From: Sulfuritalea sp.
Lineage (GTDB): Bacteria > Pseudomonadota > Gammaproteobacteria > Burkholderiales > Rhodocyclaceae
Assembly: GCF_017302275.1 (NCBI RefSeq)
Contig: NZ_JAFLDR010000017.1
Coordinates: 16,670-80,669 of the forward strand
Length of the DNA: 64,000 nt
Direction of reading: 5' to 3'
A program made the position numbers and the translations under genes. The notes beneath the pieces were generated by a model. It had not been told where the DNA came from, ran no database searches, and saw only the letters and a list, made by a program, of their open reading frames with translations. Positions 1 to 64,000 of the stretch are shown piece by piece (position 1 is the first letter of the stretch; each line of letters begins with the position of its first letter).

Positions 1-165
1 GACGAGACGCTGGCGAGTGGCGCGAGCGTTGCGATGTGCGAGAACACGATGAAGGGGCAGAAGCTGACCAAGGACGACATGCATCCCAAGATCGGCTACG
101 TCAAGGCCGGCATCATCGAGATCGTCGAGAGGAGCCGCCAGGGCTGGACCGTGGTCAGGCCCTGA
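1..165 (+). CDS. DsrE-family protein, C-terminal fragment (cut by window edge)
   Basis: The window opens inside an open frame that ends at a TGA; 54 residues are visible. The text CENTM...LTKDDM, then GYVKAGIIEIVERSRQGW and a final VVRP, matches the usual C-terminus of small DsrE/DsrF-like proteins, which are mostly cytoplasmic and linked to sulfur trafficking. The start and the N-terminal half lie outside the window, so active-site residues cannot be judged. The next gene, a convergent TauE/SafE exporter, would fit a sulfur-related neighbourhood, but that link is inference. Confidence 0.7.
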   Translation, partial: DETLASGASVAMCENTMKGQKLTKDDMHPKIGYVKAGIIEIVERSRQGWTVVRP

Positions 166-197
166 CGGCCTTGATCGGCGGCGCGGTTCCGGCGCCC

Positions 198-1040
198 TCA
201 TCCCGTCAGCAGGCCGTGCAGCATCTTGGTCGCGAGCAAGGCGAGGAAGCCGCCAAAGGCGCGTTTCAACTGTCTGACCGGCAGGCGATGGGCGAGTCCG
301 GCGCCCACCGGCGCCATCAGGAAACTGATCGCGACCACGCCGACCAGCGCCGGCAGATACACATAGCCCAGCGAAAACTCCGGCAGTCCGGAAGCCTTGA
401 GGCCGCTGCCGATGAAGCCGATGGTGCCGGCGACGGCGATCGGAAAACCCAGTGCCGCCGAGGTGCCGACGGCGTGGCGGATGCCGACGTTGCAGAACAG
501 CATGAAGGGTATCGAGAGGAATCCGCCGCCGGCAGCCACCAGGCTGGAGAAAATGCCGATCAGCGTGCCCGTCGCCACCATGCCGGCTGTCCCCGGTAAC
601 TGCCGGTGCGCCTTGGGTTTGAAGTCGAGCATGATCTGCAGCGAGGCGTAGTACACGATCGCGGTGAACATGATCGCCAGCGGGCGCGTCGGTACCCATG
701 CCACCAGGAAGGACCCCGCCAGCGTGCCGGCCACCAGGCCCGGCGCGAAGCTCTTCACGATGTCCCAGCGCACCGCGCCGTGGCCGTGGTGGGCGCGCAT
801 GCTCGACACCGAGGTGAACACGATGGTCGCCATCGAGGTGCCCAGCGCCAAGTGCATGCTGTGCTCCACCGGAAACTGCTGCGCCGTGAATAGCATGAAC
901 AGCAGCGGCACGATGGTCAGTCCGCCGCCGACGCCGAACAGCCCGGCGACGAAGCCGGCGAAGACGCCGAGCAGCGGGTAGCCCAGCCACCAGAGGCTCA
1001 ACGCGGGGCTTTCATCAGCTTGCCGGTGATGAACTTCCAT
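198..1040 (-). CDS. TauE/SafE family sulfite/organosulfonate exporter-like membrane protein
   Basis: This 280-residue protein has about eight hydrophobic segments. It carries the family's glycine-rich first helix (GFVAGLFGVGGGLTIVPLL, near residues 31-49) and a second copy in the C-terminal half (SSLVAAGGGFLSIPF), the internal duplication typical of TauE/SafE. Members are thought to export sulfite, sulfoacetate or related anions, but the substrate cannot be read from sequence. The ATG at 1040 overlaps the upstream EVE gene by 43 bp. A TTG at 1001 overlaps the EVE stop codon by 2 bp and would start nearer the first helix, so the true start is uncertain. It is probably co-transcribed with the EVE gene. 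Confidence 0.85.
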   Translation of the reverse strand: MEVHHRQADESPALSLWWLGYPLLGVFAGFVAGLFGVGGGLTIVPLLFMLFTAQQFPVEHSMHLALGTSMATIVFTSVSSMRAHHGHGAVRWDIVKSFAPGLVAGTLAGSFLVAWVPTRPLAIMFTAIVYYASLQIMLDFKPKAHRQLPGTAGMVATGTLIGIFSSLVAAGGGFLSIPFMLFCNVGIRHAVGTSAALGFPIAVAGTIGFIGSGLKASGLPEFSLGYVYLPALVGVVAISFLMAPVGAGLAHRLPVRQLKRAFGGFLALLATKMLHGLLTG

Positions 1041-1468
1041 TCCGCCGGATCGACCGGCGTGATCGACAGGCGGTTGCCGCGCTGGAGGGCGCGCAAGTTG
1101 GCCAGTTCGGGATGGGCGCGCAGTTCGTCGAGGCCGACCAGCCGCGTTTTTTTGACGATGCGCACATCGACGTTGACCCAGCGCGGATTCTCCGGCGTCG
1201 ATTTCGGGTCGAAGTAGGGGCTTTTCGGATCGAACTGGGTGCGGTCGGGGTAGGCCAGCTGCGCCACCTCGGCCAGCCCCGCGATGCCGGGTTCGGGGCA
1301 GGACGAGTGGTAGAACAGCACGCCGTCACCGACCTTCATCTGGTCGCGCATGAAGTTGCGCGCCTGGTAATTGCGCACGCCCCACCAGTCCACGGTCTGT
1401 CCGGGCATCGCCAGCACGTGATCGATGCCCACCACCGCTGGCTCGGTCTTCATCAGCCAATAGCGCAT
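998..1468 (-). CDS. EVE domain-containing protein
   Basis: A 156-residue protein that is one EVE domain, a PUA-related fold thought to bind modified bases in nucleic acid. It opens with MRYWLMKTEP, then has a WWGVRNYQARNFMRD segment (residues ~28-42) and GDGVLFYHSSC, all standard for the family. The ATG at 1468 is chosen because the family starts exactly at MRYWLMK; the open frame runs further upstream but is low-complexity. In many betaproteobacteria this gene sits beside zapA and 6S RNA. Here those lie 7 kb away, with a catabolic operon between them. Confidence 0.9.
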   Translation of the reverse strand: MRYWLMKTEPAVVGIDHVLAMPGQTVDWWGVRNYQARNFMRDQMKVGDGVLFYHSSCPEPGIAGLAEVAQLAYPDRTQFDPKSPYFDPKSTPENPRWVNVDVRIVKKTRLVGLDELRAHPELANLRALQRGNRLSITPVDPAEWKFITGKLMKAPR

Positions 1469-1843
1469 TTCAAATTTCCCCGAATTCGGTTGAGCGCGTT
1501 TTACCGCGTTTTGCGGCTTCCCGGCTGAACTATCGCGGTAGTGCCGGGGCGGATGGCATAGGGCGACACGACCATCGACCCAGCGGCGAGAGTCCGGGCG
1601 ACGCCCGGTGTTGCCGACGCCGTCCCCGGCGCTCGGCAATTTCGCCGGTGCTTGCGGCGCCATCCCCGCCCGGCAACTGCTTGACGCCTGCGGCGCGGAT
1701 AGCCGCATATACCGATTAGTTTTCCCGGTCCCAGGATAACAAAATTTGTTGTCTGACAAGCATGTCCGTGGCGGCGAATGCAGGGCACAATCGCGGTTCT
1801 CGCAAGGTCTTGTAGAAGACTGACAACCCACCAGAGATAAGCC
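1469..1843. other. Intergenic region upstream of the CoA-ligase/TctCBA operon
   Basis: 375 bp separate the EVE gene from the divergent acyl-CoA synthetase gene. I see no convincing gene on either strand. The half near the synthetase is AT-richer and holds the palindromes listed separately. The synthetase start is preceded by AGAGATAAGCC, a weak ribosome binding site. Confidence 0.6.
1738..1759. promoter_or_regulatory. Overlapping palindromes, GntR(FCD)-like operator candidate
   Basis: Two palindromes share two bases: AACAAAATTTGTT at 1738-1750 and TTGTCTGACAA at 1749-1759. The second has the TNGT...ACNA layout of operators bound by FadR/FCD-type GntR repressors. It lies 84 bp before the start codon of the CoA-ligase gene, a reasonable place to control the operon. 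No GntR gene is in the window, so the regulator would be encoded elsewhere. Confidence 0.45.
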
Positions 1844-3367
1844 ATGGCCGACGCAACCACGCTGCAAACCCTGCTATCCACCGCAACCGACACCGCCGCC
1901 GCCATCGGCGCGCCCTCGCGAAAATCCCTTTCCCACGGCGAACTGCGCGCCCTGATCGCGCGCACCGTCGCCCGCCTCAACGAACTCGGCGCCGGCCGCA
2001 ACGACCGCGTCGCCATCGTCCTGCCCAACGGCCCGGAGATGGCGGCCTGCTTCCTCGCCGTCGCCACCGGCACGGCCTCGGCACCGCTGAACCCGGCCTA
2101 CCGCCAGGACGAATTCGAGTTCTACCTGGGCGACCTGAATGCCAAGCTGCTGATCGCCATGCAGGGCGTCGACACCCCGGCGCGCGCCGCCGCCGCCAAG
2201 CTGGGGGTGCCCATCGTCGAACTGGTGCCCGACACCGCGGTCGGCGCCGGCAGCTTCAGCCTGCTAGGCGCCGGGGCCGGCAGCGCCGCCGCCAATGGCG
2301 GCTTCGCCCAGCCCGACGACGTGGCCATGGTGCTGCACACCTCGGGCACAACTTCGCGGCCGAAGATCGTGCCGCTGTCGCAGAAGAACCTGTGCGCCTC
2401 GGCCGCCAACATCCGCCGCACGCTGGCCTTCACGCCGCAGGATCGCGGCCTCAACATCATGCCGCTGTTCCACATCCACGGCCTGATCGCCGGGGTGCTG
2501 GCGCCGATTTCGGCGGGCTCCGAAGTTTTCTGTTCGTCCGGCTTCGATGCCCTGAAGTTCTTCGGCTGGATGGACGAGTGCCACCCGACCTGGTACACCG
2601 CCGTGCCGACCATGCACCAGGCGATCCTGACGCGTGCGCCGCGCAACAAGGAAATCATCGAGAAGAACCCGCTGCGCTTCCTGCGCTCCTCGTCCTCGTC
2701 GATCCCGCCGCAGGTCATCACCGAACTCGAAGCCGTGTTCAAGGCGCCGCTGATCGAGGCCTACGGCATGACCGAGGCCACCCACCAGATGGCCAGCAAC
2801 CCGCTGCCGCCGGCGACGCGCAAGCCAGGCTCGGTCGGCCTCGCCGCCGGACCGGAAGTGCAGATCATGGACGAAGCCGGCAGCATCCTGGCGCCGAACA
2901 CCGTGGGCGAGATCGTGATCCGCGGCGCCAACGTCACCGTCGGCTACGAGAACAATCCCAAGGCCAATGCCGAAGGTTTCACCAACGGCTGGTTCCGCAC
3001 CGGCGACCAGGGCGTCAAGGATGCCGAAGGCTATGTGTCGCTGACCGGGCGGCTGAAGGAAATCATCAACCGCGGTGGCGAAAAGATTTCGCCGCGCGAG
3101 ATCGATGAAGTCATCATGGACCATCCCGCCGTCTCGCAGGTGGTCTGCTTCGCCGTGCCGCATCCGAAGCTAGGCGAGGAAGTCGGCGCCGCCGTGGTGC
3201 TGAAGGAAGGCGCGACCGCCACCGAGAAGGACATCCAGGCCTTCGTCGCCACGCGCGTCGCCGACTTCAAGGTGCCGAAGAAAGTCCTGATCCTGCCCGA
3301 GATCCCCAAGGGCGCCACCGGCAAGCTGCAACGCATCGGCCTCGCGCAGAAGCTGGGCCTCGCCTGA
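1844..3367 (+). CDS. Acyl-CoA synthetase, oxalate-CoA ligase-like (ANL superfamily)
   Basis: A 507-residue AMP-forming CoA ligase. The P-loop HTSGTTSRPKIVPLS lies near residues 165-179, followed by PLFHIHGL, YGMTEATHQMAS and the hinge/C-terminal motifs WFRTGD, GRLKEIINRGGEKISP and PKGATGKLQR with the catalytic lysine. The HIHGL and TEATHQM text is closest in my memory to the oxalyl-CoA synthetase group (plant AAE3, yeast Pcs60), so oxalate or another small carboxylate is a plausible substrate; this is not proven. It is the first gene of an operon with a carboxylate transporter. The pair suggests import of an acid followed by CoA activation. Confidence 0.85.
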   Translation: MADATTLQTLLSTATDTAAAIGAPSRKSLSHGELRALIARTVARLNELGAGRNDRVAIVLPNGPEMAACFLAVATGTASAPLNPAYRQDEFEFYLGDLNAKLLIAMQGVDTPARAAAAKLGVPIVELVPDTAVGAGSFSLLGAGAGSAAANGGFAQPDDVAMVLHTSGTTSRPKIVPLSQKNLCASAANIRRTLAFTPQDRGLNIMPLFHIHGLIAGVLAPISAGSEVFCSSGFDALKFFGWMDECHPTWYTAVPTMHQAILTRAPRNKEIIEKNPLRFLRSSSSSIPPQVITELEAVFKAPLIEAYGMTEATHQMASNPLPPATRKPGSVGLAAGPEVQIMDEAGSILAPNTVGEIVIRGANVTVGYENNPKANAEGFTNGWFRTGDQGVKDAEGYVSLTGRLKEIINRGGEKISPREIDEVIMDHPAVSQVVCFAVPHPKLGEEVGAAVVLKEGATATEKDIQAFVATRVADFKVPKKVLILPEIPKGATGKLQRIGLAQKLGLA

Positions 3368-3413
3368 TTCCACTCAACCAATAACAACGACCCTTAACCC
3401 CGAGGAGAAAGCC

Positions 3414-4409
3414 ATGAAGCTGACCAAGATCGCTACCGCCATCGGCGCCATTGCCGCGCTGTGCGCGGCGCCGCTCGCCCAGGCCTGGGAGCCCACCAAG
3501 CCCGTCGAGTTCGTCGTTCCCGCCGGTACCGGCGGCGGCGCCGACCAGATGGCGCGCTTCATCCAGGGCATCGTCACCAAGCACAAGCTGATGAAGCAGC
3601 CGATCGTGGTGGTCAACAAGTCGGGCGGTGCCGGAGCCGAGGGCTTCCTGGAAGTCAAGGGCTCGGCGGGCAACCCGCACAAGATCATCATCACCCTGTC
3701 CAACCTGTTCACCACGCCGCTGGCCACCGCGGTGCCCTTCAACTGGCGCGACCTGACGCCCGTGGCGATGCTGGCGCTGGACGAGTTCGTGCTCTGGGTG
3801 AATGCAGAATCGCCGCACAAGACCGCCAAGGATTATGTTGCCGCGATCAAGATGGGCGCCGACAACAAGTTCAAGATGGCCGGCACCGGCGCCAAGCAGG
3901 AAGACCAGATCATCACCGTGCTGATCGAGAAGGCGGCCGGCAAGAAGATCACCTACGTGCCCTTCAAGGGCGGCGGCGATGTCGCCGTGCAACTGGTCGG
4001 CAAACACGTCGACTCGACCGTGAACAACCCGATCGAGGCCGAGGCACACTGGCGCTCGGGCAAGCTGCGCGCGCTTTGCGTGATGGATGGCGCCCCTCTG
4101 CCCTACAAGAACAAGGTCACCGCAACCCAGTCCTGGGCCGACATTCCCACCTGCAAGTCTGCCGGCATCGACGCCGAGTACCTGATGCTGCGCGGCATCT
4201 TCATGACGCCGGGCGCGACGCCCGACCAGGTCGCCTACTACGTCGACCTGTTCAAGAAGCTGCGCGAGTTGCCGGAGTGGAAGGAGTTCATGGAGAAGGG
4301 TGCCTTCAACCAGACCTTCATGGCCGGCAAGGAATATGCCGACTGGGTGGCCAGGGCCGAGGCCCAGCACGTCGCGCTGATGAAGAGCGCGGGCTTCCTC
4401 GCCAAGTAA
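3414..4409 (+). CDS. tctC: Tripartite tricarboxylate transporter substrate-binding protein (TctC family)
   Basis: A 331-residue periplasmic protein with a clear signal peptide (MKLTKIATAIGAIAALCAAPLAQA, written here only to mark cleavage after residue 24: hydrophobic core IGAIAALCAAPLAQ). The mature protein opens WEPTKPVEFVVPAGTGGGAD, the family's ligand-binding opening, and later has VPFKGGGDVAVQLVGKHVD. It would capture a carboxylate and deliver it to the TctAB membrane complex. GAGGAGAAAGCC before the ATG is a good ribosome binding site. It sits 46 bp after the CoA ligase and 4 bp before tctB. TctC paralogs are numerous in betaproteobacteria, so the ligand cannot be predicted. Confidence 0.9.
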   Translation: MKLTKIATAIGAIAALCAAPLAQAWEPTKPVEFVVPAGTGGGADQMARFIQGIVTKHKLMKQPIVVVNKSGGAGAEGFLEVKGSAGNPHKIIITLSNLFTTPLATAVPFNWRDLTPVAMLALDEFVLWVNAESPHKTAKDYVAAIKMGADNKFKMAGTGAKQEDQIITVLIEKAAGKKITYVPFKGGGDVAVQLVGKHVDSTVNNPIEAEAHWRSGKLRALCVMDGAPLPYKNKVTATQSWADIPTCKSAGIDAEYLMLRGIFMTPGATPDQVAYYVDLFKKLRELPEWKEFMEKGAFNQTFMAGKEYADWVARAEAQHVALMKSAGFLAK

Positions 4410-4413
4410 GCCG

Positions 4414-4914
4414 GTGTCGGACCAGGAACAGGGAGCCGGCCTCAACCGGCGCATCCCCGAGGCGGGAGTGGCGGCGCTGCTCCTCGCCGCCGGGATCATC
4501 GTGATCACGGACAGCCTGCGGGTCGGCATCGAGTGGGCCGACGACGGCCCCAAGGCCGGCTATTTCCCCTTCTTCATCGGCATTCTGCTGGCCTTTTCCT
4601 CGGGCTGGACCTTGCTGCAGACGCTGCTCGGCTGGAGCCGTGAGACCAATCTGTTCTCGCAATGGAGCGAACTGCGCGACGTCGGCGCAATGCTGCTACC
4701 GACAACCGTGTTCATCGTCGCCGTGCCATTCCTCGGCCTCTATTTTCCGGGCGCGCTGCTGATCGGCTACTTCATGAAGCGCCACGGCGATTTCGGATGG
4801 GTGACCACGGTCCTGACCGCGCTGGGCGTGCCCCTCACTTTCTTCCTGATCTTCGAACGCTGGTTTCTGGTGCCGCTGGCCAAGGGCCCGATTGAAGCCT
4901 GGCTGGGGTTCTGA
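4414..4914 (+). CDS. tctB: Tripartite tricarboxylate transporter small membrane subunit (TctB family)
   Basis: A 166-residue membrane protein with four hydrophobic segments (about residues 17-31, 46-68, 89-117 and 128-152), matching the TctB layout. It begins with GTG 4 bp after the tctC stop; no in-frame ATG precedes the first helix, so GTG is the likely start. TctB is the small partner of the large TctA channel in these secondary transporters. The gene ends 1 bp before tctA, so the two are translationally coupled. Confidence 0.88.
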   Translation: MSDQEQGAGLNRRIPEAGVAALLLAAGIIVITDSLRVGIEWADDGPKAGYFPFFIGILLAFSSGWTLLQTLLGWSRETNLFSQWSELRDVGAMLLPTTVFIVAVPFLGLYFPGALLIGYFMKRHGDFGWVTTVLTALGVPLTFFLIFERWFLVPLAKGPIEAWLGF

Positions 4915-4915
4915 G

Positions 4916-6430
4916 ATGGATGAACTCAACAGCCTGATGCAGGGCTTCGCCGTGGCGATGACCCTGCCCAACCTCGGCTTCATGCTGCTCGGCCTGCTGC
5001 TCGGCATCCTGATCGGCGTACTGCCCGGCCTCGGCGGCGCCAACGGCGTGGCCATCCTGCTGCCGCTGACCTTCTCGATGAACCCGACCAGCGCCATCAT
5101 CATGCTTTCCTGCATCTACTGGGGCGCGCTGTTCGGCGGGGCGATCACCTCCATCCTGTTCAACATCCCGGGCGAACCCTGGTCGGTGGCCACCACCTTC
5201 GACGGCTTTCCGCTGGCGCAGCAGGGCCGCGCGGCGGAAGCGCTGACGGCGGCCTTCACCTCATCCTTCGTTGGCGCCTTCTTCGCCGTGCTGGCGATCA
5301 CCTTCCTCGCCCCGCTGCTGGCGAAGTTCGCCCTACAGTTCGGCCCGCCGGAATTCTTCGCCGTGCAGATGCTGACCTTCTGCAGCTTCATCGGCATGAG
5401 CAAGGACCCCCCGATGAAAACGCTGGCCGCGATGATGCTGGGCTTCGCCCTGGCCGCCGTGGGCATGGATACCGTTACCGGCCAGCTGCGCATGACTTAC
5501 GGCTTCACCGAAATGCTCAAGGGCTTCGACTTCCTTATTGCGGTGATCGGCCTGTTCGGCATCGGCGAAATCCTGCTGACCATGGAGGAAGGCCTCGCCT
5601 TCAAGGGCAAGTCGGCCAAGATCAATTTCCGCATCGTCTGGCAGACCTGGAAGGAGCTGATCCAGTACTGGCGCACCTTCATCCGCTCGACGCTGATCGG
5701 CTGCTGGATGGGCATCACCCCGGGCGGCGCCACACCCGCCTCCTTCATGGGCTACGGCATGGCGCGCCGCGCCGCCAGGGACAAGGAATCCTTCGGCAAG
5801 GGCAATGTCGAGGGCGTGGTGGCGCCGGAAACCGCGGCCCACGCCGCCGGCACCAGCGCCCTGCTGCCGATGCTGACGCTGGGCATCCCCGGCTCGCCCA
5901 CCGCCGCCGTGCTGCTCGGCGGCCTGCTGATCTGGGGCCTGCAACCCGGGCCGCTGCTCTTCGTCGAGCAGAAGGATTTCGTCTGGGGCCTGATCGCCTC
6001 GATGTACCTCGGCAACCTGGTCGGCCTCTTCGTCGTGCTGACCACCGTGCCATGGTGGGCGGCGATCCTGCGCATCCCCTTCCCGGTGATCGCGCCGGTG
6101 ATCATCGTCATCTGCGCGATCGGCGCCTACACCGTGCATAGCTCGATCTTCGACGTGATCATGATGCTGGTGTTCGGCGTGCTCGGCTACCTCTTCAAGA
6201 AGCTGCGCTACCCGATGGCGCCACTGGTGCTGGCACTGGTGCTGGGCGACATGGCGGAATCCTCCTTCCGCCAGTCCATGCTGCTGTCGCAGGGAGCCGT
6301 GAATATCTTCTATTCCAACTGGCTGGTCGGCAGCCTGATGGCGCTTTCCGTCTTCCTGCTGCTGCTGCCGACGTGGGGCGCGCTGAAGAACCTGCTGCGG
6401 CGGCGCGAGGCGCGCGCCTACCTGCGCTGA
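4916..6430 (+). CDS. tctA: Tripartite tricarboxylate transporter large permease (TctA family)
   Basis: A 504-residue polytopic permease. The signature GVLPGLGGANGVAILLPLTF lies near residues 38-57 and a second PGxPG-like copy TLGIPGSPTAAVLLGGLLI near residue 325, as in TctA. About twelve membrane segments can be drawn. The ATG at 4916 follows the tctB stop by one base; the frame stays open upstream inside tctB, but MDELNSLMQGF is the usual family start. With TctC and TctB it forms a complete high-affinity carboxylate importer in the inner membrane. Confidence 0.92.
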   Translation: MDELNSLMQGFAVAMTLPNLGFMLLGLLLGILIGVLPGLGGANGVAILLPLTFSMNPTSAIIMLSCIYWGALFGGAITSILFNIPGEPWSVATTFDGFPLAQQGRAAEALTAAFTSSFVGAFFAVLAITFLAPLLAKFALQFGPPEFFAVQMLTFCSFIGMSKDPPMKTLAAMMLGFALAAVGMDTVTGQLRMTYGFTEMLKGFDFLIAVIGLFGIGEILLTMEEGLAFKGKSAKINFRIVWQTWKELIQYWRTFIRSTLIGCWMGITPGGATPASFMGYGMARRAARDKESFGKGNVEGVVAPETAAHAAGTSALLPMLTLGIPGSPTAAVLLGGLLIWGLQPGPLLFVEQKDFVWGLIASMYLGNLVGLFVVLTTVPWWAAILRIPFPVIAPVIIVICAIGAYTVHSSIFDVIMMLVFGVLGYLFKKLRYPMAPLVLALVLGDMAESSFRQSMLLSQGAVNIFYSNWLVGSLMALSVFLLLLPTWGALKNLLRRREARAYLR

Positions 6431-6475
6431 ACGGAAGGTGTGCCGGCGGTTGCCGGATTTGAACAAGGATTTGAC

Positions 6476-7249
6476 ATGAAGTGGCTGCGTTTCAGGCATC
6501 AGGGCAGGACAGGCTTCGGCGTCCTCGAAGGCGGGCAGGTCGCCGTTCATGCCGGCGACATGTTCGGCGAGTCGGGAGCGACCGGCGAGCGGGTTCCGCT
6601 GACGGATCTGGAATGGCTGACGCCGAGCGTGCCGGGCAAGATGGTCGGGCTGTGGAACAACTTCCATGCCGCCGCCGAGAAGAACGGCTGGGCGACTCCG
6701 TCCGAACCGCTGTATTTCCTCAAGGCGGCCAGCAGCCTTTGCGCGCATGGCCAGCCGATCCACGCCCCGGCCAGCTACGACGGGCGGGTCATCTACGAAG
6801 GCGAGCTGGCGGTCGTCATCGGCAGGACCGCAGCGGCGGTCAGCGTCGAAGAGGCGCCTTCCTGCATCTTCGGCTACAGCTGCGCCAATGACGTGACGGC
6901 GATGGAACTGCTCAACCGCGATCCGAGTTTTCCGCAGTGGACGCGGGCCAAGGGCTTCGATACCTTCGGCGTATTCGGCCCGGTGGTCGACACCGATTTC
7001 GATCCGGCACGGGGCGAGGTGGTGGTCCTGCTCAACGGCCGCGAGCGGCAGCGTTACCCGCTGGCCGACATGATCTTTCCACCGGCGCAGCTGGTATCGA
7101 TGATCTCGCAGGACATGACCCTGCATCCGGGCGACGTCATTCTCTGCGGCACCTCGCTGGGCGTGCTGCCGATGAAGCCGGGCACTCGGGTAGAGGTCGT
7201 CATCGACGGCATCGGCACGCTGGCCAACGACTACGTGAAACTGCCATGA
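6476..7249 (+). CDS. Fumarylacetoacetate hydrolase family protein with N-terminal DUF2437
   Basis: A 257-residue protein. The first ~60 residues resemble DUF2437 (MKWLRFRHQGRTGFGVLEGG); the rest is an FAH fold with YEGELAVVIGRTA holding a metal-binding glutamate pair, NDVTAMELL, WTRAKGFDTFGVFGP and CGTSLGVLPMKPG. Relatives hydrolyse, decarboxylate or isomerise 2-oxo acids in aromatic catabolism, and the exact reaction is unknown. The ATG at 6476 is chosen over an upstream in-frame start because it is preceded by AAGGATTTGAC and matches family starts. It overlaps the next gene by ATGA. Confidence 0.85.
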   Translation: MKWLRFRHQGRTGFGVLEGGQVAVHAGDMFGESGATGERVPLTDLEWLTPSVPGKMVGLWNNFHAAAEKNGWATPSEPLYFLKAASSLCAHGQPIHAPASYDGRVIYEGELAVVIGRTAAAVSVEEAPSCIFGYSCANDVTAMELLNRDPSFPQWTRAKGFDTFGVFGPVVDTDFDPARGEVVVLLNGRERQRYPLADMIFPPAQLVSMISQDMTLHPGDVILCGTSLGVLPMKPGTRVEVVIDGIGTLANDYVKLP

Positions 7250-8247
7250 AGATCTGCATCGTCGGCGCCGGCGCCATCGGCGGCATGATCGCCGCGCGCC
7301 TGGCCCATGTCGGCCACGAGGTCACGGTGATCGTTCGTGGCGCCAACCTGGAAGCCGTGCGCCGCAACGGCGGCATGAAGCTGATCTGGGAAGACGGCAC
7401 CGAGATCCTTGGCCCCGTACGCGCCACCGACAGTCCGGCCGAGGCGGGCATACAGGATTGCGTGATCCTCGCCCTCAAGGCCCACCAGTTGCGCCCGCTG
7501 CTGGGCCAGATGCCGGCGTTGCTGGCGGAGCACACCTCCATCGTCACCATGCAGAACGGCATCCCCTTCTGGTATTTCCACCGCCATGGCGGCGAGTACG
7601 AGGGGCGCACCGTGGAAAGCGTCGATCCCGGCGGCGAACTGGTTGCCGCATTGGGCGTCGCGCGCATCATCGGTTCCATCGTTTATCCGGCCTCGGAGCT
7701 GATCGCGCCGGGCGTCGTCCGTCATATCGAGGGCAACCGCTTCACGCTGGGCGAGCCGGACGGCAGCGACAGCGAACGGATCCGCGCGATCGCCGGCGCG
7801 ATGCGCGACGCCGGCTTCAAGGCGCCGATCAGCAATGACATCCGCAGCGAAATCTGGCTCAAGCTCTGGGGCAACGTGATCTTCAACCCGGTCAGCGCGC
7901 TGACCCACGCCACGCTCGAGGACATCTGCCGTTTTCCATTGACCCGCGACCTTGCGGCGAAGGTGATGGCCGAGGCCCAGGCCATCGGCGAAAAACTGGG
8001 CGTGAAGTTCAAGGTGTCGATCGACAAGCGCATCGCCGGCGCCGAGTCCATCGGCGCGCACAAGACTTCGATGTTGCAGGATGTCGAAGCCGGCCGCGCC
8101 CTGGAACTCGATGCGCTGGTTGGGTCGGTGGTCGAAATGGGCCGCATCACCGGATTGCCGACGCCCCACATCGACGCCGTTTACGCCTGCGCCAAGCTGT
8201 TGGACAAAACCCTGCAGGACGCGAAGGGCCGCTTGCAACTGGGCTGA
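7246..8247 (+). CDS. Ketopantoate reductase family NADP-dependent dehydrogenase (PanE/ApbA-like)
   Basis: A 333-residue protein with an N-terminal Rossmann motif (IVGAGAIGGMIAARLA, residues ~4-19), CVILALKAHQL, the HTSIVTMQNGIPFW segment and a C-terminal domain with IWLKLWGNVIFNPVSALTH carrying the family's lysine and asparagine. PanE reduces 2-dehydropantoate, but KPR paralogs in catabolic operons often act on other 2-oxo acids. Its place after a carboxylate transporter, a CoA ligase and an FAH enzyme makes a catabolic role likelier than pantothenate synthesis. Its start overlaps the FAH stop by 4 bp. Confidence 0.85.
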   Translation: MKICIVGAGAIGGMIAARLAHVGHEVTVIVRGANLEAVRRNGGMKLIWEDGTEILGPVRATDSPAEAGIQDCVILALKAHQLRPLLGQMPALLAEHTSIVTMQNGIPFWYFHRHGGEYEGRTVESVDPGGELVAALGVARIIGSIVYPASELIAPGVVRHIEGNRFTLGEPDGSDSERIRAIAGAMRDAGFKAPISNDIRSEIWLKLWGNVIFNPVSALTHATLEDICRFPLTRDLAAKVMAEAQAIGEKLGVKFKVSIDKRIAGAESIGAHKTSMLQDVEAGRALELDALVGSVVEMGRITGLPTPHIDAVYACAKLLDKTLQDAKGRLQLG

Positions 8248-8304
8248 CCGCAGCCCGCTTCCCGTTTTTGCCGCTGCCGCCTGCGCGTCGCGGCGGTGCG
8301 CTGC

Positions 8305-8496
8305 CTACTGGTCGACGCCGACGATATCGTCCGCTTCGAATTCGTCGGGAATCGTGCCGTCGCCGATGCCGGTGACCATGGCCGCCATGGTGTCGCTCTG
8401 CTTGACGAAATACTCCGCGCTGATCGGGTCATAGAAGCGCTGGCCGAGGGCGAGTTCGCTGAACTTGATGCGATGGCGGGTAAGATGTGCGGACAT
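8305..8496 (-). CDS. Small hypothetical protein
   Basis: A 63-residue protein that I do not recognise. It opens MSAHLTRHRIKFSELALGQ and ends in an acidic tail (PDEFEADDIVGVDQ). There is no membrane segment or cysteine. The even residue composition and plausible soluble sequence suggest a real gene. It lies downstream of 6S RNA on the same strand, with about 150 bp of non-coding sequence between, and converges with the KPR gene. Confidence 0.55.
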   Translation of the reverse strand: MSAHLTRHRIKFSELALGQRFYDPISAEYFVKQSDTMAAMVTGIGDGTIPDEFEADDIVGVDQ

Positions 8497-8649
8497 GCGG
8501 ATCCAATACTCGGTCAGGTGGTGTGTCTGGGTGGTGGTGCCGGGAGCAAGGCTGGCCCGACGGCGGCGCGAACTGAATCGCGCAACAGAATTCGATTCCC
8601 CCGCGAGTGCCGTTTGGCCGGCATCCTGAACCTGCGTTCAGAGTGGCCA

Positions 8650-8817
8650 CGTTCCTGCCGCTTCAGGTTCGCCCGCCGGGGGCGATCACAACAGCGGCGT
8701 CTTTGGGCTGCGGCCGATGCCAATGGATATTGGTTCAAGGAATGTATGGCCTTGGCGAACACCGCAGGGGAAACCCGGGGAAACCAAGCAACCCTTTCGC
8801 GTATCGGCGGCGGAACC
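8650..8817 (-). ncRNA. ssrS: 6S RNA
   Basis: Just past the zapA stop, the - strand carries CCCTGCGGTGTTCGCC followed about 20 nt later by CATTCCTTGAACC, the two conserved strands around the central bubble of 6S RNA. The ends can pair: GTTCCGCCGC on the 5' side with GCGGCAGGAAC on the 3' side, then GCTT/AAGC and GGTT/AACC. About 168 nt fits the family, and the position beside zapA is the usual one in gamma- and betaproteobacteria. 6S RNA binds sigma-70 RNA polymerase and dampens transcription in stationary phase. The ends are estimated from pairing only. The 5-formyltetrahydrofolate cyclo-ligase gene that often follows is missing here. Confidence 0.8.
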
Positions 8818-8821
8818 TGCC

Positions 8822-9148
8822 TCAGAACAACTGCGAGTGTTGCGCCAGCGATGCGTCGAGCTTGGCCTCGATGGAATCGATTCTACGCTGAATCGTTTCG
8901 CTTTCAAGTGCCGCCGCAACATGTGCCGGAGTGTCGTTGGCCGCGAGCAATTCGTGGGCGAGATTGAGGGCCACCATGACCGCGACGCGCTCGCCGCTGC
9001 CCCGTGCGCCCGTGGCCGACCTGTCGCCGGCTTCCTTGAATTTCGCATCCAGTAGCGCCACCGCAGCCTCGAGTTTCGCGCGCTGTTCGGGTTCGCAGGC
9101 AACGCGGTAATCCTTGCCCAGCAGCTTGATGTCGAGGGTCTTGCTCAT
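8822..9148 (-). CDS. zapA: Cell division protein ZapA
   Basis: A 108-residue protein. It starts MSKTLDIKLLGKDYRVACEPEQ, the ZapA N-terminal domain, and has the helix NLAHELLAAND followed by a C-terminal coiled coil. ZapA binds FtsZ and cross-links protofilaments at the division ring. The ATG at 9148 overlaps the stop of the upstream zapB-like gene (ATGA), so the two are coupled. It is followed directly by 6S RNA. Confidence 0.92.
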   Translation of the reverse strand: MSKTLDIKLLGKDYRVACEPEQRAKLEAAVALLDAKFKEAGDRSATGARGSGERVAVMVALNLAHELLAANDTPAHVAAALESETIQRRIDSIEAKLDASLAQHSQLF

Positions 9149-9339
9149 TCTTCGGGCAACCGGGTCATCAGGGCTTCGAGGCGTTGGCGGGCAACTTCGA
9201 TCCTGGTCGTCAGCGCGGCTTTTTCCGCCTCCAGCCCGGCCACATGGGCGCGCAAATCCTGATTCTCGCCGCGCAGGCTGCTGCATACGGCCAGGATCTG
9301 TTCGACCTTGTGCTCAAGTTGATCGAGGGAAACGCTCAT
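9145..9339 (-). CDS. ZapB-like small coiled-coil protein
   Basis: A 64-residue, almost entirely coiled-coil protein (MSVSLDQLEHKVEQILAVC..., then ENQDLRAHVAGLEAEKAALT) with regular heptads. It matches the short family found directly upstream of zapA, annotated as ZapB-like or TIGR02449. The ATG at 9339 is chosen because TGGAGCCC precedes it; an in-frame ATG further upstream lacks such a site. It is coupled to zapA by ATGA. A role in Z-ring assembly is inferred from position and fold. Confidence 0.8.
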   Translation of the reverse strand: MSVSLDQLEHKVEQILAVCSSLRGENQDLRAHVAGLEAEKAALTTRIEVARQRLEALMTRLPEE

Positions 9340-9449
9340 GGGCTCCAGTTTCCGGGAAAAGCTCAATCAGGTCAAGCAACAAGCCTTCGATTTGAATGTG
9401 GATTGACAAGGGTCGTGGGCATTTTCGCGCGCTCTGGCAAAATGGATCC

Positions 9450-10538
9450 ATGCCCCACGAAGTCTTCTCCGCAGCCGGCCTGCGCCGTGCGCTGGTGATC
9501 AAGCTACGCCATCACGGCGACGTGTTGCTGGCCGCTCCGGTGATCTCCACGCTCAAACGCATCGCCCCGCAGTGCGAGGTCGATGCGCTGGTCTATGCCG
9601 ACACCGCGCCGATGCTCGAAGGCCATCCGGCGCTGGCGCAACTGCACCGCATCGACCGCAACTGGAAGCGCCAGGGTCTGCGCCGCCAGGGCGGCGCCGA
9701 ATGGCGCCTGATCCGCGATTTGCGCGCCCGGCATTACGACCTCGTGGTGCACCTGTCCGTGCATACGCGCGGCGCCTGGCTGGTGCGACTGCTGCGGCCG
9801 CGCCGGTCGGTGGCGCCGAAGTTCCGCGGCGGCTTCTGGGCGCGCAGCTTCACCCATTTCTATCCGGCCCAGTCCGACCCGCAACGCCACACGGTCGATA
9901 CCAACCTCGACAGTCTGCGCGCGCTCGGGGTGACGCCGACCGAGGCCGACCAGCGCGTCGTCCTCGTGCCCGGCGCCGAAGCCGAGGCGCGCGTCGGCGA
10001 ACTGCTGGCACGGCATGGCGTGGGCGCGGGCGGCTTCATCCATGTTCATCCGGCGTCGCGCTGGGCCTTCAAGTGCTGGCCGGCCGAGCGCGTCGCGGCG
10101 CTGTGCGACGCGCTGGCGGCGAAGGGCTGGCCCCTCGTGCTGACGTCGGCGCCGGACGCCGCCGAAAAGGCGCTGATCGGGGACGTGTGCGCTGTTCGCA
10201 ATAGCAACGCCGTGTCGTCGGCGCCGACTTTTGATCTTTCCGGCCAGCTCTCGCTCAAGGAACTTGCCGCATTGACGGCGCGGGCGCGGCTCTTCGTCGG
10301 CGTCGATTCGGCGCCGATGCACATCGCCGCGGCGATGGGCACGCCGGTGGTGGCCATCTTCGGCCCCTCGGGCGATCGCGAATGGGGCCCGTGGGGTGCG
10401 GGACACCGGGTGGTCGCCTCGCCGGACCATCCCTGCCGGCCCTGCGGTATGGCGGGCTGCAACGACAGCAAGGTCAGCGATTGCCTGACCACGCTGCCGG
10501 TGGCGCAGGTTCTCGCAGCCTGCGAAGAGCTGTTGTGA
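9450..10538 (+). CDS. Glycosyltransferase family 9, LPS heptosyltransferase III-like
   Basis: A 362-residue GT9 enzyme. The N-terminal VIKLRHHGDVLLAAPVISTL (residues ~14-33) and C-terminal FVGVDSAPMHIAAAMGTPVVAIFGPS (residues ~273-298) are hallmark heptosyltransferase segments. The text WGP...CRPCGMAGC...SDCLTTL resembles the RfaQ/WaaQ group that adds the branch heptose of the inner core. It acts at the cytoplasmic face on ADP-heptose and lipid A-core. The stop overlaps the next gene (GTGA). The stretch SNAVSSAPTF near residue 255 is encoded by one copy of the 21-nt dispersed motif and looks like extra residues at a loop. Confidence 0.88.
   Translation: MPHEVFSAAGLRRALVIKLRHHGDVLLAAPVISTLKRIAPQCEVDALVYADTAPMLEGHPALAQLHRIDRNWKRQGLRRQGGAEWRLIRDLRARHYDLVVHLSVHTRGAWLVRLLRPRRSVAPKFRGGFWARSFTHFYPAQSDPQRHTVDTNLDSLRALGVTPTEADQRVVLVPGAEAEARVGELLARHGVGAGGFIHVHPASRWAFKCWPAERVAALCDALAAKGWPLVLTSAPDAAEKALIGDVCAVRNSNAVSSAPTFDLSGQLSLKELAALTARARLFVGVDSAPMHIAAAMGTPVVAIFGPSGDREWGPWGAGHRVVASPDHPCRPCGMAGCNDSKVSDCLTTLPVAQVLAACEELL
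10209..10229 (-). repeat. 21-nt dispersed motif copy, inside the heptosyltransferase gene
   Basis: The + strand text GCCGTGTCGTCGGCGCCGAC plus T is the reverse complement of the 21-nt motif, with one difference from consensus. It encodes part of a poorly conserved loop. Confidence 0.6.
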
Positions 10539-11620
10539 AGCTAGCCATCGTGCGCCAGAAGTACACGCCCTTCGGCGGCGCCGAAAGATTTGTTGCGCGT
10601 GCGCTGGATGCCTTGCGGGCGCGGGGCGTCGATGTCAGCATCATCGCCCGGCAGTGGCAGGGCGAGGCGCCGGGCATCCGTGTCGATCCGTTCTTTATCG
10701 GACGTACCTGGCGCGATGCCGGTTTCGCCCGCGGCGTGCGGCGCCTGATCGCCGAGCGGCGCTTCGGGCTGGTGCAAAGCCACGAGCGCATCCCCGGCTG
10801 CGACATCTACCGCGCCGGCGACGGCGTCCATGCCACCTGGCTGGAACTGCGCGGCAAGCCGCTGGACCGCTTCGCGCCCTGGCATCGCTACACCCTGGCG
10901 GCGGAGGCGGAAATGTTCGGCCACCGGGACCTGCGGGCGGTGATCTGCAACTCGCGCATGGTCAGGGACGACATCGCGCGCCGCTTCGGACTTGCCGACG
11001 AGAAGCTACAGGTAATCTACAACGGGGTCGACCTCGACGCCTTCCATCCGCGCCTGCGCGAGGAGCAGGGGCGGGCGTTGCGCGCCAAGACCGGCGTCAT
11101 CGGCGCGACGCCGGTGATGCTTTTCGTCGGTTCCGGCTATGAACGCAAGGGCCTGCCGACCCTGTTGCGTGCCATGGCGGGCATGCAGCGGCGAGACGCG
11201 CGGCTGTGGGTGGTCGGCCGCGACAGGCAGGAAATGCTGATGCGCAAGCTGGCGCAGACGCTGGACATCGATGATCGTGTCATGTTCCTCGGCGCGCAGA
11301 CGGACGTGCGGCCGTTCTATGGCGCGGCCGACCTGTTCGCGCTGCCGACGCGCTACGACCCGTTTCCCAATGCCGCGCTGGAGGCGCTGGCTTGCGGCCT
11401 GCCGCTGGTCACCACGACGACCTGCGGCGCCGCGGAACTGGTGACGGAGGCGAATGGCGCGGTGGTCGCGGCGGGCGACGCGGCGGCGCTGGCGGCCAGC
11501 CTCGATCACCTGTGCGGGCGCGCCCCCCTGATGCGCGATGCCGCGCGCGCCAGCGTCGCCCATCTCGAACTGACGACGATGGCGGCGCAGCTGATGGCGC
11601 TCTATTCGCGGCTGGTGTAA
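10535..11620 (+). CDS. Glycosyltransferase family 4, WaaG-like
   Basis: A 361-residue GT4 enzyme starting with GTG inside the stop codon of the heptosyltransferase gene. It opens with VKLAIVRQKYTPFGGAERFV, the opening of the WaaG (LPS core glucosyltransferase I) group, and has FVGSGYERKGLPTLLRAM, the donor-site region TRYDPFPNAALEALACGLP with the EX7E glutamates, and TTTTCGAAEL. It most likely adds the first core hexose after the heptoses. The gene ends tail-to-tail with the - strand operon, overlapping its last gene by 19 bp. Confidence 0.87.
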   Translation: MKLAIVRQKYTPFGGAERFVARALDALRARGVDVSIIARQWQGEAPGIRVDPFFIGRTWRDAGFARGVRRLIAERRFGLVQSHERIPGCDIYRAGDGVHATWLELRGKPLDRFAPWHRYTLAAEAEMFGHRDLRAVICNSRMVRDDIARRFGLADEKLQVIYNGVDLDAFHPRLREEQGRALRAKTGVIGATPVMLFVGSGYERKGLPTLLRAMAGMQRRDARLWVVGRDRQEMLMRKLAQTLDIDDRVMFLGAQTDVRPFYGAADLFALPTRYDPFPNAALEALACGLPLVTTTTCGAAELVTEANGAVVAAGDAAALAASLDHLCGRAPLMRDAARASVAHLELTTMAAQLMALYSRLV

Positions 11621-12741
11621 GGCCGGGCGTCGGCCACGATAGGTCGCAGGCGCTCGACGAAGGCCTTGAAGGAAAAGCGCGCAAGGTGGGCCTGCGCCAG
11701 TTCGGGTTGCGGGCGCGCACGGCCGGCGAGCAATTCGTCGAGCAGCCGGGCGAAATCCGCGCCGGCATCGAGGCGCGGATCGCGGTAGAGGAAGCCGGTC
11801 GTGCCATCCAGCACGGTTTCGGTGAAGGGCGGCGCATCCACGGCGATCACCGGCGTGCCGCAAGCCTGCGCCTCGATCACGTTGAGGCCCAGCGCCTCCT
11901 TTTCGGGCAGCCCGGCGAGCAGGTAATCGAGTTGCCGGTAAATGCTGCCGACATCCCCCTGCTGGCCCCAGAAGCGCACCTGGCCGGGCGGCAGCGCGGC
12001 GAGCGCGCGGTCGAGGTCGCGCACCGAGGCGTAGCCGCCGCTGCCGAAGATTTCCAGGTTCACCTGCGGATGCCTGGCCAGCACCGGCGCCAGCTGCGCG
12101 AACAGTTGCGGGAACTGCTTGATCGGTGTCAGGCGCGAGACGATGCCCAGCGTCAGGCCGGCGCGGCGCTCGAAGGCGGGATGCGGGCGCAGCGCTTCGG
12201 CAACGGGTTCCAGCGCGCCGAGCAGGCGGTCGCGGCCCTTGCGGCGGTCCCAGTCATAGCGGCTGGCGCGGCGGATGGCGCAATCCCCCCCGGTGGCACG
12301 CGCGCCGAGTCCGGCGACACCCAGCAGCGGCGTGCCCCAGGCCGGCAGGCCGGCGGCCAGCAGGCCGTCGCGCACCCAGCCGGAAACCGGGTAGATCCGG
12401 TCGTGATCGGTGAAGGCGGCCGGGTCGCGTCCCTGCACCGGCATGTGGGCGATGGCACTGCGCAGGCGCCGTGGCATCGGTTGCCGCAGCGCGGCTGGCA
12501 GCGGTCCGTGCGAGAGCAGCCAGAGCGGACCCGCAGGCAAGTGGCGAGGCAGGTCGGCGATGCCGGCCACGGCGATGCGTCGGGTATCGGCGGGCAAGCC
12601 GAGCCGGTCCCAGAATCCGGCGCGCGGGTGAACCAGCAGTGTCGTCGCCACGCCGAGTTGCGACAAGGCGCGGCAAAAGAAGGTGGTGTAGACCTCGCCG
12701 CCGCCGAAATGGTTTTGGAGGTTGATTTGTACGTGCTTCAT
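11602..12741 (-). CDS. Glycosyltransferase family 4 protein
   Basis: A 379-residue GT4-type enzyme. The N-terminal glycine loop INLQNHFGGGEVYTTFF is the acceptor-side motif, and LTLGIVSRLTPIKQFPQLF plus PEKEALGLNVIEAQACGTPVI gives the nucleotide-sugar site with EX7E glutamates. It is the last gene of the large LPS operon and starts by ATGA overlap with the ligase gene. Linkage and sugar cannot be predicted. It converges with the WaaG-like gene. Confidence 0.83.
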   Translation of the reverse strand: MKHVQINLQNHFGGGEVYTTFFCRALSQLGVATTLLVHPRAGFWDRLGLPADTRRIAVAGIADLPRHLPAGPLWLLSHGPLPAALRQPMPRRLRSAIAHMPVQGRDPAAFTDHDRIYPVSGWVRDGLLAAGLPAWGTPLLGVAGLGARATGGDCAIRRASRYDWDRRKGRDRLLGALEPVAEALRPHPAFERRAGLTLGIVSRLTPIKQFPQLFAQLAPVLARHPQVNLEIFGSGGYASVRDLDRALAALPPGQVRFWGQQGDVGSIYRQLDYLLAGLPEKEALGLNVIEAQACGTPVIAVDAPPFTETVLDGTTGFLYRDPRLDAGADFARLLDELLAGRARPQPELAQAHLARFSFKAFVERLRPIVADARPYTSRE

Positions 12742-14015
12742 GGCTTTTCCGGCGACCTCTTCATCGCCGCGATCAGCACGCCGCAGAGGAAGGCGAAAAG
12801 ACCCAGCCGCCAGCCGGACATGTGGCCGTCGATCAGGCAGCGCAACAGGTAGCCGCCGACCAGGAGGCTGAGCATCAGGCCGGCGGCATCATCATGCCGA
12901 CGGTATTGGCGCCAGCCGCCCCGGATCGCCAGCCCCGCCGTGAGCAATAGCAGGGCGAGGCCGGGCAGGCCGCTGCCGATGGCGAAATCCAGCAAGCCGC
13001 TGTGGCTGCTGACCATGCCGCGGTGGCCGTAGGCCTGCTCGATGGCGCGACCGAAGGCATCGCGGCCGAATCCGAGTCCGAGCGGCTGTGCGGCGATCGC
13101 CGTCACGGCGCGGTGCGCCCAGGCGGCACGCATGTAGGCGGAGTCCTCCAGGATCGCGCCGGAGGGAGTCGTCGGCTGCAGGGCGGGGTCGGGGGTCAAC
13201 CAGTAGCGGCTGGGCGAATTCCAGCCGATCGCGGCCGACTCGGCGAAGCGGCTCCAGCGTGCGTCCAGCGCCAGGGATACCCCGCCGAGCGTCGCTACCG
13301 CGAGCAGCAGGAGCACGAAACGCGGGCGGCGACCGACCATCAGGGCCGGTGCCAGCGCCAGCAGGATCAGGCTGACCAGGGTGCCGTTGCGCACCCGCGC
13401 GGCAAGGTCGGCAGCCAGCGTCATTGTCAGCGCGATCCAGCCCGGCTTGGTGGCAAATACCGCATGGCCGGTACGCGCCGCGAGTCGTTCCGCGAGCAGC
13501 AGGGCGAGCAGGAATCCATTCAAGCTGCTGTGGTAATCGCGCTCGCCGAAGGGAACGATCCCCTTCGAGCCGTCGCCTACGGCGCCGGTGGTCGCCAGCA
13601 GCCAGAACTGCCAGGCGAACATCCACAGCATGTGTGCCAGCAGCGCGGCCACCACGGCGCGCAGCGCGAGGCGGGGTTCAATGCGTGCCGCGGCGCCGAT
13701 CGCCAGCGCCGCAACCAGCAGCGGCACGATCCAGTCACCGCGCAGGCTGTCCAGAGCAAAAGTCGGCGCCGGCGCCACGGTGAGCGAATGCAGGACCAGC
13801 CAGGCGGTGGTCGCGACCAGCCCCCACGCCGCCGGTTTCAGCAGCGGCGGCAGTCGCAGTCGCGCCGCGCCGCGCCAGGTGGCGAGCAGCGCCGCCAGGC
13901 CGACCAGCAGCAGCAGGTTGCGCAACGCGATGGTGTGTGGAATCGGGAAGACGAAGACCACGGCTGCCAGCCAGGCCTGCCAGAAAACCTCGATTGCCGT
14001 GGCCGCGCGCTTCAC
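12738..14015 (-). CDS. O-antigen ligase/polymerase family membrane protein
   Basis: A 425-residue polytopic protein with about ten to twelve hydrophobic segments and one large periplasmic loop (about residues 240-330, with RFAESAAIGWNSPSRYWL). This is the topology of the Wzy_C O-antigen ligase (WaaL)/polymerase group. The loop is followed by GLGFGRDAFGRAIEQAYG...SSHSGLLDFAIGSGLPGL, with the H-x-G/N region typical of ligases. It starts with GTG overlapping the upstream GT2 stop (GTGA). It would join O-chain or extra sugars to the lipid A core on the periplasmic side. Ligase versus polymerase cannot be settled from sequence. Confidence 0.8.
   Translation of the reverse strand: MKRAATAIEVFWQAWLAAVVFVFPIPHTIALRNLLLLVGLAALLATWRGAARLRLPPLLKPAAWGLVATTAWLVLHSLTVAPAPTFALDSLRGDWIVPLLVAALAIGAAARIEPRLALRAVVAALLAHMLWMFAWQFWLLATTGAVGDGSKGIVPFGERDYHSSLNGFLLALLLAERLAARTGHAVFATKPGWIALTMTLAADLAARVRNGTLVSLILLALAPALMVGRRPRFVLLLLAVATLGGVSLALDARWSRFAESAAIGWNSPSRYWLTPDPALQPTTPSGAILEDSAYMRAAWAHRAVTAIAAQPLGLGFGRDAFGRAIEQAYGHRGMVSSHSGLLDFAIGSGLPGLALLLLTAGLAIRGGWRQYRRHDDAAGLMLSLLVGGYLLRCLIDGHMSGWRLGLFAFLCGVLIAAMKRSPEKP
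13761..13781 (+). repeat. 21-nt dispersed motif copy, inside the O-antigen ligase gene
   Basis: AGTCGGCGCCGGCGCCACGG followed by T; the right half is more diverged than in other copies. It lies in the sequence encoding VAPAPTFALDS, a loop between two membrane segments. Confidence 0.4.
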
Positions 14016-14986
14016 TTGCCCAGGCCGCCGAACCAGGAGCGCAGCCAGTGACGCGCAATGCGACGGCGCTGGGCGGTATCCCGCGCATGCCGCCACAGCA
14101 GCGCGATGTCGCCTGCCACGCGCAGCCGTTTCAGCATGGCCGAGGCGGCGGCGCGATCCGGCATCTGGGCCAGCTTGTGAAATACCGCGAGGCCGCCATC
14201 GACCATCTGCCCGCGCAACAGCGCGGCAAGCTCCGCGTCGTCGAGGCCGTCGGCGATCGCCGTCAGCATTCGCGTGTTCGCCACCGTGCTGTCGGCGATC
14301 CCCTGCAGCCGGCGCTGCTTCTGCTCCGGCGTGAAGCGTCGCTGCGGAATCCGGTAATGCACCGCGATCCGGTCGATGTAGCGCACGCGCTGCGCGGCGA
14401 GCAGGGCACGCGTGGTCCAGACCACGTCCTCGTGCACCAGCGGCGGGATGAAGCGCAAGCGAATCGCCTCGATGAGATCCCGGCGGTAGAGGTGCATCCA
14501 GACCATGTGCAGCAGCCGACCGGCAGCGAGTCGCTGGCGCAGCCACTCACGACCGGCCATCACCCCGGTCGGCGCCACGCCGGCGTAGATCGGGTAGTCC
14601 GCTTCGCGTCCCTCGAAATGGTAGTCCGCGTTGAACAGAACCATGTCGAGGCGGTCCTGCTCGGCCAGGCGCAGCGCCTCGGCGTAGGCGTCCGCCGCGA
14701 CGAAGTCGTCGGAATCGACGAAGGCGAGGTAGCGGCCGGTCGCGGCGTCGAGCCCGGTGTTGCGCGCCGCGGAAAGCCCGCCGTTCTCGCGCCGGATCAC
14801 GCGCATCCGCGGCAGGCGCGCTCCCCATTCGGCGAGGATGCGCGGGCAGTCGTCGGTCGAGCCGTCGTCGACGACGATGATCTCGTCGGCCGGCGGATCG
14901 AGCGCGGCCAGGCTTTCCAGGCAGCGCGGCAGGTAGGGTGCAACGTTGTAGACCGGGATCACCAGGGACAGCAAGGGGGTGCTCAT
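14012..14986 (-). CDS. Glycosyltransferase family 2 protein
   Basis: A 324-residue GT2 enzyme with the GT-A fold. LSLVIPVYNVAPYLPRCLESL lies near residues 6-26 (cited only as the opening motif VIPVYN), then IIVVDDGSTDDCP, NGGLSAARNTGLDAATG and the metal-binding FVDSDDF. It probably transfers a hexose to a core or O-chain acceptor at the inner membrane. Its ATG overlaps the upstream gene's stop, and its stop overlaps the ligase GTG, so it is tightly coupled on both sides. Confidence 0.88.
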   Translation of the reverse strand: MSTPLLSLVIPVYNVAPYLPRCLESLAALDPPADEIIVVDDGSTDDCPRILAEWGARLPRMRVIRRENGGLSAARNTGLDAATGRYLAFVDSDDFVAADAYAEALRLAEQDRLDMVLFNADYHFEGREADYPIYAGVAPTGVMAGREWLRQRLAAGRLLHMVWMHLYRRDLIEAIRLRFIPPLVHEDVVWTTRALLAAQRVRYIDRIAVHYRIPQRRFTPEQKQRRLQGIADSTVANTRMLTAIADGLDDAELAALLRGQMVDGGLAVFHKLAQMPDRAAASAMLKRLRVAGDIALLWRHARDTAQRRRIARHWLRSWFGGLGK

Positions 14987-15960
14987 TGCAGTCGGCCCCG
15001 CTTTCCCCCGTGCCATGCCAGCAGCGCGTCGTGCAGCGTCGCCGCGCGATGGGCGTAGGTGTGGCGAGCCATGACATGGGTGTGGCAGCGTTCCGCGAGG
15101 TCGCGCGCGGCGGCGAAGTTCGCCAGCCAGAACTCGATCCGCGCCAGGCAGTCGTCCAGCCCTTCGAACTCGGCCCAGTTGTCGCCCGGCGTGAAATCGT
15201 CGCGTGCATGCCTGCGCTTGTCGCAGAGCAGGAAGCCGCCGCAGGCCGGAATGCCGTAGCAGCGTTCCGGCAGGCCCGTGGCCAGCGGCGCGCCGTAGTC
15301 GCACGAGGCGCCGAAGTTGAGGTTGATGCGGGTCTTCTGGATCAAGCCTACCTGCTCTTCGATGCTCATGCCGGAGGCCTCACGGAACAGGTAGCGGATG
15401 CTGCGTGCGGCCAGCCGCTTTCCCAGCGCGGTGAAGAACTCCTGGCGGCCGCGCATCTCCTTGTAGCGGCTGCCGTCCATCGCGCCGAAGAAGCTGACGT
15501 CATGCTCATAGCGGGCCGGGTCGCGCAGCTCGGCCAGCGTCGCGCCATGCAGGTGATAACGGGCCGTATCGGCGGCGTTCGGCAGGTAGAGCACGCTGTC
15601 GGCGAAATTGCGCCGTGCGTCCATCAGGCTGTGCGTGGCGTAGAGGTCGAACAGGCGTGCGCGGTCGAGCCAGTCCAGGCGCCAGGCGGCGCGGTTGAGG
15701 TAGTGCGGCGCGTCCTGGTTCCACGCGAAGAGCGGGATGCCGCGGCGACGCAGGAAACGCGACATGCCCCATACCGTCAGCGGATGGCGCAATCCCTCGT
15801 AGAACCAGGTGTAGGCGCCGAGCATGCGGTCGGGATCACTGCGGTCGGCATCCTGCCAGCGCCGACTTTCGCGCATGACCAGCCCGCGCGCGGCCAGCTC
15901 GCGGCGCAGGGCCGGATGCAGGCTGCCGTGGGCGATCAGCAGGACATCCCTGACGGTCAT
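14983..15960 (-). CDS. CgeB-like glycosyltransferase family 1 protein
   Basis: A 325-residue protein with the layout of CgeB/DUF3880-type glycosyltransferases. An N-terminal Rossmann-like half is followed by FAWNQDAPHYL, then VLYLPNAADTARYH and HDVSFFGAMDGSRYKEM, and a C-terminal nucleotide-sugar half with LPERCYGIPACGGFLLCDKR. The sugar and acceptor are unknown. A 112-bp spacer containing a three-hairpin repeat separates it from the FkbM gene upstream, the largest gap in the operon. Confidence 0.8.
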   Translation of the reverse strand: MTVRDVLLIAHGSLHPALRRELAARGLVMRESRRWQDADRSDPDRMLGAYTWFYEGLRHPLTVWGMSRFLRRRGIPLFAWNQDAPHYLNRAAWRLDWLDRARLFDLYATHSLMDARRNFADSVLYLPNAADTARYHLHGATLAELRDPARYEHDVSFFGAMDGSRYKEMRGRQEFFTALGKRLAARSIRYLFREASGMSIEEQVGLIQKTRINLNFGASCDYGAPLATGLPERCYGIPACGGFLLCDKRRHARDDFTPGDNWAEFEGLDDCLARIEFWLANFAAARDLAERCHTHVMARHTYAHRAATLHDALLAWHGGKRGRLQ

Positions 15961-16075
15961 GAACTACCCACCCCCCAACCCCCGCCCCGGGGACGGGGGT
16001 GCCCGCGGTTCGCGGCCATGCCGCTCCAGATCGCTGGCTGCTCCGCCCTTGGGGCGGCCCGGCAGGCGGCACTCA
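15961..16075 (+). repeat. Three-hairpin repeat, copy A (between CgeB-like and FkbM genes)
   Basis: It contains three stems in order: CCCCCG...CGGGGG; GCGGC-CAT-GCCGC; CGCCC-TT-GGGGCG. It ends on the stop codon of the FkbM gene. Compared with copies at 24882 and 35353, the loops and single-stranded text are conserved, whereas the stem bases change in a compensating way. Confidence 0.75.
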
Positions 16076-16786
16076 TGCTGGCCTGTGGAAGAAGAACACG
16101 TTCTTGCGGATCAGCGAGAAATCCAGCGCGAAACCCTTGCCGACCAGCCCGGCAAACATCTCCGACAGGACGCGGTCGCCGAGTACGTCGGGATGGGTCT
16201 CGACGCAGATCTTGCGCACCATCGAAAGGTCGGCGGCGGCGAAGAATTCGGCTTCGCCGCCCTCGATGTCCACGATCATGAAGCTGGGCCGGATACGCGC
16301 CAGCTCGCTGTTGAGGTCGACCTGCTTCACGATGATGGCGCGGCCGCCGTCGCGATGCGCGGACGAGGCCCAGAAATCAGCCTCGATGCGAAACTCGCGT
16401 TCGCCTTCGCCTTGGGCCAGCAGGGCGTTGGTCAGCGTTGGCGCCACCGCATTGCGGGCATGGGTTTCGCGGATCAGCGGGATCAGTTCCGGGTTGGCTT
16501 CGTAGGTAAAGACCTTGTCGCTGCCAGTGCGCTTGGCACAGTAGGCGGAGAGGTAGCCGAGTCCGGCGCCGACCTCGAACACCACGTCGTCGGTTGCCAG
16601 CCGCCGGGAAATGATTTCGATCTCCTTCGCCTCGTAGTCGCCGAGGTAGATCTCGCGGGCGATGCCGGGCGACACCAGCGGGTGCCTGACCGGCAGCATC
16701 ACGCCATGGTTGTCGGCCCAGTCCGGCTGCTTGAAGCGCCAGGCGATTTTTTTCAGCTTGCGTGCGGTACGGCCGTTGCTGCGCAT
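16073..16786 (-). CDS. FkbM family methyltransferase
   Basis: A 237-residue SAM-dependent methyltransferase. VVFEVGAGLGYLSAYCAK (residues ~67-84) is the SAM-binding loop and MIVDIEGGEAEFF the FkbM signature strand; a C-terminal FFFHRP end is usual. In polysaccharide clusters these enzymes O-methylate sugars. It begins 3 bp after the acetyltransferase stop and ends in the three-hairpin repeat. Confidence 0.85.
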   Translation of the reverse strand: MRSNGRTARKLKKIAWRFKQPDWADNHGVMLPVRHPLVSPGIAREIYLGDYEAKEIEIISRRLATDDVVFEVGAGLGYLSAYCAKRTGSDKVFTYEANPELIPLIRETHARNAVAPTLTNALLAQGEGEREFRIEADFWASSAHRDGGRAIIVKQVDLNSELARIRPSFMIVDIEGGEAEFFAAADLSMVRKICVETHPDVLGDRVLSEMFAGLVGKGFALDFSLIRKNVFFFHRPA

Positions 16787-16789
16787 GGT

Positions 16790-17350
16790 CTATTCCCTGT
16801 ACTTTCTTATCGTGGCCGGTACTCCGGCGACCACCGCATGTGACGGCACGTCCTCGCGCACCACCGCGCCGGCGGCCACCACGGCGCCGTCGCCGATTGT
16901 TACGCCGGCCAGGATGATCGAGTTGGCGCCGAGCCAGACATCGCGGCCGATGCGTATCGGCCTGGCATCCACCGGTTGCGAGCGGATGGTCGCGCCGCGG
17001 GCGTAGCCGTGCTGGTAGGAGATGATGCGCACGCCGGGTCCGATCAGCGTGTCGTCGCCGATATCGACGCCGCCGGTGCCATTGACGATGCTGAAGTTGT
17101 TCACCTCGACGCGGTCGCCCAGGCGCACGCCGCCGTTGCCGCCCTGCACGTAGGCATAGCGGTTCAGCGTCACCTTGTCGCCGAAGCGAACGCCGGGGCT
17201 GCGCGAGGCGTCGACCGATGCATCGGCGTGGATCTTGCAGCCGCGGCCGAGTTCGATGCGATCGTAGCCCTTGATGTAGGCGGCGAAGGACACGCGATTG
17301 CCGGCGCGCCGTTGCTGCAGCACAAACAGGAAATGCCTCAGGAAGTTCAC
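16790..17350 (-). CDS. Left-handed beta-helix acyltransferase (WbbJ/LacA type)
   Basis: A 186-residue protein made of hexapeptide repeats (VDIGDDTLIGPGVRI, IRIGRDVWLGANSIILAGVTIGDGAVV), the trimeric beta-helix of sugar O-acetyltransferases; the catalytic histidine is in YQHGYA. The GTG at 17350 overlaps the asnB stop (GTGA) and matches the short N-terminus MNFLRHFLF seen in relatives. Reading the frame from further upstream would give a meaningless extension. It probably acetylates an LPS sugar. Confidence 0.85.
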   Translation of the reverse strand: MNFLRHFLFVLQQRRAGNRVSFAAYIKGYDRIELGRGCKIHADASVDASRSPGVRFGDKVTLNRYAYVQGGNGGVRLGDRVEVNNFSIVNGTGGVDIGDDTLIGPGVRIISYQHGYARGATIRSQPVDARPIRIGRDVWLGANSIILAGVTIGDGAVVAAGAVVREDVPSHAVVAGVPATIRKYRE

Positions 17351-19185
17351 GTCGGTTCCAGCGGATGCGTTTCGAGCCAGGACAGCAGCACGGCGAAAGT
17401 GTACATCAGGCGGACATTGCCCCGTCCCAGCCGTGCCTCGCGCCACAGGGCGGCCAGCGCGCCTGCCGCCAGCCAGGGTGCGCGGGTCGCGGCGGCCGCC
17501 ACCTGGGCATCGCCCCAGTCGTGCCAGGGGCCGGCGAAGTTGGTGCGCAAGGGCACCGAGAAGCCGTGCTTTTCGCGGTTCCAGACCGCTTCGGGCAGGT
17601 GCTTGCGTGCCAGCGCGCGCAGGATGGCCTTGCCGCCGCCGGCATCGAAATGCACGCTCGCGGGGAGCCTGAGCATGCGTTCCTGCAGCGCGTTGGCCAG
17701 CAGCGGCACGCGCACTTCGAGGCCGTGCGCCATGCTGGCGCGGTCGGTCTTGGCCAGGCAGTTTTCGGAAAGGTAGGTCCACAGGTCGGCGCGCAGCAGC
17801 GCGCCGCGATCGTAGCTGCCGTGGCGCGCCGCGAGATCGCGCCAGAGTTGCAGCGTGGATTCGGGATGCGCCGCGCGCGCGACATCGGGCGCGAGATAGG
17901 CGCGCAGGTCCTTGCGGCTGCCCGGGTAGTCGCCCAGTTCGACACGGCGGTAGAGCAGCAGCTCGGCGCCGGCCAGCGCGCGCCGGGTCAGGCTGCCGGG
18001 CGCGAGGCCATGCCGCAGCATCATCCGCAATGCGCGCCTGGCGGCGCTGTCCGGGTAGCGGTCGGCGCTGTCGAGAAAGCGCGGGTAGCCGCCGAACAGT
18101 TCGTCGCCGCCGTCACCCGAGAGCGCCACGGTGACATGCTTGCGTGTCAGCTTTGAGAGCGCCCAGGTCGGCACATAGGCCGGGTCGGCCAACGGCTGGT
18201 CGAGGTCGGCCAGCGCCGCCGCCAGCGCGTCGGCGCCAAGTTGCGGCGCATCGAGCACGTGGTGCTCGGTGCCGTACTTCTCGGCCACGGCGCGCGCGGC
18301 CGGGCTCTCGTCGAAGCCGGCCTCGGCGAAGCGCACGCTGAAGGTCCGGATCGGCCGCGCCCCGGCCTGCGCCATGTAATGCACGACCAGGCTGCTGTCG
18401 ATGCCGCCGGAAAGAAAAGCGCCGAGCGGAACGTCGGCCACCAGCTGGTCCTCGATCGCCTGCGCCAGCAGGGCGTCGGTCTCGGCGACCAGCGCTTCGT
18501 GTCGGGGCGCCGCCTCGCCGGCATCGGGGATGGTCCACCACTGGCGCACCGTAGCGTCGGCGCCGACTCTCCAGGTCAGGCAGGCTCCGGGCGGCAGGGC
18601 ATGGATGCCGCGCACCAGCGTGCGCGGCGCCAGCGGCGTCTGGAATGCGAGGTAATCGCGCAGGCCTTCGGCGTCGAGGCGTTTCGGGAAGGCGGCCAGG
18701 GCGAAGAAGGGTTCCAGCGTCGATGCGGCGACGAATCCTTGTCCATGTACGCCCCAGAACAGCGGCTTGATGCCGAGCCGGTCGCGGGCAAGGAAGATGC
18801 TGCCGTCGGCGCGGTCGTGGATGGCGAAGGCGAACATGCCGTCGAGCTTTTCCAGCACCGCTTGACCCCAGTGCAGGTAGCCCGCCAGCAGCACCTCGCT
18901 GTCGGAGCGCGTGGCGAAGGCGCGGCCGGCCGCTTCGAGTTCGCGGCGCAACTCCGCGAAGTTGTAGATCTCGCCGTTGTAGACCATCGCCAGGCGACCG
19001 TCGGTCGTCGTCATCGGCTGGCGCCCGCCGTCGATGTCGATCACGGCGAGCCGCGCGTGGCCAAGCAGGGCGGCGCCGTGGGCCAGGGTCTCGCGGGCGT
19101 CGGGACCGCGTGTGCCGAGTGCTCCCAGCGCGGCGTCGAAATCGCGGCGGAAAGCTTCGCCGACCGTGAGCAGGATGCCGCACAT
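17347..19185 (-). CDS. asnB: Asparagine synthetase B-type glutamine amidotransferase
   Basis: A 612-residue, two-domain enzyme. The N-terminal nucleophile Cys2 (MCGILLTVG) and NGEIYNF form the glutaminase; the C-terminal ATP pyrophosphatase has LSGGIDSSLVVHYMA and ALSGDGGDELFGGYPRF. It would make asparagine. In surface-polysaccharide operons, paralogs often amidate uronic-acid sugars instead, and the position argues for that. The start overlaps the preceding gene by ATGA. One 21-nt motif copy encodes RVGADATVRQW in the linker between domains. Confidence 0.88.
   Translation of the reverse strand: MCGILLTVGEAFRRDFDAALGALGTRGPDARETLAHGAALLGHARLAVIDIDGGRQPMTTTDGRLAMVYNGEIYNFAELRRELEAAGRAFATRSDSEVLLAGYLHWGQAVLEKLDGMFAFAIHDRADGSIFLARDRLGIKPLFWGVHGQGFVAASTLEPFFALAAFPKRLDAEGLRDYLAFQTPLAPRTLVRGIHALPPGACLTWRVGADATVRQWWTIPDAGEAAPRHEALVAETDALLAQAIEDQLVADVPLGAFLSGGIDSSLVVHYMAQAGARPIRTFSVRFAEAGFDESPAARAVAEKYGTEHHVLDAPQLGADALAAALADLDQPLADPAYVPTWALSKLTRKHVTVALSGDGGDELFGGYPRFLDSADRYPDSAARRALRMMLRHGLAPGSLTRRALAGAELLLYRRVELGDYPGSRKDLRAYLAPDVARAAHPESTLQLWRDLAARHGSYDRGALLRADLWTYLSENCLAKTDRASMAHGLEVRVPLLANALQERMLRLPASVHFDAGGGKAILRALARKHLPEAVWNREKHGFSVPLRTNFAGPWHDWGDAQVAAAATRAPWLAAGALAALWREARLGRGNVRLMYTFAVLLSWLETHPLEPT
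18548..18568 (-). repeat. 21-nt dispersed motif copy, inside asnB
   Basis: ACCGTAGCGTCGGCGCCGAC plus T on the + strand is a reverse copy with three differences from consensus. It encodes VGADATV in the inter-domain linker. Confidence 0.5.
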
Positions 19186-20255
19186 CAGAGGCTCTCCCGC
19201 GCCAATGTTTCCCAGGCGTCGAGCGCGCGGTCGGCCGCATAGGGCGCCAGCGCCTGCGCGACGGTTGCCGGCGCCGGTTTCGGCGCCGCCAGCGTGGCGC
19301 GCATCGCCTGCGCCAGCGCATCGACATCGGCGCAGGGAACCAGTTGCTGCGCCAGTTCGCCGCCGAGGATCTCGCGCGGGCCGGACGGGCAGTCGGTGCT
19401 GACCACGCGCGTGCCACAGGCCAGCGCCTCGATCAGCACGTTGGGCAGGCCTTCGTGGTCGGAACACAGCACCAGCAGGTCGGCGCCGGCCATCCACGGG
19501 TAGGGGTTGGCCTGAAAGTCGGCGCTGACGACACGGCCTTGCAGGTCGGCTTGTGCGATCAGCGCATCGAGCCGGGGATCGGGCGGCGTCAGCAACACCA
19601 GTCGTTGCGTCAATCCGGCGCGCGCGAAAGCGGCCAGCAGCAGATCATGGCGCTTCTGTGCGGCAAAGCGGCCGACGTGCAGGATGTAAGGGTCCGCGGG
19701 TCGCGACGGGCAGGGTTCGGCGGCCTGGGCGCGGATCGCGGCGAAGTCGAAGGGATTGCCGATCACGCGCACCGAACCGGCCCCGATGCCGAACTGCGAC
19801 AGCAGGTCGTCGGCAACGCCCTGCGAGACGGCGACCAGCCGGCACCTGCCATAGAGCCGGCGATAGCGCGCCGCGCGGCGTTCCGCCTTGGCGGCGTGCA
19901 GGCGCGCGATCTCGGCCGAAAGCGTGTTGGCGATGCGACAGACGTGGCGCGGCGCGCGCGCCAGTACCGCCACTTCGTCGGCAAAAGGCAGCGTCGATAC
20001 CAGCAGGTCCTGCCCCCGCGATTTCAGCAGGCGAGCCAGCCGCCAGGCCAGGCGGCGTTTGCCCAGCCAGCCGTGGCCGGCGCGGCTGGCCAGGGCGTGG
20101 AAGCGGCAGCCGGCAGGCGGCGGGTAGAGGCCGGCGTCTTCGCAGACGATGAAATCGACCTCGTGGCCGCGCCCGGCCAGTCCGGCGGCTATCTTGGCCA
20201 GTGCCTTTTCCGCGCCACCGCCGGCAAGGTTGGTGGTGAACAGGGCGAACTTCAT
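19185..20255 (-). CDS. Glycosyltransferase family 4 protein
   Basis: A 356-residue GT4 enzyme. It opens MKFALFTTNLAGGGAEKALA with the acceptor loop GGGAE, then has YILHVGRFAAQKRHDLLLAAF and CSDHEGLPNVLIEALACGTRVV with EX7E glutamates. This text is typical of O-antigen and N-glycan type transferases (PglH/PglJ-like). The start codon overlaps the GT9 stop (ATGA). A 21-nt motif copy encodes VVSADF just before QANPYPWMAGAD. Confidence 0.87.
   Translation of the reverse strand: MKFALFTTNLAGGGAEKALAKIAAGLAGRGHEVDFIVCEDAGLYPPPAGCRFHALASRAGHGWLGKRRLAWRLARLLKSRGQDLLVSTLPFADEVAVLARAPRHVCRIANTLSAEIARLHAAKAERRAARYRRLYGRCRLVAVSQGVADDLLSQFGIGAGSVRVIGNPFDFAAIRAQAAEPCPSRPADPYILHVGRFAAQKRHDLLLAAFARAGLTQRLVLLTPPDPRLDALIAQADLQGRVVSADFQANPYPWMAGADLLVLCSDHEGLPNVLIEALACGTRVVSTDCPSGPREILGGELAQQLVPCADVDALAQAMRATLAAPKPAPATVAQALAPYAADRALDAWETLARESL
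19517..19537 (+). repeat. 21-nt dispersed motif copy, exact consensus
   Basis: AGTCGGCGCTGACGACACGG plus C, matching the consensus at every position, inside a - strand glycosyltransferase gene, where it encodes VVSAD. Confidence 0.65.
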
Positions 20256-21301
20256 GGCGCCGGATGCTCGGCCAGCGCCTGCTGTACCGCCGTCCAGACG
20301 CGGTCCACCGTGATCGCGGCCATGTCCGCCTCGGGTGTGCAGCGGTCGGCCAGCGGATGATCGATGGCATACAGGCAGGGATGGTCGAGCGGGGCCAGCA
20401 CGCGGCTTGGCGAATAGCCGTGGTAGAGCGCGACCATCGGCCGCCGCAACGCGCCCATCAGGTGCGTCGGCCCGGTGTCGACGCCGACATACAGATCGAT
20501 CCGGTTCATCAGTGCCGCGGTTTCGCGCAGGCTCAAGCGGCCGGCGCACAGCGTGGCCGAGTCGCCGAGTTCCGCCGCGAGGGCCGTGGTGCGTGCCTTC
20601 TCCAGTTCGCCGCCGAAGATCAGGAAGCGGGCGCCGGGCCAGCGCGCGCGGATGCGCCGGCAAAGTTCGCTGAAGTGGCCGGGCGGCCAGTCACGGTAAG
20701 CCTTGGTCGGAAAGCTCGCCACCTGGAGGCCGAGCAGCGGGTGACAAGCGTCGATGCCGTGCTCCGCCAGGAAACCTGCCGCCCATTGCTCTTCGCCGGC
20801 GGTAACGCAATAGCTCAGCGCCCTCCCGGCCGGCGCGGCGCCGACGGCCGCCGGCAGCAGCAACTGGATGTCGACCGCGTGGGTGGTCTGCAGCGCCGGA
20901 TGCTCGACGGCCCGGTACAGGCGCCGGTTGAGTGCCTCGTCGGGCTGGCGGAAGGCCACGACGCGGCGCGCCACGCGCAGCGCATACTCGACCAGCGGCG
21001 CATCGAAGTTGCAGACGAAGGCGAGGTCGTAGCGCTTGCCAGCGAATGGATTCCCGATGCGGCCCATGAAACGCGCGCGCTGCTTCTCGATGCCGCCGGT
21101 GCGGCGCACGAACGGAAGGTGGCGCACGACTTCCTCGCGCTTGGGATGCGCCAGCAAATCGATCCGCGCCTGCGGCCAGCGGGCGGCGACGGCGCGCACC
21201 GCCGGTGTCACCAGCAGCGTGTCGCCGATGCGCGAGACATTGATGTAGAGGATGTCGCGCGGCGCCGGCAGGCCGGTTTCAGTCGCGGCGGACGAACTCA
21301 T
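20252..21301 (-). CDS. Glycosyltransferase family 9, heptosyltransferase-like
   Basis: A 349-residue GT9 enzyme. ILYINVSRIGDTLLVTPAVR (residues ~17-36) is the N-terminal signature and YVGVDTGPTHLMGALRRPMVALYHG the C-terminal ADP-heptose site. It probably adds heptose to the core. The ATG at 21301 overlaps the methyltransferase gene by 23 bp. It is the second GT9 gene in the window, besides 9450-10538. Confidence 0.87.
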   Translation of the reverse strand: MSSSAATETGLPAPRDILYINVSRIGDTLLVTPAVRAVAARWPQARIDLLAHPKREEVVRHLPFVRRTGGIEKQRARFMGRIGNPFAGKRYDLAFVCNFDAPLVEYALRVARRVVAFRQPDEALNRRLYRAVEHPALQTTHAVDIQLLLPAAVGAAPAGRALSYCVTAGEEQWAAGFLAEHGIDACHPLLGLQVASFPTKAYRDWPPGHFSELCRRIRARWPGARFLIFGGELEKARTTALAAELGDSATLCAGRLSLRETAALMNRIDLYVGVDTGPTHLMGALRRPMVALYHGYSPSRVLAPLDHPCLYAIDHPLADRCTPEADMAAITVDRVWTAVQQALAEHPAP

Positions 21302-21998
21302 AGAGGTAGTCCGGGAACGAGAATTCGACCGGTTCCAGACGCCAGCCGATCAGGCGCTTGAGCAGCAACGCCACGGGTGAAAAGCGCTTGACCAGGTGGT
21401 AGGCCGCGAGTGCGATGCCGGCACGGCGGGCCAGTTCCATGGCCAGCGTCGGCGTGATCCAGGCGACATGGTCGAGGTTGACCACCATCACGCCGTCGCG
21501 CTTGAACTGGCGAAAAAACTTGCGCGAGAAGGGATTGGGGGTGGTCACGAACAGGCGCCCTCCCGGGGCCAGGTGGCGCGCGGCGAATTTCAGCAACAGC
21601 ACCGCGTTGTCGACATGTTCGACGACGTCGCCGATGAAAACGAGGTCGAAACGTTCGCCGAGGTCGGCCTCCGAGGTGGCGTCGACGCAGCGCACGTTGA
21701 AGCCGCGGGTGTTGAGTTCTGCCACCAGCGGTTCCAGGATGTCGATGCCCACGCAATAGGCCGCCGCCCTGTGGATGCGGCCGTGGCGCCAATCCGGCAG
21801 GTCGAAGTAGCGCGCGCTGTGGGACACGACGCCGATGTCGAGCACGCGTTTGCCACGCACCAGGCCTTCGATGTGGCCGAGCAGGTCGTTGCCGGTATGC
21901 ACGGTTTGCGCGGTCTTCAGCCAGGTGCGCACGGCGGCCTTGGCCTCGCGGTTGTTGGGATCGTCGGAGACCGTGGTCCAGTCGAGGGGCGTCGTCAT
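21279..21998 (-). CDS. Class I SAM-dependent methyltransferase
   Basis: A 239-residue methyltransferase. The SAM loop reads VLDIGVVSHSARYFDLP, with DIG kept but the following glycines replaced, a variation seen in polysaccharide-cluster methyltransferases. FDLVFIGDVVEHVDN and LAPGGRLFVTTPNPFS follow. The substrate is probably a sugar or lipid-linked glycan. It starts by ATGA overlap with the GT4 gene upstream. Confidence 0.82.
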   Translation of the reverse strand: MTTPLDWTTVSDDPNNREAKAAVRTWLKTAQTVHTGNDLLGHIEGLVRGKRVLDIGVVSHSARYFDLPDWRHGRIHRAAAYCVGIDILEPLVAELNTRGFNVRCVDATSEADLGERFDLVFIGDVVEHVDNAVLLLKFAARHLAPGGRLFVTTPNPFSRKFFRQFKRDGVMVVNLDHVAWITPTLAMELARRAGIALAAYHLVKRFSPVALLLKRLIGWRLEPVEFSFPDYLYEFVRRD

Positions 21999-23080
21999 GA
22001 TGATCGGGCCTGGCGGAAGATGGTTTCCATGCGATCAAGCATGGTGTCCCGGGAAAAGTCGGCGCTGGCGACACGGCGCGCGTGGTCGCCCAAGTGTGCC
22101 GCAAGCGCTGGATTGTCGAGCAATCGGTTGATGGCGGCGGCCAGCGCGGTGGCATCCTTTGGCGGTACTACCAGTGCCGTCTCGCCGTCGCTCACGGCTT
22201 CGAGGATTGATCCTACCGGCGTGGTGACGATGGGCAGGGCGCATAGCATGGCTTGCAGGATGGCCTGCGGCACGCCCTCGTTGGCGTAGGACGGCAGGCA
22301 GAACACGTCCATCGCCTGCAGCCAGTGCTCGGGGTCCGTGCGTTGTCCGGCCAGCGTGACGCGATCGCCGAGGCCGAGCGCGGCGATCTTGTCCATGATC
22401 GGCCCTCGCATCGGGCCTTCGCCGACGATCACGAGCTGAAGATCCGGCCGCTGCAATTGTGCGAACGCATCGAGCAGGTAGAGATGGCCTTTCCAGCTGC
22501 GCAGGGTGGCGACGATGCCGACATGGGTCTTGCTTTGGTCGAGCCCCAGCACCGTCTTGGCGGCGGCCTTGTCGGCTGGGGCGAAGCGCTCGGTGTCGAT
22601 GCCGGTCGGCACCGAGGTGATGCGCTCCGGGTCGAGGTCGAGGGTGTCGAGCAGGTGCCGGCGCAGGCTCTCGCCGGTGGTCGCCACCGCGCGTGCCTGA
22701 CGATAGAGCCAGCGGTTGGCGAAATTGCCCGCGACCGGCGCCGAGATATGGCGGGTACGGACGATCGACGGCGGCGCCTGCAGCGTGGCGCAGGCCAGCG
22801 CCACCAGCCAGGAGTCGGCCGAGCTGTGGGTGTTCACCACGTCGGGGCGGGCCGCGGCGAGATGGCGGCGCAGCGCGCGCAAGCCGGCGATCGTCTTGAA
22901 TTCGATGGGAAGGACCGTCACCGGCACGCCGAAGCGCGCTGCCTCGGCGGCCATGCGAGCGTGGGCCGGGCAGGCAACGCTGACCTCATGGCCGCGCTGG
23001 ATCAGGCCGCGCGATTCTTCGAGGATGCGGATCTCCTGTCCGCCCCAGCCACAGGAGGCCTCGGTGTGAAGGATTTTCAC
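21995..23080 (-). CDS. Glycosyltransferase family 4 protein
   Basis: A 361-residue GT4 enzyme. KILHTEASCGWGGQEIRILEE is the opening (acceptor loop CGWGGQE), followed by VGIVATLRSWKGHLYLLDAF and LPSYANEGVPQAILQAMLCALPIV. The GTG at 23080, preceded by GAGGAGCCC, is the likely start. The same start text is duplicated 50 bp upstream at the end of msbA, where a second frame from TTG stops after 17 codons. A 21-nt motif copy encodes VASADF near the C-terminus. Confidence 0.85.
   Translation of the reverse strand: MKILHTEASCGWGGQEIRILEESRGLIQRGHEVSVACPAHARMAAEAARFGVPVTVLPIEFKTIAGLRALRRHLAAARPDVVNTHSSADSWLVALACATLQAPPSIVRTRHISAPVAGNFANRWLYRQARAVATTGESLRRHLLDTLDLDPERITSVPTGIDTERFAPADKAAAKTVLGLDQSKTHVGIVATLRSWKGHLYLLDAFAQLQRPDLQLVIVGEGPMRGPIMDKIAALGLGDRVTLAGQRTDPEHWLQAMDVFCLPSYANEGVPQAILQAMLCALPIVTTPVGSILEAVSDGETALVVPPKDATALAAAINRLLDNPALAAHLGDHARRVASADFSRDTMLDRMETIFRQARSS
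22057..22077 (+). repeat. 21-nt dispersed motif copy
   Basis: AGTCGGCGCTGGCGACACGG plus C, one purine change from the main form, within a glycosyltransferase gene on the other strand (encodes VASAD). Confidence 0.6.
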
Positions 23081-23126
23081 AACGAGGGCTCCTCGTAACA
23101 ACTCCAGGCCTCGGTGTGAAGGATTT

Positions 23127-23129
<3 letters not shown>
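23056..23129. repeat. 24-bp direct duplication at the msbA/glycosyltransferase junction
   Basis: The same 24 bp, beginning AGGCCTCGGTGTGAAGG, occur at 23056-23079 and 23106-23129, exactly 50 bp apart and without mismatch. One copy is the start of the glycosyltransferase gene; the other begins at the msbA stop codon. This looks like a recent local duplication that created a decoy start region. Confidence 0.85.
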
Positions 23130-24875
<1,746 letters not shown>

Positions 24876-24881
24876 GATACG

Positions 24882-24987
24882 ACCCTCCCCCCAGCCCCCT
24901 CGCCAAGCGAGGGGGTGACTGCGGTTCGCCGCGGTGCGGCTCCGGGTATTGGCTGGCGCCCCTTCGGGCGGCCGTGCGGGGCGCTCA
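24882..24987 (+). repeat. Three-hairpin repeat, copy B (msbA/ATPase junction)
   Basis: Three stems in order: CCCCCTCGC-CAA-GCGAGGGGG; GCCGC-GGT-GCGGC; GCCC-CTTC-GGGC. GGTGACTGCGGTTCGCC lies between the first two. It starts a few bases from the msbA start codon and ends on the stop codon of the ATPase gene, so it fills the whole gap. Confidence 0.8.
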
Positions 24988-26169
24988 TGGCTTCATCCCC
25001 GGCAGGGTCCACGGCGTCCAGCCGCTGATCGCCGTCATGCCGTCGGCAATATCGAAGGGCTGCGCCGTGGTGCAGGCGATGAATCCCGGGATCGCAGAAT
25101 CGCCATAAAACTCACGCAGCCGGCGCAGGCCGCGCAGGTCGTGACTGTCCGGCCGCTCCTTGTACTTGCATTCGATGCCGAACAGGCGCTGCTGCCACTC
25201 CACCAGCAGGTCGACTTCGTGGCCGCCGGAATCGCGCCAGTACCAGAGCGTCGCCTCCGGATGTTGCCAGTGCCGCCAGCGCAGCCATTGGCCGACGACA
25301 TGGTTCTCCCACAGCGCGCCGCCGACATGCTCGGGTGGTGGCGCGTCGTCGGTCAGGCCCATGAGGAAGGCGGCCAGCCCGGTGTCGGTGAAATACAGCT
25401 TGGGCGACTTCACCAGGCGCTTGCCCAGCGAGCGGTGGTAGGGCTCCAGCAGCAGGATCTGGTTCGAGGCCTGCAAGGCACCGATCCATTCACGCGCCGT
25501 CGTGGCGGAGATGCCGACGTCGCGGCCGAGGTCGGACATGTTGAGGGTCTGGGCGCAGCGCGCGGCGCAGGCGCGCAGGAAGCGCTCGAAATCGCGCAGG
25601 CTGCCGACGCGCAGGATGTTGCGCACATCGCGTTCGAGGTAGGTCGCCAGGTAGCCCTGGTACCAGCGCTCGCGCGAAACGCCGGCGTCGCTCCACAGTC
25701 CGGGATAGCCGCCGCGCAACCAGAAGCGTCCCCAGGTACCATCCTTGGCAGCCGGCGAGGCCAGCCATTCGGCGCCCGACAAGCCGAGGAAGGGAATCAC
25801 CGCCGCGCGGCCCGCCAGGCTGTCGGAGATCTCCTGCATCAGCGCGTAGTTCTGCGAGCCGGTGAGCAGGAACAGTCCCTTTTCATTGCGGTGCGCGTCG
25901 ACATAGGCCTTGATGTGGCGGAACAGCGCCGGCGCGTACTGCACCTCGTCGATGATGACGGGCGGCGGGAAGCGTTGCAGGAACTCGGCCGGTCGCGTCT
26001 CGGCCATTTCCGCCTGGCTCGCGGTGTCGAGCGAGACGTAGCGGAACTCGGGAAAATCATGCTCCAGCAGCGAGGTCTTGCCCACCTGGCGCGGCCCGAC
26101 CAGCGCCACCACCGGGAAGCTGGCGGTCAGCTTGCGCAGTTCGTCGGCGAGCGTCCTCTTGATCCACAT
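24985..26169 (-). CDS. ATP-binding protein with AAA_14 and DUF4143 domains
   Basis: A 394-residue protein. The N-terminal P-loop ATPase has VALVGPRQVGKTSLLEHDFP (residues ~21-40) and Walker B VIIDEVQYAPAL. The C-terminal DUF4143 domain includes YLERDVRNI and a nuclease-like tail WRDSGGHEVDLLVE...IECKYKE, resembling a PD-(D/E)xK core. Such stand-alone ATPases are widespread and of unknown function. The gene starts directly on a 10-bp-arm palindrome and shows no ribosome binding site. It is not related to its LPS and polA neighbours, which suggests lateral arrival. Confidence 0.88.
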   Translation of the reverse strand: MWIKRTLADELRKLTASFPVVALVGPRQVGKTSLLEHDFPEFRYVSLDTASQAEMAETRPAEFLQRFPPPVIIDEVQYAPALFRHIKAYVDAHRNEKGLFLLTGSQNYALMQEISDSLAGRAAVIPFLGLSGAEWLASPAAKDGTWGRFWLRGGYPGLWSDAGVSRERWYQGYLATYLERDVRNILRVGSLRDFERFLRACAARCAQTLNMSDLGRDVGISATTAREWIGALQASNQILLLEPYHRSLGKRLVKSPKLYFTDTGLAAFLMGLTDDAPPPEHVGGALWENHVVGQWLRWRHWQHPEATLWYWRDSGGHEVDLLVEWQQRLFGIECKYKERPDSHDLRGLRRLREFYGDSAIPGFIACTTAQPFDIADGMTAISGWTPWTLPGMKP

Positions 26170-26204
26170 TTTGCAATTTTAAGGTGGCGGCGCGAAATTG
26201 CAAA
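26170..26204. promoter_or_regulatory. Inverted repeat abutting the ATPase start codon
   Basis: TTTGCAATTT at 26170-26179 and AAATTGCAAA at 26195-26204 are perfect 10-bp inverted arms around a 15-nt GC-rich spacer. The left arm touches the ATG of the DUF4143 ATPase gene, leaving no room for a ribosome binding site. In RNA the arms would form a hairpin next to the start; in DNA they could be an operator. AT-rich arms stand out in this GC-rich genome. Confidence 0.7.
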
Positions 26205-26219
26205 GCCGGCGGCGCAAAA

Positions 26220-28952
26220 TCAATGCGCCGCGTCCCAGTTGGCGCCGACGCCCACTTCCACCAGCAGCGGCACCTTGAGCCGGGCCACGCCGCCCATCAG
26301 CCTGGGCAGCGCCTCGCGCAGTTGATCGAGCTCTTCCGCGGGAACTTCCAGCACCAGTTCGTCATGCACCTGCAGCATCAGCAGCGATTTCAGCCCTTGC
26401 GCATCGAGCCAGCCCTGCACCGCCAGCATGGCGCGCTTGATCAGGTCGGCCGCCGTGCCCTGCATCGGCGCGTTGATGGCGGCGCGTTCGGCGCCCTGGC
26501 GGCGACCGGCGTTGGACGAGCGTATCTCGGGCAGCCACAGGCGACGGCCGAACACGGTTTCGACGTAGCCCTTCTCGCGCGCCACGGCGCGTGTCTCTTC
26601 CATGTAGCGGGCGACGCCGGGATAACGCGCGAAGTAGCGGTCCATGTAGGCCTGCGCCGCCGTGCGGTCGACGCCGATCTGTTTCGCCAGGCCGAAGGCG
26701 CTCATGCCATAGATCAGGCCGAAGTTGATCGCCTTGGCGGCGCGACGCTGCTCGCTGCTGACCTCGATCGGCGTCAGGCCGAAGACTTCGCCGGCGGTGG
26801 CGCGATGCACGTCCTCGCCTTGGGCGAAGGCTTCGAGCAGGCGCGGGTCGTCGGACAGGTGGGCCATGATGCGCAGCTCGATCTGCGAATAGTCGGCGCT
26901 GACGATACGGCGATTTGCCGGCGCGATGAAGGCCGAGCGGATGCGCCGGCCTTCCGCGGTGCGGATCGGGATGTTCTGCAGGTTGGGGTCGGTCGAGGCC
27001 AGCCGCCCGGTGACCGCCGTGGCCTGGCCGAAGCTGGTATGCACGCGGCCGGTGGCCGGGTTGATCATTTTCGGCAGCTTGTCGGTGTAGGTGTTCTTCA
27101 GCTTGGCGAAGCTGCGGTGTTCGAGGATCTTCTTCGGCAGCGGATAGTCCTCGGCCAGTTTCTCCAGCACTTCCTCATCGGTCGAGGGTGCGCCCGATGG
27201 CGTCTTCTTCACCACCGGCAGACCCTGCTGGTTGAAAAGTATTTCGGCGAGCTGCTTGGGCGAGGCGAGGTTGAAGGGCTGGCCGGCGAGTTGCTGCGCC
27301 TCGGCTTCGATGGCCATGATCTTGCGCCCGAGCTCGTCGCTCTGCTGCGCCAGCGTCGCCGCGTCGATCAGCACGCCGTGGCGTTCCATGCGGAACAGCA
27401 CTTCGGCCACCGGCAGTTCCAGGTCGCGGTAGAGCGCTTCCAGCTCCGGCGCGGCGGCGAGCTGCGGGCGCAGCACCTGGTGCACGCGCAGCGTGACATC
27501 GGCATCCTCCGCCGCGTACTCGGCGGCGCGCCCGACATCGACCTGGGCGAATGAAATGCGGCTGGCGCCCTTGCCGGTCACCGCGTCGTAGCTGATCGTC
27601 GACAGGCCGCAGTGGCGCGCCGCCAGCGCACCCAGGTCGTGGGCCTTGTCGGACTCCAGCACATAGGATTGCAGCAAGGTGTCCTCGACGATGCCGCGCA
27701 ATGTCACATCGTGGTTGGCAAATACGTGGCGGTCATACTTGAGGTGCTGGCCGAGCTTGGCGTGGCGCGACGACTCCAGCCAGGGACGCAGCCGCTCCAG
27801 CGTTTCCGTCAGCGGTAGCTGCTCCGGCGCGCCGGCATAGTGGTGGCCCAGCGGCAGATAGGCGACCGGGCCGCCCGCGATGGCGAAGGAGATGCCTACC
27901 AGCCGCGACTGCATCGGGTCAAGGTCGGTGGTTTCAGTATCGAGTGACACCAGCGTTGCCGCGTCGAGGCGCGCCAGCCAGTCCTGCAACGCCGAGTCGT
28001 CGAGGATGCACTGGTAGCCGCTGCGGTCGGGTTCGGTCATCGCCGCCAGCGGGACTGCGCTAACCGCCGTCTCGCCAGCGCCGACTTTCGGCCTCGGCGC
28101 GGGCGCCTCGCCCTTCAGTTCGCGCAACCAGCCCTTGAATTCGAGGCGGGCGTAGAGTTCTTCGAGCTTCGCCGTGTCCGGCGCTTGCGGGGCCAGCTCG
28201 GTCGCCTGCAGGGGCAGCGGCAATTCGCAGGCGATGGTGACCAGCTTGACGCCCAGGGGCAGGAAGCCGAGGTGTTGGCGCAGGTTCTCGCCGACCGCGC
28301 CGCCGATCTCGCCGGCATGGGCGACGATGGCATCGAGCGAACCCCAGGCGTCCAGCCATTTCACGGCGGTCTTCGGCCCCACTTTGGGCACGCCCGGCAC
28401 GTTGTCCACGCTGTCGCCAATCAAGGCGAGGTAATCGACGATGCGCTCTGGCGGCACGCCGAACTTGGCCTTGACGCCGGCGATGTCGAGCTTCTCGCCG
28501 TTCATGGTATTCACCAGCGTGACGTGCTGGTTCACCAGTTGGGCGAGATCCTTGTCGCCGGTGGAGATCACGCAATCGATCCCGGCCTGTGCCGCCTGCC
28601 GCGCCAGCGTGCCGATGACGTCGTCGGCCTCGACACCGGACTCCATCAGCAGCGGCCAGCCGGCGGCGCGGATGCATTCGTGCAGCGGCTCGATCTGCGC
28701 CACCAGGTCATCGGGCATCGGCGGGCGGTGGGCCTTGTAGTCCGGGTACCAGTCGTCGCGGAAGGTCTTGCCCTTGGCGTCGAACACCACCGCGCGAAAA
28801 TCTGCCTTATAGTCGGCTTCAAGCACGCGCAGCATCGACAGCACGCCGCGTATCGCCCCGGTCGGCTGGCCGCCGGAGTTGCGCAGGTCCGGCAGCGCGT
28901 GGAAGGCGCGGTAGAGGTAGGACGAACCGTCGACGAGCAGCAGCGTGGGCAT
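26220..28952 (-). CDS. polA: DNA polymerase I
   Basis: A 910-residue protein with all three Pol I domains. The 5' nuclease comes first (LLLVDGSSYLYRAFHALPDL; GVEADDVIGTLA; STGDKDLAQLV). The proofreading exonuclease has its acidic residues (SLDTETTDLD; LKYDRHVF; AAEDADVT), so it looks active. The polymerase follows (IVSADYSQIELRIMAHLS; KAINFGLIYGMS; LLMLQVHDELVLEVP). The ATG at 28952 is the family start; the open frame runs on upstream but overlaps the divergent LOG gene. The linker near residue 295 contains a 21-nt motif copy (PKVGAGETAVSAVP). Confidence 0.97.
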   Translation of the reverse strand: MPTLLLVDGSSYLYRAFHALPDLRNSGGQPTGAIRGVLSMLRVLEADYKADFRAVVFDAKGKTFRDDWYPDYKAHRPPMPDDLVAQIEPLHECIRAAGWPLLMESGVEADDVIGTLARQAAQAGIDCVISTGDKDLAQLVNQHVTLVNTMNGEKLDIAGVKAKFGVPPERIVDYLALIGDSVDNVPGVPKVGPKTAVKWLDAWGSLDAIVAHAGEIGGAVGENLRQHLGFLPLGVKLVTIACELPLPLQATELAPQAPDTAKLEELYARLEFKGWLRELKGEAPAPRPKVGAGETAVSAVPLAAMTEPDRSGYQCILDDSALQDWLARLDAATLVSLDTETTDLDPMQSRLVGISFAIAGGPVAYLPLGHHYAGAPEQLPLTETLERLRPWLESSRHAKLGQHLKYDRHVFANHDVTLRGIVEDTLLQSYVLESDKAHDLGALAARHCGLSTISYDAVTGKGASRISFAQVDVGRAAEYAAEDADVTLRVHQVLRPQLAAAPELEALYRDLELPVAEVLFRMERHGVLIDAATLAQQSDELGRKIMAIEAEAQQLAGQPFNLASPKQLAEILFNQQGLPVVKKTPSGAPSTDEEVLEKLAEDYPLPKKILEHRSFAKLKNTYTDKLPKMINPATGRVHTSFGQATAVTGRLASTDPNLQNIPIRTAEGRRIRSAFIAPANRRIVSADYSQIELRIMAHLSDDPRLLEAFAQGEDVHRATAGEVFGLTPIEVSSEQRRAAKAINFGLIYGMSAFGLAKQIGVDRTAAQAYMDRYFARYPGVARYMEETRAVAREKGYVETVFGRRLWLPEIRSSNAGRRQGAERAAINAPMQGTAADLIKRAMLAVQGWLDAQGLKSLLMLQVHDELVLEVPAEELDQLREALPRLMGGVARLKVPLLVEVGVGANWDAAH
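26891..26911 (+). repeat. 21-nt dispersed motif copy in polA (may be coincidental)
   Basis: AGTCGGCGCTGACGATACGG plus C. It encodes IVSADY of the universally conserved IVSADYSQIEL motif, so protein constraint alone could explain part of this match. Confidence 0.35.
28066..28086 (-). repeat. 21-nt dispersed motif copy in the polA linker
   Basis: GCCGTCTCGCCAGCGCCGAC plus T on the + strand is a reverse copy. It encodes VGAGETA in the unconserved linker between the 5' nuclease and proofreading domains. Confidence 0.6.
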
Positions 28953-28966
28953 GGAGGTGATGCTGA

Positions 28967-29719
28967 ATGAATGAGAAGGACAAACTGCCGAAGGTCCTGG
29001 CGCGCGGCGCCCGCAGCGCCGAAGCCGCTGCGCCGACGACACCGGCGACCAGCGCGCGCGAAGCCTGGCGGGTGTTCGGCATTATGGCAGAGTTCGTCGA
29101 GGCGACCGAGCGCCTGGCGGCCGTGCGGCCCGCCGTGTCGATCTTCGGCAGCGCACGCCTCGATCCCGATTCGAACTACTACCAGCTCACCGAGAAAATT
29201 GCCCGCCTGTTGTCCGATGCCGGCTTCGCCGTGGTCTCTGGCGGCGGACCGGGCGTCATGGAAGCGGCCAACAAGGGCGCCTTCGAAGGCAAGAGCATGT
29301 CGATCGGCCTCAACATCCAGCTGCCGCACGAGCAGCAGGCCAACCACTACCAGGACATCTCGCAAAGCTTCCGCCATTTCTTCGCCCGCAAGTACATGTT
29401 CGTCAAGGTCGCCGCCGCCTACGTGGTGATGCCCGGCGGCTTCGGTACGCTCGACGAGCTGCTCGAAGCGCTGACCCTGATCCAGACCGGGAAAACCCCG
29501 CGCATCCCGCTGATCCTGGTCGGCAGCGAGTTCTGGGCAGGGATGCTGGACTGGTTCCGCGAGCGGCTGGTGGGCGAAGGCATGATAAATCCCGAGGACA
29601 TCGACCTGTTGCAGGTCATCGACGAACCGGAAGCGGTGGTGGCGGCGATCTTCGACCACTACGAGTCGCGCGGCTTCGGACCGCTGCCCGAAGAGCACGA
29701 ATTGCTGCTGAACCTTTGA
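28967..29719 (+). CDS. LOG family protein (TIGR00730, Rossmann fold nucleotide-processing)
   Basis: A 250-residue protein. FAVVSGGGPGVMEAANKGA (residues ~86-104) and MPGGFGTLDELLEALTL hold the PGGxGT...E signature of LOG proteins, which in characterised cases release bases from nucleoside 5'-monophosphates (cytokinin activation) or related nucleotides. The N-terminal 50 residues are a low-complexity extension. GGAGGTG is a strong ribosome binding site 7 bp before the ATG. Its start is only 14 bp from the divergent polA start. Confidence 0.9.
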   Translation: MNEKDKLPKVLARGARSAEAAAPTTPATSAREAWRVFGIMAEFVEATERLAAVRPAVSIFGSARLDPDSNYYQLTEKIARLLSDAGFAVVSGGGPGVMEAANKGAFEGKSMSIGLNIQLPHEQQANHYQDISQSFRHFFARKYMFVKVAAAYVVMPGGFGTLDELLEALTLIQTGKTPRIPLILVGSEFWAGMLDWFRERLVGEGMINPEDIDLLQVIDEPEAVVAAIFDHYESRGFGPLPEEHELLLNL

Positions 29720-29786
29720 TAAACTTGCTTCAGGCTTCGTTGGCGCGGGATTCCCGCCGCGCGGGCCGTTTTCCCGAGGATCTGCC

Positions 29787-30119
29787 ATGCGCCGCACCAT
29801 CGTCCTGTTGCTTTCCGCCCTTGCGCTGAATGTCGCCGCGCAGACCCAGCCGCCGAAACTGGAGCCGATTCCCGAGCCGCCCCCGCCGCCGCCCGGGTCG
29901 CTCAACGAAGCGCTGGAACCGCAGGTCACCATCACCCGTCGCGGCGAGGACAAGGTCGAGGAGTTCCGCATCAGCGGCAAGCTCTACATGATGAAGGTAA
30001 CGCCCTCGCATGGCGTGCCCTACTACCTGCTCGACCACTCCGGCAACGGTCAGTGGGTGCGCCAGGATTCGAAGGATGCCGGCCTGCGCGTGCCGATGTG
30101 GGTGATCGGCACGTTCTGA
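29787..30119 (+). CDS. DUF2782 family periplasmic protein
   Basis: A 110-residue protein with a signal peptide (RRTIVLLLSALALNVAAQ), a proline-rich linker (EPIPEPPPPPPGS) and a DUF2782 domain with EPQVTITRRGEDKVEEFRI and YMMKVTPSHGVPYYLLD. The family is of unknown function and is often found beside polA in betaproteobacteria, as here. No cysteine follows the signal, so it is not a lipoprotein. Confidence 0.88.
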   Translation: MRRTIVLLLSALALNVAAQTQPPKLEPIPEPPPPPPGSLNEALEPQVTITRRGEDKVEEFRISGKLYMMKVTPSHGVPYYLLDHSGNGQWVRQDSKDAGLRVPMWVIGTF

Positions 30120-30206
30120 GCGTTCCCGCAGACGCCGCCTGTCCCGGGCTCGCGTCGGGATACGTTTCCAGCGCCGTGACGCCGGCACCGTCCCCGAGGG
30201 ATACCG

Positions 30207-31379
30207 TTGCACACGACATTCGACATCGCCCGCTACGGCCAGGTTTTCACCCCGCCTGAGATCGTCGCGCGCATGCTCTCGCTGCGTCGCAACCATGGTC
30301 GCGCGCTTGATCCCGCTTGCGGCGACGGCGCCTTTTCGAACCGCATTCCCGGCTGCGTGGCGATCGAAATGGATCCCGCCCACTGCCCGCCCGGCGCCTT
30401 CAACCTCGATTTCTTCGCCTATCCGGAAACCGAGAAGTTCGCCACAATCATCGGCAATCCGCCCTATGTGAAGGCGCGTGACATCCTGCCGGAGACCGCG
30501 CTGCGCCTGGCCTCCAGCCTGCTCGATGGCCATGCCAACCTTTACCTGCATTTCATCGAGAAGTGCGTGCGCCACCTCGCGCCGGGCGGCGAACTGATCC
30601 TCATCACGCCGCGCGATTTCCTCAAGGCCACCGGCGCCGGGCGGCTCAACACCTGGCTCAGCGACCAGGGAACCATCACCGATTTCGAGGACCTCGGCGA
30701 CGCCAGGATATTCGCCGGCGCCACTCCCAACTGCGCCATCTGGCGCTTCGAGAAAGGCAACGCCAGCCATCGCCTGACAGATGGCCGGCGCATGGCCTTG
30801 TCCGGCGGACAGCTGATGTTCACGCGCGGCATCTACAGCCTGCCTTTGGCCAGCGTGTTCGCCGTCAGGGTCGGTGCGGTCTCCGGCGCCGACGAGATTT
30901 TCAGCAACCCGGAATTCGCCAATGCCGATTTCGTCTGCTCGAAGACCGCGCAAAGCGGCGAAACGCGACGCATGATCTGGCGCGACCGCGAAGGTCCCAT
31001 CGACTGGCTGGAGCAGCACAAGGAACGCCTGCTGGCACGGCGCGTCACCCGTTTCGACGAGAACAACTGGTGGAAGTGGGGCCGTCGCCATTTCGTATCC
31101 GACGCGCCGCGCGTCTACGTCAATGGCAAGACGCGAAATGCGCGGCCTTTTTTCCTGCATCCCTGCACCAACTATGACGGAGCGGTGATCGCGCTGTTCC
31201 CGCACCGGAAAAATCTTGGCGCGGCTGAACTGCGGCGCCTGGCGGAAATGCTCAACGACGTCGACTGGAGCGAGCTCGGCTTCGTCTGCGACGGCCGCTT
31301 CCTCTTTGCCCAGCGCAGCCTGGAACAGGCCCTGCTGCCCGAGGCCTTCGCCGAATTCGCGGTCAGCGGCCTGGTGTAA
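30207..31379 (+). CDS. Orphan N6-adenine DNA methyltransferase (Eco57I/TaqI-like)
   Basis: A 390-residue protein. The order of motifs is that of N6-adenine methyltransferases: GQVFTPPEIVARMLSL, SAM loop LDPACGDGAFSNRI (residues ~33-46) and catalytic NPPYVKA (residues ~83-89), followed by a probable target-recognition region. It starts with TTG, preceded by CGAGGGATACC. No restriction endonuclease or specificity gene is adjacent, so it is an orphan enzyme, perhaps regulatory or a remnant. It lies between DUF2782 and gshA, apparently as a separate unit. Confidence 0.85.
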   Translation: MHTTFDIARYGQVFTPPEIVARMLSLRRNHGRALDPACGDGAFSNRIPGCVAIEMDPAHCPPGAFNLDFFAYPETEKFATIIGNPPYVKARDILPETALRLASSLLDGHANLYLHFIEKCVRHLAPGGELILITPRDFLKATGAGRLNTWLSDQGTITDFEDLGDARIFAGATPNCAIWRFEKGNASHRLTDGRRMALSGGQLMFTRGIYSLPLASVFAVRVGAVSGADEIFSNPEFANADFVCSKTAQSGETRRMIWRDREGPIDWLEQHKERLLARRVTRFDENNWWKWGRRHFVSDAPRVYVNGKTRNARPFFLHPCTNYDGAVIALFPHRKNLGAAELRRLAEMLNDVDWSELGFVCDGRFLFAQRSLEQALLPEAFAEFAVSGLV

Positions 31380-31426
31380 GATCGCCGAAAAAAACCGCTT
31401 GCGGTTTGTCCAGGTAAACGAAACCG

Positions 31427-32716
31427 ATGGTTCCACACCTCACCACCGCGCTGACCGGTCCGCTGCTCGACCTCGAGCGCCGCATCCTCGACAACGGCAC
31501 CACCGTCGAGCGCTGGCTGCGCACCCAGTGGCTGGAGCACACGCCGCCGTTCTACAGCTCGGTCGACCTGCGCAATGCCGGCTTCAAGCTCGCACCCGTC
31601 GACACCAACCTCTTCCCCGGCGGCTTCAACAATCTCAATCCGGCCTTTCTGCCCTTGTGCGTGCAGGCCGCGATGTCGGCCATCGAGAAGATCTGCCCGG
31701 AGGCAAGGAACCTGCTGCTGATTCCCGAGAACCACACGCGCAACCAGTTCTACCTGATGAACGTCGTGCGCCTGGCGACCATCCTCGGCCACACCGGGCT
31801 CAACGTGCGCGTCGGCAGCCTCTTGCCGGAGATCACCGCGCCCACCACGCTCGACCTGCCCGACGGCCACACGCTGGTGCTGGAGCCGTTGAAGCGCATC
31901 GGCACCGAGGGCCGCCGGCTCGGACTCGATGACTTCGATCCATGCGCCATCCTGCTCAACAATGACCTTTCCGGCGGCGTGCCGAACATCCTGGAGAATA
32001 CCAACGAGCAGTTCCTGATCCCGCCGCTGTGGGCCGGTTGGCACGTGCGCCGCAAGTCGAAGCATTTCGCCGCCTACCAGGACGTCGCGATCGCCTTCGC
32101 CAATGAACTGGGCATCGACCCGTGGCTGATCAATTCCGAGTTCGAGACCTGCGGCAGGGTGAACTTCCACGAGCGCTCCGGCGAGGAATGCCTCGCCGCC
32201 AACATCGACACGCTGCTCTACCGGATGCGTGCCAAATACAAGGAATACGGCATCCAGTCCGAGCCCTTCGTCATCGTCAAGGCCGATGCCGGCACTTATG
32301 GCATGGGCATCATGACGGTGAAGGATGCCAGCGAGGTCAGGAACCTCAACCGCAAGCAGCGCAACAAGATGGCCGTGGTCAAGGAAGGCATGCAGGTCAC
32401 CGAGGTCATCATCCAGGAAGGCGTGCCGACCTTCGAGCGCGTTGACGAGGGCACCGCCGAGCCGGTGGTTTACATGATCGACCGTTATGTCGTCGGTGGC
32501 TTCTACCGTGTCAATACCGCGCGCGGCATCGACGAGAACCTCAACGCGCCGGGCATGACCTTCAAGCCGCTGGCCTTCGAGACCGGCTGCACGCTGCCCG
32601 ACGCCCAGCTCGCGCCCGACGCGCCGCCCAACCGTTTCTATGCCTACGGCGTGATCGCGCGTCTGGCCATGCTCGCCGCCGCGCTCGAACTCGAGCGCGC
32701 CGCACCGACGGAGTAG
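31427..32716 (+). CDS. gshA: Glutamate-cysteine ligase (proteobacterial GshA type, TIGR02049)
   Basis: A 429-residue protein of the gshA group seen in betaproteobacteria and Acidithiobacillus, unrelated in length to E. coli GshA. Features include VDLRNAGFKLAPVDTNLFPG, NTNEQFLIPPLWAGW and the ATP-grasp-like IVKADAGTYGMGIMTVKDA. It makes gamma-glutamylcysteine from glutamate and cysteine in the cytoplasm. gshB follows after 3 bp, so glutathione synthesis is encoded as one unit. Confidence 0.93.
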   Translation: MVPHLTTALTGPLLDLERRILDNGTTVERWLRTQWLEHTPPFYSSVDLRNAGFKLAPVDTNLFPGGFNNLNPAFLPLCVQAAMSAIEKICPEARNLLLIPENHTRNQFYLMNVVRLATILGHTGLNVRVGSLLPEITAPTTLDLPDGHTLVLEPLKRIGTEGRRLGLDDFDPCAILLNNDLSGGVPNILENTNEQFLIPPLWAGWHVRRKSKHFAAYQDVAIAFANELGIDPWLINSEFETCGRVNFHERSGEECLAANIDTLLYRMRAKYKEYGIQSEPFVIVKADAGTYGMGIMTVKDASEVRNLNRKQRNKMAVVKEGMQVTEVIIQEGVPTFERVDEGTAEPVVYMIDRYVVGGFYRVNTARGIDENLNAPGMTFKPLAFETGCTLPDAQLAPDAPPNRFYAYGVIARLAMLAAALELERAAPTE

Positions 32717-32719
32717 GTC

Positions 32720-33667
32720 GTGAAGTTCGCCTTCATCCTCGATCCGCTGGAAGGCCTCAAGGCCTACAAGGACTCCAGCATCGCGATGATGCGCTGCGCA
32801 ACGAAGCGCGGCCACGAGACATGGGTCATCCAGCGCGCGGCGCTGACCTGGCGCGATGGCAGCGTAGCCGCTCGCGCGCAGCGCCTGGAAGTCGGCGCTG
32901 ATGACACGGCGTGGTACTCCGTCGCCGAAGAATCGGTGCTGCCGCTCACCGCCTACGACGCCGTGCTGATGCGCCAGGACCCGCCCTTCGATTTCGAGTA
33001 CGTTGCCGCCACCTGGCTGCTGGAACGCGCCGAGGCCGAGGGCGCGCGCATCTGGAACAAGCCGCGCTCGATCCGCGACCACTCCGAGAAGGTCGCCATC
33101 GCCGAGTTCCCGCGGTACGTGCCGACCACGCTGATCGCGCGCGACCCGGCCGACATCCATGCCTTCATCGACGAACTGGAAGACGTCATCCTCAAGCCGC
33201 TTGACGGCATGGGCGGCAGCAGCATTTTTCGCGTCACGCGGACGGATTCCAATCGCAACGTCATCGTCGAAACGCTGACCGGCTTCGGCGCGCGCAGCAT
33301 CATGGCCCAACGCTACCTGCCGGCCATCAGCCACGGCGACAAGCGCATCCTGCTGATCGCCGGCGAGCCGGTGCCCTATTGCCTGGCGCGCATCCCCAAG
33401 GCCGGCGAATCGCGCGGCAACCTCGCCGCCGGCGGCAAGGGCGTGGCGCGCCCGCTGATGGGGCGCGACCGCGAGATCGCCGAGGCGCTGGCGCCGATCC
33501 TCTGGGCGCGCGGATTGCTGATCGTCGGACTCGACGTGATCGGCGACAGCCTGACCGAGATCAACGTCACCAGTCCCACCTGCTTCGTCGAGATCACCCA
33601 GCAAACGCGCTTCGACGTTGCGGCGATGCTGGTCGATGCCCTCGAAAGGGAATGCGCCGCCTCCTGA
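32720..33667 (+). CDS. gshB: Glutathione synthetase
   Basis: A 315-residue ATP-grasp enzyme that adds glycine to gamma-glutamylcysteine. KFAFILDPLEGLKAYKDSS is the standard opening; LMRQDPPFDFEYV, VILKPLDGMGGSSIFRV and GDKRILLIAGEPVPYCLARIP follow, ending NVTSPTCFVEI. It starts with GTG, preceded by GGAG. Residues EVGADDTAWYS near 57-67 are encoded by a 21-nt motif copy. The last 16 bp overlap apbE. Confidence 0.95.
   Translation: MKFAFILDPLEGLKAYKDSSIAMMRCATKRGHETWVIQRAALTWRDGSVAARAQRLEVGADDTAWYSVAEESVLPLTAYDAVLMRQDPPFDFEYVAATWLLERAEAEGARIWNKPRSIRDHSEKVAIAEFPRYVPTTLIARDPADIHAFIDELEDVILKPLDGMGGSSIFRVTRTDSNRNVIVETLTGFGARSIMAQRYLPAISHGDKRILLIAGEPVPYCLARIPKAGESRGNLAAGGKGVARPLMGRDREIAEALAPILWARGLLIVGLDVIGDSLTEINVTSPTCFVEITQQTRFDVAAMLVDALERECAAS
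32890..32910 (+). repeat. 21-nt dispersed motif copy in gshB
   Basis: AGTCGGCGCTGATGACACGG plus C; encodes VGADDTA at a site of low conservation. Confidence 0.6.
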
Positions 33668-34764
33668 CGCTGCTTGCCGCGACCGTGCTGCTCGCCGCCT
33701 GCGGGCAAGCCGAGCCGTGGCGGCAGGAATCCTATGTCTTCGGCACGCGCGTCGATCTGGCGATTGCCGGCATGCCCGAGGCGCGCGCGCGCGCCGCCGC
33801 CGAGCGCGTGCTGCGGGATTTCGATTACCTGCACCGCAGCTACCACGCCTGGCAACCATCCGATCTCTTGACCCTTAACGAGGCCATTGCCGCCGGCCGT
33901 GGCCACGAGGTATCCGCCGAGTTCGCCGCCTTCATCCGCGAAGCGCAAGTCGCCGCCGCCGCTGGCGACCACCTGTTCGATCCCGGAATCGGTCGCCTGA
34001 TCGCCTTGTGGGGCTTCCATACCGATGACATCCAGCCGCGCCTGCCCGAGCCGGGCGCCGTGGCGGCGCTGGTGGCGCGGCATCCGTCGATCGCCGACCT
34101 GTCCGTAAGCGAGGGGCATTGCCTGGAGTCGCGACGCGGCGAACCGAAGTCACCTGCTTCCGGGCGGGGGGCCGGGGGATGGTGCGTCAAAAGCCGAAGC
34201 AATATCGCAGCCATCGACTTCGGCGGCTACCTGAAGGGCGTCGCGCTCGACCGCGCCGCCGCCGCGCTGAAGCAGGACGGCATCGCCAATGCGCTGATCA
34301 ACATCGGCGGCAACGTCATTGCGCTGGGCAGCCGCGATGGCGCCGGCACGCCCTGGCGCATCGGCATCCAGCATCCGCGCCCGCAGGCCGTCGGCGGTGC
34401 GCCGCTGGCCACGCTGGATCTGCGCGACGGCGAGGCCATCGGCACCTCGGGTGACTACCACCGCTTTTTCGAAGTCGGCGGGCGCCGCTATCCGCACCTG
34501 CTCGATCCGCGCAGCGGCTTTCCTGCCGAGGGCACGCAGGCGGTGACGGTGCTGATCGTTCCGGGTCCTTCGGTGGGCATGAAGTCCGACGCGCTGTCCA
34601 AACCCATCTTCATCGCCGGCCGCGACTGGCGTGCCATGGCGCGAAAGCTCGGCGTCGCCGCGGTGCTGAAAGTCGGCGCTGACGGCACGGCACAGGCGAC
34701 CCCGGCGATGCAGGCGCGCATCAAGGTCGAAGTTCCGGACCTGAAGCTGGAGGTAGTCCAATGA
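33652..34764 (+). CDS. apbE: FAD:protein FMN transferase, lipoprotein, with a repeat-derived in-frame insertion
   Basis: A 370-residue ApbE. The lipobox LLAAC places lipidation at Cys17. Then come YVFGTRVDLAIAG, FDPGIGRLIALWGF, IDFGGYLKGVALDRA (Mg/FAD site) and SGDYHRFFEVGGRRYPHLLDPRSGFPA. It transfers FMN to threonine in NqrB/RnfD-type proteins in the periplasm. Residues ~154-180 (EGHCLESRRGEPKSPASGRG and beyond) do not belong to the fold: they are the translation of a degenerate three-hairpin repeat lying just before SNIAAIDFGGY. The frame is kept, so the protein may still work. A 21-nt motif copy encodes VGADGTA near the C-terminus. Confidence 0.88.
   Translation: MRRLLTLLAATVLLAACGQAEPWRQESYVFGTRVDLAIAGMPEARARAAAERVLRDFDYLHRSYHAWQPSDLLTLNEAIAAGRGHEVSAEFAAFIREAQVAAAAGDHLFDPGIGRLIALWGFHTDDIQPRLPEPGAVAALVARHPSIADLSVSEGHCLESRRGEPKSPASGRGAGGWCVKSRSNIAAIDFGGYLKGVALDRAAAALKQDGIANALINIGGNVIALGSRDGAGTPWRIGIQHPRPQAVGGAPLATLDLRDGEAIGTSGDYHRFFEVGGRRYPHLLDPRSGFPAEGTQAVTVLIVPGPSVGMKSDALSKPIFIAGRDWRAMARKLGVAAVLKVGADGTAQATPAMQARIKVEVPDLKLEVVQ
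34111..34187 (-). repeat. Three-hairpin repeat, copy C (inside apbE, reverse orientation)
   Basis: Read on the - strand it contains GGTGACTTCGGTTCGCCGCG then GCGACTCC, matching the core of copies A, B and D. The flanking stems are eroded. The 77 bp keep the apbE frame open and code for about 26 extra residues. Confidence 0.75.
34671..34691 (+). repeat. 21-nt dispersed motif copy in apbE
   Basis: AGTCGGCGCTGACGGCACGG plus C; one change from consensus; encodes VGADGTA. Confidence 0.6.
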
Positions 34765-34950
34765 CAGACGACCCCGACAGGGAACGCAACGTGCGCCGCA
34801 CGGTCGCCATGCGCCGCCATGCGCCGCATCCGTCGCATCGTCGATGCCGATAACCAACTCGAAGCGCAAAAGACGCGCTGGGCACGGCGCATCCTGCTGG
34901 CCTTGCTCGCCGCGGTCGCGCTCGCCTTGGCATGGTTCGCCTTCCGATAG
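34761..34950 (+). pseudogene. Small membrane-protein gene broken by a 10-bp tandem duplication
   Basis: A frame starts at ATG 34761, overlapping the apbE stop (ATGA), but ends after 30 codons at 34853. The 10-mer CCATGCGCCG is present twice in tandem (34807-34826). Removing one copy restores a 59-residue protein: MTDDPDRERNVRRTVAMRRI, then a linker, then one C-terminal membrane helix (LLALLAAVALALAWFAF). The second frame alone can also start at the ATG at 34819 and gives 43 residues including the helix. It may be a pseudogene, a reversible slippage switch or, less likely, a sequencing error. Function unknown. Confidence 0.75.
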
Positions 34951-34959
34951 AATGCCGCC

Positions 34960-35349
34960 ATGATCGGAATCTTCCTTCTCACCCACAGCACCTACGGCGA
35001 AGCGCTGATCCAGTGCGCCTGCCACGTGCTCAACAAGCGGCCGCTGCAGATCGCCCAGCTCGGCGTCGCCGCGCAGGACGATCCGCTCGACGCGCTGCCG
35101 CTGGCGCGCGACATGCTGAAGCTGGTGGATACCGGGCAGGGGGTGCTGATCCTTACCGATATCTACGGCGCCTCGCCCTCCAACCTCGCCATGAAGCTGC
35201 TCGAACCGGGACGCGTCGAAGGCGTTGCCGGAGTCAATCTGCCCATGTTGCTGCGTGCGCTGACCTACCGCGACAAGGACATGGAAACCCTCGTCACCCG
35301 CGCCGTGGCCGGTGGCCGCGACGGCGTGCTCAACATGCTGAAGCACTGA
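34960..35349 (+). CDS. PTS system mannose-type EIIA component
   Basis: A 129-residue EIIA-Man fold. IGIFLLTHSTYGEALIQ carries the phosphorylated His9, and VLILTDIYGASPSNLA follows. In betaproteobacteria this protein, HPr and enzyme I form a small PTS without sugar permeases nearby, thought to be regulatory. It starts 9 bp after the broken small gene and is followed by a three-hairpin repeat before HPr. Confidence 0.92.
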   Translation: MIGIFLLTHSTYGEALIQCACHVLNKRPLQIAQLGVAAQDDPLDALPLARDMLKLVDTGQGVLILTDIYGASPSNLAMKLLEPGRVEGVAGVNLPMLLRALTYRDKDMETLVTRAVAGGRDGVLNMLKH

Positions 35350-35352
35350 TGA

Positions 35353-35465
35353 CGACCTATCCTCCGACCCCTTTTCCTGGAAAAGGGGTGACTAAGGTTC
35401 AGCGACTTCGTCGCATCCATCAAATTGGACGCACGCCCCCTTGGGGCGGCCCGGCGGGCGCGTGA
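35353..35465 (+). repeat. Three-hairpin repeat, copy D (between EIIA and HPr genes)
   Basis: Three stems: CCCCTTTTCC-T-GGAAAAGGGG; GCGAC-TTC-GTCGC; CGCCCCC-TT-GGGGCG. GGTGACTAAGGTTCA lies between the first two. It fills the gap between the EIIA stop and the HPr start. Stem bases differ completely from copy B yet still pair. Confidence 0.8.
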
Positions 35466-35466
35466 C

Positions 35467-35736
35467 ATGCCGCGCGCCGAAGCTGAAATCCTCAACAAGC
35501 TGGGGCTCCATGCGCGGGCCTCGGCCAAGCTCACCCAGCTCGCAGGCTCCTTTCCCTGCGAGGTCTGGATGGAGCGCGGCAGTCGCCGCATCAACGCCAA
35601 GAGCATCATGGGCGTGATGATGCTGGCCGCCGGCAAGGGCTCGACCGTGATCGTCGATACCGAGGGCGAGCGCGCCGACGAGGCAATGCGGCAGATCCTC
35701 GACCTGATCGCCGGCAAGTTCGGGGAAGCGGAGTGA
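35467..35736 (+). CDS. ptsH: HPr phosphocarrier protein
   Basis: An 89-residue HPr. ILNKLGLHARASAKLTQLA contains the phosphorylated histidine (His16), and INAKSIMGVMMLAAGKGS carries the regulatory serine (Ser47), the site used by HPr kinase in betaproteobacteria. The ATG at 35467 follows the three-hairpin repeat directly. No normal ribosome binding site is visible, so the repeat may affect its translation. Confidence 0.95.
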   Translation: MPRAEAEILNKLGLHARASAKLTQLAGSFPCEVWMERGSRRINAKSIMGVMMLAAGKGSTVIVDTEGERADEAMRQILDLIAGKFGEAE

Positions 35737-35767
35737 GCGGCGGCAGTCGCCGGGGCGCTTGCAGCCA

Positions 35768-37507
35768 ATGACCTTCAGCCTGCACGGTCAGGCGGTATCC
35801 GGCGGCATCGCGATCGGCCGTGCCCACCTGGTATCGCATGTGATCCTCGAAGTCGCCCAATACCAGTTGCGCGAGCGCGACGTCGCGGGCGAGCTGGCCC
35901 GCTTCGACAAGGCCGTCGAGGTCGCGGGCGCCGAGCTGAACGCGCTGCGCGGCGAAGCCAGCGTCCCCGGTGCGCCTGCCGAGCTGTCGGCCTTCGTCGA
36001 CCTGCACGCGATGATCCTCGCCGATCCGGCGCTGACCGACGGTGTCCGTGCCCTCATACGCGAACGCCGCTGCAATGCTGAATGGGCCATGGTGCAGCAG
36101 ATGCAGCAGGTGGTCGACCAGTTCGACGAGTTTGAGGACGCCTACCTGCGAGAACGCAAGCAGGATATCGTCCAGGTGGTCGAGCGCGTGCTCAAGGTGT
36201 TGCTGGGCAAGGCACGCAAGCTGGCGCGGCGCAAGGCTGCCGCAATCGACGACGAGCTGATCGTGGTCGCCAACGATCTGTCGCCGGCCGACACGATCCA
36301 GTTCAAGAGCCTCAAGATAGACGGCTTCGTGACCGACCTCGGCGGATCGACTTCGCATACGGCGATCGTGGCCCGCAGCCTGGCGATTCCCGCCGTGGTC
36401 GGCATGCAACACGCCCGATCGCTGATCCAGGATGACGATCTGCTGATCGTCGATGGCACGCGCGGCGTGCTGATCGTCGATCCCGACCTCGGTGTCCTGC
36501 AGGAGTATCGCCTGCGGCGTTCCGCGCTCGCTCTGGAACGCTCCAAGCTCAAGCGCCTGGTCGCGGGACGCTCGCAAACCCTGGACGGGGAGAGTGTCTT
36601 CCTCCACGCCAACATCGAATTGCCGCAGGATGCCGAACGCGCCAAGGAAGTCGGTGCCGACGGCGTCGGCCTGTATCGCACCGAGTTCCTCTTCATGAAC
36701 CGCGACGAACTGCCCGGCGAAGACGAGCAGTTCGAGGCCTATCGCAGCGTGGTGCGGGCCATGGGCGACAAGCCGGTGACGATTCGCACCCTCGACATCG
36801 GCGCCGACAAGGAAGCGCGGGCCCTGCGCAATCGGGCCGGCAACCTGGCGGCGCCCAATCCGGCGCTCGGCTTGCGCGCGATCCGTTTCTGCCTCGCCGA
36901 GCCCCAGCTTTTCCTGGTGCAGTTGCGCGCAATCCTGCGCGCCTCGCACTATGGCAAGCTGCGCCTGCTTATCCCGATGCTGGCGCATGCCACGGAGATC
37001 GAGCAGACCCTGGCGCTGATCGAACTGGCGAAACTGCAGCTGCGTGAAGCGCGGCAAAAGTTCGACGCGGTGGCGATCGGCGGCATGATCGAAATCCCTG
37101 CCGCGGCTCTTTCGCTGGGTCCCTTCCTGCGCCGGCTGAACTTCCTTTCCATCGGCACCAACGACCTGATCCAGTACACCCTTGCCATCGACCGCACCGA
37201 CGGTGCCGTCGCCCACCTCTATGACCCCCTGCACCCGGCGGTGCTCAAGCTGATCGTGCAGACCATCCAGGGCGCGCAGCGAGTAGGCATGCCGGTCGCG
37301 GTATGCGGCGAAATGGCCGGCGACCCCAAAATGACCAAGCTGCTGCTAGGCATGGGCCTGCGCGAATTCTCCATGCATCCGGCGCAACTGCTCGAGGTCA
37401 AGCAGCAGGTCATGATGTCCGACTCCGCGCAACTCGCGGTACGCGTCGCCAGGCTGCTGAAGTCCGACGAGCCCGACAAGATCAGCGAGCAACTGGACAA
37501 GCTCTAG
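35768..37507 (+). CDS. ptsI: Phosphoenolpyruvate-protein phosphotransferase (PTS enzyme I)
   Basis: A 579-residue enzyme I. The swivelling domain has GGSTSHTAIVARSLAIPAVVG with the active histidine near residue 197. The PEP-binding barrel has DGVGLYRTEFLFMNR, SIGTNDLIQYTLAIDR and VAVCGEMAGDP with the catalytic cysteine. It phosphorylates HPr from PEP. The ATG at 35768 (MTFSLHGQAVSGGIAIGRA) is the family start; a TTG 9 bp upstream is an alternative. Confidence 0.95.
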   Translation: MTFSLHGQAVSGGIAIGRAHLVSHVILEVAQYQLRERDVAGELARFDKAVEVAGAELNALRGEASVPGAPAELSAFVDLHAMILADPALTDGVRALIRERRCNAEWAMVQQMQQVVDQFDEFEDAYLRERKQDIVQVVERVLKVLLGKARKLARRKAAAIDDELIVVANDLSPADTIQFKSLKIDGFVTDLGGSTSHTAIVARSLAIPAVVGMQHARSLIQDDDLLIVDGTRGVLIVDPDLGVLQEYRLRRSALALERSKLKRLVAGRSQTLDGESVFLHANIELPQDAERAKEVGADGVGLYRTEFLFMNRDELPGEDEQFEAYRSVVRAMGDKPVTIRTLDIGADKEARALRNRAGNLAAPNPALGLRAIRFCLAEPQLFLVQLRAILRASHYGKLRLLIPMLAHATEIEQTLALIELAKLQLREARQKFDAVAIGGMIEIPAAALSLGPFLRRLNFLSIGTNDLIQYTLAIDRTDGAVAHLYDPLHPAVLKLIVQTIQGAQRVGMPVAVCGEMAGDPKMTKLLLGMGLREFSMHPAQLLEVKQQVMMSDSAQLAVRVARLLKSDEPDKISEQLDKL

Positions 37508-37512
37508 CCCGA

Positions 37513-37541
37513 TTGACAAGCCGCGTGCCACGCGGCATAGT
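37513..37541 (+). promoter_or_regulatory. Predicted metX promoter with a palindrome in the spacer
   Basis: TTGACA (37513-37518) and CATAGT (37536-37541) are 17 bp apart, a good sigma-70 arrangement. The spacer holds the perfect 15-bp palindrome CCGCGTG-C-CACGCGG (37521-37535). It could bind a repressor or, as RNA, end ptsI transcription, though no T-run follows. Confidence 0.55.
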
Positions 37542-37712
37542 CTGCCTATTGCGCCAATTTGACTCGGCTTGCGGGCGCACTACAAATACGGCTAAGCGAG
37601 ACGGAAGTCACAACGCCCGGATCGCTTGTCTCACGCGCTCGCGGGCGTTGCTGTTTGCGGACGTCGGAGCGCGGCAATGCGCCGGTTGACGCGCACGTTA
37701 TATGGAATTTGC
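37542..37712 (+). other. Structured 5' leader of metX
   Basis: From the predicted promoter to the metX ATG there are about 165 nt without a convincing gene. AACGCCCG and CGGGCGTT can form an 8-bp stem, and AGCGAGAC with GTCTC plus CGCT an imperfect second one. The stem encloses a 22-nt loop. A regulatory RNA is possible given the SAM-linked gene downstream, but I cannot match it to a known riboswitch class. Confidence 0.35.
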
Positions 37713-38831
37713 ATGTCAGGTGTCGGTCTCGTCGCTGCGCAACGCGCGCATTTCAGCCAGCCGCTTCAATTGAAGGGCGGTGGGGTGCTGCCCGCCTTCG
37801 ACCTGGTCTATGAAACCTACGGCACGCTCAATGCAGCGAAGTCGAACGCGGTCCTTGTCTGCCACGCTCTGTCCGGCCATCACCACGTCGCCGGCCATAC
37901 CGCCGATAATCCTGCCAACGTCGGGTGGTGGGACAACATCGTCGGGCGCGGACGACCGCTCGACACCGACCGCTTCTTCATCGTCGGCGTGAACAACCTT
38001 GGCGGCTGCCACGGCTCCACGGGTCCGGGCAGCCCCAATCCGGCCACCGGCAAGCCGTGGGGCGCGGACTTTCCCGTGGTCACGGTCGAAGACTGGGTGG
38101 ACTCCCACGCCCGCCTCGCCGACCACCTCGGCATCGACGCCTGGGCTGCCACCATGGGCGGTTCGCTGGGCGGCATGCAGGCCCTGCAATGGGCGCTGTC
38201 GTATCCTGAGCGGGTGCGCCACGCCCTCGTCATCGCCGCGACGCCCAAGCTCTCGGCCGAGAACATCGCCTTCAACGATGTCGCGCGCCAGGCCATCCTG
38301 ACCGATCCCGATTTTCACGGTGGCCACTTCTACGAGCATGGCGTGCGTCCCCTGCGTGGCCTGCGGCTGGCGCGCATGCTCGGCCACATCACCTACCTGT
38401 CCGACGACCAGATGGCCGAGAAGTTCGGCCGCCGCCTGCGCACCGGTGCCGGCAGCTACGGCTTCGACGTCGAATTCGAGATCGAGTCCTACCTGCGCTA
38501 CCAGGGCGACAAGTTTGCCGGCGTGTTCGATGCCAATACCTACCTGCGCATGACCAAGGCGCTCGACTACTTCGATCCGGCACAGGATCACGGCGACGAC
38601 CTGGCGCGCGCTCTGGCCGGTGCCCGCGCCAAATTCCTGGTGGTCGCCTTCAGCACCGACTGGCGTTTCTCGCCCGAACGCTCACGCGAGATCGTCCATG
38701 CCATGGTGCATAACGGGCAGGATGTGGCCTATGCGGAAATCAACAGCGCCCACGGCCATGATTCCTTCCTGATGGACGAACCGCATTACCACGCCGTGGT
38801 CGACAGCTTCCTGAAGCGGGTCACGACATGA
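37713..38831 (+). CDS. metX: Homoserine O-acyltransferase MetX
   Basis: A 372-residue alpha/beta-hydrolase enzyme that acylates homoserine for methionine synthesis (succinyl or acetyl donor not distinguishable by eye). The nucleophile elbow is [18 protein letters not shown] with Ser near residue 151; [23 protein letters not shown] and a C-terminal [11 protein letters not shown] with the catalytic histidine follow. The ATG at 37713 is preceded by GGAA and gives the usual N-terminus. It overlaps metW by 4 bp. Confidence 0.94.
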
Positions 38832-39421
38832 GCGCCACCATGGAACGAGCGGATTTCGACCTCATCGCCAGCTGGGTGCAGCCCGGCGAGCGCGTACTCG
38901 ACCTCGGTTGCGGCGATGGTTCCCTGCTGAAGCGCCTGATCGAGGAACGCGGCGCCAAGGGCTACGGTGTGGAACTGGAAGATGCCGAAGTGCTCGCCGC
39001 CATTGCCAACGGCATCAACGTGATCCAGGGCAACCTGGAGCAGGGTCTGGCCGGCTTCGATGACCAGACGTTCAACCACGTCGTGCTTTCGCGCACCCTG
39101 CAGACCGTGCGCCACACCGAGCGCATCTTGAGCGAAATGCTGCGCGTGGGACGCGAGGCGGTGGTCAGCTTCCCCAACTTCGCCTACTGGAAGAACCGCA
39201 TGGCCGTGATGGCCGGGCGCATGCCGGTATCGGAAGACCTGCCCTACGAATGGTTCGACACGCCCAACCTGCGCTTCTTCACCCTGCTGGATTTCGAGTC
39301 GCTGTGTTCGAAGATGGGCCTGGTCATCCGCGAGCGGCAGGTGCTGGACGACGCTGGCCGGGCCGTCGTCGAGGAGCCGAACTTCCTCGGCAGCCTGGCG
39401 GTTTACCGGCTGGGCCGCTGA
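38828..39421 (+). CDS. metW: Methionine biosynthesis protein MetW
   Basis: A 197-residue SAM-fold protein: [19 protein letters not shown] (residues ~22-40), [20 protein letters not shown] and [17 protein letters not shown]. MetW is almost always fused by overlap to metX, as here (ATGA), and is needed for full MetX activity in studied betaproteobacteria. It converges with the small gene at 39434. Confidence 0.94.
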
Positions 39422-39433
39422 CACCGGCGTAGA

Positions 39434-39604
39434 TCAGTCGGGGGCTTTTACCTCGGTCGCCGGTGGCGGCGCTGCCGGCTCGGGGTTTTCGGTACCCTCT
39501 TGAATCGCTGGGCCGCTGGCCTTGCGCAGGCGCTTTTCCTCTTTCTTGGCTTTCTTGGCCAGATCTCGCTGGCGCTTTTCGAACGAATAATTTGGTTTTG
39601 CCAT
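39434..39604 (-). CDS. Small conserved basic/acidic protein
   Basis: A 56-residue protein of unknown function. A lysine/arginine-rich N-terminal helix (MAKPNYSFEKRQRDLAKKAK) leads into a proline- and glutamate-rich tail. This opening recurs in many betaproteobacteria. GAGGT lies 5 bp before the ATG at 39604, supporting this start over an upstream in-frame ATG. Confidence 0.75.
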   Translation of the reverse strand: MAKPNYSFEKRQRDLAKKAKKEEKRLRKASGPAIQEGTENPEPAAPPPATEVKAPD

Positions 39605-39678
39605 CGGGGACCTCGGTCGGGGATAGTGGAAGCGGGTTGTCCCCAATTGTACGGCACCCGCTCATCGAATCGGCGCCG

Positions 39679-39966
39679 CTACGCATCGTAGGCGAGCAGC
39701 ACGACGTCCGCCGCCTTGTGCCGCAGGGGGATCAGCGCCTGGTAGGCGGCAGATGCGTGCCAGCCGGCGAGCGCCGTCGCATCGGGAAAGCTGGCGACTA
39801 CCGCGCCGGCATGTGCGTGCCCGCCGGAGAGCACCGTGGCCAGCGTGCCGCGAAAAATCAGCTCCCCGCCCCAGGGCGCCATCGTTGCCGGCACGCGGCT
39901 GCGGTACTCGTCCCATTTCGCCGCGTCCTTCACCGTGATGTGTCCGATCAGGTAGGCCTTGCCCAT
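39679..39966 (-). CDS. DUF1330 domain-containing protein
   Basis: A 95-residue dimeric alpha/beta-barrel type protein: GKAYLIGHITVKDAAKWDEYRS at the start (DUF1330 signature) and VASFPDATALAGWHASAAYQ near the end. Enzymatic function is not known for the family. It probably shares a transcript with the PhzF gene, 26 bp upstream. Confidence 0.87.
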   Translation of the reverse strand: MGKAYLIGHITVKDAAKWDEYRSRVPATMAPWGGELIFRGTLATVLSGGHAHAGAVVASFPDATALAGWHASAAYQALIPLRHKAADVVLLAYDA

Positions 39967-39992
39967 GTGTCGATCTCCGCCGTGGGTAGTTC

Positions 39993-40877
39993 TCAGACCA
40001 GTTCGCCGCGTACCACCGGGATGACGCCGCCGCCGACGCTGATCTCTCGTCCGGCGCCGGTGCCGCCCGCACGCAGGCGCACCAGCGAGGGCCGGCGTAC
40101 TTCGTAGCCCTGTTCGATGCGCAGGTCCAGTTTGGTGCGCTCCAGGTAGCCATGGTCCAGCAGCCAGGCGCCGAGGAAGGCCGCACCGTTGCCCGTCGCC
40201 GGGTCCTCGCGCACGCCGTGCGCTTCGAAAAAGAAACGGGCGCACAGGTCATTGCCGGCGGCGTGGGTTTCGCGGCAGAACAGGTAGGTCAGCGGCGGGA
40301 AGCCTTCTGCCAGCAGCGGCGCATAGGCGGCAAGGTCGAGCCGCGCACGACGTAGCGCATCCAGGCTGTTGAGCGGAACCACCATCGCCGCGGTGCCGGC
40401 GCCGAACTGTTGCACCGGCGCCCGGGCGTCGATGTCCGTCGTGGCGAGGCCCAGCGCCGCCGCCATGCGTTCCGCCGCGCAGGTCGGGCCGGCGCTCACC
40501 GGCGGTGCCTGGAACCAAAGAGTTTCTTCGCCTGTGGCCTCGGCCTCGAATCTCACCGGCACCTGGCCCACCGGAAGATTTAGCCGCACCGGGCCGGGCT
40601 CCTGCGGCGCAAGGTGATGGCGCACTACCCATGCCGTGCCCAGGATCGGGTGGCCGGCGAAGGCGATCTCGCGCGCCGGGGTGAACAGGCGCACGCGGTA
40701 GCCGCCATCGGCCTCGGGCTGCGAGCCGACGAATGTCGTTTCCGAGTAGTTGGTCTCCGCCGCCACCAGCTGCATCGTCGCCGTGTCCATGTCGTCTGCG
40801 TCGAGCACCACTGCCAGCGGGTTGCCGGCATAGGCATGCGCGGCAAAAACATCGACGATGTGGAACGGTCTTGCCAT
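39993..40877 (-). CDS. PhzF family isomerase
   Basis: A 294-residue diaminopimelate-epimerase-like protein. FHIVDVFAAHAYAGNPLAVV opens it; the catalytic glutamate is in AAETNYSETTFV (near residue 46), and RLFTPAREIAFAGHPILGTAW and EDPATGNGAAFLGAWLL follow. Family members isomerise trans-2,3-dihydro-3-hydroxyanthranilate or unknown small acids. No other phenazine genes are present, so phenazine synthesis is not implied. AGGAAAATC precedes the ATG at 40877. Confidence 0.9.
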   Translation of the reverse strand: MARPFHIVDVFAAHAYAGNPLAVVLDADDMDTATMQLVAAETNYSETTFVGSQPEADGGYRVRLFTPAREIAFAGHPILGTAWVVRHHLAPQEPGPVRLNLPVGQVPVRFEAEATGEETLWFQAPPVSAGPTCAAERMAAALGLATTDIDARAPVQQFGAGTAAMVVPLNSLDALRRARLDLAAYAPLLAEGFPPLTYLFCRETHAAGNDLCARFFFEAHGVREDPATGNGAAFLGAWLLDHGYLERTKLDLRIEQGYEVRRPSLVRLRAGGTGAGREISVGGGVIPVVRGELV

Positions 40878-40950
40878 GATTTTCCTGCCTTGCGGGAGCG
40901 ATGGCCGGATTCTACCGGCGGGCTGCCTTGGGCACGCTCGCACGCTTGCG

Positions 40951-41020
40951 CAGAAGTCGGCGCCCCACAGCGACTTCCTTCGGTCGCTGGCGGCACGGCC
41001 AAGACCGTGTCGGCGCCGCC
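40951..41020. repeat. Split 21-nt motif with an inserted hairpin, upstream of ampG
   Basis: AAGTCGGCGCC at 40954 and GGCACGGC at 40991 look like the two halves of the dispersed motif, separated by a hairpin with perfect 7-bp arms (CAGCGAC...GTCGCTG). A partial reverse copy, CCGTGTCGGCGCCG, follows. The region lies between divergent phzF-like and ampG genes. Confidence 0.4.
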
Positions 41021-41113
41021 TGGCCAACGTGCGCCGGCTAGAATGCGGTTCGCTACATTACGGGATCGAATGGTGACGCACATCCGCCGAATTCAGTCGC
41101 ACCTCGAACATTG

Positions 41114-42376
41114 ATGCCGCACTGGCTTGCCGCGCTGTTCACCCGGCGCATGCTGATCTGCGTGTTCACCGGATTTTCGTCCGGCCTCCCGCTGTACCTC
41201 TTGCTCAATTTGGTTCCGGCCTGGCTGCGCTCGGAGGGAGTGGACCTCAAGACGATCGGCCTCTTCGCACTGATCCAGTTTCCCTACACCTGGAAGTTCC
41301 TTTGGTCGCCACTGCTCGACCGCTATGCGCCGCCTCTGGGCCGGCGCCGCGGCTGGATGCTGATTACGCAAATCGGCCTGCTGGCGGCGATCGCCTCGCT
41401 CGGGTTGTTCGCGCCGGGCAGCGAGATCGTGCCCATCCTGTGGCTGACGGCCGCGGTGGCGCTGCTCTCGGCGACGCAGGACATCGCGCTTGATGCCTAC
41501 CGGCGCGAGATCCTGTCCGAGCAGGAGCTGGGCCTCGGCAATTCGGTGCACGTCAATGCCTATCGTATCGCCGGGCTGGTCCCGGGTTCGCTCTCGCTGA
41601 TCCTGGCCGACCGCTTGCCCTGGCTCCAGGTGTTCGTCATCACGGCGCTATTCATGCTGCCGGGCATGCTGCTGGCCTTGTTCGCGCGCGAGCCGGCGGT
41701 GGCCGGCAACGCGCCGAAAACCCTGCGCGACGCGGTGGTGGAGCCTTTTCACGAGTTCATCAACCGTGCCGGGCCCAGGGAGGCGCTGCTGATCCTCGGC
41801 TTCATCTTCCTCTACAAGCTGGGCGATTCGATGTGCACCGCGCTGGCGACGCCCTTCTACCTCGACATGGGTTTCGCCAAGTCCGAGATCGGCATCGTCG
41901 CCAAGAACGCCGGCTTGTGGCCGGCCGTGATCGGCGGCCTGATCGGCGGGCTGTGGATGGTGAAGCTGGGCATCAACCGCGCGCTGTGGCTGTTCGGCGT
42001 GGTGCAGTTGGTGTCGATCTTCGGGTTCGCCTGGCTCGCCTGGATCGGCCGCCACGAGACGGTCGGCGCGCTGGAACTGGCGCAACTGGCGCTGGTGATC
42101 GGCTTCGAGGCGCTGGGCGTCGGGTTGGGCACGGCGGCTTTCGTCGCCTTCATCGCGCGCACCACGCATCCGCGCTACACGGCTACGCAGTTCGCGCTGT
42201 TCACCAGCCTTGCCGCCGTGCCGCGCACTTTCATCAACGCCACCACGGGGTTCCTCATCGAGCAGCTCGGCTGGTTTCCCTTCTTCATGCTGTGCGCGCT
42301 GCTCGCCGTGCCGGGCATGGTGCTGTTGCTCAAGGTGGCGCCCTGGAATCCCGAGCACGAAGCTCCGAAGCCTTGA
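41114..42376 (+). CDS. ampG: AmpG family muropeptide MFS transporter
   Basis: A 420-residue major facilitator protein with twelve predicted membrane segments. FTGFSSGLPLYLLLNLVPAW opens it, then QFPYTWKFLWSPLLDRY, ATQDIALDAYRREIL and ATQFALFTSLAAVPRTF, all AmpG-typical. It imports anhydromuropeptides from the periplasm for cell-wall recycling. Its place after metX-metW is common in this bacterial group, although other genes intervene here. The start could also be the TTG at 41111. Confidence 0.92.
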   Translation: MPHWLAALFTRRMLICVFTGFSSGLPLYLLLNLVPAWLRSEGVDLKTIGLFALIQFPYTWKFLWSPLLDRYAPPLGRRRGWMLITQIGLLAAIASLGLFAPGSEIVPILWLTAAVALLSATQDIALDAYRREILSEQELGLGNSVHVNAYRIAGLVPGSLSLILADRLPWLQVFVITALFMLPGMLLALFAREPAVAGNAPKTLRDAVVEPFHEFINRAGPREALLILGFIFLYKLGDSMCTALATPFYLDMGFAKSEIGIVAKNAGLWPAVIGGLIGGLWMVKLGINRALWLFGVVQLVSIFGFAWLAWIGRHETVGALELAQLALVIGFEALGVGLGTAAFVAFIARTTHPRYTATQFALFTSLAAVPRTFINATTGFLIEQLGWFPFFMLCALLAVPGMVLLLKVAPWNPEHEAPKP

Positions 42377-42392
42377 AGGGGAGCTTGCCGGC

Positions 42393-42406
42393 GTGACAAA
42401 TGTCAC
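42393..42406. promoter_or_regulatory. 14-bp perfect palindrome upstream of a small gene
   Basis: GTGACA-AA-TGTCAC, perfect 6-bp arms, lies 17 bp after the ampG stop and 122 bp before the next start codon. It may be an operator for the small gene at 42529; the binding protein is not identifiable. Confidence 0.4.
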
Positions 42407-42528
42407 ACTCAGCTGGCATTCGTGGCGGCAATACAACAGGCTTCAAGGAATTTGAGGCAACACTCAACTTTTCATCCGACGCGACGTTATATCCTCGGAG
42501 GCGCGCGGTTCCATTCAAGGAGACGGCA

Positions 42529-42732
42529 ATGTTGATGGTGATGGAAATGAGTACTGGCAAGCTTATTGAGGATGAATTCGGAGCGTTCGAGGACGAAGTC
42601 CTCAACGCCGAATGGACGCCGGCCAGCCCCGAGCTTCGGCTTGGACTGCAGGAAGTCCAGCATCGCGCGACGACCGCCAAGGACGTCGACGCCGATGCAT
42701 TCCTCGCCGCGATGTACGTCGCGCAGCGCTAG
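42529..42732 (+). CDS. Small hypothetical acidic protein
   Basis: A 67-residue soluble protein that I do not recognise (MLMVMEMSTGKLIEDEFGAF..., ending FLAAMYVAQR). AAGGAG is placed well before the ATG at 42529, and TTATAT at 42487 could be a -10 element. It sits alone between ampG and the thioesterase gene in a 445-bp stretch of lower GC content. Confidence 0.65.
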   Translation: MLMVMEMSTGKLIEDEFGAFEDEVLNAEWTPASPELRLGLQEVQHRATTAKDVDADAFLAAMYVAQR

Positions 42733-42821
42733 GCCGCTGATTCCTCCGCCGCCGGCTGGCTCGGCGGTGCGCGGCGCGCTTGTTGGTATCATCGCGCGCT
42801 TTCGCCTTCCTGAACCGCACG

Positions 42822-43271
42822 ATGACCTCCCCCGCCGAAACCGCTCTTCCGCTTCCTCGTCGCGCCGATTTCCCGCATTTCCTTGCCATCCCGACGCGCT
42901 GGATGGACAACGATGTTTATGGCCACGTCAACAACGTCGTCTATTACAGCTATTTCGATACGGTCATCAACGAATGCCTGATCCGCGAGGGCGGGCTGGA
43001 TATTCATGACGGAACCGCGATCGGTTACTGCGCCGAATCGCAATGCCGCTACCTGGCGCCGCTGGCCTTTCCGGAAATCATCGACGCCGGCCTGCGCGTG
43101 TTGCACCTGGGGAAATCCTCGGTGCGCTACGAGATTGCCCTGTTCCCGCAGGGCGACACCGCACCGGCCGCCGTCGGCTGGTTCGTCCATGTTTTCGTCG
43201 CCCGCGCCGACGATAAGCCGACACCGATTCCGCCTGGCATCCGCGCTTGCCTTGAGCGCCTGAAGCGCTGA
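42822..43271 (+). CDS. Acyl-CoA thioesterase (4HBT hotdog family)
   Basis: A 149-residue hotdog-fold protein. TRWMDNDVYGHVNNVVYYSYFD carries the 4HBT active-site aspartate (cited as RWMDNDVYGHVNN). This group hydrolyses aryl- or short-chain acyl-CoA thioesters, and the substrate is unclear. It converges with the DUF2917 gene, leaving 4 bp between stops. Confidence 0.88.
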   Translation: MTSPAETALPLPRRADFPHFLAIPTRWMDNDVYGHVNNVVYYSYFDTVINECLIREGGLDIHDGTAIGYCAESQCRYLAPLAFPEIIDAGLRVLHLGKSSVRYEIALFPQGDTAPAAVGWFVHVFVARADDKPTPIPPGIRACLERLKR

Positions 43272-43275
43272 GGCT

Positions 43276-43620
43276 TCAGGCGGTGACCAGGCGCACGCGG
43301 CTGGACTGCAGCGCCTGCACCACGGCTTGGTCCCGGATTCCCAGGTGCAGGCAGTTTCCGGCGCCGAGGATGTAGTCTTCGGGATCGCCGTCGCGCGTTA
43401 CCCATAGCTCACCTTCCAGGCAGACCAGCGTGGCGTCGATCGCGGGGAGGACCAACATTTCTCCCTTGGCGAGTCGCCGGCGGCCAAGTTGATGCATTCC
43501 GTCCTGGAATTCTGTAGCATGACCGTCGCGGATGCCGGATTGACCTCCGCGCATGGCGCGGGCTCGCTGCGAGCGGCTGATGTAAACCAGGGAGGCAATC
43601 GGTATGGCTTGTGCGGACAT
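43276..43620 (-). CDS. DUF2917 domain-containing protein
   Basis: A 114-residue protein whose C-terminal half matches DUF2917: LAKGEMLVLPAIDATLVCLEG (cited from GEMLVLP), ELWVTRDGDPEDYILGAGN. The domain is a small beta-sandwich of unknown role, commonly found next to a LysR-type regulator, as here. CGGAGCC precedes the ATG at 43620. Confidence 0.8.
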   Translation of the reverse strand: MSAQAIPIASLVYISRSQRARAMRGGQSGIRDGHATEFQDGMHQLGRRRLAKGEMLVLPAIDATLVCLEGELWVTRDGDPEDYILGAGNCLHLGIRDQAVVQALQSSRVRLVTA

Positions 43621-43718
43621 GATGTTTGGCTCCGTGTGGGATTGGAATGAGCCCAGTATCGGCAGCAACGAAAGCCCTGACCAGCGAAATCGCGGCCTGG
43701 AATTCATGAGTCATTGGA

Positions 43719-44651
43719 ATGGATGACAAGCTGCCGCCGCTCGACGCACTACGCGCCTTCGAGGCTGCGGCGCGCCATCTGAGCTTTACTCGCGCTGCCC
43801 AGCAGCTTTTCATCACCCAGTCGGCGGTGAGCAAGCAGGTGCATGCGCTGGAGTCGGCGCTGGCGGTACGCCTGTTCGAGCGCAAGACACGCGCCCTGCT
43901 GCTGACAGCCGCCGGTGAGCGGCTGCAGCGCGCCGTTGCCGCGGCTTTCGCCGAACTGCGCGCGGCGAGCGCCGATTTGCGTGGTGGCGACGAACCGACG
44001 GTGACGCTGGCGACGACGCAGGCCTTTGCCAGTTTCTGGCTGATCCCGCGCCTGGCTCATTTCCGCCGCAGCCATCCCGGCATCGACATCCGCATCTCGG
44101 CCGATACTCGGCTGGTCGACCTCGACCGCGGACGCTTCGACGCTGCCGTGCGCTACCTTCAGGACCGCAACGCGCCGGCCACCGCGTTGCGCCTGTTTGG
44201 CGATACGGTGCTGCCGGTGGCGAGTCCGGCCCTGCTGAAAAGCGCCGGCCCGCTGGCGAAGCCTGCGGACCTGGCGCGCCATGTCCTGCTGACCTATGAG
44301 GACGGGGAACAGCGGCGTCCCTGGCTTTCGTGGCCGGCCTGGCTGGAAATGGCGGGCGTCGCCGACCTGCGTCCGGCCGGCAGCGTCGCTTTCAACCAGT
44401 ACGAACCCACCATTCGGGCCGCACTTGATGGCCAGGGCGTGGCGCTGGCTACCCTGGCGCTGGTCGCTGACCTGTTGCGCGACGGCAAGCTGGTCGCACC
44501 GCTACCGCAGCGTTTTTCCAACCCGCGCGCCTATTATTTTCTGCTCGCCGAACGCGCCGCCGCGAACCCGGCGGTCGAGGCGTTCCGGGTCTGGCTGGCG
44601 TGTCAGGTCGAATCCTGCTCCGCTGCCGACGGTATACTGTCGGCAGCCTGA
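43719..44651 (+). CDS. LysR family transcriptional regulator (GcvA-like)
   Basis: A 310-residue regulator. PPLDALRAFEAAARHLSFTRAA and SAVSKQVHALE form the N-terminal winged helix; FASFWLIPRLAHFRRSHPGIDIRIS begins the effector domain. It is divergent from DUF2917 over 98 bp. ATTGGAATG occurs once near each gene (43641 and 43713), a direct repeat that may mark its binding sites. The target is probably the DUF2917 gene. Confidence 0.9.
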   Translation: MDDKLPPLDALRAFEAAARHLSFTRAAQQLFITQSAVSKQVHALESALAVRLFERKTRALLLTAAGERLQRAVAAAFAELRAASADLRGGDEPTVTLATTQAFASFWLIPRLAHFRRSHPGIDIRISADTRLVDLDRGRFDAAVRYLQDRNAPATALRLFGDTVLPVASPALLKSAGPLAKPADLARHVLLTYEDGEQRRPWLSWPAWLEMAGVADLRPAGSVAFNQYEPTIRAALDGQGVALATLALVADLLRDGKLVAPLPQRFSNPRAYYFLLAERAAANPAVEAFRVWLACQVESCSAADGILSAA

Positions 44652-44675
44652 TCCGACCTCGCTAAGGAGCACCGA

Positions 44676-45155
44676 TTGACTTCGCCACATGTACTGATTG
44701 CAGTTGGTCTTGCCGCGCTGGCGCTACCCGCCGCTGGCGCGAGCGTGTCCTGTCCCGACCTGGCGCAGGCGGCGCAAATCGCCGCCTGCCCAGCCGAGGA
44801 AGAACTTCGCTACACCTTCGACGGTTTTTGCGCCAGCGATGCCCGGGCCTACAAGGGCGATACCGACGTCTGCACCGACTATCAGAGTTACCGCAGGCTG
44901 AAGAACGTGGCGTTGTGGGAGTCCGTCGACGGTGCCTTCAGCGCCTATGTGTCCTGTGATCGTTCGCCGGCCGAGGTCAAGGCGGCCAGAGTGTCGTCGC
45001 TGCGCCTCGCCAGGCAGGGGAAAATCAACCTCGTGATCTGCGGCTACGGAGAGGGACTCAATTTCACGCTGCGCACCCGTGCAGAATGCCGGCTGGATGG
45101 CGGCGGCGTGATGTGTGCGACAGATGCAGCAGCCTGCAAGGCAACTTGCGACTGA
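44676..45155 (+). CDS. Periplasmic hypothetical protein with many cysteines
   Basis: A 159-residue protein starting with TTG, supported by AAGGAG 6 bp upstream. A signal peptide (hydrophobic VLIAVGLAALALPAAG) is followed by a mature domain with nine cysteines, likely disulfide-bonded. There are weak similarities to DUF3757-like secreted proteins, but I cannot name it. It is followed by a small zinc-ribbon gene 16 bp downstream. Confidence 0.7.
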   Translation: MTSPHVLIAVGLAALALPAAGASVSCPDLAQAAQIAACPAEEELRYTFDGFCASDARAYKGDTDVCTDYQSYRRLKNVALWESVDGAFSAYVSCDRSPAEVKAARVSSLRLARQGKINLVICGYGEGLNFTLRTRAECRLDGGGVMCATDAAACKATCD

Positions 45156-45171
45156 CGGTGCGGAGAAGGGC

Positions 45172-45330
45172 ATGCCTACCCCGAAAGACAGCAAGGCGAC
45201 ACCCGAAGCGAAACCGCCCGCCGACCCGCCGCCGCAGTCCGTATGCCTGCGTTGTGGCACGCCCGGCCCCGTCGGCGGCGACGGCTTTTGCGACAAATGC
45301 GAAAAGGCGCTGGAGCAGGCCTGCCTCTGA
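45172..45330 (+). CDS. Small zinc-ribbon protein
   Basis: A 52-residue protein. After a proline-rich N-terminus it has CLRCGTPGPVGGDGFCDKC, a CxxC...CxxC zinc ribbon. GGAGAAGGGC precedes the ATG. Function unknown; probably co-transcribed with the gene before it. Confidence 0.7.
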   Translation: MPTPKDSKATPEAKPPADPPPQSVCLRCGTPGPVGGDGFCDKCEKALEQACL

Positions 45331-45338
45331 CGCCGCGC

Positions 45339-45746
45339 CTACTTGATGGCGGGCTCGCCCGCTGACGTGGCCGGGTCAGCGCCTCCGGTCTTGCAGCCAG
45401 TGACCGGCGATGTAGACCGGTCGGTGAGCGTCGCGGCATTTTCCGCGAGTTGCAGCACCATGGTGCCCTTGCCGTAACGCGTGCCCTCGGAACCGACCCG
45501 GTCGAGCCGCAGTTCGCGCTCGGGCAGGATCAGCCAGACCGCGTCGCCGCCGTCCAGCCTGCGCACGTAGATGCGCTTGCCGCCGGCACACTGGTATTCG
45601 GTGGCGTTGGCCGGGGCGCGGGAACGCTCCGGGACGCCTGTGTCGCCGCCAAAGGGCCAGACCTTGACCGCCATTTCGCCGCAGCCGGAGAGCAGCGCGA
45701 CAGCGGCGAACGTGGCGAGCCGTACGAGGTTTGATTGCAGGGGCAT
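45339..45746 (-). CDS. MliC family lysozyme-inhibitor lipoprotein
   Basis: A 135-residue lipoprotein. LLSGC marks the lipidated Cys22. The domain YQCAGGKRIYVRRL...LRLDRVGSEGTRYGKGTMVLQL fits MliC (membrane-bound inhibitor of C-type lysozyme), in which the SGSGxRY loop plugs the lysozyme active site; here it reads GSEGTRY. AAAAGGAGCC precedes the ATG at 45746. Confidence 0.8.
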   Translation of the reverse strand: MPLQSNLVRLATFAAVALLSGCGEMAVKVWPFGGDTGVPERSRAPANATEYQCAGGKRIYVRRLDGGDAVWLILPERELRLDRVGSEGTRYGKGTMVLQLAENAATLTDRSTSPVTGCKTGGADPATSAGEPAIK

Positions 45747-45830
45747 GCGGGGCTCCTTTTCAGGCCGGCATGGTGCCACAAATCGGCGCCGCGCCAACTG
45801 TCGCGCGGCAAAGTTCCCTGTGGCAGGCCT

Positions 45831-47657
45831 TTACAGTCCGAGCGCGGTGGCGATTTCCCGTCGTGCTTCGTCGATTGCCCGTTCCAGGCCGCGCAACTCC
45901 GGAACGCCGGCGGGCGGGTCGTTCAACGCGGTTTCCAGCGCCGAGGCCCTGAGTTGGAGTTCGTTCAGCCCCAGCGTGCCGGCCCGGCTCTTGAAGGTAT
46001 GGGCCATCCGGGAGGCGAGCTCGGTCCGCCCGGCCGCCATGGCGCGACGGATTTCCGGTGCCACGGACGGACTTTCCTCCACGAATTTCGTCAGCCAGTA
46101 GCGATAGCGCTGCTCGTCGCCGAAAAAGCGGGTGAGCGCCGCCGCCGTGTCCACGCCGCGTATCGCCGGCAGCGTGGGCCGTACCGGCGTGGGTGCGGGC
46201 GCGGGTTCGGCTGGCGCAGGGGTTCCCGCCGCCCGGTGTTCGGGCAGCCATTTGGCCAGCATCCGGTAAAAGTCGTTGGCATCAAAGGGCTTGCAGACGT
46301 GGTCGTTCATCCCGGCGTCGGTGCTGATGCGCTTCTCGTGGGCGAGGACGTGCGCTGTCATGGCAACAATCGGCAAGCGGTCGAAGCCGGGCCAGGTGCG
46401 TATCAGGCGTGTGGCCGACAGGCCGTCGAGGACCGGCATCTGGATGTCCATCAGCACCAGGTCGAAACGGCCCGCGTCGGATTCGCCGAGGATTTCGACC
46501 GCTTCCTGGCCGTTGCATGCGGTGCGCGGCGCGATGCCGACGGCTTGCAGCAGCTCAACGGCGATTTCCATGTTCATTGCATCGTCTTCGACGACCAGCA
46601 CGCTTGCTTGCGCGACATGCAGATCCGGCGGTGAGATAGCCTGGCCAGGTTCGTCTTCAGGCGGGTCGGAGTCCATACCGAGGCCAAGCCGGATGGCAAG
46701 GCAAAAGTTGCTGCCGACGCCCTCCCGGCTGTCGACGTCTATCCTGCCATCCATCATTTCCGCGAGGTGCTGGCTGAGCGCAAGGCCAAGGCCGGTGCCG
46801 CCGAATTTCCGCGTCATCGAGACGTCGGTTTGCGCGAAGGGCTGGAACAGGCCACCGATGTCGGCGGCCCGGATGCCGACGCCGGTGTCGGCGACGCTCA
46901 TGACGAGGCGTATCGAATCCGCCGCCCGCGTCTGGGTGGAAACGTGGACGTCAACCCGGCCTGTCGGAGTGAATTTAATGGCGTTGCCGATCAGGTTGAG
47001 CAGGATCTGCTCGATCCGCAGGGGATCACCCGCCAGGCGGTCGGGAACATCGTCGTCAATGCTGAATTCCAGCAGGAGCCCCTTGGACTCCGCCTTGTTC
47101 GCCATCAGGCCTTCGGCATGCCGGATCATGCTGCGCAGGCTGAAGGGAATTGTCTCGATCTCCATGCGTCCGGCGACGATCTTCGACAGGTCGAGCAGGT
47201 CGTTGATGATCCGCGACAGGTGCTTGCCGGCCTTGCCGATCTTCTCGAGGTAGTCGCGCTGCGCCGGGTTCTCGCAGCGACCGAGGGCCAGCGCCGACAA
47301 GCCGATGACAGCGCCCAGCGGGGTGCGCAGTTCGTGGCTGACGTTGGCGACGAAGGCGTCCTTTGCCTTGTCGGCGATTTGTGCCGCTTCCAGCGCGCTG
47401 GTCAGCTGAACGGTACGTTCCCGCACCAGTTGTTCCAGCCGTACCTGCTGTTCCTGAAGGTGTCTTTCGGCGAGCTTGTGCTTCCCGATGTCGCGCATTG
47501 CCGCGCCCAGCGCGGCCCGCTTTGTCTGGCGCACGCCCATCCGGCGCAAGGCGTGGGCGCCGAGGTAGGCGGCCTGTCTTGCGGCCCGCGGGCTTCCCTT
47601 GGGTACTTGCCGCGACAGGGGGAGGGCTTTTCGAGTAGCCGGGATTCTGGGTGCCAT
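45831..47657 (-). CDS. Hybrid histidine kinase with receiver and HPt domains, no recognisable sensor
   Basis: A 608-residue (from ATG 47657) hybrid kinase. A coiled coil (HLQEQQVRLEQLVRERT) leads to the dimerisation helix FVANVSHELRTPLG with His108. A HATPase domain (NLIGNAIKFTPTG; GGTGLGLALSQHLAEMM), a receiver (LVVEDDAMN; FDLVLMDIQMPVLDG) and a C-terminal HPt domain (MAHTFKSRAGTLG) follow. The first ~50 residues are basic and do not resemble a sensor; GAAMRDIGKHKLAE looks like the tail of a lost PAS domain. A TTG at 47741 is an alternative start. It is divergent from the autoinducer synthase over ~316 bp and could join that signalling path. Confidence 0.82.
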   Translation of the reverse strand: MAPRIPATRKALPLSRQVPKGSPRAARQAAYLGAHALRRMGVRQTKRAALGAAMRDIGKHKLAERHLQEQQVRLEQLVRERTVQLTSALEAAQIADKAKDAFVANVSHELRTPLGAVIGLSALALGRCENPAQRDYLEKIGKAGKHLSRIINDLLDLSKIVAGRMEIETIPFSLRSMIRHAEGLMANKAESKGLLLEFSIDDDVPDRLAGDPLRIEQILLNLIGNAIKFTPTGRVDVHVSTQTRAADSIRLVMSVADTGVGIRAADIGGLFQPFAQTDVSMTRKFGGTGLGLALSQHLAEMMDGRIDVDSREGVGSNFCLAIRLGLGMDSDPPEDEPGQAISPPDLHVAQASVLVVEDDAMNMEIAVELLQAVGIAPRTACNGQEAVEILGESDAGRFDLVLMDIQMPVLDGLSATRLIRTWPGFDRLPIVAMTAHVLAHEKRISTDAGMNDHVCKPFDANDFYRMLAKWLPEHRAAGTPAPAEPAPAPTPVRPTLPAIRGVDTAAALTRFFGDEQRYRYWLTKFVEESPSVAPEIRRAMAAGRTELASRMAHTFKSRAGTLGLNELQLRASALETALNDPPAGVPELRGLERAIDEARREIATALGL

Positions 47658-47828
47658 TGCTCGATGTCTGGGTATTGTCGGTGGAGCCTCACGCCGCTGA
47701 ACGCGTTCGGCGGCGTACCGCGCATCGTTTCCCGCCAACAAATCCGGCGCGTGCGATGGAATTCGCGGCAGTCCGCCAACCCGAGCCTAGGCCAAAGCGG
47801 GACAAATTCCTACTGACAGAAATGACAG

Positions 47829-47897
47829 GTTTTTTGGCAAAAAAGCGATTTTTTGTGAAAACGAGGGCCTTTGTGGCACGAAAGGCGTGCAACCACA
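47829..47897. promoter_or_regulatory. AT-rich control region of the autoinducer synthase gene
   Basis: Runs of T and A (GGTTTTTTGGCAAAAAAGCG, then ATTTTTTGTGAAAACG) at 47829-47863 stand out sharply and should bend the DNA. They are followed by an inverted repeat TGTGGCACG (47872-47880) ... CGTG-CAA-CCACA (47886-47897), centred 90 bp before the synthase start. This is the likely promoter/operator for the divergent kinase and synthase; exact -35/-10 boxes are not clear. Confidence 0.5.
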
Positions 47898-47973
47898 GGT
47901 CCGTCCGTTTGGAACACAATGAAATGCGTAGCCCCGTTCGTATCGAAAACCTTGCCAGAAAGGACTCCTGATC

Positions 47974-49272
47974 ATGAAAACCAAAGTAACCAGCCTTCGT
48001 CCCGTGCCCCAGTTTCGTGCCCCCGACCTCGCGGACTTCGCCGCCTTGCGGGTGGAAAAGTATTATCGCGAGCGGGTACGCGATACTTGGGCTGGCGGCC
48101 ATATCATGCGCGGCCGTCAGCCCGGCACGGATGCCTTGCAGCTTTGCAGCAACGATTACCTGGCGCTGGCCAAACACCCGCACATCTTGCGGGCGATGAG
48201 CGAAAGCATCCAGCGCGATGGAAACGGCCTGCTGATGTCCGGGATATTCGTCCACGGCGCCTGCCCGCACACCGATTTCGAGCAGCGCCTGGCCGAATTC
48301 ATGCAGGCCGAGGCCGGCGTGCTCTGCCAGTCGGGTTACAGCGCCAATACGGGCCTGATCCAGGTGATCGCCAGCGAACAGACCCCGGTCTATGCCGACA
48401 TGATGGCGCACATGTCCCTGTGGGAAGGCATCAGGCTTGCGGGGGCCAAACCGATCACGGTGTTCCACAACGAAGTCGAGCACCTTGAACGGCAGATCCT
48501 TCGCCACGGCCCGGGCGTCGTCGTGGTCGATTCGATCTACAGCACCACGGGCAGTATCGCCCCGCTGAGCAAGATCGTGGAAATTTGCGAAGCGCAGGGC
48601 TGCATCCTGGTCGCCGACGAATCCCATTCCCTGGGCACCCACGGACCGAACGGCGAAGGCCTGGTGGTGGAACTCGGCCTGGCCGAGCGCGTCCATTTCC
48701 GTACCGCCAGCCTGGCCAAGGCCTTCGCCGGACGCGCCGGATTCGTCACCTGCTCGCGGCGCTTCGCCGAGTACTTCAAGAGCGAGTCGAATCCCGCGAT
48801 TTTCAGCTCCACGCTGTTGCCGCACGACATTCGCGGCCTCGCTGCCACGCTCGGCGTGGTACGCCAGGAGGGCTGGCGTCGCGACCGCCTGCGGGCCAAT
48901 GCGGCGTATTTGCGCACCGAGCTCGACGCGCTGGGTTACAACCTCAACGACAGCGAATGCCAGATCGTTTCGCTGGAATCGGGCAGCGAACAGAACACCA
49001 TCGCCCTGCGCGACGCGCTCGAGTCGCGCGGCATCTTCGGTGCGATCTTCTGCGCGCCGGCCACCCCCAAGAGCCGCTCGCTGATGCGCTTCTCGGTACA
49101 TGCGGCGTTGACCGACGACGAGTTGGCGCGCATCGTCGCGGTTTGCGGCGAAATCCGCGACGAACTTGGCGTCGCGTCATGGGCTTCGACGCGCCGCAAG
49201 CTGCGAGGAAAAGCCGCCAATGCCGGGGTGGTTGAGGCGGGCCATGCGCCGCCGCAGGTCGCCGCGGCGTGA
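47974..49272 (+). CDS. lqsA: Alpha-hydroxyketone autoinducer synthase, CqsA/LqsA family
   Basis: A 432-residue PLP-dependent enzyme of the alpha-oxoamine synthase family. LQLCSNDYLALAKHPHI, SGIFVHGACPHTDFEQRL, ILVADESHSLGTHG (Asp215, His218) and ASLAKAFAGRAGFVTC with the PLP lysine (Lys249) follow the CqsA/LqsA pattern rather than that of BioF or Kbl. CqsA joins an amino acid or SAM to an acyl-CoA to give CAI-1/LAI-1 type hydroxyketones. There is a C-terminal tail of ~40 residues beyond the usual length. AAGGA precedes the ATG. An LqsR-like and an LqsS-like gene lie tail-to-tail, 18 bp away. Confidence 0.85.
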   Translation: MKTKVTSLRPVPQFRAPDLADFAALRVEKYYRERVRDTWAGGHIMRGRQPGTDALQLCSNDYLALAKHPHILRAMSESIQRDGNGLLMSGIFVHGACPHTDFEQRLAEFMQAEAGVLCQSGYSANTGLIQVIASEQTPVYADMMAHMSLWEGIRLAGAKPITVFHNEVEHLERQILRHGPGVVVVDSIYSTTGSIAPLSKIVEICEAQGCILVADESHSLGTHGPNGEGLVVELGLAERVHFRTASLAKAFAGRAGFVTCSRRFAEYFKSESNPAIFSSTLLPHDIRGLAATLGVVRQEGWRRDRLRANAAYLRTELDALGYNLNDSECQIVSLESGSEQNTIALRDALESRGIFGAIFCAPATPKSRSLMRFSVHAALTDDELARIVAVCGEIRDELGVASWASTRRKLRGKAANAGVVEAGHAPPQVAAA

Positions 49273-49290
49273 TCGCGTGGCCGCCGGGGC

Positions 49291-50322
49291 TCAGGCCAAA
49301 GGCGTCAGCCCCTGGCGCGCTTCGCGATCGAGATGGTCGAGGTATTCGCTGTAGGGATAGACGTACTTGAGGTTGAAGGCACCGGGGTTCTTGACCAGCG
49401 AATAGAGGTACCAGTCCTCGCCCTTGAATTCGATCGCCGGGTGCAGGCAGGGCTGCCAGTCTTCGTAGATCGGCGAGTAGTTGCCGCCGGTCTTCCAGAA
49501 GTAGGGCAGCGAACTGCCGCTGCGCAGTTGCCGCAGCAGCTCCTCGGGCGCGTTCTGGTCGCTGGCGATCTCGTAGTGTCCCTGGATCATCTCTTCCGTC
49601 TGCACGATCAGCAGGTAAGCCGTGCCATGCATGTCGAGCATCAGGATGCCGTCCGGTGAACATGACAGGTAGTGCTCGACGATCCCCAGGCTGCCCCGGA
49701 TCTCGGCGAAGCGTTGGGCGAATCCCGGGTCGCGCAGAAATGGGTGCGAGCCAACCGCCAGCGCGTCGGAGAGCATGTGTTCGATCTGGTCGAAATGCTC
49801 CTGTTGCAGTTCGGCGATCGCCGAATTCAGCAAGTCCATGACATCGTCGTTCTGCTTGCGGATGAAGCGATCGATGATCTTCTCGTTGAAGGCACGCACG
49901 GCAACCTGCTCGTCGGCCTTGCCGGTCAGCAGGATCTTCTTGATCGCCTTGTTGCGCAGGTTGCGGCAGAACTCCAGGCCGTCGATCTCCGGCATGTCGT
50001 AGTCGACCACCACCACCGATACCTGTTCGAATCGGCGTTCGTTGTGTATTTCGCGGTGGATCAGGTCAAGGCTGACGTCGATCACGTGGCGCGTCTGGCT
50101 TTTGTCGCCACGGTGCCGGTAAAGGGAAAAGAAGCGCTCCACCAAGGGTTGCGCGGCGGTCGCGCCATTGAGCGCGACCAGTGCCGCGAAGGGTGAATGG
50201 AACAGGCGGAACGCCAGCCGCGAATCGAGCTGCAGGCTGAGGTTGGACAGGAACTGCCGGCTGTCATCGATGAAGGCGACGGTGGTCGGAAAATGGAAGG
50301 GCTGGATGGCGCGGTTTTTCAT
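49291..50322 (-). CDS. lqsR: LqsR-like response regulator with an unusual output domain
   Basis: A 343-residue protein. The receiver has an acidic pair FIDDS (Asp19-Asp20), phosphoacceptor Asp107 in VVVVDYDMPEIDG, ILLTGKADE and FIRK. A ~40-residue insertion separates beta2 from beta3 (about residues 55-97). The C-terminal half (SPDGILMLDMHGTAYLLIVQ; EDWYLYSLVKNPGAF) is not a standard DNA-binding or enzyme domain and resembles LqsR-type outputs. It overlaps the kinase stop by ATGA, so the two are made together. It probably receives phosphate from that kinase. Confidence 0.75.
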   Translation of the reverse strand: MKNRAIQPFHFPTTVAFIDDSRQFLSNLSLQLDSRLAFRLFHSPFAALVALNGATAAQPLVERFFSLYRHRGDKSQTRHVIDVSLDLIHREIHNERRFEQVSVVVVDYDMPEIDGLEFCRNLRNKAIKKILLTGKADEQVAVRAFNEKIIDRFIRKQNDDVMDLLNSAIAELQQEHFDQIEHMLSDALAVGSHPFLRDPGFAQRFAEIRGSLGIVEHYLSCSPDGILMLDMHGTAYLLIVQTEEMIQGHYEIASDQNAPEELLRQLRSGSSLPYFWKTGGNYSPIYEDWQPCLHPAIEFKGEDWYLYSLVKNPGAFNLKYVYPYSEYLDHLDREARQGLTPLA

Positions 50323-51632
50323 GATCGAGGGAAGCTCAGGACGAATTCGGTGAAGTCACCATGAACGGAGGTGCACTCGATGGTACCGCCGAACGAGGTC
50401 ATCACGTCGCGACAGAAGGCCAGGCCAATGCCGGCGCCGAGCACGCTGTCGTCGTGCCCGGGCGAAGTATAGAAGCGCCGGAAGATGTGGGGCAACATGT
50501 CCGGTGGAATGCCGTCGCCGGTGTCGCGCACCGTGAGCCGGTTCCCGGAAGGAGAGGCGTCGAGCCGGATCGAGACCTCGCCCTTGCCGGCCTTGGCGAT
50601 GTGGCGCAGGGCATTCTTGATCAGGTTGAACAGCACGTGCACCATCAGCAGTTCAGAGCCGCGAAACGGGAAGTCCCCCGTGCCATCGCGGAACACCACC
50701 GCCCTCTCTTCCTCGGAAAACGGATAGCGGTGCATGGCGACATCGACGCAGGCGGCCATCGAGCATTGCTGGAAGTCCTGTTCGACCGCGCCGGTGACCC
50801 TGGCGTTGACCAGCAGCATGTCGATGATGGCATTCGAGTGACGAGCCTCCGAATCGATGCGTGCCAGCACGACCTTCAACGAATCGACGTGAGTTGCGCG
50901 GATCGGGCTGACCGGCAGGCCGTTGGCTTGCGCCATTTCATGGGCCTCGATCAGCGCGGGCAGGTAATGGGCCAGGCCCGCGGCGCCGGCGCGGATGCTG
51001 AGCAGCGGCGTGCGCAGTTCGTGGGCAATGCTTCCGGCCGTCGCCAGCATCGCGCGCTCCTGCTCGATGCGGATGCGCTCGCTGTCGTAGTTGGCGACGG
51101 CGCCCCCGGCTACCGCGAACAGCGCGATCGCAAGGTAGTCCCAGCGCTCGAAGGCGGCCAGCGGGACGTCGCTGGTCAGCGCGTAGGCGAGGACGGCGAG
51201 GCTGCTGCCCAGCACGAACTGCCCGATCAGCGTGACCCAGTCGAGCAGCAGGATCATGACGAATACCGCCACCAGCGCCGATCCGATCCAGACGTCGGCG
51301 CCATAATTTTTCAGCAGCATGTAGGTGAAGAAAAACGGCAGCGAATACAGAAGGGAGAAATACCAGTAATAGGGCAGCCGGGACTTGAGCCAGCCTGGCC
51401 AGTGCTTGCTGAACAGCATGGGCACGAAGAGTGCCGTTCCGATCAGGCGCAGGGTCAGGCTTTCGTAGCGCTGGGGGAAGATGAACGTCCAGACGTACCA
51501 GTAGAGTGGGAAGGCGACGATCGCGAGGATGGCGAAAGCGGTCAGGCGCCGCTCGATATAGACGACATTGCGCAGCGCCGGCTCCAGCAGTCGGGCGACC
51601 AACTGCTTCAGGAAGGGTACGAGGACGGTCAT
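50319..51632 (-). CDS. lqsS: Six-TM sensor histidine kinase, LqsS/CqsS-like
   Basis: A 437-residue kinase (from ATG 51632). Six hydrophobic segments (about 32-51, 61-73, 90-107, 113-131, 134-152, 164-181) form the membrane sensor without a periplasmic domain, as in CqsS/LqsS receptors for hydroxyketones. Then come SIAHELRTPLLSIRAG with His204, a HATPase domain with NLIKNALRHIAKAG, DTGDGIPPDMLPHIF and GAGIGLAFC. No receiver is attached, as in LqsS. An in-frame ATG at 51677 is an alternative start. It is coupled to lqsR downstream and divergent from luxR. Confidence 0.8.
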   Translation of the reverse strand: MTVLVPFLKQLVARLLEPALRNVVYIERRLTAFAILAIVAFPLYWYVWTFIFPQRYESLTLRLIGTALFVPMLFSKHWPGWLKSRLPYYWYFSLLYSLPFFFTYMLLKNYGADVWIGSALVAVFVMILLLDWVTLIGQFVLGSSLAVLAYALTSDVPLAAFERWDYLAIALFAVAGGAVANYDSERIRIEQERAMLATAGSIAHELRTPLLSIRAGAAGLAHYLPALIEAHEMAQANGLPVSPIRATHVDSLKVVLARIDSEARHSNAIIDMLLVNARVTGAVEQDFQQCSMAACVDVAMHRYPFSEEERAVVFRDGTGDFPFRGSELLMVHVLFNLIKNALRHIAKAGKGEVSIRLDASPSGNRLTVRDTGDGIPPDMLPHIFRRFYTSPGHDDSVLGAGIGLAFCRDVMTSFGGTIECTSVHGDFTEFVLSFPRS

Positions 51633-51958
51633 CGCTTTGGTCGGCTCAACTTGGGCACCGCGTGGCACGCGCGGCATGCCCGGCCGAATAGGCAGGCGGT
51701 CTGGATAGGGAAGACATGGTCATGTGATCGGCGAAGTTTCCCAAAAATGTCATACAAGCGCTGCCGATGCAAGCGGTCCGTGCCCGGCTGCGCGTGAAAT
51801 CCCCTTGCACTGCCGGTTCGCGGGAGGCCTTGTGCGAGGTGGGCGGGATGATTGCGCGGCGAAAATGTCATGATCGTGAATGCTTCGCCTTGACAAGGCA
51901 ATGTTGCGCCATTACAAAGCCTGTTCTTCCTGTCTTGTCGAGTCTCGCCGACCCCGTC
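51633..51958. promoter_or_regulatory. Divergent lqsS-luxR control region with repeated elements
   Basis: 326 bp without a convincing gene. It contains an inverted repeat ACATG-GT-CATGT (51714-51725) and the direct repeat AAAATGTCAT twice (51744-51753 and 51862-51871, 118 bp apart). These lie where a regulator could control both genes; the luxR promoter is listed separately. No full 20-bp lux box was seen. Confidence 0.45.
51890..51918 (+). promoter_or_regulatory. Predicted sigma-70 promoter of the luxR gene
   Basis: TTGACA (51890-51895), 17-bp spacer, TACAAA (51913-51918). The -35 box is perfect and the -10 keeps four of six bases. The transcript would start about 34 nt before the ATG. The second AAAATGTCAT repeat ends 18 bp before the -35 box. 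Confidence 0.65.
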
Positions 51959-52693
51959 ATGAGTGAATCTCCGTCCGACCGTCCGCATCGGGAATCCGGC
52001 TTGCTGTTGTATTCCGGCAACGCGCGGCGCGATTTCTTCGACGGTGCGGTGCTCGGTGCGCGCAACCTGGGCTTCGAGTATTGCGGTTACCTGATCGGCC
52101 TGCCGGTGTCGGCCACCGAGTGGCGCTTCGTGATGACCAGCAATTTTCCGCGCGCGTGGCAGCGGCGCTACCTCCGGCGCGGTTATCACTCCATCGATCC
52201 CACGGTCGAGTACGCCAAGACCGGCGTCGAGCCGATCACATGGTCGCGCGAGTTGTTCGCCACCGAGCGTCTGCAGGATCTTTCGCGGGATGCCGACGCC
52301 ATCGGTTTCAATCACGGCTGGACCCAGCCTTTGCGCGATGCTCGTGGCAGGTTCGGCGTGCTGACGCTGGCACGTGGCAGCACGCCGATCGAAGCGGACG
52401 AGTTGCGTGACAAGCTGCCGATGATGCAATGGCTGGCGCGGGTGGTCCATGACCGGCTGTTCGCCGAATTCATGGCCTGGCAGCGCAATGAAACCATCAG
52501 CCGGCTGACGGAGCGCGAACTGGCTTGCCTGCGACTCGCCGCCGCCGGCGGCACGGCCGGCGAGATCTCTGCGGCGACCGGCGTCGCCGAGCGCACGGTG
52601 AACTTCCACATGGCCAACGCGATCGACAAGCTCGGCGCGGTCAACAAGACGCATGCCGTGGCGCTGGCGCTGCGGCTGGGGCTTTTCGCCTAG
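51959..52693 (+). CDS. LuxR-type quorum-sensing regulator (LuxR solo)
   Basis: A 244-residue regulator. The N-terminal autoinducer-binding domain keeps the key pocket residues in canonical spacing: Trp67 and Tyr71 (AWQRRYL), Asp80-Pro81 (SIDPTVEY), Trp95 (ITWS) and the later glycine (NHGWTQPL). This predicts binding of an acyl-homoserine lactone. The C-terminal GerE helix-turn-helix is LTERELACLRLAAAGGTAGE through VAERTVNFHMANAIDKLGAV. No luxI synthase is in the window. The ATG at 51959 is chosen from the predicted promoter and family length; a longer open frame upstream is unlike any LuxR. Confidence 0.85.
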   Translation: MSESPSDRPHRESGLLLYSGNARRDFFDGAVLGARNLGFEYCGYLIGLPVSATEWRFVMTSNFPRAWQRRYLRRGYHSIDPTVEYAKTGVEPITWSRELFATERLQDLSRDADAIGFNHGWTQPLRDARGRFGVLTLARGSTPIEADELRDKLPMMQWLARVVHDRLFAEFMAWQRNETISRLTERELACLRLAAAGGTAGEISAATGVAERTVNFHMANAIDKLGAVNKTHAVALALRLGLFA

Positions 52694-52726
52694 CGCGCAA
52701 GCGGTAATTCGACGCGGGCGGACGGC

Positions 52727-53977
52727 CTATCGAGCCGCGCCGTGCCGGGCGACGAGTTCGTGCAGCAACTCGAGTTGCCGGGGCAGGCAGCGGCTTTCCA
52801 GGTCATAGCCAGCCACCACGGTGTGGCGCGCGGCGGCGCGGATCGATTGCAGCCGGTCGCGTTCGTCGATCGCCCCGGCCAGGGCTTCGGCGAGCGAATG
52901 GTGATCGAAAAAGTCGACCAGGCGGCCGTTTTCGCCGTCCCGAATGACCTCCTGCACCGGTGCGGTGCGCGAGGCCACCACCATGCAGCCCGCCGCCATC
53001 GCCTCCAGCAGCGACCAGGAAAGCACGAAGGGGTAGGTCAGGTAGGCGTGCACGGTCGACACCTGAAGCAGGCGCAGGTAATCGGCGTAGGGCACGCGGC
53101 CGAGAAAGTGCACGCGGCCGGCGTCGAGTTGCGCGCCGACTTCCGCGAGCATGGCCTGGCGCCATGTGCCGCCGCTTGCCGGCTTGTTGCCATAGCTGAC
53201 CTCGTCGCCGCCGACGATCAGTATCCGTGCCCGCGGACGCAGCCGCAGCAGCAGGGGCAGGGCGCGCATGAAGCTGTGGAAGCCGCGATAGGGTTCCAGG
53301 TTGCGGGCGACATAGGTCACCACCTCGTCGTCCGGGCCCAGCGCGATGCCTGCCTTCTGCAATGAAATCCGCGCGGCAGGTTCGGGCGCGACGCGGCGGG
53401 TGTCGATGCCCTCGTGCACGATGCGCATGCGATCCTGGACGATGGCCGGAAAGCGGCTTTGCTGCCAGCGCGTCGGCGCCAGCAGCAGGTCGGCGCATTC
53501 CATGCTCATCCACTGCGTGGTGTTCTTGATCCGCAGGCGCAGCGCATCGTCGGCTGTCACCGGGAACTCCGGGTCGAAGCCGACGTCGGCACCTGTCGCA
53601 TGGTAGTAGTACTCGGCATGCAGCGCGATCGGCACGTCGGCGAACACGTCGCGCAGGAACAGGGCTTCACCCCAGCCGGGGTGCGCCACGACAAGGTCGG
53701 GACGGAAGCCGCCGGCCTTGAGCTGCCGCAAGACGCCGACCACCTGCTGCCCGCGCCTGATGGCGGCGTCGTAGCCCTGCAGGTAGCTGTGGCTCGCGGA
53801 CGAGGCTGGCGCCGGCGCGTAGGGTGCCAACTCGACCCCGCGCAGGGGCGCGCCAGTGCGCCGCAGGTTGCCGTCTTCGCCGACGGCGACGACCCGGTGC
53901 GCCCCATCGGCGGCGAGGCGCGCCGCGACATGGCGGAACTGTGCGGGAAAGTTCTGGTGGAGGAAGAGGATGTTCAT
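52727..53977 (-). CDS. Glycosyltransferase family 4 protein
   Basis: A 416-residue GT4 enzyme. MNILFLHQNFPAQFRHVAARLA is its opening (cited as HQNFPAQFRHVA), VVTYVARNLEPYRGFHSFMRAL the UDP-sugar half, and YPFVLSWSLLEAMAAGCMVVAS the EX7E region. This subgroup is found singly in many proteobacteria outside LPS operons. It converges with luxR. Confidence 0.85.
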   Translation of the reverse strand: MNILFLHQNFPAQFRHVAARLAADGAHRVVAVGEDGNLRRTGAPLRGVELAPYAPAPASSASHSYLQGYDAAIRRGQQVVGVLRQLKAGGFRPDLVVAHPGWGEALFLRDVFADVPIALHAEYYYHATGADVGFDPEFPVTADDALRLRIKNTTQWMSMECADLLLAPTRWQQSRFPAIVQDRMRIVHEGIDTRRVAPEPAARISLQKAGIALGPDDEVVTYVARNLEPYRGFHSFMRALPLLLRLRPRARILIVGGDEVSYGNKPASGGTWRQAMLAEVGAQLDAGRVHFLGRVPYADYLRLLQVSTVHAYLTYPFVLSWSLLEAMAAGCMVVASRTAPVQEVIRDGENGRLVDFFDHHSLAEALAGAIDERDRLQSIRAAARHTVVAGYDLESRCLPRQLELLHELVARHGAAR

Positions 53978-54108
53978 CGCTGGGCGGCCCCCGCCCGCCG
54001 TGCCGGTTTCGATCCGGCGCCATCGCTTGCAGGCCGACGATTCCGGACCGGGGGCGACAGCGGCGATTCGCGGGCGGGCATGGCGCGGCCTCCTCGATTG
54101 GGGTCGTG

Positions 54109-55311
54109 CTATAGCGCGTGCACCCGATCGCCCCGGGCGAAGCCGAGCAGCGGACCGGGCACGCCATGGCCCAGCGCGATCACCTTGAACAGTTCGCCCA
54201 TCTCGTTGGGCGAGATCAGCACATTCACCGCACCCCGCGCGCGCAGGTCGGCGGCGCCCGCCGACGCCGAACCTGCCGTGTCGCCGGCGCCGACTCTTTC
54301 ACGCGACATCAATTCCCCGATGCCGCAGTTGAGCAGGAAGTTGGACTGGCTGGCATAACCCAGCACTTCCAGCCCCGAGTCGAACGCGGCTTCGGCGGCG
54401 GCGGTGAAATCGACGTGCGAGGTGATGTCAGACAGGCCGGGAAACCAGAACGGATCGTCATGCACGCGGTGCCGGTAATGGCAGCGCAGGGTGCCGCCGT
54501 TGCGCTGCGGATGATAGAGCTCGTGGCGCGGCAGGCCGTAGTCGATCAGGATCATGGCGCCCTGCTCCAGGCGGCGCGACAGGTCGCTGACCCAGGCGCG
54601 CGCGGCCAGGCTGATCTCGCTGCGATAGGGCGCCGCTTGCGGCAGCGCGCGCGCCGCTTCGAGCAGCGCGCCATGGGCCGGGCGTTCGCTGGCGACCAGG
54701 CGGCCATCGACCACGCCGACGCCGCCTTCCATTATCTCGCCGCCGTCGCCATTCCAATGCACGACCTGGGTCGGCATCGCGTCGAGCACTTCGTTGCCGA
54801 CCAGGCAGCCGGAAAAGCGCTCGGGCAAGGCGTCGAGCCATTCGACGCGATCGGCATATTGCGGCGCCTGTTCGGCCAGCAGCGCTTGCTGGCGTACCCG
54901 CAGTTCGCCGGAAAGTTCGAGGATCCGGTAGCGCTCGGGCAGGCGGCCGAGGGCGTCGAGCCCGTTCAGCAGGTCGACCGCCAGGCGTCCGCTGCCGGCG
55001 CCAGCCTCGATCACCTGTGGCGCGGAAGCAGCCAGGATCTGTGCTACCTGACGGGCCAGGGCATGGCCGAAGAGCGGGGTCAGTTCCGGCGCGGTCAGGA
55101 AGTCACCGCCTGCACGGTGGTCGCCGAACTTGTGCGAGCCGCCGGCGTAATAACCGAGGTCGGGCTGGTACAAGGCCAGTTCCATGTAGCGGGCGAACGG
55201 GATCCAGCCGCCGCGCGCGGCGATCTCGGCGGCGATGATGGCGCCCAGCGCCGCGCTGGCGGCGCGCGCATCATCACCGGGAAGTGGCAGGTCGGCGGCG
55301 ACCAGAGTCAT
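54109..55311 (-). CDS. SAM-dependent methyltransferase of the MidA/NDUFAF7 family
   Basis: A 400-residue protein: FARYMELALYQPDLGYYAGG (residues ~41-60), FLTAPELTPLFGHALARQV, VIEAGAGSGRLAVDLL (SAM loop) and GNEVLDAMPTQVVHW. NDUFAF7 methylates an arginine of complex I; bacterial homologs are presumed protein-arginine methyltransferases. A 21-nt motif copy encodes VGAGDTAGSAS in a variable stretch near residue 345. It starts by ATGA overlap with paiB-like. Confidence 0.88.
   Translation of the reverse strand: MTLVAADLPLPGDDARAASAALGAIIAAEIAARGGWIPFARYMELALYQPDLGYYAGGSHKFGDHRAGGDFLTAPELTPLFGHALARQVAQILAASAPQVIEAGAGSGRLAVDLLNGLDALGRLPERYRILELSGELRVRQQALLAEQAPQYADRVEWLDALPERFSGCLVGNEVLDAMPTQVVHWNGDGGEIMEGGVGVVDGRLVASERPAHGALLEAARALPQAAPYRSEISLAARAWVSDLSRRLEQGAMILIDYGLPRHELYHPQRNGGTLRCHYRHRVHDDPFWFPGLSDITSHVDFTAAAEAAFDSGLEVLGYASQSNFLLNCGIGELMSRERVGAGDTAGSASAGAADLRARGAVNVLISPNEMGELFKVIALGHGVPGPLLGFARGDRVHAL
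54275..54295 (-). repeat. 21-nt dispersed motif copy in the MidA-like gene
   Basis: GCCGTGTCGCCGGCGCCGAC plus T on the + strand; a reverse copy inside a variable loop (VGAGDTA). Confidence 0.6.
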
Positions 55312-55925
55312 TCGATAGCGTCTACCAGGGCCGCCATCGCCAGGCTGTCGGTGCCGCCCTGCTGGCGCAGCCCGGCGACCACGCCCGCGCGGTTTGTCGC
55401 GGGCTGGTTCTGGCTGATTTTCCATTTGCCGCTGAGTTCGACGATGGCGATTTCGATGCCGACGATCGTCGCCAGCATCTTGTCGATATAGTCGGCCGGC
55501 GCATCGTCGACCCGCCAGGGATGCTCGAAACCCGACTCATGGCGCTCGACCAGGTCATCCAGTTGCCGCCGCAGCCAGGCTGCATCGTCGACCGCGCGCA
55601 GGCGGCCACGGGCGTGCACCACGACGTAATTCCAGGTCGGCACGGCGCGTCCGTGCTCGCGCTTGGTGGCGTACCACGAGGGCGTGACATAAGCCTGCGG
55701 GCCGTGGAAGATGGCCAGCACGTCGCTGCCGGCGGCATCGCGCCAGAGCGGGTTGGCGCGCGCGACGTGGCCTTGCAGCCGGCCGTCGGGCGTCAGGTGC
55801 AGCGGCAGGTGGTCGGCCCCGGGTCCGGCCTTGCCCTGCGTCACCAGCGTGGCGAAGGGGCGCTCGCGCATCAGCGCGTGCAGCACCTCGACGCGGCTTT
55901 CCGCGAAATGGGACGGCAGATACAT
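55308..55925 (-). CDS. PaiB family FMN-binding protein
   Basis: A 205-residue split-barrel protein. MYLPSHFAE, ADHLPLHLTPDGRLQGHVARAN, AYVTPSWYATK and VPTWNYVVVHARG are the PaiB pattern; ISQNQPATNRAGVVAGL ends it. PaiB was described as a negative regulator of sporulation and protease genes in Bacillus; the proteobacterial role is unknown. It is coupled to the MidA gene downstream. Confidence 0.88.
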   Translation of the reverse strand: MYLPSHFAESRVEVLHALMRERPFATLVTQGKAGPGADHLPLHLTPDGRLQGHVARANPLWRDAAGSDVLAIFHGPQAYVTPSWYATKREHGRAVPTWNYVVVHARGRLRAVDDAAWLRRQLDDLVERHESGFEHPWRVDDAPADYIDKMLATIVGIEIAIVELSGKWKISQNQPATNRAGVVAGLRQQGGTDSLAMAALVDAIE

Positions 55926-55932
55926 GCGCGCC

Positions 55933-57117
55933 TCAGAGCATGACGCCGCGATTCTCGCCGCGCTCGTACACTATGTTGGCGCGGCCGACCAGCAGGGTGT
56001 CGAGGGTGCCGATCTGGCTCACGTCCTTGTTGGCGTAGGGCAGCTTGTGCAGGATGTAGCGCAGCGCGTTGAGCCGCGCGCGCTTCTTGCAGTCGGACTT
56101 GATCACGGTCCACGGCGCATCCGCCGTGTCGGTGTGGAAGAACATGGCTTCCTTGGCCTTGGTGTAGTCGTCCCACTTGTCGAGCGAGGCGAGGTCGATC
56201 GGCGACAGCTTCCACTGCTTGAGCGGGTGCGTCTCGCGTTCCTTGAACCGGCGGCGCTGCTCGGGGCGCGACACCGAGAACCAGAACTTGATCAGGTGCA
56301 CGCCGCTCCTGACCAGGGTGCGCTCGAACTCGGGCGTCTGGCGCATGAATTCCTCGTACTCGGAATCGGTGCAGAAGCCCATCACGCGCTCGACGCCAGC
56401 GCGGTTGTACCAGGAGCGGTCGAACAGCGCGATCTCGCCGGCGGTGGGCAGGTGTTGCACGTAGCGCTGGAAGTACCACTGGCCGCGCTCGGTATCGGAA
56501 GGCTTTTCCAGTGCCACGACGTGCGCGCCGCGTGGGTTCAGGTGTTCCATGAAGCGCTTGATGGTACCCCCCTTGCCGGCCGCGTCGCGGCCCTCGAACA
56601 GCACCACCACCTTCTGCCCGGTTTCCTTGACCCAGGCCTGCAGCTTGAGCAGCTCGACCTGCAAATGGTATTTCTGCTTCTCGTAGTTCTTGCGCGTCAT
56701 CAGGTGGCGGTAGGGATAGCCGCCGTCGCGCCAACCCGGCGCCAGTTCCTCGTCGGGGTGTTCGCTGGTCACCACCTCGCGTTGCAGCAGGGCTTCCTTC
56801 AGCGCTTCGACATCGTCGGGCGAGGCGCCCTCGACCACCGCGGTCAGCGCCTGCGCCAGCTTGGCGCCTTCGCCGGGCTTGGCGTGGGCGACGATGTCAT
56901 GGATCGCCTCGATCTTCGAATCGCGTGCGGCGGCGGAACGGTCCTTGACGACGAAGTTCTTGATGCCGGCAGGCTTGCGCGATGGTGCGATGTCACCAGA
57001 TGCGGGGCGCCGCAGCGGCTTCGCGGTGGTCGTAGGCTTGGCCCCCGTTCGGGCTGGGGATTTGGACGGAGCCTTGCGCGCTTTGGTGGCGGGTTTGGTC
57101 GGGGGTTTGGCGGCCAT
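55933..57117 (-). CDS. ppk2: Polyphosphate kinase 2
   Basis: A 394-residue PPK2. An alanine/lysine/proline-rich N-terminal tail of ~45 residues precedes the kinase core: VVLFEGRDAAGKGGTIKRF (Walker A), IALFDRSWYNRAGVERVMGF (Walker B and lid) and FWFSVSRPEQRRRFKER. PPK2 enzymes use polyphosphate to phosphorylate NDP or NMP. The length and the extra N-terminal domain fit the class with one PPK2 core. It abuts the ABC-F gene without a gap. Confidence 0.92.
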   Translation of the reverse strand: MAAKPPTKPATKARKAPSKSPARTGAKPTTTAKPLRRPASGDIAPSRKPAGIKNFVVKDRSAAARDSKIEAIHDIVAHAKPGEGAKLAQALTAVVEGASPDDVEALKEALLQREVVTSEHPDEELAPGWRDGGYPYRHLMTRKNYEKQKYHLQVELLKLQAWVKETGQKVVVLFEGRDAAGKGGTIKRFMEHLNPRGAHVVALEKPSDTERGQWYFQRYVQHLPTAGEIALFDRSWYNRAGVERVMGFCTDSEYEEFMRQTPEFERTLVRSGVHLIKFWFSVSRPEQRRRFKERETHPLKQWKLSPIDLASLDKWDDYTKAKEAMFFHTDTADAPWTVIKSDCKKRARLNALRYILHKLPYANKDVSQIGTLDTLLVGRANIVYERGENRGVML

Positions 57118-59069
<1,952 letters not shown>

Positions 59070-59073
<4 letters not shown>

Positions 59074-59630
59074 AGGAGTCGTATCGGTGAGGCGTTTTCA
59101 TGATGGCAGCCACGGCGACCTTCGTAGCACGCCGCGATCTGCGCCATGTCGGCGACTTCGTCGCCCGACAGCATGATGGTTGCCAGCAGGCCGACTTCGC
59201 GCTTGCCGTAGTCGACCGAGGACATGATCACCGGCACGCCGGCCGCCACGGCGATGCGATAAAAGCCGGATTTCCATCCGGCCTGCAAGCGGCGCGTGCC
59301 TTCGGTGGCGATGATCAGGTGCAGGTTGTCGCGGCGGCGAAATTCCTCGGCGATGCGCTCGACGAAGCCGGTGCGCTGGCGCCGGTTCACCGAGATGCCG
59401 CCGAGGCCGCGCATGATGGGACCGAAGACGCCGCGGAACAGCGTGTCCTTGGCCACCCACTGCGCGCCGTAGGGCAGGGCGGCGAGCGCCAGCATGGTCA
59501 TCGGGAAGTCCCAGTTCGAGGTGTGCGGGTAGGCAATCACCACGGCCTTTGCCGGCCGCTGCGGCAGGTCGACCAGCTTCCAGCCCATCAGCTTGAGGAT
59601 GAGGCGGGCCGCGCCGCGCAGGAGGCTCAT
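59070..59630 (-). CDS. 1-acyl-glycerol-3-phosphate acyltransferase-like (PlsC family)
   Basis: A 186-residue acyltransferase: [14 protein letters not shown] holds the HxxxxD catalytic motif, [13 protein letters not shown] and IIATEGTRR the glycerol-phosphate and EGTR motifs. There is one N-terminal hydrophobic segment. It may acylate lysophospholipids at the inner membrane. It overlaps both ABC-F genes by 4 bp, forming a three-gene unit. Confidence 0.88.
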
Positions 59631-61258
59631 CCCAATCCTTGACTGGCGAGGTACTCTTCGTAGTTGCCGCGGTAATCGACGATGCTGCGGTCCGGCTTGA
59701 TGTCGATGATGCGCGTCGCCAGCGAGGAGACGAACTCGCGGTCGTGCGAGACGAAGATCAGCGTGCCGTTGTACTTTTCCAGCGCGGTGTTGAGCGACTC
59801 GATGGATTCCATGTCGAGGTGGTTGGTCGGCTCATCCAACAGCAGCACGTTGTTCCGCAGCAGCATCAGCTTGCCGAACAACATGCGGCCCTGCTCGCCG
59901 CCGGAGATCACGTTGACCGGCTTCTTCGCCTCGTCGCCGGAGAACAGCAGGCGGCCCAGGGTGCCGCGCACCAGGGTTTCGACGTCGCCGCCGTCATAAC
60001 CACCGGCGCGCACCCACTGCACGATCCACTCGGTGAGCGGCGTCTTGCCGGCGAAGTCGGCGGCGTGGTCCTGGTGGAAGGCGCCGGGACGGGCCTTCTC
60101 GGCCCACTTCACGCGTCCGCCCAGTGGCGTCAGGCCACCGAGTTCCGGCCCCGCCAGCAGGCGCAGCAGCGTGGTCTTGCCGACGCCGTTCTCGCCGATG
60201 ATGGCGACCTTGTCGCCGGCCTCGATGCTGGTGGAGAAGGACTTGATGATCGGCACCTTGGGTTCATAGCCGAAGCCGAGGTTCTCGATCTCGCAGGCCA
60301 GGCGGTGCAGCTTTTCCTTCTCGTCGTATTCGAAGCGGATCCACGGGTACTGGCGCGAGGAGGGCTTGATGTCCTCGGGCTTGATCTTGTCGATCAGCTT
60401 GAGCCGGCTCGTGGCCTGGCGCGCCTTCGACTTGTTGGCCGAGAAGCGGCGCACGAAGCCCTGCAGGTCGGCGATGCGCTCCTTGGCCTTGGCGTTGGCC
60501 GAGACCTGGCGTTCGCGCGCCTGCGTGCTGGCTTCCATGAAATCGTCGTAGTTGCCGCCGTAGACCTTGATCGTGCCGTAATCGAGGTCAGCCATGTGGG
60601 TGCACACCTGGTTCAGGAAGTGCCGGTCGTGGCTGATGATGACCATGGTCGACTCGCGCTCGTTGAGGATGTCCTCCAGCCAGCGGATGGTGTCGATGTC
60701 GAGGTTGTTGGTCGGCTCGTCGAGCAGCAGGATGTCCGGGTTGGCGAACAGCGCCTGCACCAGCAGCACGCGCAGCTTCCAGCCCGGCGCCACCTCGCTC
60801 ATCGGCCCCGAATGTTTTTCGGTCGGGATGCCGGCCCCCAGCAGCAGCTCGCCGGCACGTGCCTCGGCCGTATAGCCGCCATGCTCGGCATAGTGATGTT
60901 CGAGGTCGGCGGCACGCATGTAGTCGTCCTCGGACGCCTCCGGATTGGCATAGATCGCATCGCGCTCGGACATGCAGGACCACATTTCGGCATGACCCAT
61001 CATCACCACGTCGAGCACGCGCATGTCCTCGTAGGCGAACTGGTCCTGCTTGAGGTAGGCCATGCGCTCGCCGGGATCGAGCGAAACGTTGCCGGCCGTG
61101 GCCTCGAGCACGCCGGCGAGGATCTTCATGAAGGTGGTCTTGCCCGAGCCGTTGGCGCCGATCAGACCGTAGCGGTTGCCCTCACCGAACTTGACGGAAA
61201 CGTTTTCAAAAAGTGGCTTGGCGCCGAACTGGATGGTTATGTTGGAAGCGACGAGCAT
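59627..61258 (-). CDS. ybiT: ABC-F family ATPase, YbiT-like
   Basis: A 543-residue tandem ABC protein without membrane segments. Walker A copies are [19 protein letters not shown] and [18 protein letters not shown]. The first signature is degenerate ([18 protein letters not shown]), a YbiT hallmark; the second is [31 protein letters not shown] and [14 protein letters not shown] are the Walker B sites. A translation factor role at the ribosome is known for the family. The ATG at 61258 is the usual start. Confidence 0.93.
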
Positions 61259-61322
61259 GGGGCGGGAACCGGTGGCGACTGCGGAGGCAGCATTCTACCG
61301 GCCCGGGGGCGAGCTCAATGGG

Positions 61323-61343
61323 AGTCGGCGCTGGCGATACGGC
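61323..61343 (+). repeat. 21-nt dispersed motif copy, intergenic
   Basis: AGTCGGCGCTGGCGATACGG plus C lies between the YbiT start and the aldehyde dehydrogenase stop. This is the one clear copy outside a gene, showing that coding constraint does not explain the motif. It is followed by CGATTTGCGCC, and the polA copy is also followed by CGATTTGC. Confidence 0.65.
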
Positions 61344-61364
61344 GATTTGCGCCCGGTGACGGGC

Positions 61365-62807
61365 TCAGGCCGCCTTGGGCGGCGGCTTGAACTGCATGGC
61401 CTTGAATTCGAGGAAATCCTCCAGGCCGTACTTGCCCAGTTCACGCCCATTGCCAGACTGCTTGTAGCCGCCGAAGGGCGCGTAAATGTTGAAGGGGCCG
61501 CCGTTGATCTCGACCTGGCCGGTGCGCAGCCGGCGTGCCACGCTCTCGGCGCGGGCGTCGGTGGCCGACCAGACGCCGCCGGAAAGGCCGTAGATCGAAT
61601 CGTTGGCGATGCGCACGGCATCGTCCTCGTCTGCATAGGTGATGATGGACAAGACCGGGCCGAAGATTTCCTCCTGGGCGATCACGGCTTTCGGATCGAC
61701 GAGGCCAAACACGGTCGGCGCAACGTAGTAGCCACCGGCCGGCAGGCCTTCCGGCAGCGCGGAGCCGCCGGCGAGGAGTTCGCAGCCTTCGGCAATGCCC
61801 TTGGCGATGTAGTCGCGCACCCGGTCCTGCTGCATCTTCGAGGCCAGCGGCCCGATCGTGGTGCCCGGCTCCATCGGGTCGCCGAGGCGATATTCGGCGG
61901 CGGTCGCGGCCGCGATGCGCGCGGCTTCCTCGTAGCGGCCCACCGGAACCAGCAAACGGGTCTGCGCGGTGCAGGTCTGCCCGGCATTGAGGTAGCAATT
62001 GCCGACCACGCCCTTCACCGCAACGGCGAAGTCGGCGTCGTCGAGCACGATGCCGGCCGACTTGCCGCCAAGTTCCAGCGCCACGCGCTTGACCGTGTTG
62101 GCGGCAAGCTGGGAAATGCGTTTGCCGGCGGCGGTGGAACCCGTAAAAGACACCATGTCCACCTCGGCATGCGTGACCAGGGTTTCACCGATCTCGGGGC
62201 CGTAGCCGGTGACGAGGTTGAACACGCCGGCCGGCACGCCGGCCTCATGGATGATCTCGGCCAGGGCGAAGGCATTCAGCGGCGCCACTTCCGAAGGCTT
62301 GAGCACGACGGTGCAGCCGGCCGCCAGCGCGGCGGCGACCTTGGCCGCGATCTGGTGCAGCGGATAGTTCCAGGGCGTGATGGCAACCACCACGCCCACC
62401 GGCTCGCGCAGGACCTTGGAGTGGCCGACCTGCTCCTCGAAAGCGAAATCGCCGAGCAGGCGTGCATACATGCCGAAGGTGGCCGTGGGCGAACCGACCT
62501 GGATGCGCTGCGAAAGCTTGTAGGGCATGCCCATTTCCAGGGTGATGGCGCGGGCGATGTCATCGGTGCGCGCCTTGAGGCCTTCCTGGATCTTCTTCAG
62601 CAGCTCGGCGCGGCGTGCCGGCGGCGTTGCCGCCCAGGCGTCGAAGGCCTTGCGCGCGGCGGCAACCGCCGCCTCTGCATCTGCCGCATTGCCTTGCGGG
62701 ATGGTGGCCAGCAGAGCCCCGTCGGTCGGCGAATGCACCTCGATGCTGCCCTTGCCGGCCGGCGCGAGCCAGGCGCCGTTAATGTAGAACTTGTCCTTGC
62801 TGATCAT
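61365..62807 (-). CDS. NAD(P)-dependent aldehyde dehydrogenase
   Basis: A 480-residue [44 protein letters not shown] (cofactor), the general base in [18 protein letters not shown] and the nucleophile cysteine in [17 protein letters not shown] lie in order, ending [22 protein letters not shown]. It oxidises an aldehyde to the acid. It lies downstream of tupA, 19 bp after the tupA stop, on the same strand. Confidence 0.93.
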
Positions 62808-62825
62808 GTTTTTGCTTTCTTGGAA

Positions 62826-63643
62826 TCAGGGTTTTGCGTTGGGGAAGAACAGCTGTTCGCCACCGATCTTATAGGATGCAATGGCCTGCTGCCCTTCGGC
62901 CGCGACCAACCAGTCGATGAACTTCTGGCCGTCGGCCTGCTTGACGTGGGTATGTTTCGCGGGATTGACCAGGATCACGCCGTACTGGTTGAAGAGCCGG
63001 GTGTCGCCCTCGACGACGATGCCCAGGTCGCCGCGATTCTTGAAGTTGAGCCAGGTGCCGCGGTCGGCGAGGATGTAGGCGTTCATCGAAGCCGCAGTGT
63101 TGAGTGCCGGGCCCATGCCGGATCCGGTGTCGCGGTACCACGCGCCCTTTTTTGTCTCCAGATCGACGCCGGCGGCCTTCCAGTAACGCAATTCGGCGGC
63201 ATGCGTGCCGCTCTTGTCGCCGCGCGAGACAAAGGGCGCCTTCGCCGCTTCGATGCGGCGCAGGCCTTCGAGGATGTCCTTGCCGGCCGCCTTGGCGGGA
63301 TCGGCTTTGGGCCCGATGACGACGAAGTCGTTGTACATGACTTCCTGGCGCTTGACGCCGAATCCCTCGGCGATGAACTTCTCCTCGGCGGTTTTGTCGT
63401 GCACAAACACGACATCGGCATCGCCACGGCGTGCCATGTCCAGCGCCTGGCCGGTGCCCAATGCGACCACGCGCACCTTGATGCCGCTGGCTTTCTCGAA
63501 GGCCGGCAGCAGGTGGCCAAAAAGGCCGGATTGTTCGGTCGAGGTGGTCGACGACACGGTGATGAAGCGTTCCTGGGCCAGGCTGTGACCGGCCACCAGC
63601 AAACCGGCGGCAGCGAGGGCGGAGCAGAACAGGCGGCGAAAGA

Positions 63644-63647
<4 letters not shown>
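62826..63647 (-). CDS. tupA: Tungstate ABC transporter substrate-binding protein TupA
   Basis: A 273-residue periplasmic protein. The signal peptide ends at residue ~25 (AAGLLVAGHSLAQ); the mature start VSSTTSTEQSGLFGHLLP is the TupA signature for oxyanion binding, with RRGDADVVFVHDK and SRGDKSGTHAAELRYW following. It captures tungstate for TupBC. It overlaps the ATPase gene stop (ATGA). The permease tupB is not adjacent downstream and may lie upstream beyond the window. Confidence 0.92.

Positions 63648-64000
<353 letters not shown>

Follow-up and report, generated by a model that had tools for sequence, protein, structure and literature searches.

The window (the whole 64,000-nt stretch that was analyzed, contig C9 of a 4.4-Mb Sulfuritalea genome assembled in 88 contigs) carries five signaling genes side by side; a sequence-only reading had proposed this, and open reading frames and profile matches bear it out. 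The genes encode a hybrid histidine kinase (45831..47657, minus strand), a JqsA/CqsA/LqsA-type alpha-hydroxyketone synthase (JqsA; 47974..49272, plus strand), an LqsR-like stand-alone receiver protein (JqsR; 49291..50322, minus strand), a membrane histidine kinase (JqsS; 50319..51677, minus strand), and a LuxR solo (51959..52693, plus strand). The divergent region between the kinase and jqsA holds a lux-box-like palindrome, CTGACAGAAATGACAG (47813..47828, not assigned to a strand), and, 23 nt from it, TAGGCT (47784..47789, minus strand), a putative −10 element of the kinase promoter. A luxR promoter of the form TTGACA-N17-TACAAA lies at 51890..51918 (plus strand); its TTGAC is aligned in 9 of 9 loci, and its −35 part sits within a short dyad, GCCTTGACAAGGC. 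Synthase, regulator, and membrane kinase together are a JqsA/JqsR/JqsS (Cqs/Lqs-type) system of an already-known kind. What is new is the manner in which a LuxR solo connects to it.

JqsA scored 582.7 bits against NCBIfam NF005526 (alpha-hydroxyketone-type autoinducer synthase; cut-off, 428) and was matched by the PDB CAI-1 synthase 3hqt with an E value of 5.9e-105, and its PLP lysine is K249, as had been claimed. In a tree, 18 BioF/Kbl-like paralogues formed one clade with a support of 1.000, and the 20 JqsA proteins stood apart from it. The score and the position outside this clade rule out a BioF or Kbl enzyme and confirm the earlier view of a hydroxyketone-type signaling locus. JqsA would presumably produce the alpha-hydroxyketone signal of the locus.

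JqsR aligned over nearly its full length (residues 4 to 334; E value, 3e-76) with PDB 6sy9, which the structure table labels only "Response regulator" and which we take to be LqsR of L. pneumophila. This match, a Response_reg domain, and the receiver aspartate D107 agree with the predicted LqsR-like regulator, in which Pfam detected no DNA-binding domain. The ATGA overlap of jqsS and jqsR was also found as described, and JqsS probably starts near 51632, inside the open frame that reaches 51677. JqsS matched HATPase_c at 3.8e-24, with a HisKA match that falls under its cut-off. An AlphaFold2 model of moderate confidence (mean pLDDT, 72.5; pTM, 0.41) placed six membrane-size helices ahead of the kinase, and simple hydropathy gave only four windows above the threshold, two of them overlapping.

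The hybrid kinase has the Pfam order HisKA-HATPase_c-REC-Hpt. Comparison with relatives places its start most likely at the ATG at 47657, not at the TTG at 47741, since an M-x4-P-x2-RK-like start aligns with several of them; the open frame itself extends to 47741 and further. The kinase had been described as having no visible sensor, and for the window this stands, as Pfam finds no sensor domain there, but it does not hold as a general trait: among seven orthologues, PAS_4 is above the cut-off in one (G360), below it in another (G151), and absent from five, including that of the window. The window's kinase retains a stretch that looks, by eye, like the last part of a PAS domain, so the sensorless condition is probably a derived state. 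Hybrid kinases related to it are widespread, with matches in all 31 genomes of the genus, and those adjacent to jqsA are the best match in each of the seven genomes concerned.

LuxR most likely begins at 51959, where its homologues begin, and not at 51767. It matches Autoind_bind with 117.7 bits and GerE with 52.6 bits, and no other Autoind_bind protein was found in the genome. W60, Y64, D73, and W88, together with a glycine at TraR position 113, are conserved in 9 of 9 locus-linked LuxRs and likewise in luxI-linked ones, so the description of a LuxR with a conserved pocket built into the locus was correct. These residues presumably contact the lactone and the amide, as in LasR and TraR. The position equivalent to what we take to be Tyr56 in LasR numbering is F or L in six of the nine and Y in 11 of 12 other LuxRs. 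The pocket residues would thus favor an AHL-like ligand yet leave room for another, and we consider an AHL the ligand with slightly better than even confidence. A LuxI search (PF00765) gave no match in the window's genome, and the same search found luxI at 67 bits or more in eight other family genomes, with weak partial matches in many more (136 in all). As for the other six jqsA-bearing genomes of the genus, four had none, G151 had a marginal match (24.4 bits; cut-off, 24), and G396 lay outside that draw. By these searches, LuxR is a solo in the window's genome.

The arrangement is conserved. In a family draw of 395 genomes, the synthase was above the cut-off in 12, and a genus search added G396, giving 13. 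All seven jqsA-bearing members of the genus share the order kinase < > jqsA > < jqsR < jqsS < > luxR, which upholds the five-gene set as a conserved unit and rules out passenger genes without a conserved order. The convergence of jqsA on jqsR-jqsS, also pointed out earlier, is present but is not a special trait, as LuxR-less loci of Paraburkholderia, Trinickia, and Xenophilus show it as well. In G008 and G331, from two other genera, luxR is divergent from jqsS and no kinase is found there; G051, G074, G105, and G290 have jqsA-jqsR-jqsS with no luxR within the stretches read. Seven loci of other groups (five Paraburkholderia/Trinickia, Xenophilus, and Salinisphaera) had no LuxR in the examined stretches (best tblastn E value, 1.9). 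The jqs and LuxR gene set is carried by some freshwater and groundwater bacteria.

The two parts also occur together. Among the 31 genomes of the genus, a synthase of at least 78% identity and a LuxR orthologue of at least 66% identity are found in the same seven; at an E value of 0.001, synthase matches extend to 27 genomes and LuxR matches to 26, the weaker ones being BioF/Kbl-like or mostly GerE only. Exactly one protein above the Pfam cut-off for Autoind_bind is present in each of the seven jqsA-bearing genomes, and the remaining 24 hold a single one, a protein of a different clade in G117. In the 395-genome draw, all eight LuxR genes of at least 53% identity adjoin jqsS. At an E value of 1e-30, LuxR matches occurred in 18 of these genomes, eight of them beside jqsS, eight no more than about 3 kb away from a strong luxI match, and two in neither setting. 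The nine locus-linked LuxRs, including that of G396, form one clade with a support of 1.000, and their branching within the genus matches that of JqsA, JqsR, and JqsS. G105 and G290 have jqs without a locus luxR, their luxI/luxR being located elsewhere in the genome, and G008 clusters with these two in the Jqs trees; therefore, luxR was either lost there or separately gained by G008.

The 316-bp region between the kinase and jqsA shows little conservation save for the stretch around CTGACAGAAATGACAG. The pattern CTGNCA-N4-TGNCAG, picked like the strict box below after the alignments were seen, occurs with zero mismatches in all seven loci of the genus (−155 to −163 relative to jqsA). In G008, it has one mismatch, the box lying 206 bp upstream of jqsA without the 23-nt spacing; in G331, it is degenerate, with three mismatches at the aligned place, and the best match in that locus (−341, one mismatch) seems fortuitous. 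All 11 loci without LuxR have two or more mismatches. The strict box, CTGWCAGAAATGACAG, is found exactly at 18 sites in the seven jqsA/LuxR genomes (4, 4, 3, 3, 2, 1, and 1) and at none in the other 24. With one mismatch, it occurs at one site each in G399 and G117, and the site in G399 (a genome without LuxR and with 10% contamination) carries the correct −10 spacing. Beyond the genus, among the matches listed, the exact box has a single copy in G008 and none in G331. Boxes of like design adjoin luxI in G105 and G290, which supports a LuxR-type operator.

Two other sequence patterns were set aside. A looser pattern, CTGNCANNNNTGNCAG, proved too unspecific against reversed controls to serve as a genome-wide regulon tool: in most LuxR-bearing genomes it was not above the control (for instance, 5 versus 6 in G151 and 4 versus 6 in G328), with 6 versus 3 in the window's genome. 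The greatest excess was in G074 (16 versus 0), with 7 versus 1 in G051, both of which are without an Autoind_bind protein. The JAI-1 motif TTGAN6/7TCAA was rejected as the regulator site: none of the 20 loci examined has it in the 350 bp preceding jqsA, and it is missing from the window.

The direction of the boxes was read from the 19 exact ones, 18 from the genus and one from G008, which belongs to another genus. In 19 of 19, one strand carries TANNNT at a distance of 23 nt from the box, a regularity seen at none of the other offsets between 5 and 43, although these are not 19 independent events because the locus sites and some others are orthologous; nor are the seven genus genomes independent of one another. 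On the opposite strand, TANNNT was found twice at offset 16 and once at offset 26. A 23-nt spacing would put the box near −42, as in known LuxR-type activators. At the divergent promoter, the spacing is directed at the hybrid kinase in every one of the seven genus loci; the window's putative −10, TAGGCT, agrees with TATAAT at only three of six positions. A LuxR box driving jqsA at the standard spacing was rejected, as no box with −10 spacing is directed at this gene in any of the nine LuxR-bearing loci. In three of the nine (G305, G328, and G331), a box with 0, 1, and 1 mismatches, respectively, and TATCAT at 23 nt are directed at jqsS, a combination that did not arise in 500 shuffles of each; no box with −10 spacing faces jqsS in the window. 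Regulation of the hybrid kinase by LuxR is the best-supported of the new claims, and these elements make it likely.

Twelve of the sites lie outside the locus. In four of them (L151, L153, L154, and L156), the box faces a type I secretion ABC transporter, either immediately or with a 237-aa gene in between. Another (L149) faces a 162-aa lipoprotein-like gene that precedes a Tle1-like phospholipase gene, and others face a 323-aa gene (L150), related small proteins (L152, L157, and L159), a lipoprotein-like gene (L158), and a TIR-domain gene (L160). The target of L155 is ambiguous, and its box may fall inside an open reading frame. G008 has an additional box, with a 24-nt spacing, before a type I transporter that adjoins luxR. 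With such boxes preceding genes other than those of the locus, type I secretion transporters among them, LuxR would have a regulon of its own as well.

Relatives of the core system have been described. The Jqs cluster of Janthinobacterium and Duganella, which are also betaproteobacteria, consists of jqsA, jqsS, and jqsR, the first two being neighbors, and the JAI-1 motif has been reported upstream of jqsA (PMC3566124, PMC5080296). As here, synthase, sensor kinase, and LqsR-like regulator are adjacent; in contrast, the passages available from these two papers mention neither a LuxR nor a hybrid kinase as part of the cluster, both of which are present in the window, and the motif they report upstream of jqsA is absent here. 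Legionella Lqs (lqsA, lqsR, hdeD, and lqsS; PMC3376566) likewise has LqsA-, LqsR-, and LqsS-like proteins. Compared with the available part of that account, the locus in the window has no hdeD, an ATGA overlap of jqsR and jqsS, and a built-in LuxR and hybrid kinase. Legionella LvbR was rejected as a parallel, as the literature passages at hand do not term it LuxR-type. The open-licence PubMed Central literature searched, including the passages available from PMC3566124, PMC5080296, PMC3376566, PMC11237717, PMC13220807, and PMC10134790, yielded no description of a LuxR within a cqs, lqs, or jqs locus. The solved structures matched by the window's LuxR include QscR (3szt) and SdiA (4lfu). Like LuxR solos of this type, it combines Autoind_bind and GerE with a conserved pocket, in a genome where no LuxI was found, but it differs from them in being linked to an alpha-hydroxyketone locus and, via the boxes, to the kinase of that locus.

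We lean toward a reading in which LuxR activates the hybrid kinase, which would probably feed JqsR. JqsA would make the hydroxyketone, and JqsS would sense it and pass phosphate to or from JqsR. LuxR, with a ligand that is probably an AHL from other cells, since the genome gave no LuxI match, would bind the palindrome and activate the promoter whose −10 sits 23 nt from the box; at the locus, in the genus, this promoter would drive the hybrid kinase divergent from jqsA. Because the kinase has no recognized sensor, its amount, set by LuxR, may serve as its input. From its REC-Hpt tail, phosphate could go on to JqsR, which would make JqsR the meeting point of the two signals; this transfer, suggested by gene neighborhood, is a tentative step to which we give somewhat less than an even chance. 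The sequence-only reading had proposed integration of two signals at this locus. The boxes with their spacing and direction are cis-regulatory evidence that ties LuxR to the locus and lends that idea some support, but by way of the kinase: the site near jqsA is directed at the hybrid kinase and not at the synthase.

The ligand and the reader of the boxes could each be otherwise. One alternative is that LuxR recognizes the hydroxyketone produced at its own locus, or the aminoketone precursor, as a second receptor located in the cytosol; a single signal would then have two receptors. Such a role would fit the occurrence of the LuxR orthologue only alongside jqsA in the genus, the lack of a detected luxI in the window's genome, and the F or L at the Tyr56-equivalent position, but the residues that we take to contact lactone and amide are kept in 9 of 9, just as in luxI-linked LuxRs. 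We regard this as unlikely, and no less so its extended form, in which LuxR would receive the compound made by JqsA and feed the same pathway again via the sensorless kinase; to our knowledge, such a LuxR-type hydroxyketone receptor would be the first. A similarly low probability attaches to a LuxR that is ligand independent or senses some other compound, a co-inherited regulator of secretion genes whose effect on the kinase is real but integrates no signals. Many boxes do precede non-jqs genes, which speaks for this reading; however, the kinase site is kept in 7 of 7 loci and a jqsS site occurs in three of nine, and therefore the locus itself is a target.

Least probable of all, in our estimate, is that another regulator present in the same genomes reads the boxes in place of LuxR. 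The abundance of loose boxes in G074 and G051 points that way. Against it, none of the seven genomes has an Autoind_bind protein other than LuxR, the design of the boxes resembles that of the boxes beside luxI, and JqsR has no Pfam DNA-binding domain with which to bind them.

Hydroxyketone and AHL signaling are usually handled as separate circuits. Here, the parts of a hydroxyketone system and an AHL-type receptor form one co-inherited genomic unit, and conserved operator-promoter elements link both at the kinase gene. The boxes also provide a ready list of candidate target promoters, several of which precede genes for type I secretion transporters. The arrangement suggests that two classes of signal could meet in a phosphorelay via transcriptional control of the amount of a sensorless kinase.

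At the luxR promoter of the window, a short dyad, GCCTTGACAAGGC (positions 51885-51897), overlies the -35 element. In two of the compared loci (L010 and L012), the symmetry of the luxR -35 dyad is preserved although its arms differ from those of the window, and in L099 and L011 the dyad is shorter or partly broken.

The lux-box-like palindrome (box), the proposed LuxR operator, is followed by type I secretion ABC transporter genes in five loci (L151, L153, L154, L156, and L094), and three of these transporters matched the Peptidase_C39 domain. In L157, L159, and L152, the box precedes genes for proteins of ~90 residues that share a FADG-type ending and gave no Pfam match. A TIR-like protein (Pfam TIR_2; L160, about 4189-4668) is encoded near the box in G008, a genome of another genus, and in G331 a second one, recognized by eye only, lies at the divergent flank of jqsA (L093, about 11550-12180).

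The loose form of the box was found 16 times versus 0 in the reversed control in G074 and 7 times versus 1 in G051; despite this excess, no Autoind_bind (LuxR ligand domain) protein was found in either genome. Another genome without LuxR, G399, carries on contig 10 (L167) a box with one mismatch and the 23-nt spacing to the putative -10, and its flank resembles those of the sites in G305 and G360, two genomes of the window's genus. The G399 genome has 10% contamination, and the box there is either a relic or a contaminant.
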